Source: Prevotella sp. | Lineage (GTDB): Bacteria; Bacteroidota; Bacteroidia; Bacteroidales; Bacteroidaceae | Assembly: GCA_017561825.1 (NCBI GenBank) | Contig: JAFZBK010000020.1 | Coordinates: 1 to 32,669 of the forward strand | Direction of reading: 5' to 3' | Length of the DNA stretch: 32,669 bases | In this document: positions 1-32,669 of the stretch, one piece after another | Position numbering within the stretch: position 1 is the stretch's first letter | Layout: every line of letters begins with the position of its first letter | The notes under the pieces: model-generated | Told to the model about the DNA's origin: nothing | The model's database searches: none | Seen by the model: the letters and a program-made list of their open reading frames with translations, nothing else | Position numbers and translations under genes: made by a program

Positions 1-11
1 CCTTCAAAACC

Positions 12-135
12 CTTGTTTGTGCTGTATGCTATTCGAGCATTCATCTATAGGTATCAGTCAAACCCTCTTTATGCAAGCATAACCATTCTTTGACTAACAC
101 CTATAGATAGCCTTCGGCTTTACAGCACAACCAAG
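12..135. repeat. Cloverleaf-like imperfect inverted repeat
   Basis: The outer arms 12-26 and 121-135 pair at 14 of 15 positions. Inside them 43-52 pairs perfectly with 99-108, and the stem continues to 62/89 with two mismatches. Between the stems sit a left side hairpin (27-30 with 36-39) and a right side hairpin (109-112 with 116-119, loop TTC). The tip (69-73 with 78-82) forms its own hairpin. The fold is therefore a stem with two side arms and a tip on either strand. No T-run follows, so it does not look like a terminator. Its function is unknown; it could be a mobile-element end, a recombination site or a structured RNA. Confidence 0.7.
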
Positions 136-204
136 AAAAACAGCCGCTATCGCTATAAAACCGAAATAGTTTTGTTGTTTTGGGGGTTTTTCGATTCTGT
201 TGTT

Positions 205-330
205 GATGCCGTAAGGCAGTTTGCGATTCGTGTGTCAGGGAAGACAAGTGCACTTGTATTCACTGATGCACGGATTGAAAACAAGTGGGTGTTAACACAC
301 AGACAACAGAAGCGGGTTTTCATTGGTTTT
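205..330. repeat. Cluster of small palindromes
   Basis: This stretch holds a TGCC/GGCA hairpin near 208-219, a perfect 14-base palindrome at 244-257 (ACAAGTGCACTTGT) nested in a longer imperfect stem of about 229-276, and a perfect 10-base palindrome at 289-298 (GTGTTAACAC). The short ORFs here have no recognisable protein features. The density of symmetry suggests protein-binding sites or decayed mobile-element DNA; no function can be assigned. Confidence 0.45.
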
Positions 331-393
331 TGTTTCGTTTCAACATAAATGACGAAGATCAACCCAAATCTGCGAACTACAGGCTTAATGAAA

Positions 394-506
394 ATGTTAG
401 GTGTTATGTTAGGTGTTTGTTACCTCTTATGTTAGGTCTTTTGGCACCCTTTTTGCCTCTAAGTTGCTCTAAATAAAGCAATTAAGTTTTTTCAATGTTA
501 GGTCTT
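394..506 (+). repeat. Four direct copies of ATGTTAGGTSTT
   Basis: Copies lie at 394-405, 406-417, 429-440 and 495-506; the first two are in tandem and read GTT at the end, the other two read CTT. The intervals are irregular (12, 23 and 66 bases). The AGGTGTTA core also occurs, inverted, in the cloverleaf repeat at 96-103. They could be iterons or binding sites of a recombinase or regulator; the sequence alone does not decide. Confidence 0.55.
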
Positions 507-543
507 GAGGAAATTGCGAAAATTCTAATAAAATGAAGTTGGC

Positions 544-570
544 CAACTGTCGCAATTTTTGCGACAGTTG
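544..570. repeat. Perfect 12-bp hairpin
   Basis: Bases 544-555 (CAACTGTCGCAA) pair perfectly with 559-570 around a TTT loop. There is no adjacent T-run, and no gene ends just upstream, so a terminator role is unlikely. It may be an operator or part of a decayed mobile element. Confidence 0.6.
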
Positions 571-664
571 CAATAGAATTAAGGGAACGAAGCACATGTT
601 CCATTTTGGAAATAGTGCAACTGTTATGGATTCCTTGACTGTTCATCAAGAAGATAATAGAACA

Positions 665-806
665 GATACTTTCGCTCGACAAAACAAAAAAATCTGCTTT
701 TTCTTTGTTTTGTACTCGCTTATTCGAACTCTGGCTTCGCCGAATATACTTTCGTTCGGAAAAACTCAAATAAATTTGGTTTTTCTCTCACTTAATCGTA
801 TCTTTG
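665..806 (+). repeat. Two diverged tandem copies of a hairpin/promoter element
   Basis: Both copies begin with ATACTTTCG, have an A-rich/T-rich hairpin, and end with CTTA.TCG. Copy A starts at 666, with stem 679-688/704-713 (10 bp). Copy B starts at 745, with stem 759-765/779-785 and inner stem 767-771/774-778. The stems differ in sequence but both are kept, so the fold rather than the sequence appears conserved. Copy B ends in a Bacteroidota promoter. A spacer hairpin (721-726/741-746) separates them. Confidence 0.5.
775..806 (+). promoter_or_regulatory. Promoter of the Rpn-family remnant
   Basis: TTTG at 775-778 and TATCTTTG at 799-806 are separated by exactly 20 bases, the usual Bacteroidota sigma spacing. 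The start codon at 816 is only nine bases past the -7 element, so the message would have almost no leader. Confidence 0.6.
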
Positions 807-815
807 CAGAAGAAT

Positions 816-1121
816 ATGGAGAAACTGGACAGATATCCTTTCGAGATCAAGGACAAGGTCTTCAAGAAATTGATCGAGACCTGTGAGGTTTCCTCGTGGA
901 CACGTGAGGAGCGTATCAAGTATGACCATGCCTTGAAACAGTTCCGCGATACCCTGGCTGTGATGGAAGGACAGAAACAGGAAGGACGTGAACAAGGTAT
1001 TGAGCAAGGACGTGCTGAAGAAAAGCTTACTATTGCCCGCAACATGAAGGAGAAGGATATGGATGCTAATCTAATTGCTGAAGTAACCGGCCTTTCTCTG
1101 GAGGAAATAGCGGAATTGTAA
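816..1121 (+). pseudogene. C-terminal remnant of an Rpn-family PD-(D/E)XK nuclease/transposase
   Basis: The 101-residue product matches the tail typical of Rpn/YhgA-like PD-(D/E)XK nuclease-family transposase proteins of Bacteroidales. It has a 'FKKL..T.EVSSWT.EER..YD.AL..FRD' helical segment, a charged E/G/Q-rich repeat stretch (about residues 54-67), and a final 'MKEKDMDANLIAEVTGLSLEEIAEL'-type helix-turn-helix tail. The whole nuclease core, about 200 residues in full-length members, is missing. ATG at 816 was chosen over the TTG at 804, because the latter lies within the -7 promoter element. The direct join of a promoter to the tail suggests an internal deletion. I infer that it is not a functional nuclease, though a short protein may still be made. 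Confidence 0.7.
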
Positions 1122-1144
1122 TCAAGTTATTTATGTAATAAATA

Positions 1145-1175
1145 AGGGGCGACATCTATGTGTGATGCTGCCCCT
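1145..1175. terminator. Possible bidirectional terminator hairpin
   Basis: AGGGGC at 1145-1150 pairs with GCCCCT at 1170-1175, and CATC (1153-1156) with GATG (1164-1167). It lies between the converging Rpn remnant and the BspA-like gene. On the minus strand it is followed by TTATTTATT, so it fits best as the end of the BspA-like transcript; the plus side has no T-run. Confidence 0.4.
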
Positions 1176-1218
1176 CATTGTATGCGTATATAAATGTTTA
1201 ATGATAAATATTTAATGT

Positions 1219-4013
1219 TTAATGTACTACGGCTCTGCCATTATGAATATAGATTCCTTTCTGCGTAGGCTTCCCACTCAGCTTCCTACCATCAATCGTG
1301 AACCACGAGTCACTTGCATTATCAATTGTCAATTGTCCATTGTCAATTTGAGGCGCAGCCTCATTAAGGCCAGTGGTGATACCCTCATCGGGCAAGGCAA
1401 CGATGGTGCCAAAATTCTTCCATACATCAGCATTGCGGTACAAGCTTATCGAGGATGCAGGGACATGCAAGGTGACGTTGGAGACGTAGTGGCCAAAGAC
1501 ACCACTGCTTCCTAACAATGGTGGTGTCTTGGCATAAGAATAGACATCTGTTACAACGTCGCCTGTTGTGAAATTTTCTTCTTCAATAGAAGACACGTTT
1601 CGACCAATTATTATTGTTTTTAGGTTATGATTATTGAGGATGGCATATTCCTTAATGGTTGTAACCTGATTGGGAATGACAAGAATCTCAGGAGAAGTAC
1701 CACTAAAAGCTTTTCTACCAATGATTTTTACATCTTCAGGAATCACCGTATTCTTACATCCTGAGATGAATGTTTTCGTGGCTGTCTCAATGATGGCATT
1801 GCAGTTTCCATTGGAATTATAATACGGATTACCACTTTCCACTTGGATAGATGCAAGATCAAAACACAATGGGAATGGATTACCGTCTATCTCCTTTACA
1901 CTACGAGGTATTGTAACAGAAGTTATAGCAGAATAAGCAAAAGCACTCTCTTCGAGATACTCCAATCCTTCATGAAACGTTACGGTTGTTAAGCTATTGC
2001 ATCGAAATGCATGTAAATAAATCCTCTTTACGGAACTTGGAATATCAACTTTTGTTATCTTTGCACTACTAAATGCATTTCGACCAATGGTCTCAATCCC
2101 GTTATTGAGCGTTAAGGATACTAAGGATCCGCATGAAGAGAATGCACTATAATTAATCGTCTTTACAGAGCCAGGGATATTCAATGAAATCAGGCCAGTT
2201 TGTTTAAACGATTCACGCCCAATGGTCTCTATTCCATCACCCAGCACCACTGATTTCAGTGATGTACAGCAGTAAAAAGCTTCTTCGCCGATGGTCTTGA
2301 CTGTTCCAGGAATTGTCACAGACTTGATCTTACCTGCACTTGTATATACCCATTTCTTTGTGTCATAGTCCCAGTAACCACTTTGGAATGCCCTGTCTGC
2401 AATGGACGTGACCGTATAGGATGGAGTCATTGGTAGTGTGGAGGGTATCACAACATTCTCGTCCATCTCATCCTCGTTGAAACCCGTCACGGAGGCGGTG
2501 CCATCGTACTTCAGGAAGTAGCGGATACCCTTGTACCAGAAGTGCTCACCCGTGAGTTCTATGGTGCTCTTGAAACCGCTCCAGGGGGCGGTGCTACTGT
2601 AGGCAGACTGCGAAGAGGGCGGCACCTCGAGGGTGGCATTACTGATGTTCTCCCAGTCGTTCGGTGCAGCAGGCGGTGTCTCGGCGGTGATGCGGACGTT
2701 CTGCAGGCTGATACAGCCCTTGAAGGGGTTGCTGTCGATCGTAGCAACAGACTTGTCCATGAACACATTCACGAGGTTCTTGCAGTCCTTGAACGCACAG
2801 CTGCCGATATAGCTGATGTCGGTGGGGAGATCAATCGTACTCATATCGCATTTCTCGAACGCAAACTCGCGAATATTGGTTACGTAATACGTGGAGCCAT
2901 TGTAAGCAATGAAATCGGGGATATGCACGTTGGGAGGCAGAACGCTCGCATCGAAGCTCACCACGGAGGCTGTGCTCGTTTCCTTCAGCTGCATCGTGAT
3001 TCCACCGAAGGTCTTCGTGTCCACTGTCGTGGGAATGGGTTTTACATCAAACTTTTTCCAGGTAGCATGTGCCTTGTATGCATCAACAGAAGCCGAGGGA
3101 ACATAGAGCGTGACTTTCGACAAGTCAAGACTGCCGAAGGAGGGCCTGTTCGCTTTAACTGTAGGCGGCGGGCGGCACAGCTCACACGCTTCAGCTTGGT
3201 GCAGCCGGCAAAACAGTACGAACCAAGTTCTTCCAGCGAACTGGGAAGGATCAGCTCTTCCATCTCGCAGTTCCTGAATGCGGCATGACTGATCGTCTTG
3301 ACACCGCTGATCACCTGAACAGTATGGCACTTGGCATAGATATACGTATTGCCTTTAATGGTACCATCGCTGCCAGCGTATGATGCACGCAGATTCATGG
3401 TCGGCAACCACATCCTTCGCTGGTTGTCGTATTGGTAGAGACGCTTGGCATAGTAGAGAGGGTTGCTTTGGTTAACGGTACCGTCATTGTCGTTGGTAAA
3501 GTTAATGCTGCCGTACGTGTCCAGGTTATGGGCATAGACGGCCTGGAGACCTGTGCAATTGTAAAAGGCTGATTTGCCCACGGTGGTGAGCGCTGAATAG
3601 ATGTGGAACTCAGTCAGCTTGGAACAGCCCGAGAAGGCGTACTGGCCGATAGTGGTCACATTGGTATAGCCGGAGACCTCCTCCAAGGCCGTACAGCCGT
3701 TGAAGGCATTTTCGCCGATGGAGGTGATCTGACTTGTCATCGTTACCTTCGTCAGCAATACGCAGCCGTAGAAGGCTCTTGCGCCAATGGCAGTGACACG
3801 CACCGTGCCGTCGAAGTTGATGGTAGAGGGGATGCTCACTTCGCCAGTGTACTTGCCACCGTTTTGGGGGGCTATCACTGTGGCGGTTTTGGAACTAATG
3901 TCAATATCATACCAGATACTGCCCACTAGGTTTGGGTCACCAGCTTTGATTGTCGTCGATAACGTTAGCAGGATTGCAACAACGAATAGTTTTCTAAATG
4001 GTTTCATTTTCAT
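1219..4013 (-). pseudogene. BspA-like leucine-rich-repeat surface protein, frameshifted
   Basis: The start at 4013 gives a signal peptide (residues 1-24, ending TTIKA) followed by LRR_5/TpLRR repeats of the 'I..IG..AF.GC..L..V.IP' kind. Reading frame is lost near 3165-3175 within GCGGCGGGCGGC; a -1 change there joins the N-terminal part (4013 to about 3170) to the second frame (about 3170 to 1219), which resumes at '..RPSFGSLDLSKVTLYVPSAS' and carries many more repeats. The restored product would be about 930 residues. The C-terminus has an 'IDGRKLSGKPTQKGIYI.NG' signature common in exported Prevotella proteins. BspA family members are outer-surface adhesins. The frameshift may be real, phase-variable or a sequencing error. 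A heptamer repeat is translated as IDNGQLTIDN near the C-terminus. Confidence 0.85.
1317..1350 (-). repeat. Heptamer tandem repeat inside the BspA-like gene
   Basis: Read on the minus strand, about four units of ATTGACA (one ATGGACA, one ATTGATA) are translated as part of the linker before the C-terminal signature. The same heptamer occurs in the epimerase-like gene at 9960-9993. Confidence 0.7.
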
Positions 4014-4033
4014 AAGTCTTTGGTAATCTGCCG

Positions 4034-4041
4034 CAAAGATA
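4034..4041 (-). promoter_or_regulatory. -7 element of the BspA-like gene
   Basis: CAAAGATA (TATCTTTG on the minus strand) lies 21 bases before the start codon. No good TTTG is seen at the -33 position, so this is a half-supported promoter. Confidence 0.5.
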
Positions 4042-4154
4042 CAAATAATATCGTTAATTACCGTTACCCCCCCTTAAAAAGAGTTAAAGGTGTAGATGAA
4101 CATGAAATGTGAATTAAAAATCATGCTCAAAACAAACAAAAAAGTGGCAAAATG

Positions 4155-4186
4155 TTTGTTCAGTTCCGAAAAAAGTTATAATTTTG
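4155..4186 (+). promoter_or_regulatory. Promoter of the aromatic amino acid operon
   Basis: TTTG (4155-4158), 20 bases, then TAATTTTG (4179-4186). Transcription should begin near 4193, giving a leader of about 190 bases before the first enzyme gene. Confidence 0.75.
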
Positions 4187-4212
4187 CAGCCGAAAATAGA
4201 AAAAAAGACAAT

Positions 4213-4290
4213 ATGAGTAAGCAGTACGCATCTTTCTATTACTTTTATTTTTACTTTGCAGGGCACTGTGAAGCGGGAAGTCGTATATAA
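4213..4290 (+). CDS. Phe/Tyr leader peptide (attenuator)
   Basis: This is a 25-codon ORF, MSKQYASFYYFYFYFAGHCEAGSRI split as MSKQ-YASFYYFYFYF-AGHCEAGSRI. Nine of the 11 codons at 4225-4257 are Tyr (five) or Phe (four). It lies between a Bacteroidota promoter and a rho-independent terminator, directly upstream of prephenate dehydratase. Its tail codons (4266-4277) contain the 5' arm of an antiterminator. This is the classical layout of ribosome-mediated attenuation, as in the pheA and pheST leaders of enterobacteria. A ribosome stalled for charged Phe- or Tyr-tRNA leaves the tail free. A ribosome that reaches the stop at 4290 covers it. I infer that the peptide itself has no other role. Confidence 0.9.
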   Translation: MSKQYASFYYFYFYFAGHCEAGSRI

Positions 4291-4341
4291 AAAATTGAAA
4301 GATTGAAAGATTGAAAAATTAAATAAGGCTCCGCTTCACAG
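4266..4341 (+). promoter_or_regulatory. Antiterminator of the Phe/Tyr attenuator
   Basis: CTGTGAAGCGG (4266-4276) is perfectly complementary to CCGCTTCACAG (4331-4341), and one G.U pair extends it. The second arm is the 5' half of the terminator stem, so the two folds exclude each other. The long loop contains an A/T-rich octamer repeat (GATTGAAA units, about 4291-4320). Confidence 0.85.
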
Positions 4342-4366
4342 ACAAGTGAAAGCGGAGCTTCTTTTT
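4325..4366 (+). terminator. Attenuator terminator
   Basis: The stem GCTCCGCTTCAC (4328-4339) pairs with GTGAA-A-GCGGAGC (4346-4358, one bulged A) around a six-base loop, and CTTTTT follows at 4361-4366. It lies 16 bases before the prephenate dehydratase start, with no gene ending upstream except the leader peptide, so it must act on leader transcription. Confidence 0.9.
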
Positions 4367-4381
4367 AGATAGTGTGAGGAT

Positions 4382-5212
4382 ATGAAGAGAATTGCCATAC
4401 AAGGACTGATCGGGTCGTTCCACGATATTGCGGCTCATCAGTATTTCCCTAACGAGCAGGTACAGCTGCTGTGCTGCTCCACCTTCGAACAGGTGTTCGA
4501 GAACCTCAAGAACGACCCGACTGCCATTGGCATGCTGGCCATCGAGAACACCATAGCAGGCAGTCTGCTGCACAACTACGAGCTGTTGCGCGACTCAGGT
4601 ACGACGGTGGTGGGTGAGCACAAGCTGCATATCAGTCACTGCATCTGCTGTCTGCCCGACGACAACTGGGACACGATCACAGAGATCCACTCCCACCCCG
4701 TGGCCCTGATGCAGTGCCGACAGTTCCTGGCACAGCATCCCAACATCAAGCATGTGGAGGCAGAAGACACGGCAGGTAGTGCCAAGATGATTGCAGAGGG
4801 CGGTTTCAAGGGATGGGCAGCCATCTGTCATGCTGATGCCGCCAGACTCTACGGACTGAAGGTGCTGGAGGATCATATCGAGGATAACAAGCATAACTAC
4901 ACGCGTTTCCTCGTGGTGTCGAATCCCAACAAGGCCGACATGCTCCGTCCGCTGACACAGGCGAATAAGTCGAGCATCGTCTTCTCCCTCCCTCACGAAG
5001 AAGGGAGTCTGTCGCATGTACTGGCCATCCTCTCATTCTATAGGATTAACCTAACCAAGATCCAGTCACTGCCCATCATCGGAAAGGAATGGGAATACTT
5101 GTTCTACGTGGATGTGATGTACGATGATCTGACTCGCTACCGACAGTCGATCGATGCCATCATCCCACTGACAAGGGATCTGAAGATTCTGGGAGAGTAT
5201 GAGGGACATTGA
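4382..5212 (+). CDS. pheA: Prephenate dehydratase
   Basis: This enzyme converts prephenate to phenylpyruvate, the committed step to phenylalanine. The 276 residues match the stand-alone PDT-ACT form. The N-terminal PDT domain starts with 'IAIQG..GSFH..AA' and has 'GMLAIENTIAGS' and the catalytic-site 'NYTRFLVV' (Thr-Arg-Phe) motif at about residues 172-179. The C-terminal ACT domain (about 196-276, 'IVFSLPHEEGSL..VL..L....INLTKIQSLPI') is the usual Phe-binding feedback site. There is no chorismate mutase domain here; that activity sits two genes downstream. It is the first enzyme gene after the attenuator, so its expression should track Phe/Tyr-tRNA charging. The ATG at 4382 follows the terminator by 16 bases. 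Confidence 0.95.
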   Translation: MKRIAIQGLIGSFHDIAAHQYFPNEQVQLLCCSTFEQVFENLKNDPTAIGMLAIENTIAGSLLHNYELLRDSGTTVVGEHKLHISHCICCLPDDNWDTITEIHSHPVALMQCRQFLAQHPNIKHVEAEDTAGSAKMIAEGGFKGWAAICHADAARLYGLKVLEDHIEDNKHNYTRFLVVSNPNKADMLRPLTQANKSSIVFSLPHEEGSLSHVLAILSFYRINLTKIQSLPIIGKEWEYLFYVDVMYDDLTRYRQSIDAIIPLTRDLKILGEYEGH

Positions 5213-5331
5213 CCATTGAACATTGAACATTGAACATTGAACTTTTGGAGCAGCGAGAGCCAACATGCTCGCATGATTGGCCGAGTCGTGACAAAAGTCA
5301 ACGAAGTTAACATTAAAGATTAAACGTTAAA
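5213..5331. repeat. Intergenic heptamer repeats and hairpin
   Basis: About four units of ATTGAAC occur at 5213-5240, and three TTAAAGA/TTAAACG units at 5306-5330. Between them is an imperfect hairpin (GCCAA 5259-5263 with TTGGC 5277-5281, plus CAT/ATG inside). There is no promoter match, so the gap is probably transcribed as part of the operon. Confidence 0.5.
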
Positions 5332-5332
5332 G

Positions 5333-6517
5333 ATGAGAGATATGATAGTGCCGGCTGAGCGATTGAAGCTCGTGAGTGAATACTATTTCAGTAGGAAACT
5401 GAAGGAGGTGGCACAGATGAATGCCGAAGGGAAGGATATTATCAGTCTGGCCATTGGCAGTCCTGACATGCCCCCTTCGCAGCAGACCATCGACAAACTC
5501 TGTGAGGTGGCCAAGAACCCGAATGCACATGGTTATCAGCCCACGGTGGGAATACCTGAGTTGCGGAACGCCATGGCCGACTTCTACAAAAGATGGTACA
5601 ACGTGGATTTGGATCCGCAGACCGAGATACAGCCACTCATCGGCAGTAAGGAGGGTATCCTGCATGTCACTCTCGCCTTTGTAAACCCAGGCGAACAGGT
5701 GCTGGTGCCGAATCCGGGCTATCCCACCTATACCTCTCTGAGCAAGATCCTGGGTGCAGAGATCGTAAACTACAACCTGTTGGAGGACAACGGGTGGCAG
5801 CCTGATTTCGAGGCACTGGAGAAGATGGATCTGACTAAGGTGAAACTGATGTGGACCAACTATCCCAACATGCCGACAGGTGGTGCCGCAAGGATGGAGA
5901 CATACGAGCGACTGGTGGCGTTTGCACAGAAGCATCAGATCGTGGTGGTAAACGATAACCCCTACTCTTTCATCCTGAACGAGAAACCGATGTCGTTGCT
6001 GCAGGTGCCCGGTGCCAAAGACTGCTGCATTGAGTTCAACTCCATGAGTAAGAGTCATAACATGCCAGGATGGCGTGTGGGTATGCTGGCCACCAATGCA
6101 CAGTTCGTGCAGTGGATACTGAAGATCAAGAGTAATATCGACAGCGGTACGTTCCGTGGTATCCAGCTGGCTGCAGCAGAGGCTTACCGCAATGATCCCG
6201 AGTGGCACAGGGAGGCCAATATCGAGACCTATGGCAGACGACGCAGATATGCTGAGGAGATCTTGAAGGTGCTGGGATGCTCCTTTGATCCCAACCAGGT
6301 GGGCATGTTCCTCTGGGGAAAGATTCCGGCACACTACAGTAATGCGGAGGAGCTGACTGAACGGGTGCTCCATGAGGCCCGCGTGTTCATCACCCCCGGC
6401 TTCATCTTCGGCAGCAACGGCGAACGCTACATCCGCATCTCGCTTTGTGCAAAAGAAGAAAAGCTTGAAGCAGCACTAAGGAGAGTTAAGAAGACCCTCC
6501 CCCTACCCTCCCTATAG
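5333..6517 (+). CDS. PLP-dependent aminotransferase, probably aromatic
   Basis: This is a class I/II fold-type I aminotransferase of 394 residues. Lys240 in 'SMSKSHNMPGWRVG' is the PLP Schiff-base lysine. 'NYPNMPTGG' (176-184) is a variant of the usual NYPNNPTG, Asp208 in 'VNDNPYS' should hold the pyridine nitrogen, and the Arg in 'RYIRIS' near the end is the usual carboxylate-binding arginine. It sits between prephenate dehydratase and DAHP synthase/chorismate mutase, which suggests transamination of phenylpyruvate and 4-hydroxyphenylpyruvate. The sequence itself also resembles LL-diaminopimelate and aspartate aminotransferases, so substrate is inferred from context. The last residues (TLPLPSL) and the stop codon are encoded by a copy of the G/C-rich hairpin repeat. 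Confidence 0.9.
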   Translation: MRDMIVPAERLKLVSEYYFSRKLKEVAQMNAEGKDIISLAIGSPDMPPSQQTIDKLCEVAKNPNAHGYQPTVGIPELRNAMADFYKRWYNVDLDPQTEIQPLIGSKEGILHVTLAFVNPGEQVLVPNPGYPTYTSLSKILGAEIVNYNLLEDNGWQPDFEALEKMDLTKVKLMWTNYPNMPTGGAARMETYERLVAFAQKHQIVVVNDNPYSFILNEKPMSLLQVPGAKDCCIEFNSMSKSHNMPGWRVGMLATNAQFVQWILKIKSNIDSGTFRGIQLAAAEAYRNDPEWHREANIETYGRRRRYAEEILKVLGCSFDPNQVGMFLWGKIPAHYSNAEELTERVLHEARVFITPGFIFGSNGERYIRISLCAKEEKLEAALRRVKKTLPLPSL

Positions 6518-6523
6518 GGAGGG
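6493..6523. repeat. G/C-rich hairpin repeat, copy 1
   Basis: GACCCTCCCCCTA is followed by an 18-base perfect palindrome at 6506-6523 (CCCTCCCTA/TAGGGAGGG). The stop codon of the aminotransferase (6515-6517) lies inside the palindrome. It belongs to the same family as the copies at 6561-6623, 7689-7826 and 7862-7930. Confidence 0.65.
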
Positions 6524-6527
6524 CAAT

Positions 6528-6535
6528 TACCTTTG
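6528..6535 (+). promoter_or_regulatory. Possible internal promoter (-7 element)
   Basis: TACCTTTG at 6528-6535 fits the Bacteroidota -7 consensus, but no TTTG is found 19-21 bases upstream. If used, it would give the DAHP synthase gene an input independent of the attenuator. Confidence 0.3.
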
Positions 6536-6560
6536 CAAATCAGATAAATAATAACAACAT

Positions 6561-6623
6561 AAGTAGAATCCTCCCCACAAGCATTCTACTCTCCCCCTTT
6601 AGGGGGAGCGGGGAGGGGGTCCG
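6561..6623. repeat. G/C-rich hairpin repeat, copy 2 (upstream of DAHP synthase)
   Basis: The first hairpin pairs GTAGAAT with ATTCTAC; the second is CTCCCCC/GGGGGAG around TTTA. It ends two bases before the ATG at 6625. The copy at 7862-7930 has the same two-hairpin order directly upstream of prephenate dehydrogenase. Confidence 0.65.
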
Positions 6624-6624
6624 T

Positions 6625-7689
6625 ATGGAATTAGAATTAGAACCATTGAAATTGCCGAGTGACAATGAACGTCCCTTCGTTATTGCAGGCCCCTGCTCTG
6701 CTGAGACGGAAGAACAAGTGATGACCACAGCACGCCAGCTGGCCATGAAAGGCTGTCATAACTTCCGCGCTGGCGTATGGAAACCCAGAACCAAGCCCGG
6801 CGGCTTTGAAGGACATGGCGAGATTGCCCTCCCCTGGATGAAGCAGGTGAAAGATGAGACAGGCATGCTGGTATCCACCGAGGTGGCTACCCCTGAGCAT
6901 GTGGAGCTCTGTCTGAAATACGGCATCGACATCCTCTGGATAGGTGCCCGCACCAGTGCCAACCCCTTCGCCATGCAGGCCATTGCCGACGCTTTGCAGG
7001 GTGTTGACGTTCCCGTTTTCGTGAAGAACCCCATCAATCCCGACCTGGAACTATGGATCGGTGCACTGGAGCGTATCAACCAGGCAGGTGTTAAACGACT
7101 GGGTGCCATCCACCGCGGCTTCTCTTCCTACGACAAGAAGATCTACCGCAACATGCCGATGTGGCAGATTCCCATCGAGCTGCGCCGTCGTATCCCTGAA
7201 CTGCCTATCATCTGCGACCCGAGTCATATTGGCGGACGTCGCGAACTGATTGCTCCGCTATGCCAGCAGGCCATGGACCTTGGCTTCGACGGACTGATCG
7301 TGGAGAGTCATTGCGAGCCTGACAAGGCATGGAGTGATGCCAAGCAGCAGGTGACACCCGATGTGCTCGACTTCATCCTCAGTCTGCTGATCATCCGCGA
7401 TGAGAAGACCACCACCGAGGGAATCAGTCAGCTGCGTAAACAGATTGATGAGCTCGACAACGACCTGATGGAACTGCTCTCCAAGCGCATGCGTGTGTGT
7501 CGAGAGATCGGTCATTACAAGAAAGAGCATAACATGACCGTGTTGCAGCCCACCCGCTACAACGAGATCCTGAACAAGCGTGGTGCGCAGGGCACGCTCT
7601 GCGGTATGGATAGTGACTTTGTCAAGGTGGTCTTCGAGGCTGTACACCAAGAAAGTGTGCGACAGCAGATGGAAATAATCAATAAATAA
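6625..7689 (+). CDS. DAHP synthase / chorismate mutase fusion
   Basis: This bifunctional enzyme condenses phosphoenolpyruvate and erythrose 4-phosphate to DAHP (entry to the shikimate pathway) and rearranges chorismate to prephenate. The N-terminal domain (about 1-260) is the KDSA/AroF-like type I beta synthase, with 'FVIAGPCSAE', 'RAGVWKPRTKPGGFEG', 'ICDPSHIGG' and 'IVESHCEPDKA'. The C-terminal domain (about 265-350) is an AroQ-type chorismate mutase with 'LRKQIDELDNDLMELLSKRM' and 'REIGHYKKEHN'. The 354-residue length matches known fusions of this order in Bacteroidota. It supplies the mutase lacking from the separate prephenate dehydratase and dehydrogenase of this operon. The start lies directly behind a two-hairpin repeat. 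Confidence 0.95.
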   Translation: MELELEPLKLPSDNERPFVIAGPCSAETEEQVMTTARQLAMKGCHNFRAGVWKPRTKPGGFEGHGEIALPWMKQVKDETGMLVSTEVATPEHVELCLKYGIDILWIGARTSANPFAMQAIADALQGVDVPVFVKNPINPDLELWIGALERINQAGVKRLGAIHRGFSSYDKKIYRNMPMWQIPIELRRRIPELPIICDPSHIGGRRELIAPLCQQAMDLGFDGLIVESHCEPDKAWSDAKQQVTPDVLDFILSLLIIRDEKTTTEGISQLRKQIDELDNDLMELLSKRMRVCREIGHYKKEHNMTVLQPTRYNEILNKRGAQGTLCGMDSDFVKVVFEAVHQESVRQQMEIINK

Positions 7690-7826
7690 AAGACTCTCCC
7701 CCTAACCCCTCCCTGAGAGGGAGGGGAGTAGTTTAAAGACTCTCCCCCTTGCCCCTCCCTAGGAGGGAGGGGAGTGGTTTAAAGACTCTCCCCCTTGCCC
7801 CTCCCTAGGAGGGAGGGGAGTGGTTA
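7689..7826. repeat. Three tandem 46-base hairpin repeats (copies 3-5)
   Basis: Units begin at 7689, 7735 and 7781, each as AAAGACTCTCCCCCT and each with a CCCCTCCCT/AGGGAGGGG hairpin, then GTGGTTT or GTAGTTT. The second and third units are almost identical; the first differs at several bases. There are no unique spacers, so this is not a CRISPR array. It begins at the stop codon of the DAHP synthase fusion. Confidence 0.75.
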
Positions 7827-7861
7827 CCTCTATTATAAAATTAATAAGAATATTAACAAGG

Positions 7862-7930
7862 AAGTAGGATATTCCCCCATAAGCATTCTACTCCCCTCCA
7901 TTTAGGGAGGGGCCGGGGGTGGGTCTCTTT
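7862..7930. repeat. G/C-rich hairpin repeat, copy 6 (upstream of prephenate dehydrogenase)
   Basis: GTAGGAT pairs with ATTCTAC (one G.U), and then TCCCCTCC pairs imperfectly with GGGAGGGG around an A/T loop. The order and the distance to the start codon parallel the copy at 6561-6623. Confidence 0.65.
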
Positions 7931-8725
7931 ATGAGAATAATCGTTTTGGGTGCAGGCAAGATGGGTAGTTTCTTCATCGACCTGCTGAGTTTCGACCATG
8001 AGGTGGCAGTGTTTGAGCGCGATCCTAAACGGATGCGGTTCACCTATAACTGTCAGCGGTTCACACAGCTGGAGGAGATCAGGGAGTTCAAGCCCGAACT
8101 GCTCATCAATGCCGTTACACTGAAATATACCATCCCCGTGTTCGAGCAGGTGATTCCCTACCTGCCCAAGGAATGCATCATCAGTGATATTGCCAGTGTA
8201 AAGACCGACCTGAAGGAGTTCTACGAGAAAACAGACATGCGCTATGTTTCTACGCACCCCATGTTCGGTCCTACGTTTGCTAACCTGCAGCAGCTGAGCG
8301 AGGAGAACGCCATCATCATCAGCGAGGGCGACTATATGGGACGGATCTTCTTCAAGGACCTCTACCAGAAGCTTGGTCTGAACATCTACGAATATACCTT
8401 CGAGGAGCATGACAAGACCGTGGCGTACTCGCTCTCTATCCCGTTTGTCTCTACCTTCGTGTTCGCAGCCGTGATGAAACATCAGGATGCACCGGGAACC
8501 ACGTTCAAACGACACATGCGTATCGCCAAGGGGGTGCTCAACGAAGATGACTACCTGTTGCAGGAAATCCTTTTCAACCCCTACACCAGCGGTCAGGTAT
8601 CACAGATCCGCACGGAGCTGAAGGAGCTTCTGGAGATCATCGAGAACAAGGATGCCGAGGGGATGAAGGGGTATCTGACCAAGATCAGGAACAATGTCAA
8701 ACGTGACATACAAATAGAGAAATAA
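7931..8725 (+). CDS. tyrA: Prephenate dehydrogenase
   Basis: This enzyme oxidatively decarboxylates prephenate to 4-hydroxyphenylpyruvate with NAD(P)+, the tyrosine branch. It is 264 residues long and starts with the Rossmann motif 'IIVLGAGKMG' (GxGxxG, residues 2-11). 'ISDIASVKTD' follows, and then the substrate-site 'STHPMFGPT' with the conserved His-Pro. The all-helical dimerisation domain follows. ATG at 7931 was preferred over the GTG at 7919, because the Rossmann strand begins right after it and the GTG lies in the repeat. It is the fourth enzyme of the attenuated operon, so both Phe and Tyr branches are under one leader, consistent with the mixed Phe/Tyr codons there. Confidence 0.93.
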   Translation: MRIIVLGAGKMGSFFIDLLSFDHEVAVFERDPKRMRFTYNCQRFTQLEEIREFKPELLINAVTLKYTIPVFEQVIPYLPKECIISDIASVKTDLKEFYEKTDMRYVSTHPMFGPTFANLQQLSEENAIIISEGDYMGRIFFKDLYQKLGLNIYEYTFEEHDKTVAYSLSIPFVSTFVFAAVMKHQDAPGTTFKRHMRIAKGVLNEDDYLLQEILFNPYTSGQVSQIRTELKELLEIIENKDAEGMKGYLTKIRNNVKRDIQIEK

Positions 8726-8726
8726 C

Positions 8727-9668
8727 ATGCACCTTACTTATCTAATACTTGGAATATTCACCTTTGTGGAACTGAACTGCGAGAATCTCTTCGATGCCAA
8801 CAAGGACAGTGTCAAAGATGATACGGAATACACGGCGGAGAGTCTGCGCAGATGGACGCGTACCCGCTACTGGAACAAGCTGAACAGCATCGCTCAGGAG
8901 ATTATCTCCTGCGGCGATGACAGCAGCGGATGGGTGTTACCCGACTTAGTGGCACTCTGCGAGGTAGAGAATGATACGGTGCTCAACGATCTGGCTCATC
9001 GTTCGTTACTGCGGAATGCGGGATATGAGTATGTGATGACCGATAGTCCTGACCTTCGTGGTATTGACGTAGCCCTGCTGTACAGTCCGTTTTCCTTCCG
9101 ACTGATTCATCATCATGCTCTCCGCATCCCATCTATGGAAAAGATGCGTCCTACCCGCGACATCCTGTATGTCAGCGGACAGCTCATCAACGGTGACACC
9201 TTGCATGTCTTTGTGGTGCATGCTCCCAGTCGTTTTGGCGGAGAACGGGCCACGCGACCACATCGTCTGGCCGTAGCTGACCGTCTGATGCAATCCATTG
9301 ACTCCATCCGAACGCTCTCTCCTGCAGCGAGTATCGTGGTGGCAGGGGATTTCAACGACCGCTACGACAGTCCTGCCTTAGTCAAACTGTGTCAGCATCA
9401 GCTCACGAATATCTCACAGGGAGTAAAAGGCAGTCATGGTGCCAAGGGAACGTATAAATACCAAGGAGAATGGGAGAGCATTGATCATATCCTTGTAGGC
9501 GGGAACCTCCTACAGACCTTTCAGCAATGTTATATCCATGATGCGCCCTTCCTGTTGGAAGAGGATGAACAATACGGGGGAGCCATGCCCCGAAGAAACT
9601 ACCGAGGATATAAATACAATAAGGGCTACAGCGATCATCTGCCGCTGGTAGCCCGGTTCAAGATCTGA
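8727..9668 (+). CDS. Endonuclease/exonuclease/phosphatase (EEP) family hydrolase
   Basis: The 313-residue EEP-fold protein has 'FVELNCENLFD' (metal-site Asn and the first strand), 'LVALCEVEN' (metal-binding Glu), 'VVHAPSRFGG', 'VVAGDFNDRYDSP' (catalytic Asp/Asn) and the terminal 'YSDHLPLVARF' (catalytic Asp-His). Members cleave phosphodiesters in nucleic acids, lipids or inositol phosphates; the substrate here is unknown. A short hydrophobic N-terminus (residues 4-14) may be a weak export signal or simply the first beta strand. It starts one base after the prephenate dehydrogenase stop, so it is in the aromatic operon, with no obvious metabolic link. Its 3' end overlaps the converging epimerase-like gene by 34 bases. 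Confidence 0.85.
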   Translation: MHLTYLILGIFTFVELNCENLFDANKDSVKDDTEYTAESLRRWTRTRYWNKLNSIAQEIISCGDDSSGWVLPDLVALCEVENDTVLNDLAHRSLLRNAGYEYVMTDSPDLRGIDVALLYSPFSFRLIHHHALRIPSMEKMRPTRDILYVSGQLINGDTLHVFVVHAPSRFGGERATRPHRLAVADRLMQSIDSIRTLSPAASIVVAGDFNDRYDSPALVKLCQHQLTNISQGVKGSHGAKGTYKYQGEWESIDHILVGGNLLQTFQQCYIHDAPFLLEEDEQYGGAMPRRNYRGYKYNKGYSDHLPLVARFKI

Positions 9669-10729
9669 ACGATGCGCTCTGCGGTTCGCCCATCCCAACG
9701 GTCAGGCAAGCTGCTCTTCTTCCAGTTGCCGTCAAGCATGTCGCGCAAAGCCTTTCCCAACTGCTCTGCATCTTCTCCTACCAGTACGTTCGTGCCTTGT
9801 TTGACGGTCTCGATATGCTCCGTATAACTGTTCAACGTGATGCAGGGAACACCGTTGAAGGTGGCTTCTTCGGCCACGTTACCACTGTCGGTGATCACGC
9901 CAAGGGCATGTGAGGTGAGGTAGCCGAATTCAAGGTATGGGAGGGAAGGAACTACCTTTAATTGACAATTGACAATTGACAATTGACAATTGATAGAAGA
10001 TACGACTTCGAGGGCTTTTCCTCGGAGGGGTGCGATAACGGGAATGCTTGCTTCTGCTATCGCTTGGATCATCTTCTTCAGGTTCTCCTGGTCTTCCAAC
10101 AAGGCCTTGCGGTTCATCGTGAAGACAACGTATTTGCCTTCTTCCAGTTGCAGCTCATCCATGATGGCCGGACGCTGCCAGCGGGAGTGGTTGAATCGCA
10201 GGTTGTCGATGAGGATATTTCCCACACGATACACACGACTCTGCTCGGCTCCCTCGCGGTTGGTGATGCTGCTGTTGCTCACACCTGCCGTGAAAAGAAG
10301 GTCAGATAGACCATCGATGACCAGTCGGTTCACCTCCTTAGGCATCTTGATGTCGAAGCTGCGGGTGCCAGCCACCAGATGGGCCAGAAGGATGCCACGC
10401 TTCTTGGTGACAATAGCGGCTGCCATCGTGGAGGCTAAATCATCTACTACAACCACCACATCTGCTGAATGCTCCTCCAGATAACGGTCGAAAGCGCCCA
10501 TCACCTGACCCGTGATCTCGTTCAGACGGGTGCTGTCAACACCTAAATAAACATCTGGGCGAGATATCTGCAGATCATCGAACAACGATCCTTCCAAGGT
10601 AGGATCCTGCTCAGAACCAGCATAAACCAACTGATAATCCATATCGTCCGTACCCTGAATGGCACGAATCAACGGTGCTACCTTGATGAAGTTCGGGCGC
10701 GCACCAGCAACAATGCATACTTTTATCAT
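9635..10729 (-). CDS. UDP-GlcNAc 2-epimerase-like protein with degenerate active site
   Basis: The 364-residue protein has the overall plan of the non-hydrolysing UDP-N-acetylglucosamine 2-epimerases (WecB). It keeps 'GARPNFIKVAPLI' at the N-terminus, 'DDLASTMAAA' for the usual GDT.ST, 'MPKEVNR' for MPEE.NR, and 'TDSG.V.EEA'. Key positions are changed: the family HVEAGLR reads HLVAGTR (Glu to Val), the TGHR/THR..EN site reads TMNRKAL (His to Asn), and the R..TERPE segment reads NSYTEHIE. Epimerase activity is therefore doubtful; a different sugar nucleotide or a non-catalytic role is possible. The residues INCQLSIVNCQL are encoded by a heptamer repeat. The start at 10729 follows a strong promoter; an upstream in-frame ATG at 10780 lies in promoter DNA. 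Confidence 0.8.
   Translation of the reverse strand: MIKVCIVAGARPNFIKVAPLIRAIQGTDDMDYQLVYAGSEQDPTLEGSLFDDLQISRPDVYLGVDSTRLNEITGQVMGAFDRYLEEHSADVVVVVDDLASTMAAAIVTKKRGILLAHLVAGTRSFDIKMPKEVNRLVIDGLSDLLFTAGVSNSSITNREGAEQSRVYRVGNILIDNLRFNHSRWQRPAIMDELQLEEGKYVVFTMNRKALLEDQENLKKMIQAIAEASIPVIAPLRGKALEVVSSINCQLSIVNCQLKVVPSLPYLEFGYLTSHALGVITDSGNVAEEATFNGVPCITLNSYTEHIETVKQGTNVLVGEDAEQLGKALRDMLDGNWKKSSLPDRWDGRTAERIVQILNRATSGR
9960..9993 (-). repeat. Heptamer repeat (CAATTGT)n inside the epimerase-like gene
   Basis: Nearly five units of a perfect 7-base repeat are translated as a roughly 12-residue insertion just before the conserved 'PSLPYLEF' segment. As 7 is not a multiple of 3, gain or loss of one unit would shift the frame. 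Confidence 0.8.
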
Positions 10730-10745
10730 ATCGTTTCTATTCTTT

Positions 10746-10835
10746 GATGGCAAAGATACAAAGAAACGGGTAAAATGCAAAAAGGAAAAGCGTTTTTCTT
10801 TGCAATTTCATTTATTTCTTTGTATCTTTGCCATC
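10746..10835. promoter_or_regulatory. Palindromic bidirectional promoter
   Basis: Bases 10746-10766 and 10815-10835 form a perfect 21-bp inverted repeat, and the inner part continues with imperfect symmetry. Each arm contains a complete promoter. The minus strand has TTTG (10778-10781), 19 bases, then TATCTTTG (10751-10758) for the epimerase-like gene. The plus strand has TTTG (10799-10802), 20 bases, then TATCTTTG (10823-10830) for the VanZ-like gene. Confidence 0.75.
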
Positions 10836-10850
10836 TGAAAACTACGGGAT

Positions 10851-11282
10851 ATGACACAAAGGCAGAAACTGCTACTGGGAACCATGCTGCTGTTGGTGGG
10901 CGGAATAACGTATCTGCTGTTCAGACCAAGTACGCTGCTGATGTTCCATGTGGCTGATTATCTGGGACTTTCGCCAGTCATCGACAGGATCAGGGAAGGC
11001 ATGACAAGCGCATGGCTTCCTGAATTTATCGTCTATAGTCTGCCAGGCGCATTGTGGTCGGCTGCCTATCTGCTAACTGCAGATTGCTTCCTCCAAGGAC
11101 AGTCGGTTAAAACCCGTCTCATGATCACCAGCATCATTCCACTCATCGGGGCTGTATCTGAGCTGCTCCAGCTGACGGGTTTGTTGCCTGGCACATACGA
11201 CGGGTGGGATCTGCTGTGCTATCTGATTCCCTATCTTCTTTACTTAACGTGTATCACTAAAAACAAACTTATATGGATTTGA
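10851..11282 (+). CDS. VanZ-like small membrane protein
   Basis: The 143-residue protein has about four hydrophobic segments (roughly residues 8-25, 57-78, 90-105 and 120-137). The last two surround 'SELLQLTGLLPGTYDGWDLLCYLIPYLLY', which resembles the 'E..Q...P.R..D..D...N' core of VanZ-like proteins. The function of most VanZ-like proteins is unknown; the namesake affects teicoplanin sensitivity. It overlaps the AAA+ gene by ten bases, so the two are translationally coupled and probably cotranscribed from the promoter at 10799-10830. The family assignment is tentative. Confidence 0.65.
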   Translation: MTQRQKLLLGTMLLLVGGITYLLFRPSTLLMFHVADYLGLSPVIDRIREGMTSAWLPEFIVYSLPGALWSAAYLLTADCFLQGQSVKTRLMITSIIPLIGAVSELLQLTGLLPGTYDGWDLLCYLIPYLLYLTCITKNKLIWI

Positions 11283-12352
11283 AAGAAAAATTCTCGAGTA
11301 AGCAACTCACCATTATCATCATCGCCATCTGTGCCGTGTTCATCTTCTTAGGTATCTTCACCATGGTTATTGGTAACGAAGCGGAAAGCAGTGGTGAGAA
11401 GTATGTCACTGTTGACGAAAACGACGATAAGGGCAGTGATGTAAGCGGACGGAAGTATAAGTTCGACAGTAGAAATGACCGCTCCGAAGGGGGAGCAGAA
11501 GAAGACAGTCTGACAGTGAACAAGCCCATTGAGGGCGATCCCTATCAGGAACTCGACGAACTGATTGGTCTGGAATCCGTGAAGGAGGAGGTTCGCTCAC
11601 TGGCAAACTTCGTAAAGGTGCAGAAGATGCGTGAGGAGAAAGGACTGAAGAGTCCGAAGCTGAGCTACCACCTGGTGTTCACAGGCAGTCCGGGTACTGG
11701 TAAGACCACCGTGGCACGTATCGTAGCACGTATCTATAAGGATTTGGGAATATTGAAGAAAGGTCATCTGGTAGAGACCGACCGCTCAGGATTGATTGGT
11801 AAATATGTTGGTCAGACGGCTCCCAGAGTGAATGCGGCCTGCGACTCAGCCCTGAACGGTGTGCTGTTTATTGATGAGGCATATGCACTGACGCAGAGCG
11901 AGAGCTCGCAGGACTATGGCGCAGAGGCCGTGGCAACACTGCTGAAGCGTATGGAAGACGACCGTGACAAGCTGGTGGTGATCGTAGCTGGATATACCGA
12001 CGAGATGAAGAAATTCATTGATACGAACCCAGGACTGCAGTCGCGCTTCAATCGCTATATCAATTTCCCCGATTATTCCTCTGGTGAGCTGTATGAGATC
12101 TTCCGTCTATACTTGAAGAAAAACGAATATACCATTACCAAGGAAGGTGCCACCATGCTGCAGCAAGGCTTGGAGCATGCTGTTCAGAACAAAGACCGCA
12201 ACTTCGGTAATGCCCGTTATGTGCGTAACCTCTTCGAGAAGGCCATCCAATGTCAGGCCAACCGTCTGTCGAAGACAAAGAATGTCGGCGACGATGAATT
12301 GGTTGAACTCACCGCCACCGACATCAAGTCAGCTTTTCAGGAAATGAGATAG
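11273..12352 (+). CDS. Membrane-anchored CbbX/SpoVK-type AAA+ ATPase
   Basis: The 359-residue protein has one N-terminal transmembrane segment (about 11-33), then a polar, acidic linker (about 35-90), and one AAA+ domain. Visible motifs are Walker A GSPGTGKTT (138-146), the pore-loop-like 'GLIGKYVGQTAPRV', Walker B VLFIDEA (197-203), 'NPGLQSRFN' with the likely arginine finger, and 'GNARYVRNLFEKA' as sensor 2. The CbbX/SpoVK family remodels protein complexes (CbbX reactivates Rubisco; EccA works in type VII secretion). A membrane anchor suggests a cell-envelope substrate. Its partner may be the overlapping VanZ-like protein, but the sequence does not show what it acts on. It converges with the SPFH gene with only 7 bases between stops. 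Confidence 0.88.
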   Translation: MDLKEKFSSKQLTIIIIAICAVFIFLGIFTMVIGNEAESSGEKYVTVDENDDKGSDVSGRKYKFDSRNDRSEGGAEEDSLTVNKPIEGDPYQELDELIGLESVKEEVRSLANFVKVQKMREEKGLKSPKLSYHLVFTGSPGTGKTTVARIVARIYKDLGILKKGHLVETDRSGLIGKYVGQTAPRVNAACDSALNGVLFIDEAYALTQSESSQDYGAEAVATLLKRMEDDRDKLVVIVAGYTDEMKKFIDTNPGLQSRFNRYINFPDYSSGELYEIFRLYLKKNEYTITKEGATMLQQGLEHAVQNKDRNFGNARYVRNLFEKAIQCQANRLSKTKNVGDDELVELTATDIKSAFQEMR

Positions 12353-12359
12353 CCTCGGG

Positions 12360-13316
12360 TTACTCTCCCTTGAAGAGCTCTTTGATACCTCCGATGGAGC
12401 CCATCACATTGGTGGCCTCGTAAGGCAGATAGACCGTCTTGGCCTTGTCACCCTTGGCGAGCTCTTCCATCATCTGGATATATTTCTGTGCGAGCAGGTA
12501 GTTGGCAGGGTTGGTGCTCTTGCCTACTGCCTCTGTGATCTTCTCGATAGCCACGGCCTCAGCCTCAGCCTTACGGATGCGAGCCTGTGCCTCACCTTCA
12601 GCATGGAGGATAGCCTGCTGCTTGGCAGCCTCAGCACGGTTGATCATAGCGGTCTTCTCACCTTCTGATGCAAGGATCTCAGCAGCCTTCTCACCTTCTG
12701 AGGTAAGGATCTGAGCACGCTTGTTACGCTCAGCCTGCATCTGCTTCTCCATAGCGTTGAGCACGGTGCTGGGAGGAACGATATCCTGCAACTCTACGCG
12801 GTTCACCTTTACACCCCACTTGTCTGTTGCATCGTCGAGCACGGCACGCAGCTTCGTATTGATCGTGTCGCGAGAAGTCAGCGTCTCATCCAGCTCCAGT
12901 TCACCGATGATGTTACGCAAGGTGGTCTGCGTAAGCTTCTCGATAGCGTTGGGCAGGTTGTTGATCTCATAGACAGCCTTGAAAGGATCCACAATCTGGA
13001 AATACAGCAAAGCATTGATCTCCATCTGGATGTTATCCTTCGTGATCACGTTTTGTGAAGGGAAGTCGTACACCTGTTCACGCAGGTCGATCGAGTTGGA
13101 ATAGGTGTAGCGTCCACGGTTCAGAACCACGATCTCCTTGGCGCGGTCGATGAACGGGATAATGAGGTTGATACCCGGTCGCAGGGTGGCGTAGTACTTA
13201 CCCAGACGTTCGATAATCTTTGTTTCCGACTGCGGGATAATCACCAGTGCTTTCTTGGCGATGATAACCACCAATATCACGATGGCTATCAATACATAAG
13301 TCATAATGTCAATCAT
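12360..13316 (-). CDS. SPFH/band 7 (stomatin-like) membrane protein
   Basis: The 318-residue protein has an N-terminal transmembrane segment (about 5-24), then the SPFH domain with 'IIPQSETKIIERLGKY', 'LRPGINLIIPFIDRA' and 'YDFPSQNVITKDNIQMEINALLYFQI'. A long Ala/Glu-rich coiled coil follows ('ILTSEGEKAAEILASEGEKT..'), and a conserved C-terminus. Proteins of this QmcA/stomatin type form large ring oligomers that organise membrane microdomains. It follows an NfeD gene by 40 bases, which is the common bacterial pairing; NfeD proteins are thought to bind SPFH partners through their OB-fold. Confidence 0.92.
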   Translation of the reverse strand: MIDIMTYVLIAIVILVVIIAKKALVIIPQSETKIIERLGKYYATLRPGINLIIPFIDRAKEIVVLNRGRYTYSNSIDLREQVYDFPSQNVITKDNIQMEINALLYFQIVDPFKAVYEINNLPNAIEKLTQTTLRNIIGELELDETLTSRDTINTKLRAVLDDATDKWGVKVNRVELQDIVPPSTVLNAMEKQMQAERNKRAQILTSEGEKAAEILASEGEKTAMINRAEAAKQQAILHAEGEAQARIRKAEAEAVAIEKITEAVGKSTNPANYLLAQKYIQMMEELAKGDKAKTVYLPYEATNVMGSIGGIKELFKGE

Positions 13317-13356
13317 AATTATAAAGTATTAAATAGTTAATGATTCGTTTTACTGT

Positions 13357-13809
13357 TTAGTCATCCACCTCTACGGTGATGATAATGCTCTCACGGTCAA
13401 CGACACGTACGAAAGTGCCTACAGGAATCTCGTTGGGAACATGGGCCATAGCCTTCCAGACGTCACCGTCAATGGCTACACGACCGAAGCCGCCTGCCTC
13501 GATGGTTTCCACTACCCTGCCCCTGCGTCCGATCAGTGCATCAGCGTTGCTCACACGGTTATCTTCGTTCTTATGGAGATAGCGTAAGGCAAAGGGACGT
13601 ACGAAATACAAGCTCAAGAGCGTGAAGATGGCAAACACGACGATCTGCCAATAGAATCCCAGTCCGAACGGATCGCAGATACCTGCAAAGACGGCTCCGA
13701 TTGAGAAACAGATGATGAAGAAGTCACCTGCTGTCAGCTCCAGGATGAGGCAGACTACGGCGATTACAGCCCATACCTGCCATAAGTGTTGTGAAAAATA
13801 CTCAATCAT
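13357..13809 (-). CDS. NfeD-like membrane protein
   Basis: The 150-residue protein has hydrophobic segments at about 9-28, 32-48 and 52-70, and then a cytoplasmic beta-rich OB-fold domain (about 88-150) with 'ALIGRRGRVVETIEAGGFGRVAIDGDVWKA', split here by conserved glycines, and a final 'VRVVDRESIIITVEVDD'. This is the short NfeD form without the ClpP-class protease domain. It lies upstream of its usual SPFH partner and 18 bases downstream of the coiled-coil regulator-like gene, so all three are probably one transcript. Confidence 0.9.
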   Translation of the reverse strand: MIEYFSQHLWQVWAVIAVVCLILELTAGDFFIICFSIGAVFAGICDPFGLGFYWQIVVFAIFTLLSLYFVRPFALRYLHKNEDNRVSNADALIGRRGRVVETIEAGGFGRVAIDGDVWKAMAHVPNEIPVGTFVRVVDRESIIITVEVDD

Positions 13810-13827
13810 ATCCTTTTGTTTTAATGG

Positions 13828-14511
13828 TTATATCGATAAAATGAAATCATCCCAATCCTTGGAAGAGCCCTTCTGACCGAACACCTTCTGGTATAGACGA
13901 CTGCGGGTGGAGGCCACGCTTTCCTTGGAGTGCGCAGTGAGTGCGGCAATATCCTTGGGCTGGATGCGTGCCTTGATCAGCAGACTCACGTTATAGTCCT
14001 GTGCAGAGAGCTTATAAAGACTGTACAACTTCTCCGTGAACCCGGTGTAGATCCCGTCGATCAGTCGTGTGAGTGCGGTCCAGTCCTCCTGACTCATCAT
14101 CCTGCCTTTGTCCAGAAGATCTTGAATACGCTGGTAGATCTCTGAACTGAAGATCAGGGTCTCGGCCTGCTGTCGCTTCTCCTGTTCGATGATCGCCACC
14201 TTATTATTATAATCCAGGCGGGCTTTCTTCTCTTCCAGCTCCAGGCGCAACACCGAGTTCTCGTCATCGAACCGCTCAAGCATGCGCTCCAGGTCGGCAA
14301 TCTTCTGTTTATTGACTTCGATACGCTGCTGACTCTGTGCCTGTTGCTCTTCTTGAATCGCGCGTACCTTATTCAAACGTTCCTCCAGGAGGAGGATTTT
14401 TCTACGACTGTTCTGTACTGCTACCACGAACAATGCCACGTAGGTTACGGTGCAAAGTACGAGCAGGAACAGCTCTCTTTGGGTAAGTATTGTCATCATG
14501 ATCTGAATCAT
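13828..14511 (-). CDS. Membrane coiled-coil protein with C-terminal DNA-binding-like domain
   Basis: With the start at 14511 the product is 227 residues. It has a transmembrane segment near residues 13-31, a long charged coiled coil (about 38-130, rich in E/Q/R/L), and a C-terminal domain containing 'LSAQDYNVSLLIKARIQPKDIAALT' followed by 'KESVASTRSRLYQKVFGQKGS'. That tail resembles the LuxR-like helix-turn-helix at the end of many Bacteroidota TPR-containing regulators. It may thus be a membrane-tethered regulator, though a DNA-binding role is inferred. ATG 14511 was chosen because the promoter's -7 element lies at 14516-14523; the longer reading frame to 14562 would run through the promoter. 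It heads the nfeD-SPFH transcript. Confidence 0.72.
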   Translation of the reverse strand: MIQIMMTILTQRELFLLVLCTVTYVALFVVAVQNSRRKILLLEERLNKVRAIQEEQQAQSQQRIEVNKQKIADLERMLERFDDENSVLRLELEEKKARLDYNNKVAIIEQEKRQQAETLIFSSEIYQRIQDLLDKGRMMSQEDWTALTRLIDGIYTGFTEKLYSLYKLSAQDYNVSLLIKARIQPKDIAALTAHSKESVASTRSRLYQKVFGQKGSSKDWDDFILSI

Positions 14512-14515
14512 AGTG

Positions 14516-14547
14516 CAAATATATAACAAAAAAACGAACCCGCCAAA
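14516..14547 (-). promoter_or_regulatory. Promoter of the coiled-coil/nfeD/SPFH unit
   Basis: Minus-strand TTTG (14544-14547), 20 bases, TATATTTG (14516-14523). The -33 element lies inside the loop of the upstream terminator hairpin. The first ATG is only five bases after the -7 box. Confidence 0.7.
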
Positions 14548-14559
14548 GAAACGGGTTCG
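14527..14559 (-). terminator. Terminator of the peptidase operon
   Basis: CGAACCCG pairs with CGGGTTCG (14552-14559 and 14535-14542 on the plus strand), followed on the minus strand by seven T residues. It ends transcription from the HExxH protein gene and overlaps the next promoter. Confidence 0.85.
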
Positions 14560-14630
14560 CAATAATTCTCAAACGTATAAACGGTTTGCAAAAGTTCGCA
14601 AACAGGGCTATTTCACGGGGAAAACGCCTG

Positions 14631-15092
14631 TTATCCAATGCCGTTCTTACGGATATAGCGCAATCTTGCCGCCAACGACATCTTGGCGAACTTCCGCCAT
14701 TCCGTGGCCTTTCCACCTGTTGACTCCAAGTAATCGAGGTCGTACATATGACAGTAAGCCTCCATCTCAAAGGGATTCAGGTAATAGGAAGCCCTGCGGT
14801 GTTTACGAATGTACCACAAGGCCTTGAATGAGTACCACAGATATAGCCAGTAGAAACGATACCAGGAGTTTCCCGTATCCTGAGCCTGCCTGAGATGAAT
14901 CATCTCATGGTTCTTCAGCGCATCGTATTTCTTGTTCAGACGAGTGGCTGATGACTCCTCCCGTGTAAAAAGTCTGCCGAACAGCGTAATCGCCGTATAG
15001 CCCTTTCTGCATAGGAAACGGTTCACCGTAGCTGGCATATCCGTTAATGCGGATGGTCGGGGCGGTGATATCAGGAGGCGGATGAAACCCAT
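14631..15092 (-). CDS. Small HExxH-motif protein
   Basis: The 153-residue protein has HEMIH at residues 62-66 within 'ALKNHEMIHLRQAQ', a pattern typical of zinc metallopeptidases. 'NPFEMEAY' lies about 40 residues later and could give the third (Glu) ligand, as in gluzincins. Tryptophan- and tyrosine-rich helices ('WYRFYWLYLWYSFKALWY') lie between, perhaps a membrane-associated hairpin. There is no clear signal peptide; a start at the Met of 'MPATVNRFL' is possible. It begins 26 bases after the M48 gene and is followed by a terminator. I do not recognise a named family; peptidase activity is inferred only from the motif and from the neighbours. Confidence 0.7.
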   Translation of the reverse strand: MGFIRLLISPPRPSALTDMPATVNRFLCRKGYTAITLFGRLFTREESSATRLNKKYDALKNHEMIHLRQAQDTGNSWYRFYWLYLWYSFKALWYIRKHRRASYYLNPFEMEAYCHMYDLDYLESTGGKATEWRKFAKMSLAARLRYIRKNGIG

Positions 15093-15118
15093 AGTGCTCC
15101 TTTACCTTTCAGACTGGA

Positions 15119-15994
15119 TTACTTCTTTTTCTTGGTCAGCGAAGAGGCCTTAATGGTCTTGGTCGTGGTTGTAGTGGTGGTACCTGCCGGCTTGTAATAC
15201 TTCAATGCCTCGGGCATGTGCTTCTGGATGTCAGCAATACGCTTCTCGTCTGACGGGTGACTGCTCATCCATGTGGCGGTCTGACTGGAGGAGCCTGCTG
15301 ACATACGCTGCCAGAAGGATACGGCCACCTGAGGATCATAGCCTGCCATGGCGGCAAACACGAGTCCCATATAGTCGGCCTCACTCTCATTGTCACGTGA
15401 GTACTTCAGGTTCAGCAGCGACAAGCCTTGCGACAAGGCTGCTGTTCCCAGCTGAGTGGCGGTCTGACCTACACCCATGGCTGATGCCACAGCACCACCT
15501 AACTGCACCAGTGTGCTGGAGTTGCTCGACTTGGTCATCTGCTCAGCAGAGTGTTTGGCCACGGCATGAGCAATCTCATGTCCTAAAACGATGGCCAACG
15601 AGGCCTCGTCCTGCGTGACGGGCAGGATTCCTTCATACACCACAATCTTTCCGCCAGGCATACAGAACGCGTTCACCTGATTGTCAGCCACCAGGTTGAA
15701 CTCCCATGCGAAATTCTTCACTTCATCAGCATAGCCGTGGGTTGACAAATAGCTCTCTACAGCACTAGCCAGACGCTGACCAACACGCTTCACCATAGCC
15801 GTATTCGTGGCATTGGTAGAAGCCTTGGCTTTCTTCATATACTCTGAATACTGCTGGGTACTAAGACTGAGTACATACTCATCTGTTACGCTCAGTCTGT
15901 GCTTTCTACCAGTGATGGGCACCGTACTTGTGGTTCCGCAAGAAACCAGGATCGATGCTACGATGACCATCAGAATAAACCTTACTTGTTTCAT
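15119..15994 (-). CDS. M48-family metallopeptidase lipoprotein
   Basis: The 291-residue protein has a lipoprotein signal with lipobox LVSC (Cys19), so it is anchored to an envelope membrane. The zinc site is 'GHEIAHAVAKH' with His139, Glu140 and His143; 'ESEADYMG' (203-210) supplies the third ligand. 'SSHPSDEKRI' is the usual end of the catalytic domain. It resembles LoiP/YcaL-type M48C peptidases, which take part in outer-membrane protein quality control. The tail is odd: a threonine run and then a lysine-rich end (KKKK). It lies 35 bases after the subtilisin gene and 26 before the HExxH gene, without a promoter of its own that I can see. Confidence 0.92.
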   Translation of the reverse strand: MKQVRFILMVIVASILVSCGTTSTVPITGRKHRLSVTDEYVLSLSTQQYSEYMKKAKASTNATNTAMVKRVGQRLASAVESYLSTHGYADEVKNFAWEFNLVADNQVNAFCMPGGKIVVYEGILPVTQDEASLAIVLGHEIAHAVAKHSAEQMTKSSNSSTLVQLGGAVASAMGVGQTATQLGTAALSQGLSLLNLKYSRDNESEADYMGLVFAAMAGYDPQVAVSFWQRMSAGSSSQTATWMSSHPSDEKRIADIQKHMPEALKYYKPAGTTTTTTTKTIKASSLTKKKK

Positions 15995-16029
15995 GATTAA
16001 TTAGTTTGAGTGTGAATATACTTATTATT

Positions 16030-18228
16030 TTATTTCCTGATTAATACTGAGCCTGTGATTCCGGGCTGACGACTGTGTAACTGCACGGCATAGACACCTG
16101 CAGGCAGCGAACTGATGTCAGCAGTTGACTGCGTGGAACCTTGGGGAAGGGATAGTTGCAGCACCTTGGTACCTGCTGTCGTAAAAACCGATACGGCAAC
16201 GGGTTCCTGAAGCGGTTCTGCGAAAGTGAAGTCAATCCGCTGATCCCGCATGGCAATTTGCACACGCTGCGGCTGCTCCTTGGTAATCTCCTGGATCCCG
16301 TCAAGTCCTAACAGGTACAGGAGTCCTCTATGCGCATCAATCTCTCCCCACCCGTAAGTGTTGTTGGGATACTCCAACGAGGGGTCATGACGGATACAGG
16401 TCTTGGCAAACACATCCCTGACATCATCCGGCGTGAGGTTCGGACAAGCCTCCAGCCACAAGGCGATGGTTCCGGCCACAACAGGTGTTGACATGGAGGT
16501 ACCGAGATCTGAACGCCATGGATAACGACGGTCGTTATAATTACTATAGGCGATATCCCAACTGTCTTCATCTGGATGCTCCTCACGGTAAAAGCTGCTA
16601 TAGGAAGAGACAACATTCGTACCATTGGCCAGCACATCAGGTTTGATGCGTCCGTCAACCGTAGGACCGATACTGGAATAGCGGGCCACCACGCCGTTCT
16701 CACCCCAGTTGCTCGCCATGTAATCGCCTTTGTAGTTGTTCAAGCCAGTACGATAGGCAGTAGCACCAGCACATATCACCGCCGGAGCACTACCTGGTGA
16801 ATAGATACAATGTGAATACTCGCCTTCTGTCAGGTCGGGGTTAAACGACGGTTTCCCTTGTATAGAGCCTGAAACGGCATAGAAATCCGCATCCACCCCC
16901 TCGCCCACAATCTCTGCCGAGAGGTAATAGCCCGCATAGCCGAACCGCTCCGTGGTTTTGATAGCCACCTCATACACCATACGGGAATCATCAAAGCAGT
17001 CGGGATAAGCCCCAAAAGCGAAGTAGTGTTTCTGGTTCAGCAGGTCCACGGTATCTCGAAGAATCGAGTCGGGCGCCTCAAGAATGCGTTGGGAAGGGAT
17101 GATGAGCGTGTCAGTTCTGGTCTTGCTGGCATACGATACGAAACGCAGATCCATAGGACCGTCGGCTACAACCATGAAATAGAAGGTCTTTTCATACCGG
17201 TTGAGGAAGGTTCCCTGTGACACCTCATCAGGTGACTTATGGAAATACGTCTTCATATGTCCTTCGTTTCCCGCCGAGGCAACGATGATCCTGCCTGGTC
17301 CTATCAGACTGTCCAGCACCTCATACATCAGCTGGTCATCACCATAGAAATCCTGATGCGACCCTTCACTGTAGGAGACAACACAAGGTTTCCCCTCCTG
17401 TTCGGCGTAGTCGAGGATATACTTGAAGCCCAGTGCATCCGTCGCAGAGGTGTATTTATAGTAATCCACAGAATCGATAAACTCCTTGTCAGACTCCACG
17501 GTATTGCTCACCAGACAGATATCACTCTCGAAAGCCACACCGCGGAAAGGGGTATCATAACCTGATCCCGCAGCAATACCCAACGTATGGGTACCATGTC
17601 CCTGCTTCAGTCCGTCGCGGGAATGGGCATAGGTCAGGATCTCATCCTTTGTGGTATAATCAGCTCCCACATATAGATCACTGTAGATGGAATCCGGAGA
17701 CAACTGATCCCAGAAGCGTTTGATACGGTAATTCTCCATCTTCGCATCATAGAAATTGGGATGGGTGAGGTCGAAACCGATATCCTGAACACCCATGATC
17801 ACCCCCTTACCAGTATAAGCCTGCGGAAGATAATAACCTTTATGTACGAGATTCGTACGGTTGATGATATGTGTGGTATCCATCAGTGCCGTACAACGTT
17901 CACCAGCCTCGATGCGCGCCACATTCTTATTCATTGACAAGCTGGCCAGACGACTCATCGGGATACTGGCAATATAGATATTACCGAACTGCGCGAGCTT
18001 CAGACAATGGTTTTCCTGCAACACCTGATCAGCGTCCTGAGTGATCTTCACAAAGGCACAGATGGATGCCGAGCGGTGATTTCGCGAGGGTGCCAGACGG
18101 CGCGTATCTTTCTGCTCCATCGTGGCACGGCGCACCATGGATGACATCTTACTGTAATCCGCTCTTTGTGCCATGACCGTCACGACACATAAACAGCAGA
18201 GTATGATGATGAAACAAATCCTTTTCAT
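16030..18228 (-). CDS. Secreted subtilisin-like (S8) serine peptidase
   Basis: The 732-residue protein has a signal peptide (about 1-20, ending VMA-Q) and an inhibitor-like prodomain. The catalytic triad is Asp149 in 'GVQDIGFDLTHPNF', His211 in 'GHGTHTLGIAAG' and Ser578 in 'GTSMSTPVVAG', with the oxyanion Asn321 in 'ASAGNEG'. About 150 residues are inserted between Asn321 and 'YSSIGPTVDGRIKPD', as in larger Bacteroidota subtilases. The C-terminal end (about 650-732, 'SSLPAGVYAVQLHS..') looks like a type A sorting domain used by the type IX secretion system. It is first in a three-gene peptidase unit. The promoter is weak by eye. Confidence 0.93.
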   Translation of the reverse strand: MKRICFIIILCCLCVVTVMAQRADYSKMSSMVRRATMEQKDTRRLAPSRNHRSASICAFVKITQDADQVLQENHCLKLAQFGNIYIASIPMSRLASLSMNKNVARIEAGERCTALMDTTHIINRTNLVHKGYYLPQAYTGKGVIMGVQDIGFDLTHPNFYDAKMENYRIKRFWDQLSPDSIYSDLYVGADYTTKDEILTYAHSRDGLKQGHGTHTLGIAAGSGYDTPFRGVAFESDICLVSNTVESDKEFIDSVDYYKYTSATDALGFKYILDYAEQEGKPCVVSYSEGSHQDFYGDDQLMYEVLDSLIGPGRIIVASAGNEGHMKTYFHKSPDEVSQGTFLNRYEKTFYFMVVADGPMDLRFVSYASKTRTDTLIIPSQRILEAPDSILRDTVDLLNQKHYFAFGAYPDCFDDSRMVYEVAIKTTERFGYAGYYLSAEIVGEGVDADFYAVSGSIQGKPSFNPDLTEGEYSHCIYSPGSAPAVICAGATAYRTGLNNYKGDYMASNWGENGVVARYSSIGPTVDGRIKPDVLANGTNVVSSYSSFYREEHPDEDSWDIAYSNYNDRRYPWRSDLGTSMSTPVVAGTIALWLEACPNLTPDDVRDVFAKTCIRHDPSLEYPNNTYGWGEIDAHRGLLYLLGLDGIQEITKEQPQRVQIAMRDQRIDFTFAEPLQEPVAVSVFTTAGTKVLQLSLPQGSTQSTADISSLPAGVYAVQLHSRQPGITGSVLIRK

Positions 18229-18307
18229 TCTACCTGCAAAATAAATGAAAAAAAACGAAACGACAAAGATTTAAGGTAAAAAAAAGAAGAATCATGCTGG
18301 ATCAACA

Positions 18308-18344
18308 TAAAAAACAGGGGCAGATACAAAGTATCCACCCCCGT
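18308..18344 (-). terminator. Terminator after the small exported protein gene
   Basis: On the minus strand ACGGGGGTGGATAC pairs with GTATCTGCCCCTGT (one mismatch) around a three-base loop, followed by TTTTTT. It follows the gene at 18371-18733 by about 27 bases. Confidence 0.85.
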
Positions 18345-18370
18345 CATATAACGCCTTTTCCAATTTTATA

Positions 18371-18733
18371 TTATCCATTCAAACCACGGTTGTTCAGCGT
18401 AACGTTCAGCAGCAGAAGGAACTTCTTGTACTGCTTCTCGTCGAGAACAATGCGCATGAAACGCAGCTCCTTATCGATGGCGTTCTTCAACATGGCCTTG
18501 CGAGACTCCCTGTTGGCAGCAGCAATACTCATCATATCTACACAGAAAGCATCGTGAATGCTCTGCACTGCTTCCATCTGGTCGCTTGACAGGTTGAGGG
18601 TCTCACCCAGTCTGTAGTAGTTCACCTCCATACGGTAGGCATCTACGTTCTCTACCTTTTTCAGATTCTCATCCTCTGCAAATGTCATAGTCATGCTCAG
18701 CACAGCTACAACGGTTAAAAACAATCTTTTCAT
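18371..18733 (-). CDS. Small exported protein, Spy/CpxP-like helix pattern
   Basis: The 120-residue protein has a signal peptide (about 1-19, ending TFA). The mature part is all-helical and charged: 'LNLSSDQMEAVQSIHDAFCVDMMSIA' is followed by 'ESRKAMLKNAIDKELRFMRIVLDEKQYKKFLLLL'. The pattern of two helices ending in '..L...QY.KF' is common in small Bacteroidota periplasmic proteins and recalls Spy/CpxP-like proteins. A chaperone role is only a guess. It is a single-gene unit with its own promoter and terminator. Confidence 0.75.
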   Translation of the reverse strand: MKRLFLTVVAVLSMTMTFAEDENLKKVENVDAYRMEVNYYRLGETLNLSSDQMEAVQSIHDAFCVDMMSIAAANRESRKAMLKNAIDKELRFMRIVLDEKQYKKFLLLLNVTLNNRGLNG

Positions 18734-18807
18734 TTTCTTTTCCTTTCTTTTTTTGTTATCCTAAAATGTTATCCTGTATGGCACCATCTCGGTGCTTTTC
18801 TCGGGTG

Positions 18808-18815
18808 CAAAGGTA
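18808..18815 (-). promoter_or_regulatory. -7 element of the small exported protein gene
   Basis: CAAAGGTA reads TACCTTTG on the minus strand. A CAAA for -33 lies 23 bases away (18839-18842), longer than usual. The 5' leader would contain a GCACC/GGTGC hairpin at 18781-18795. Confidence 0.45.
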
Positions 18816-18921
18816 CGGCGTTTTTTAGTTCCCTGCATCAAAAATAGTCGACTGTTTGCGCAAACAGTCCTCTTTTTTGACGTAAATCAAAGAAATCATA
18901 GTATATCTCATTTTTTTTCAT

Positions 18922-18929
18922 TACCTTTG
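18922..18929 (+). promoter_or_regulatory. -7 element upstream of slyD
   Basis: TACCTTTG lies 23 bases before the start codon at 18953. No TTTG is found at the right spacing upstream. Confidence 0.45.
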
Positions 18930-18952
18930 CAAAATAATACAGAGAACAGAAT

Positions 18953-19546
18953 ATGGAAGATAAAAACAGGAACAAGTACATGGAGGTGGCATACACACTG
19001 GATGCCACCAACGGGGACGAGACGGAGTTCGTGGAAGAGGCTACTGATGAAAGACCTTTCCAGTTTATCAGCGGACTTGGTATTACGCTCGACGACTTCG
19101 AGAAACAGGTGATAGGTATCGAGAAAGGCGGTGAGTTTGATTTCAAGCTCTCAAAGGAACAGGCGTATGGCGACTACGAAGAAGAGCGCGTGTTGGACCT
19201 GGAGCATGAGGTGTTCACCATCAATGGTCATTTCGACCACGAGAACGTGTTCATCGACGCTATCCTACCCCTTCAGAACGAAGATGGTCAGCGCCTCTTC
19301 GGTAAGGTACTGAAGATTACTGATAGCTATGTGAAGATCGACCTGAACCATCCGCTTGCTGGCAAGGAATTGCACTTCAAGGGTCATGTGGTGGAAAATC
19401 GCGAAGCTACCAAAGAGGAGATCCAGGCCCTGATCAACAGTCTGAGCGGTGAAGGTTGCGGATGCGGATGCGAAGATTGCGAGAGCGGATGTGATCACGA
19501 TCATCATCATCATGGAGATGACTGCGGTTGCGGACACTGTCATTGA
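18953..19546 (+). CDS. slyD: FKBP-type peptidyl-prolyl isomerase, SlyD-like
   Basis: The 197-residue protein has a SlyD-type layout. The FKBP core is split by the insert-in-flap chaperone domain: 'PFQFISGLGITLDDFEKQVIGIEKG' and 'AYGDYEEERV' precede the flap, and 'VKIDLNHPLAGKELHFKGHV' follows it. The tail (about 168-197) is rich in His and Cys (CGCGCEDCESGC, DHHHHG, CGCGHCH), as in SlyD proteins that bind nickel or other metals. It catalyses proline isomerisation and assists folding in the cytoplasm. It may share a transcript with aroC, 58 bases downstream across a heptamer-like repeat. Confidence 0.92.
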   Translation: MEDKNRNKYMEVAYTLDATNGDETEFVEEATDERPFQFISGLGITLDDFEKQVIGIEKGGEFDFKLSKEQAYGDYEEERVLDLEHEVFTINGHFDHENVFIDAILPLQNEDGQRLFGKVLKITDSYVKIDLNHPLAGKELHFKGHVVENREATKEEIQALINSLSGEGCGCGCEDCESGCDHDHHHHGDDCGCGHCH

Positions 19547-19548
19547 TA

Positions 19549-19600
19549 ATCGATAGTTAATAGTTAATAGATAATAGATAATATATAATAGTTAATATGT
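19549..19600. repeat. Heptamer-like A/T repeat between slyD and aroC
   Basis: Six or seven units of the TAATAGT/TAATAGA type fill the gap. The repeat shares the 7-base period of those at 5213-5240 and 9960-9993. Confidence 0.6.
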
Positions 19601-19604
19601 AATC

Positions 19605-20675
19605 GTGAATACATTCGGTAAGATTTTTACGCTGACCACCTTTGGCGAGAGTCATGGTCCTGCCATAGGAGGTGTTATCGACGGATTCCCTGCCGGTATT
19701 GACATTGATATCGACTTCATCCAGCAGGAACTCAACAGACGTCGTCCAGGACAGAGTCGTATCACCACCGACCGTCACGAAGCCGACAAGGTGGAACTGC
19801 TCAGCGGGGTTTTCGAAGGAAAGTCAACAGGCTGTCCCATCGGCTTCGTGGTGTATAACGAGAACCAGCATTCGCAGGACTACGAGAATATGCGCTGTCT
19901 GTTCCGTCCCTCGCATGCTGACTATACCTATTATAATAAATATGGTATTCGCGACCATCGTGGCGGAGGCCGTTCTTCAGCGCGCATCACCATCAGTCGT
20001 TGTGTGGCTGGCGCCCTGGCTAAGTTGGCGCTGAAACAGATAGGTGTCAGCATACAGGCCTATACCTCACAGGTTGGGAATATCGCACTCGACAAAGACT
20101 ATAGGAAATACGACCTCTCCCTGACGGAATCGAACATCGTCAGATGTCCTGATCAGGAGAAAGCCCACAAGATGGAAGCGCTCATCGCTGATGTTAAAGC
20201 GGAAGGAGACACCATTGGTGGCACCATCACCTGCGTGATCAAAGGCTGTCCTGCCGGACTTGGTGATCCTGAGTTCGGTAAGTTGCACATGCAACTGGGC
20301 GCTGCCATGCTCAGCATCAATGCCGCAAAGGGATTCGAATATGGAGAAGGGTTCGATTGCGTGCTTTCACGAGGGAGCGAACAGAACGATGTATTCGTAC
20401 CAGGTGAGCCAATCTCTACAGCCACTAACCATAGCGGTGGCATTCAAGGGGGTATCAGCAACGGACAAGATATCTATTTCCGGGTGGCATTCAAACCTGT
20501 AGCAACGCTTTTGAAAGAACAGCAAACCGTCGATCTCGATGGTAATTCCACCACGCTAAAGGCTCGCGGACGACATGATCCGTGTGTTCTTCCACGTGCC
20601 GTTCCCATCGTGGAATCCATGGCAGCCATGGTGATTCTTGATAGCTTTTTGGTCCAAAAGACTGTAAAAATGTAA
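19605..20675 (+). CDS. aroC: Chorismate synthase
   Basis: This enzyme removes phosphate from EPSP to make chorismate, using reduced FMN; it is the last step of the shikimate pathway. The 356 residues have the three family signatures: '[18 protein letters not shown]' near the N-terminus, '[23 protein letters not shown]' (about 117-139, with its Gly-rich phosphate site) and '[24 protein letters not shown]' near the end. The start is GTG at 19605, since the protein begins exactly at the conserved '[17 protein letters not shown]'. It provides the substrate for the chorismate mutase of the operon at 4382-8725, but is outside the attenuator's control. Confidence 0.97.
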
Positions 20676-20711
20676 ATTTTTGCGGTTTTAGGACTTAAAA
20701 TATATTAAATG

Positions 20712-20743
20712 CTTGCTCTTTTCAGAAAGAGTTCGTATATTTG
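20712..20743 (+). promoter_or_regulatory. Promoter of a stand-alone small RNA
   Basis: CTTG (20712-20715, one base off TTTG), 20 bases, TATATTTG (20736-20743). No ORF of useful length follows before the terminator. Confidence 0.6.
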
Positions 20744-20749
20744 CACCCG

Positions 20750-20850
20750 ACAAAGCGTTGAGGGTTTGTGAAAATCCCGTTATTGTCAAGTTAAGTCTAG
20801 TTTAGTTTTTGTGTTGGTTACCCCCGGCTGTTTGGCCGGGGGATTTTTAT
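20750..20850 (+). ncRNA. Likely small non-coding RNA, about 100 nt
   Basis: A Bacteroidota promoter (20712-20743) is followed about 75 bases later by a strong terminator with nothing coding between. The 5' part can fold a GGGTTT/AAA-CCC hairpin (about 20762-20778); the middle is U-rich (GTTTAGTTTTTGTG). It lies between aroC and the converging pyrD. I cannot name the family. It resembles the RNA at 25656-25880 in having a short ACC.GA start and a G/T-rich middle. Confidence 0.55.
20820..20850 (+). terminator. Terminator of the small RNA
   Basis: CCCCCGGC (20821-20828) pairs perfectly with GCCGGGGG (20835-20842) around a six-base loop, then ATTTTTATT. It could also catch aroC read-through. Confidence 0.88.
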
Positions 20851-20884
20851 TATTGCTCCCTACATAATAGCACGAATACCACAC

Positions 20885-20913
20885 AAAAAAAGAGGTGTTA
20901 GTCATCTAACACC
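20885..20913 (-). terminator. Terminator overlapping the pyrD stop codon
   Basis: On the minus strand GGTGTTAG pairs with CTAACACC around ATGA, followed by TCTTTTTTT. The stem includes the codons for the last residues (VLDD) and the stop codon at 20898-20900. Confidence 0.85.
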
Positions 20914-21809
20914 CCGATTATCTCTTGTACGCTTTTACATCCATGCCTGTCGAGCCAATCACTGATCCCGTCACGCACCTTGATGGTAACAGCCGGATCA
21001 ATGAAGTTCGCCGTTCCTATCTCTATTGCCGTGGCTCCAGCCATCAGGAACTCTATGGCATCCGTAGCCGTCATGATTCCGCCCAGACCAATCACAGGGA
21101 TCTTCACCGCCTTGGCCACCTGCCACACCATACGTAAGGCTACGGGCTTGATGGCAGGACCGCTCAGTCCTCCTGTACCGATGCTCAGCTTCGACTTGCG
21201 TTTCTCGATGTCTATGGCCATTCCCATCAGCGTGTTGATCAGGGAAACGCTGTCGGCACCCTCTGCTTCTACTGCACGGGCGATATCAGCGATATTCGTC
21301 ACATTGGGCGACAGCTTCACGATCAACGTCTTGTGATAACGCTTCCTCACGGCTCTCACCACACTGGCAGCGCCCTCACAGGTAACACCAAAGGCCATGC
21401 CACCCTGCTTCACATTCGGACAGGAGATGTTTAACTCTATAGCAGGCACCTTCTCCAAGACATCTACACGAGCGGCACATTCGGCATAGTCATCTGGAGA
21501 GGAACCACTCACATTCACGATGATATTCGTATCGATATCCTTGATCTCCGGATAGATATGCTCACAGAAATAATCCACGCCCTTGTTCTGCAGTCCTACG
21601 CAGTTCAACATACCCGAAGCCGTTTCCACCATACGAGGGTAATCGTTGCCCTCGCGAGCTTTCAAAGTCGTGCCCTTGACAATGATACCACCGAGTCCGT
21701 CCAAGGGAATGAAATCAGCAAACTCAGGACCGTACCCAAAGGTTCCCGAGGCTGTCATCACTGGGTTCTTCAGATGAAGCGTATTGATCTTTACTTGTAA
21801 ATCAGCCAT
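20898..21809 (-). CDS. pyrD: Dihydroorotate dehydrogenase, catalytic subunit (class 1B)
   Basis: This subunit oxidises dihydroorotate to orotate in pyrimidine synthesis, using FMN. The 303 residues (start MADLQV; an ATG two codons upstream is possible) show '[13 protein letters not shown]', 'GGIIVKGTT' with Lys45, 'GLQNKGV', and '[13 protein letters not shown]' with the catalytic base Cys130, which marks the class 1 enzymes (class 2 has Ser). '[16 protein letters not shown]' and 'GLGGI' form the phosphate site. It follows pyrK by 66 bases, and the two form the class 1B heterotetramer that passes electrons to NAD+. Confidence 0.96.
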
Positions 21810-21835
21810 AAACAAACAATCTATTTGTTACAAAC

Positions 21836-21873
21836 TTCCCAATTTCCAATTCTCAATTTTCAATTTTCAATTT
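21836..21873 (-). repeat. A/T-rich repeat between pyrK and pyrD
   Basis: On the minus strand there are about five ATTGAAA/ATTGAGA/ATTGGAA-type units with a 7-8-base period, filling most of the intergenic gap. It belongs to the same loose family as the repeats at 4291-4320 and 5213-5240. Confidence 0.6.
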
Positions 21874-21875
21874 AC

Positions 21876-22673
21876 TCACTCCCACAACAGTTCCTTGATG
21901 TTAAATACTGGTCCGTCCTTACATACGCAGAGGTTTCCCTTGACAGTCTTCTCTACACAGCACAAACAAGCACCCAATCCGCAGGCCATGAGGTTCTCTA
22001 ATGAAACTTCGCAACGGATATTAGCACGACGGGCATAGCGGGCTACTGCCATCATCATTGGCTTCGGACCGCAGGTACTGATCCATTCGAAACCGCCTTG
22101 AGCAAGGATGGAATGATCCGTAACGAAGCCTTTTTCGCCCGCAGAACCATCTTCAGTGGTTACATATACTTGTCCGTATTTCCTGAATTCATCCAATAGC
22201 AACAAGTCATTGCCTGTACGTGCTCCTAACAAGAAAACGGGTTCTAACGCATGTTTACGCAACCATTTCCCATAATATAATAAAGGTGCAACACCAACAC
22301 CGCCTCCTACCAAAAGGATATGAGGGCGGGAAGTTGCCTGTTCAGATGCAATTTGGGGGACATCCAACGAGAAAGAATTGCCAAGTGGCAGCACACAATT
22401 CAGGGTGTCACCAACTGATAAATGCGCTAACTTGCGGGTACCGTCGCCTACAACTGCCACCAGAAGCCATAATTCATTGGCTTCACGATCCACGAAATTG
22501 ATGGAAATGGGTCTGCGAAGAAAGGTCGTGGGTGAATCATCCACGCGTACTTCCACAAACTGTCCTGGGAGCATCTCCGGCAAAGCAGCATCGTGAGTAA
22601 GCTTCAAAAGCACATATTTCTCGTGTATCCGCTCTGCAGATGTCACCTTCAGGTCAAGAACGTATTTCTTCAT
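21876..22673 (-). CDS. pyrK: Dihydroorotate dehydrogenase electron-transfer subunit
   Basis: The 265-residue iron-sulfur flavoprotein passes electrons from PyrD to NAD+. The ferredoxin-reductase-like FAD domain has 'PGQFVEVRV' and 'FLRRPISI'; the NAD domain has 'ILLVGGGVGVAPLLY' and 'CGPKPMM'. The [2Fe-2S] site lies at the C-terminus: 'ACGLGACLCC' and, after a short spacer, 'NLCVCKDGPVF'. It is upstream of pyrD on the same strand and has its own -7 promoter box at 22698-22705. Confidence 0.95.
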   Translation of the reverse strand: MKKYVLDLKVTSAERIHEKYVLLKLTHDAALPEMLPGQFVEVRVDDSPTTFLRRPISINFVDREANELWLLVAVVGDGTRKLAHLSVGDTLNCVLPLGNSFSLDVPQIASEQATSRPHILLVGGGVGVAPLLYYGKWLRKHALEPVFLLGARTGNDLLLLDEFRKYGQVYVTTEDGSAGEKGFVTDHSILAQGGFEWISTCGPKPMMMAVARYARRANIRCEVSLENLMACGLGACLCCVEKTVKGNLCVCKDGPVFNIKELLWE

Positions 22674-22697
22674 ATCTGCAAATTAAGAATCTATTTG

Positions 22698-22705
22698 CAA
22701 AGGTA
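22698..22705 (-). promoter_or_regulatory. -7 element of the pyrK-pyrD unit
   Basis: CAAAGGTA reads TACCTTTG on the minus strand, 25 bases before the pyrK start. The -33 position has TTCG instead of TTTG at a 19-base spacing. Confidence 0.5.
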
Positions 22706-22746
22706 ATGAAAAAAACCGATTTGACGAAAAGAAAGCAGGATCCTTT

Positions 22747-23211
22747 TTACTTTTTAGGAACAAGCGACTCCCAAGTACCATCATCAAAGAACACGCGAAT
22801 CTCGACTATCTCACGCTTAGGTTTGTCAAGATATTTCACTTCGGTTTGCACGGAATTATTAAGTGTACGATGAACACTCTGCGTATTCTTGACTTCCTGA
22901 GCACTACTTGTTGGTGTAGTGGGGGACATTGTAAAGTCGAGCAACGGCTCACGGTTGTCATTCATGGGAGTAACAGACACAGCTTCATCACCATCTTTTT
23001 GATCTTCATACATCGGACCCTTACCGAACATCAACCAGTCGAGACTGATGGCCGGAATTTTACTCTTGATGGCCTCAACGGTGTTCAGGGTAGGACGGGT
23101 ACGCTCGTTGAAGATGCTACTGAGTGATGCCGGAGCCATTCCAATAAAACTCGCAAAGGTTGTTTGAGTCATATGCTGACTCTCCATAATCTGTCTTATT
23201 CTATCCTTCAT
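22747..23211 (-). CDS. XRE-family helix-turn-helix regulator
   Basis: The 154-residue protein has an N-terminal HTH (about 1-50): 'MTQTTFASFIGMAPASLSSIFNERTRPTLNTVEAI' in the Cro/CI pattern, followed by 'ISLDWLMFGKGPMY'. This start is common in Bacteroidota regulators of this type. The middle is polar and probably disordered (P/T/S-rich), and the C-terminus has a short strand-rich segment ('REIVEIRVFFDDGTWESLVPKK'). Its target is unknown. The gene has an unusually long upstream region of about 780 bases without genes and ends 73 bases before pyrK. Confidence 0.85.
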   Translation of the reverse strand: MKDRIRQIMESQHMTQTTFASFIGMAPASLSSIFNERTRPTLNTVEAIKSKIPAISLDWLMFGKGPMYEDQKDGDEAVSVTPMNDNREPLLDFTMSPTTPTSSAQEVKNTQSVHRTLNNSVQTEVKYLDKPKREIVEIRVFFDDGTWESLVPKK

Positions 23212-23990
23212 TGTCTAATAGGGGTTAAAAAACGGCATTTCCTGCAATTTTTGATTGTTTTTACAAAGGTAAAACAAAAAAATGGAACAAACAACAATTA
23301 TGAAAAGAAATTTAGATACATGATTTTAAATTTTGATTATTTAAAGATTTAAAACTCTAAACACAAAGTTGAACAAGCAAGAATGTAGATATGCAAATGT
23401 GAAATATTGGTATCAAAACATGACAAAGCCTTTGTAAAGAGCATTATAACAAGTATCTGACTATAAAATCCTTATTATTTACTACGATAGACGAAAAGTA
23501 GCGGTTTATGCAAGTTTTGATCTTCAAAGCCGCAAACAAAAAGGGAAATAGTAATGGTATAATTGCAAAAACGACTGAATTACAAACAATTACAACACCC
23601 GTGGAACGGATGGATATTTATAGATTTACAAAAGAAAACCGTTACAAACACAAATCTAACCATTTGTATTTAGAATTGTAAATACGAAGAAAAAGCGACG
23701 TTTTGACTTTTAAAATCTAAATAATTATCGTTTTGTAACACCTTTACAAGTTTAAATGTCAAAATCATAAACGTTAACAAAGACTAAGACTAAATTCGGA
23801 AGACGCTTTTTTCCTCATAAATCAAAAACCAGAAGCTTTTCGGCACCATGGTCGAAACAATTCAAAATACGCAAAACTGAGAGGGGTAAAAACGGTTGGA
23901 AACCCCTATTTTTACAAGCATTTCAGTCCAAAATCATCCTCCACAAAATGACTAAAAATAGGGAAAAGTAGCGAAAAAAATGAGGTAATT
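23212..23990. other. Gene-free A/T-rich region
   Basis: About 780 bases without a plausible ORF lie between the 3' end of holA and the XRE gene, both on the minus strand. It contains a -7 box for the XRE gene (CAAAGGTA, 23264-23271), a perfect 7-bp hairpin (23666-23672 with 23679-23685), several TTACAAA-type words, and an AGGGGT/ACCCCT hairpin at 23882-23907 followed on the plus strand by ATTTTTA. The last might end an unseen plus-strand RNA, or be part of holA's 3' end. No known element is recognised. Confidence 0.6.
23264..23271 (-). promoter_or_regulatory. -7 element of the XRE gene
   Basis: CAAAGGTA (TACCTTTG on the minus strand) lies 52 bases before the start. A GTTG sits at the -33 position at a 20-base spacing (23292-23295). 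Confidence 0.45.
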
Positions 23991-25022
23991 CTAGTAAAAA
24001 ATGAAACTGACGAGCTCTTTTAACAGCTCTCCGACCCCAGTATTTGGATTATCAAGACCCTTACTTTTGGCATCAGTCTCTCTAATCTTATCTATAATCT
24101 GCATCACTTTTACTCCAGAGTAATTTCTCATGCCCAAAATATACTCCCTGGCAGCCCATCCATTTCTCAGATCTAACCACTTGGCTACTTCATTTTCATT
24201 CGTCCTGTTAGGCGAATAATAAGCGATCATCAGATTTTGGAAATAAGAAAAGAGCAACGGGATTAACATGAACGCACTACCCGACTTTGGATTGCTGTCA
24301 AAATATTTCACAATCCTATTTGCCTTTAGTATATCACGGTTCGCAATGGCACTTCGTAGCTCATAACCGTTGAAGTCCTTGCTCACCCCTATCTGCTGCT
24401 CCACCACCTCGGGTGTGATGCGACGATCATTCTCGGGCAACGACATCACCACCTTGTCGAGTTCGGAAGTAAGACGACTCAGATCTGCACCGATATGATC
24501 AGCAATCATCTGTGACGACTTGTTGTCGATTGTGCACTGAAGTGTTTTCAGGTAGCCTTCGATGAAGGCAGGCAGCTCATAATCGCGTTTTTTCTTGCTC
24601 TCGAAGACCACACCGCACTTCTGCGCCTTGGCGACAACCTTCTTTCTGCCGTCAATCGTGCCGTTTTTATAGGCCAAAACCAGTACGGTTGACAGCTGTG
24701 GCTTCTCAAAATAAGCCTCCAGACGATCCCAGTTCTTGATATTCTGCGCCTCTTTCACGATAACCACTTGTCGTTCGGCCATCATCGGGAAGCGGCGAGC
24801 CAGATCGGCCACCTGACCAGCACTAACATCAGCACCAAAGACCACGGTCTGGTTGAAGTCGCGTTCTTCCTCCCGCAACGCATGCTGCGCGATATAGTCA
24901 GTAATCCGGTCGATATAGTACGACTCCTCCCCCATCAACACATATACGGGAGCATACTGCCCAGCCTTCAGGTCGCGCATGATCGTTTCGAAAGTGGTCC
25001 CAACAGACTTCTTTTCAGCCAT
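23991..25022 (-). CDS. holA: DNA polymerase III delta subunit
   Basis: The delta subunit is the clamp-loader wrench that opens the beta sliding clamp during replication. The 343-residue protein has the family plan: 'YAPVYVLMGEESYYIDRITDYI' at the degenerate nucleotide-binding site, 'FGADVSAGQVADLARRFPMMAERQVVIVKEAQ', 'DELDKVV'-like 'LTSELDKVVMSLPENDRRITPEVVEQQIG', and a helical C-terminal collar domain with 'AREYILGMRNYSGVKVMQII'. It diverges from the small HsdR-N gene with overlapping promoters. Length and motifs fit a normal housekeeping copy. Confidence 0.93.
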   Translation of the reverse strand: MAEKKSVGTTFETIMRDLKAGQYAPVYVLMGEESYYIDRITDYIAQHALREEERDFNQTVVFGADVSAGQVADLARRFPMMAERQVVIVKEAQNIKNWDRLEAYFEKPQLSTVLVLAYKNGTIDGRKKVVAKAQKCGVVFESKKKRDYELPAFIEGYLKTLQCTIDNKSSQMIADHIGADLSRLTSELDKVVMSLPENDRRITPEVVEQQIGVSKDFNGYELRSAIANRDILKANRIVKYFDSNPKSGSAFMLIPLLFSYFQNLMIAYYSPNRTNENEVAKWLDLRNGWAAREYILGMRNYSGVKVMQIIDKIRETDAKSKGLDNPNTGVGELLKELVSFIFY

Positions 25023-25049
25023 TCCTTACTCGTTTTCAGGTTTTTTATT

Positions 25050-25070
25050 TATCTTTGCACTGCAAAATTA
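25050..25070. promoter_or_regulatory. Overlapping face-to-face promoters of holA and the HsdR-N gene
   Basis: TATCTTTG (25050-25057, plus strand) and TAATTTTG (25063-25070 read on the minus strand) point at each other across the palindrome TTTGCA-C-TGCAAA. The start sites of transcription should overlap by a few bases. Both lack a good TTTG at -33. Confidence 0.6.
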
Positions 25071-25075
25071 CAAAA

Positions 25076-25525
25076 ATGTATCGATTAAACCTACCATCAT
25101 ACGAAATAAAAATTGCAGTAAGGCAAGGAAAACGCATGATTTTCGACATCTTGCGTCGGAAATATGTGTCGCTGACGCCCGAAGAGTGGGTGCGTCAGCA
25201 TTTCGTGCACTACCTCATCGAGCACAAGGAGTATCCTCAAGGACTCCTCGCCAATGAGGTGAAGTTGCAGGTAGGTGACAAGGTGCTGCGATGTGACACC
25301 TTATTATATAATAAGGAAATGAAGCCGCAGATGATCATCGAGTACAAGGCCCCCACTGTTCCCCTCTCCCAGAAGGTGTTCGATCAGATCACCGTTTACA
25401 ACATCCTTTTGCATGTCGATTACCTCATCGTGTCGAACGGTATGCAGCACATCTGCTGTCGTCTGGATCAAGAAAACCAGCAATACACCTACTTGGAAGA
25501 AATCCCTTCCTACCCTGACTTATAA
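25076..25525 (+). CDS. HsdR N-terminal (PD-(D/E)XK) domain protein, single domain
   Basis: The 149-residue protein matches the type I restriction enzyme R-subunit N-terminal domain (HSDR_N), without any helicase part. The nuclease-like motif is visible as 'RCDTLLYNKEMKPQMIIEYKAPTVPLSQ' (Asp, then Glu-Tyr-Lys as the ExK), and 'PEEWVRQHFVHYLIEHKEYP' is the typical lead-in. Stand-alone copies are common next to holA in Bacteroidales, which argues for a housekeeping role rather than restriction; the function is unknown to me. ATG at 25076 was preferred over an upstream TTG at 25055 that lies within the -7 element. Confidence 0.85.
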   Translation: MYRLNLPSYEIKIAVRQGKRMIFDILRRKYVSLTPEEWVRQHFVHYLIEHKEYPQGLLANEVKLQVGDKVLRCDTLLYNKEMKPQMIIEYKAPTVPLSQKVFDQITVYNILLHVDYLIVSNGMQHICCRLDQENQQYTYLEEIPSYPDL

Positions 25526-25560
25526 GTCATACCTCCCCTTTCCCCTGTCCTTGATATATC

Positions 25561-25601
25561 AAAAACCTTCCCATTTGTATCCATGATACAAAACGGGAGG
25601 A
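25561..25601 (-). terminator. Terminator of the large helicase-nuclease transcript (minus strand)
   Basis: TTTGTATC (25574-25581) pairs with GATACAAA (25585-25592), and the outer CCTTCCC/GGGAGG extends the stem. On the minus strand GGTTTTTGATA follows. If used by the gene at 25895-31396, its 3' tail would run antisense across the ncRNA at 25656-25880. Confidence 0.6.
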
Positions 25602-25641
25602 AATGAATACATTTCAACCCCCTGATATCACGCAATCTATG

Positions 25642-25649
25642 TATCTTTG
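25642..25649 (+). promoter_or_regulatory. -7 element of a stand-alone RNA
   Basis: TATCTTTG fits the consensus; no TTTG is seen at -33. Confidence 0.5.
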
Positions 25650-25655
25650 CACCGG

Positions 25656-25880
25656 AAAAAGATATTAGCGAGAGTTTTGTCAGTTTTGTTAGGTTTTTGT
25701 TTAGTAATACTTCTATTTATATAAACCAATTACATAACTACAATAGTTTAGATAGAACAAGTACATAGATTAGTTGAAGTTAGATGTTTTAATCAAGGGG
25801 TTCGAGATGAACCGTAGTTGTTTAAGATTACTAACATGAAATGAGAGGACGTACCGGTAGGCATATCCTCTCTTTCTTTT
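25656..25880 (+). ncRNA. Likely non-coding RNA, about 225 nt
   Basis: A -7 promoter box and a terminator enclose about 200 bases without an ORF. Possible pairing includes a long-range TTAGTAAT/ATTACTAA stem (about 25698-25706 with 25828-25836) and a local GGTTC-GAGAT-GAACC hairpin (about 25798-25813). A promoter-to-terminator unit of this size and a mostly helical fold is what is expected of the Bacteroidales-1/6S-like RNAs, but I cannot confirm the family from sequence alone. It may be transcribed opposite to the 3' tail of the large helicase gene. Confidence 0.55.
25841..25880 (+). terminator. Terminator of the 225-nt RNA
   Basis: GAGAGGA (25843-25849) pairs with TCCTCTC (25866-25872), followed by TTTCTTTT. 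The loop contains the self-complementary TACCGGTA (25852-25859). Confidence 0.75.
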
Positions 25881-25894
25881 GTGTATCATGCGAA

Positions 25895-28800
25895 TCACTC
25901 CTTGATGGTTACCATGTTATCCACCACGGTAACCTGATTATTCTGCTGCAGTTGCGCCACAGCTGATTCCACAACTTTGTCGATGCGAGGGGTACGACGA
26001 CTGAATCCCATCACCTTGACGGTAAGACGTTTCAGGTCGTCCATGGGTATGGAAACAGCACCCTTCACATTATAGAGCACTGCTTTCTGCACCTCTTCCT
26101 GTGGGATTTCCGCGATATCCTTTTTCTCATAGCGCCACGGCAGCTTATACTCCTCCGTCTTCTCCATCTTCATCCCCTTCAGGGAGAACGCCTGCGAGGC
26201 AATCTTCTTGGCCTCCTCAGAGGCGGCAGTAGCTTGTTTGACATTGTTCTGGATATCCTCCAACCGCTTTAGCAGACGGTCGATGACCTGCTGGTGGTTT
26301 CCGTACCAGTCAACAGCCCACACCCGCATCACGTTCCAGCCAAGACCCGCCAATACGCCTGGCTGCACAATCTCACGATCACGAGTGGTCTTGGTATCAT
26401 AGTAGTTCCTACCATCACAGAGGATGCCGAGCATATATTCATCCTTCTTCTGCGGGTTCAGTACAGCCAGATCGATCTTGAACTGACTGCGGCCCACATG
26501 TGTCATCACCTCATAGCCATGCGCACGCAACTCATCAGCGATGATACGCACCAGGTCGTTCTCGGCCGTATCCTGCAAGCTATTGGCGGCCACCATGCTC
26601 TGCGTGAGGTTCAGCGTGCCCTTACCAGCGAACTCGATGAAGCCCTTCAAACCTTCCACACCCTTGGCACTGGAGCGTTTCAGGTCGATCTGCTCAGCCC
26701 GCAGCGTAGCAAAGACAATCATCTCGTAGCGGGCACGACTCACCGCCACGTTCAGTCGTCGTTCACCACCCTCATTGTTCAGCGGACCGAAGTTCATGGA
26801 AACCTTTCCTTGTTTGTCAGGACCGTATCCCACACTGAACAAGATCACGTCGCGCTCATCACCCTGTACATTCTCCAGATTCTTGATGAAGATCGGTTCC
26901 TCGCACTGATAAGCTTTCTGCTCCAGCTGCGGATGCTTGGCCAGTTCGTCGATGAGGATATCCTCGATGAGGTTCTGCTGCACCTTACTGAAGCTCACGA
27001 TACCGATGCTCCGTTGTGAGAGTTCAGGATCCTTCAGACGACGAATCACCTCATCCACAATGGCACGAGCCTCAGCGGGATTGGAGCGCGTATGACCCTT
27101 GTCGTACTCTCCTTCTATCTGCACCAGTCGTACCTTCGACTGCTGGTCGTCCACGCTGGGGAAGGTGTGCAGCTTACTGTCGTAATACTGCAGGTTCGAG
27201 AAGGCAATTAACGACTCATGCTTCGAGCGGTAGTGCCACGAGAGATAATGCCCGGGCATGGAGAGTGTGATACAGTCGTCGAGAATACTGTCCATATCAT
27301 CGATCTCCACCTCGTCCTCATCCACTGACTGCGTGGTAAAGAAACTCGTAGGCGGCATCTGCTTCGGGTCACCCACGCAGATCAGTGCCTTACCACGGGC
27401 GATGGCTCCAATAGCCTCGCTGGTGGGCATCTGCGATGCCTCGTCGAAGATCACAAGGTCGAACTTCTCCCCGCCCATATCGATATACTGTGCCACACTG
27501 ATCGGACTCATCAGCATGCAAGGACAGAGCTTGGGCAGCAAGGTGGGTATCTGATCGATGATCTTTCGGATGCTGGTACCCCGTCCGCCATTGTTGATAT
27601 TCCGCTTCAGGACACCCATCTCGGAATTGGTAACTGCGGCCAGCGTCTGCGAAGGAATCCGTGCTGCCAGTCTGCAGTACAGTTCCTTCTTACTGAGATC
27701 CTGGAACGAATAGGTGAGCTGCTTATACTTATCCACCAGTTCCTCGAAGATCAGTCCGTTGAACTTCGCCAACGACGGATCCTTATCCACGATATCCATC
27801 GTCAGCAGGTGATAAACAGCCTTCTGGAACGCCTTTGACGCACTTTGCGCATCGGCATGATGCTGCAGGATATGGTCGGGCACACTCTTCAGTCCTTCGT
27901 CCTCCAGCGCATGCTTACGTTCAATCCACAAGCACCAGTCCTTGATTCCTCCCAGATGCGCCATCCATGTATCCACATGTGCGGCAATCTCAGAATGGTA
28001 GTTCTGCAGCGGCAGGTCGTAATCCGTCATCGGAGCCATCTCCTCCTCCAGCGCCAGAAGTCGTTTCAGTTGTGAGGAGACCGTGTTGAACGACAAGGCG
28101 TAGTTCTGCTTGAACAGATCCCAGCTGCCACCGATGCGCTCCAACAAGGCGTCGCGCACCTCCATCACGCTCTTATCATGCCGCTGGGCATAGTCCATCA
28201 GCATCTGCAGCAGTTGCGAAGCCCCTTTCAGCGAAGGCTCCACGATCTGCCATTTCTCCGCATCACTCCTGCCGTCAGCACCAAACAATGCCGAGAACTG
28301 GTCCGACTGCTCCTTCACGCCATTGCGCAGTTCCTGATAATGGGCGATGGTCTTGAGCAGTTCAGGCACCTGATCGAACTTCGCTCCAGCACAGAACTGT
28401 CGTACCTGCTTCATGAAGCTCCGCTTGGCGAAGAACTTAGGCAGGAACCATTTCCCTGTAATCTCCGTGTGCTTGGCAGCAAGCGTCTTGGTATCAGCGT
28501 TAAGCGCGTCCTCCTGACAAGATGTGAGCAGACCCGCTTTCACGCTGTCGCGCTCCTTCCCCTGCTCCACGGCTGTTATCAGTGCCTCGTAGCGCTGACG
28601 GTTGGCCGCAATGTTCAGTAGGTCGGGAGTCATCACAGGTGTCTGCTCCATCATCTTCCCCATCGCATCCGCCATGAGGATATCACGGTCGTTGGCCTCC
28701 ACCGCAATAGGCAGATGCGGTAATGTGGCGGTCAGCTGACTGTAATCGTTCTTGTAGTCAATCAGCAGCGAGCGCAGTCGAGCCACATCCTCCTCGCGGA

Positions 28801-31396
28801 ACGTATTGGGTTCCATACCGTTCAAGGCATTCTCCACAGGATGTCCTGTAATCTTGAATACCGTGGCCAGACTCTCTATCTCCTCCACCCATTGGTCGAG
28901 CTTCTGCTTATTGATCTCGTCCACCTGCGGCAACGCCCCTTTCATCTCCTCCTCACTGATCACCAGATGGCGCGAGATGCAGTCGTATAATGAGAATCCC
29001 GATGCCTGCTTCCTGTGCAGGTTCTCGATATAGGTAATCAGCTCCTGCCGATGTGCATACAGCTTTTCTGATGTCTCCTTATACTCCTCAGGCTCCTTGA
29101 TATGCACCACGTCGAGCGCTTTCTGCATCTGCGTCAGGAAATGCGTCTTGGTCACCTTATTGGAATGCAGCTCCAAGCAGAACGGATCCAATCCGATCTT
29201 CGTGAGTCGTTTCTGCACCACCTCCAGAGCGGCCATCTTCTCAGCCACGAAGAGCACCCGTTTGTTCTGATAGAGCGCGTTGGCAATCATGTTCGTGATG
29301 GTCTGACTCTTTCCCGTTCCCGGAGGACCGTAGAGGATGAAGTTCTTGCCCCGTCCGCTCTCGATGACCGCCTCCAGCTGTGAGGAGTCCACATCGATGG
29401 GGATGCAGTAGTCTGACGGCTGACTGTTCTTATCCACATCGCGGGCATCCACCACATTGTCTAAATCCGTCAGTGCGACGCGCCCCTCCATCAGACTCTT
29501 CACCACCTGGTTGTCCTTCAGTTTCTCCGCATTGTTATGGATATCGTTCCACATCACGAACTTGTTGAACGAGAACAGTCCGAGCAACGTCTCCTCCATC
29601 ACGTTCCAGCGATGCATGTTCTTCACCCCTTCCCTCACGGTGGCAAGGATGCGCTTCACATCCACGCCATGATCGTCTGTAGGAAGCGGATCCAGCACAC
29701 CCAGGTTGATCTTGAACTGCTGCTTCAGCAACTCTATCAGGGTGGTATTGATGATGGTATCCTCTTCACGGGTACGGATCACATAGTTGGTACCCGAACG
29801 GCGCACGATATCCACTGGCATCAGCAGCACTGGGGCGTAGCGAGCCAGCACGCTCTTGTCGTTCTCGTACCATTTCAGCATACCGATGGCCATGAACAGC
29901 GTGTTAGCACCATTCTCCTCCAACGAGTTCCTTGAGGCACGATAGATGAACTTCATCGCCGTAGCCAGCTCCGTCTCGCTGAGGTAGGACACCAGTCGGT
30001 GGTTACCTTTCACCTCCTCGCTCACCATCTCTTTCAGGTCGGCAGCCTGTAAGTGGGAGTCGTAGATACTCCCCTCCACGGGATCGATCTGTTTCTTGGG
30101 ATATGGCAGCACGGTATAGTCCTGTCCTGCCTGCAGGTTATCTTCCAGCAGGTCGATGTCGAACGACACGAAGGGAATCACCCTACGACCCGTCTTACAG
30201 TTAATCAAGTTGTTACGCAGGGAGAAATCCAACAACTTGCGTTCCCAGATGGTCTGCTTGGTGATCTCCGTCTCGGGTGTATCCAGGTGCAGCGCATAGT
30301 GGTCGGGCATGCGAATACTCTCCGTGGCATTCTCATGCCCCACCCCTTCGTTCTGCAGAATCCACTCATTACCGTTCTGTATGCGCTGCGGCAAGGGTCG
30401 GATACCACCCAACCTACAGCGGCGTACATCCACGAAATACAGGAACGACTTCTCATCATGTGCCTTCTGCGTGGCCTGTCCTACGGCATCGTCAAAGGTG
30501 ACGGCGCCCGATTTCGTCAGACAGGTGGTCTCCACCAGCACCACATTATTGATACCATCTGCCATCTGCTTCAGCAGGTACGAACTGTCGTCGCAGATCT
30601 CCTGATGATAGAAGGTCTCATCGAGCCAGGCACCGATGAAGGCATGACCGCGAACGATGATGATGATGGGGAAGATGCCAACAGCCTCCAGACAGGATGC
30701 GAAGAGCAGGGATGTATCCAAACAGGTACCGAGCTTTTCCGTCAGCACCTTGTCCGACATCCGTATCCGCTGACCGTTTGTCGCGAAACTGGCGGGTGGT
30801 TCACAATAGGCCACCGACTCCGAGCGCAGCGCCTCGTAGATGGCTGCCACCTGCAAGCGGACGCGGTTACGATCCTGCGTCTGATAAGCATCCAGCGAGG
30901 CATCACCCGTCCACTTATCCATGAACTGCGAGGCATGACTCACCACGCGTGCTATCAAGGGGTGGTTAGGAGTGACGAAGGCCGACAGCAGCTGCGGCAT
31001 CACATTAGAGCCCGGCCACTGGTCGTACGGCAGCAGCATGATGGGGAACTCCTTCCGGAATATCTCCTCGCCGCCAACAGCAACGGTTACGCTGAACGCT
31101 GTGGCCACCGACTCGGTGGTGTTCACCAGTTCCTGCAGGACAGGTGTGATCTGCAGGTCCTTTACCTGCATGCGCTGTCCTTGCGGCACCTGATCCAGCA
31201 TCACATCCGAGGGTTGTATCAACGCTCCCGCCACACTGATGCACACCTGGCGCCAGTCCTCTGTATCCATGTTCTCCACCACGCACTGCACACAGGTCTG
31301 CACATGGTTGTTCAACATGGCATAGTTCACGCTGGGCAGATAGTCGAACAACAACCTACCCTTCCGTTTCCCGCTCATCAAATATTCGCCTTCCAT
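25895..31396 (-). CDS. Giant DUF4011 / SF1 helicase / Vsr-like nuclease protein, candidate phage defence
   Basis: The 1833-residue protein has these parts in order: a transglutaminase-like segment with 'KLGTCLDTSLLFASCLEAVGI' (about 222-242); a DUF4011 segment from about 380 ('WERKLLDFSLRNNLINCKTG'); a superfamily 1 helicase with Walker A GPPGTGKSQT near 689, Walker B 'VIFDEASQMP' near 1315, 'GDPKQMPPT' near 1341, 'WHYRSKHESLI', 'NVQGDERDVILFSVGYG' and 'LNVAVSRAR' near 1546; a Vsr/MTES_1575-like nuclease with 'FKIDLAV' and 'GILCDG..Y' (about 1636-1660); and a DUF3320 C-terminus. The DUF4011-helicase-Vsr order is that of the Hhe-type defence proteins reported in systematic surveys. ATG 31396 was chosen over GTG 31426, which lies at the transcription start. 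No modification gene lies beside it. Confidence 0.88.
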   Translation of the reverse strand: MEGEYLMSGKRKGRLLFDYLPSVNYAMLNNHVQTCVQCVVENMDTEDWRQVCISVAGALIQPSDVMLDQVPQGQRMQVKDLQITPVLQELVNTTESVATAFSVTVAVGGEEIFRKEFPIMLLPYDQWPGSNVMPQLLSAFVTPNHPLIARVVSHASQFMDKWTGDASLDAYQTQDRNRVRLQVAAIYEALRSESVAYCEPPASFATNGQRIRMSDKVLTEKLGTCLDTSLLFASCLEAVGIFPIIIIVRGHAFIGAWLDETFYHQEICDDSSYLLKQMADGINNVVLVETTCLTKSGAVTFDDAVGQATQKAHDEKSFLYFVDVRRCRLGGIRPLPQRIQNGNEWILQNEGVGHENATESIRMPDHYALHLDTPETEITKQTIWERKLLDFSLRNNLINCKTGRRVIPFVSFDIDLLEDNLQAGQDYTVLPYPKKQIDPVEGSIYDSHLQAADLKEMVSEEVKGNHRLVSYLSETELATAMKFIYRASRNSLEENGANTLFMAIGMLKWYENDKSVLARYAPVLLMPVDIVRRSGTNYVIRTREEDTIINTTLIELLKQQFKINLGVLDPLPTDDHGVDVKRILATVREGVKNMHRWNVMEETLLGLFSFNKFVMWNDIHNNAEKLKDNQVVKSLMEGRVALTDLDNVVDARDVDKNSQPSDYCIPIDVDSSQLEAVIESGRGKNFILYGPPGTGKSQTITNMIANALYQNKRVLFVAEKMAALEVVQKRLTKIGLDPFCLELHSNKVTKTHFLTQMQKALDVVHIKEPEEYKETSEKLYAHRQELITYIENLHRKQASGFSLYDCISRHLVISEEEMKGALPQVDEINKQKLDQWVEEIESLATVFKITGHPVENALNGMEPNTFREEDVARLRSLLIDYKNDYSQLTATLPHLPIAVEANDRDILMADAMGKMMEQTPVMTPDLLNIAANRQRYEALITAVEQGKERDSVKAGLLTSCQEDALNADTKTLAAKHTEITGKWFLPKFFAKRSFMKQVRQFCAGAKFDQVPELLKTIAHYQELRNGVKEQSDQFSALFGADGRSDAEKWQIVEPSLKGASQLLQMLMDYAQRHDKSVMEVRDALLERIGGSWDLFKQNYALSFNTVSSQLKRLLALEEEMAPMTDYDLPLQNYHSEIAAHVDTWMAHLGGIKDWCLWIERKHALEDEGLKSVPDHILQHHADAQSASKAFQKAVYHLLTMDIVDKDPSLAKFNGLIFEELVDKYKQLTYSFQDLSKKELYCRLAARIPSQTLAAVTNSEMGVLKRNINNGGRGTSIRKIIDQIPTLLPKLCPCMLMSPISVAQYIDMGGEKFDLVIFDEASQMPTSEAIGAIARGKALICVGDPKQMPPTSFFTTQSVDEDEVEIDDMDSILDDCITLSMPGHYLSWHYRSKHESLIAFSNLQYYDSKLHTFPSVDDQQSKVRLVQIEGEYDKGHTRSNPAEARAIVDEVIRRLKDPELSQRSIGIVSFSKVQQNLIEDILIDELAKHPQLEQKAYQCEEPIFIKNLENVQGDERDVILFSVGYGPDKQGKVSMNFGPLNNEGGERRLNVAVSRARYEMIVFATLRAEQIDLKRSSAKGVEGLKGFIEFAGKGTLNLTQSMVAANSLQDTAENDLVRIIADELRAHGYEVMTHVGRSQFKIDLAVLNPQKKDEYMLGILCDGRNYYDTKTTRDREIVQPGVLAGLGWNVMRVWAVDWYGNHQQVIDRLLKRLEDIQNNVKQATAASEEAKKIASQAFSLKGMKMEKTEEYKLPWRYEKKDIAEIPQEEVQKAVLYNVKGAVSIPMDDLKRLTVKVMGFSRRTPRIDKVVESAVAQLQQNNQVTVVDNMVTIKE

Positions 31397-31429
31397 AAGT
31401 CTTTCTGCAGTTGATAAACAAATCACCTA

Positions 31430-31461
31430 CAAAAATAGGAAGAATTATCCGAACCGCCAAA
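31430..31461 (-). promoter_or_regulatory. Promoter of the giant helicase-nuclease gene
   Basis: Minus-strand TTTG (31458-31461), 20 bases, TATTTTTG (31430-31437). The start codon at 31396 is then about 27 bases from the expected start of transcription. Confidence 0.72.
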
Positions 31462-31518
31462 ATAAAGTATGTTAAATAAAGATGGTAGTGATATGGAAAA
31501 TCCTTTTCTTCGGCACCA

Positions 31519-31544
31519 TTGTGGGAACCGATTTGTTCCCACAA
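31519..31544. repeat. Perfect 10-bp inverted repeat downstream of the GH43 gene
   Basis: TTGTGGGAAC pairs with GTTCCCACAA around a six-base loop, two bases past the GH43 stop codon. No T-run follows on either strand; it may stabilise the 3' end of the message or be a weak terminator. Confidence 0.55.
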
Positions 31545-31546
31545 CC

Positions 31547-32593
31547 TCACAGTTCCGGCCACCCATCATCAGTCCAGCGGATGGGACGTTGGATCAGCAC
31601 GGAAGCGCCCTCTTGGGCGACGCTGTAGCCATGACAGATGAAGATGTCTTCGCCATTGAGGTGATAGGCAGCGCAATGACCTGCGGCCTCGTATTCTTTT
31701 TTATCTCCTTCGAGGAAGAGGTTGCCACCACCATAGCGCATGTCGATTCCCTTACGATCGAGATAAGGACCATCGACGGTCTTGCTGCGCCCTACTGCCA
31801 CACGATAATTGCTCTTGGATCCCTGACAGCAGTAGTCCCAGGATACAAAGAGGTAGTACCAACCGTTGTGTTTGAAGATAAACGGGGCCTCGATGGCATT
31901 GGGACCAGCGAAATCGGATGTGGGGTTCTTAGGTGGATTGGGGTTGACGGGTAATGCCGCCTTGCTCGCCTCACTGTTCAGATTAAATCTGCGGGCAATT
32001 GTTCGGGGCTTCGCATCCTTAGCCACATGCATGGTGGTGTCGAGACGTACCAGCTGGATGCCATCCCAGAACGAGCCCCATACGAGCCAGGGCTGATCAT
32101 CATCATCAATGACGAAATTCGGATCGATGGCGTTCCAGTTATCGCGCCCCTCACGAGAAGTCACGATGCAACCCTCATCGTTCCAGATGGGGAAAGAAAG
32201 AGAACGGGCAGACAGCAGACCGATGGCCGAACCGTTCCTACCAAAGGTAGAACAGCTATAGGCCATCCACCAACGACCACGCCAGCGGATGATGTCGGGA
32301 GCCCATACATGTTGTGTGAACCCCGGCACCGAGTCGTGTGCCCACTGAGGGATAACCGTCATCACCGGTTCCCTCAACACCGTCCACGACTGACGATCCT
32401 TCGAGGTCATCTGCTGAATGCCCATTCCTGTAGCAAATAAATAAAACGTACTATCTTCGTAGGCCATGACAGGGTCATGAACCATTGGCGTGTCCGTGGT
32501 AAAGGACATACTCCTCCTGGGATGCTGTTGTCCCTGCACCGTCAGCGTGGTACCCAAGACGAACAACATCAGCGTAATAACTGAAGTCCTCAT
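31547..32593 (-). CDS. Secreted GH43 glycosidase, arabinanase-like
   Basis: The 348-residue protein has a signal peptide (about 1-21) and a five-bladed beta-propeller of glycoside hydrolase family 43. Likely catalytic residues are Asp40 ('VHDPVMAY', general base), Asp157 ('NAIDPNFVID', pKa modulator) and Glu235 ('NAIEAPFIF', general acid). 'WAPDIIRWRGRWWMAYS', 'WGSFWDGIQL' and 'SWDYCCQG' match endo- and exo-acting 1,5-alpha-L-arabinanases. It would act on pectic arabinan in the periplasm or outside the cell. The gene begins a few bases after the end of another exported-protein gene, so it may be in an operon whose rest lies outside the window. Confidence 0.92.
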   Translation of the reverse strand: MRTSVITLMLFVLGTTLTVQGQQHPRRSMSFTTDTPMVHDPVMAYEDSTFYLFATGMGIQQMTSKDRQSWTVLREPVMTVIPQWAHDSVPGFTQHVWAPDIIRWRGRWWMAYSCSTFGRNGSAIGLLSARSLSFPIWNDEGCIVTSREGRDNWNAIDPNFVIDDDDQPWLVWGSFWDGIQLVRLDTTMHVAKDAKPRTIARRFNLNSEASKAALPVNPNPPKNPTSDFAGPNAIEAPFIFKHNGWYYLFVSWDYCCQGSKSNYRVAVGRSKTVDGPYLDRKGIDMRYGGGNLFLEGDKKEYEAAGHCAAYHLNGEDIFICHGYSVAQEGASVLIQRPIRWTDDGWPEL

Positions 32594-32597
32594 GTTG

Positions 32598-32669
32598 TTA
32601 TTTAACTATGTATTTCTTGCCGTTGAGGATGTAAACACCCTTCTTTAGTGGAGAGTGGAGAGTGGAGAG
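32598..32669 (-). CDS. C-terminal end of an exported protein (partial)
   Basis: Only the last 23 codons are in the window. They end 'KKGVYILNGKKYIVK', the C-terminal signature frequent in exported proteins of Prevotella, also present in variant form at the end of the BspA-like gene. The codons before it are made of a heptamer repeat (CTCTCCA units, 32647-32669), translated LSTLHSP. The stop lies four bases before the GH43 start codon, so the two genes are probably cotranscribed. Confidence 0.75.
   Translation of the reverse strand, partial: LSTLHSPLKKGVYILNGKKYIVK

Follow-up and report, generated by a model that had tools for sequence, protein, structure and literature searches.

A predicted Phe/Tyr leader-peptide attenuator ahead of the pheA operon in Prevotella and its relatives in the class Bacteroidia

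Leader-peptide attenuation is a textbook mechanism, and the Phe leader attenuator of Escherichia coli also precedes pheA. In the classical geometry of such systems, region 1 lies on the control codons and region 2 falls between the codon run and the stop codon. Bacteroidota, a dominant phylum of the gut and rumen, have ribosomes that make little use of Shine-Dalgarno sites, and to our knowledge the regulation of amino acid synthesis in this phylum is little charted. Published work on the phylum includes a table that lists Bacteroid-trp as a cis-regulatory motif (Weinberg 2010, PMC2864571), a passage describing strong clues for leader-peptide attenuation before amino acid biosynthesis operons of Flavobacterium psychrophilum (PMC9723704), and a passage on sORFs of B. 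thetaiotaomicron that are reminiscent of leader peptides (PMC7366714). PMC4833913 refers in one passage to a survey that Lopatovskaya et al. published in 2010. The locus described here lies in a 32,669-nt stretch of Prevotella sp. DNA (contig JAFZBK010000020.1, assembly GCA_017561825.1), which is called the window below; the host genome is a 2.98-Mb draft, 88% complete.

Anatomy of the leader and of the operon behind it

A preliminary description of this DNA had placed a promoter, a 25-codon leader with nine aromatic codons out of 11, an antiterminator, and an overlapping terminator ahead of a prephenate dehydratase gene, and had read them as a Phe/Tyr attenuator of an aromatic operon. We located all of these parts in the window (Table 1), with the coordinates of the leader, the aromatic run, and the antiterminator proving exact on the sequence. 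The TTTG element lies 20 nt upstream of the TAnnTTTG element, and these two motifs make up what we take to be the promoter consensus of the phylum. A generic scan of positions 1 to 12000 flagged neither the leader terminator nor a sigma-70-type promoter at the leader. In relatives (sampled as given below), TAnnTTTG occurred within 110 nt 5' of the leader start at 126 of 129 genus loci, at 47 of 58 elsewhere in the order, and at 15 of 23 in the rest of the class, compared with 256 of 4,200 shuffles, an enrichment that supports the proposed promoter. The preliminary description had also remarked on A/T-leader start sites and the lack of a Shine-Dalgarno site, and this pattern extends beyond the window: a Shine-Dalgarno-like motif (AGGA, GGAG, or GAGG between −16 and −4 of the leader start) was found before only 5 of 210 leaders (3/129 genus, 2/58 order, and 0/23 class loci). 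The A content of the same stretch was 58%, 47%, and 41% in the three groups, respectively.

Table 1. Features of the leader and the operon (positions in the window)
Feature	Position	Strand	Details
Bacteroidota-type promoter	4155..4186	+	TTTG 4155-4158 and TAATTTTG (TAnnTTTG) 4179-4186
Leader peptide ORF	4213..4290	+	ATG 4213, 25 codons, TAA stop 4288-4290; peptide MSKQYASFYYFYFYFAGHCEAGSRI; A-rich upstream; no Shine-Dalgarno-like site
Control codons	4225..4257	+	Phe or Tyr codons fill 9 of the 11 positions
Region 1, 5' arm of anti-antiterminator	4254..4261	+	CUUUGCAG; overlaps last Tyr/Phe codons
Region 2	4266..4277	+	CUGUGAAGCGGG; partner is region 1 (via 4266-4273) or region 3
Region 3, 3' arm of antiterminator	4330..4341	+	4330-4339 shared with terminator 5' arm
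Intrinsic terminator	4326..4366	+	Stem 4326-4339/4346-4360; T-run TTTTT 4362-4366
pheA, prephenate dehydratase	4382..5212	+	276 aa; PF00800, E = 5.2e-57
Class I/II aminotransferase	5333..6517	+	PF00155
DAHP synthase fused to chorismate mutase	6625..7689	+	PF00793 and PF01817
tyrA-like prephenate dehydrogenase	7931..8725	+	PF02153, E = 9.1e-10; ATG 7931, listed ORF from GTG 7919

The pairing of region 2 with region 3 comprises 12 pairs, the last of them G-U (−16.7 kcal/mol as a hairpin by computed folding, as for the energies that follow), and the terminator stem comprises 14 pairs with a single bulged A at 4349 (3:4 duplex, −23.2 kcal/mol). Region 2 itself sits between the aromatic run and the leader stop codon. 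We also found a fourth part, absent from the preliminary description: the 1:2 pairing of 4254-4261 with 4266-4273, a hairpin of −7.6 kcal/mol that completes the classical 1:2, 2:3, and 3:4 architecture. When the full-length RNA was folded with region 2 left unoccupied, 3:4 remained the preferred pairing, so antitermination would have to be kinetic; for an RNA ending at 4345 with no ribosome, folding favored 2:3 over 1:2. The 189-nt leader was more stable than its shuffles (z = −2.4), 3 of 200 of which folded equally well, and the antiterminator score of the window was reached by none of 200 shuffles.

The mixture of Phe and Tyr codons had been said to fit an operon carrying both branches of the pathway and its entry enzyme, and the Pfam assignments of pheA, the DAHP synthase/chorismate mutase gene, and tyrA agree with this. 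The four genes, separated by gaps of 120, 107, and 241 nt, are probably transcribed together. Downstream genes in relatives were sought by tblastn with the proteins of the window (E value cutoff of 1e-3; loci with at least 4 kb downstream). The aminotransferase, DAHP synthase/chorismate mutase, and tyrA genes were found behind pheA at all 73 genus loci, and DAHP synthase followed pheA at 30 of 32 loci elsewhere in the order and at 21 of 25 from other orders (124/130 overall). Within the operon of the window, three tandem 46-nt, nearly identical, GC-rich palindromic repeats occupy 7689-7826, between the DAHP synthase gene and tyrA, and similar GC-rich palindromes were seen by eye within 6490-6624. 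On the other side of the leader, two overlapping minus-strand ORFs of 703 and 323 aa span 1219-4013; their matches to leucine-rich-repeat adhesin models fell far under the cutoffs, and the two may be pieces of a single gene for a surface protein, broken by a shift of frame.

Distribution and conservation in Bacteroidia

We compared pheA upstream regions at three taxonomic depths within the class. The genus sample held 150 loci (70 plus the best 80 of 416 named matches), of which 131 were distinct and one of these was cut by a contig end; among those best 80, the closest named relatives of pheA are Prevotella and Prevotellaceae, many labeled as rumen or ruminant-gut assemblies. Of the genomes with a pheA match, 67 of 68 from the order and 27 of 32 from the class outside the order were sampled. 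Loci with identical 200-nt upstreams were removed before counting (245 to 224), and two cut by contig ends (L059 and L195) were left out, giving 222 informative Bacteroidia upstream regions. From other classes of the phylum, we took the 28 best-scoring loci, with similar sequences kept.

Conservation of the aromatic leader in Bacteroidales relatives had been set beforehand as a test that could overturn the attenuator reading. An aromatic run, defined as at least 6 aromatic codons in 11, was present in 211 of the 222 regions (129/130 in the genus, 59/65 in other genera of the order, and 23/27 in other orders of the class), whereas the 28 pheA loci from other classes yielded 0. Only 42 of 1,110 shuffles passed the same rule, and the same count for eight other residue groups gave between 0 (H/Q) and 98 (I/L) of 222. 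For the window itself, 9 aromatic codons of 11 were never reached in 1,000 dinucleotide shuffles of the 450-nt upstream region, the maximum being 7, in 2 shuffles. The 211 leaders contain 902 F, 899 Y, and 40 W codons, and 208 start with ATG. Trp codons were present in 9/129 genus, 17/59 order, and 12/23 class leaders; their presence would be in keeping with an operon that includes the shared entry enzyme of the pathway.

By this rule, 11 of the 222 informative loci were leaderless. At seven of them (L151, L162, L178, L230, L246, L250, and L261), a same-strand ORF of at least 80 aa ends no more than 80 nt before the pheA start or overlaps it, compared with 1 of 211 leader loci; because of this close upstream ORF, pheA is probably not the first gene there. 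The other four (L146, L203, L218, and L226) had no upstream ORF of at least 80 aa near pheA, and L226 shows, by eye, a shorter aromatic run and a terminator. Separately, no pheA match was found in 20 of 149 same-genus genomes. Since 17 of these 20 are among the 105 genomes that are at least 90% complete, this observation suggests that Phe synthesis has truly been lost in part of the genus.

To follow the element within genomes, 30 sequences from the genus were used to build a covariance model, which was searched in 24 same-genus genomes and 16 of other families. The 19 same-genus genomes in which pheA was matched each gave exactly one hit, adjoining pheA, and the 5 lacking a pheA match gave no hit. 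Several of the 19 had fed the model and match by construction, and the informative results are the single copy and the five blanks. Because only 1 of the 16 genomes from other families was matched (G037, E = 7e-4), the model is genus specific and uninformative on wider spread. A pattern of seven F/Y codons, used to seek other Phe/Tyr runs, did not exceed its backward control in 10 of 14 genomes and was therefore uninformative.

A terminator between the leader and pheA was called by script (stem plus T-run rule) at 202 of 211 leader loci; the leaders lacking one by this rule (8/129 genus and 1/59 order) were excluded from the antiterminator tests and from parts of the 1:2 tests. The best complement of the terminator 5' arm exceeded shuffles (P ≤ 0.05) at 120/121 genus, 46/58 order, and 21/23 class loci, and no more than 20 nt lay between the last aromatic codon and the start of region 2 at 121/121, 53/58, and 22/23. 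When antiterminator partners were exchanged among the 81 loci outside the genus, own partners scored a mean of 20.2 and exchanged partners 14.6 (standard deviation, 0.33; highest, 15.9; 10,000 permutations). The own partner was strictly best at 16 of these loci, within the best 5% at 38, and in the better half at 74. This exchange test, our main evidence on the point, argues for selection on the 2:3 pairing.

Within the genus, the 1:2 pairing is well kept. All 8 pairs form at 120 of 129 loci in the best of 48 registers, and 117 of 129 loci choose that same register. With the register fixed, 384 of 448 cells were paired across 56 distinct sequences (shuffle mean, 357; highest of 1,000 shuffles, 370), and sliding it by 1 to 3 bases reduced the paired cells to 169 to 251. 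On a 30-row alignment, 99.2% of 1:2 cells were paired and 13 had changed on both sides, compared with none in 500 shuffles; all 13 fall in one single pair, and the numbers of double-changed pairs and of pair types were not above shuffles. When the sequence ahead of region 2 was shuffled for comparison, the 1:2 hairpin reached P ≤ 0.05 at 71 of 121 genus loci. Hairpins of at least 6 bp were found at 111/121 genus, 18/53 order, and 4/22 class loci. Since 1:2 is sporadic outside the genus, the class-wide core consists of leader, antiterminator, and terminator. The test of covarying alternative stems that the preliminary description had proposed favors its reading, with qualifications: 1:2 is kept with double changes beyond shuffles in the genus, and 2:3 partners are matched across the 81 outside loci. 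However, the 1:2 changes are confined to one pair, that stem is not general outside the genus, and 2:3, which is nearly invariant within the genus, showed no covariation beyond shuffles there. An extra hairpin was seen right behind region 2, around the leader stop, at 48 of 129 genus loci (e.g., L020, L042, and L080) and not in the window; its sequence is mostly AAGTTG...CAACTT, with TCGTTG...CAACGA at four loci, and it would fall within the antiterminator loop.

Mode of action and alternative explanations

The locus combines an aromatic leader ORF, an intrinsic terminator, an overlapping antiterminator just behind the control codons, and a 1:2 hairpin. This anatomy, together with the comparative evidence, points to attenuation and supports the earlier reading. 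The element is very likely a ribosome-mediated transcription attenuator, with charged tRNA-Phe and tRNA-Tyr as its signals and the pheA-aminotransferase-DAHP synthase/chorismate mutase-tyrA operon as its target. Leader translation, ribosome stalling, the switch between helices, the response to Phe and Tyr, and termination are all predicted from the same features. Under a shortage of Phe or Tyr, the ribosome would stall within the aromatic run and mask region 1; region 2 would then be free to pair with region 3 once the latter is made, before region 4 exists, which would keep the terminator from forming and let transcription continue into the operon. With both amino acids plentiful, the ribosome would reach the stop codon and mask region 2, and the 3:4 terminator would halt transcription near 4366. 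If the leader is left untranslated, 1:2 would form first and likewise permit 3:4.

Three other explanations were weighed. The leader could act as a functional small protein or arrest peptide whose nascent chain senses aromatic amino acids, and its tail is indeed recurrent (C-x-A or C-x-V at 120 of 129 genus loci). However, the DNA encoding this tail is region 2, and the RNA element is the more constant of the two: the tail departs at 9 of the 129 loci, by our reading of the rows 8 of them through another frame or an early stop, whereas region 2 keeps its four-base core (GCGG or GTGG) at all 129. In addition, F, Y, and W interchange within the run, tails differ among families, and the leader had no NCBIfam match up to an E value of 10 and no Pfam match up to 1. 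We consider a peptide function very unlikely. An extremely slight chance is given to a metabolite-binding riboswitch (for Phe, Tyr, or chorismate) or a T-box that senses its ligand or tRNA directly, with the short ORF being incidental. Such elements share the alternative terminator and antiterminator folding before biosynthetic operons. However, no Rfam family reached its gathering score in the window, and a permissive search of 4140-4400 returned 11 matches, all of them below gathering and Phe_leader among them. The linker between regions 2 and 3 is variable in the 30-row alignment, and what is conserved, at 211 of 222 loci, is the run of F/Y codons.

That a plain intergenic terminator lies behind a chance aromatic ORF, with no regulation at all, we regard as extremely unlikely. 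The region is A/T rich, which makes TTT and TAT codons cheap, but runs of this kind were rarer in shuffles, in other residue groups, and in the 28 loci from other classes. Moreover, antiterminator and terminator partners are matched at the 81 loci outside the genus, and each of the 19 same-genus genomes has one copy next to pheA, neither of which fits a chance ORF.

The Phe/Tyr attenuator is expected to turn on the pathway under scarcity of Phe or Tyr, and the same arrangement is found through much of the class. We lean modestly toward the view that it is ancestral to Bacteroidia and belongs to a set of attenuators (Phe/Tyr, His, Thr, and Trp) controlling amino acid synthesis. If this is true, transcription and translation would need to be closely coupled under Shine-Dalgarno-independent initiation in these bacteria, because the leaders start without a Shine-Dalgarno site. 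The element would permit a direct test of ribosome-polymerase coupling in Bacteroidota and, since it occurs at nearly all pheA loci examined, would serve as a reporter of aromatic amino acid starvation.

Relation to known leaders

Searches of the open-access literature, judged from listings and passages, turned up no account of a Bacteroidota attenuator of the Phe/Tyr type. To this extent, the remark in the preliminary description that such a system is much less familiar in the phylum stands; it needs qualifying in that Bacteroid-trp is already a named family of Bacteroidota and that His- and Thr-rich leaders also occur in the class. In raw counts made without a shuffle control, an ORF with at least 4 His in 11 codons preceded hisG in 18 of 26 Bacteroidia genomes (L281-L306) and in 0 of 5 of the genus of the window, and one with at least 5 Thr in 11 codons preceded the aspartokinase/homoserine dehydrogenase gene (thrA) in 7 of 20 genomes (L337-L356) and in 0 of 6 of that genus.

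Bacteroid-trp (RF01692) shares its phylum with the window leader but differs in having Trp codons, trp genes, and a different sequence. It matched 7 of 60 relatives, 5 of them above the cutoff, and an ORF with three consecutive Trp codons was present at all 7 matched loci; the genes behind these matches are presumably trpD or trpB. No match to it (gathering score, 49 bits) was found in the window or in the 88% complete genome that holds it. The passage on attenuation in F. psychrophilum (PMC9723704), again from the same phylum, gives no operon names, and pheA may be among the operons meant. More distant likenesses are uORFC-13-1 before aroF in Acholeplasma, which a passage of PMC8632094 presents as a uORF with at least one Phe codon tied to a shikimate gene, and a pair of candidate uORFs that contain F and Y and are tied to shikimate genes, given in passages of PMC6429828 that do not name the organism.

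The Phe leaders of E. coli pheA and pheST (Phe_leader, RF01859) likewise combine control codons in a leader ORF with a set of alternative helices; against this family the window scored 18 bits (E = 1.1), compared with a gathering score of 55. Unlike the E. coli leader, the Prevotella leader has no Shine-Dalgarno-like site, leaders of its type carry Tyr as often as Phe, and the genes behind it extend to the Tyr branch and the entry enzyme. The Phe/Tyr leader is a new and widely conserved member beside the known leader-peptide attenuators.
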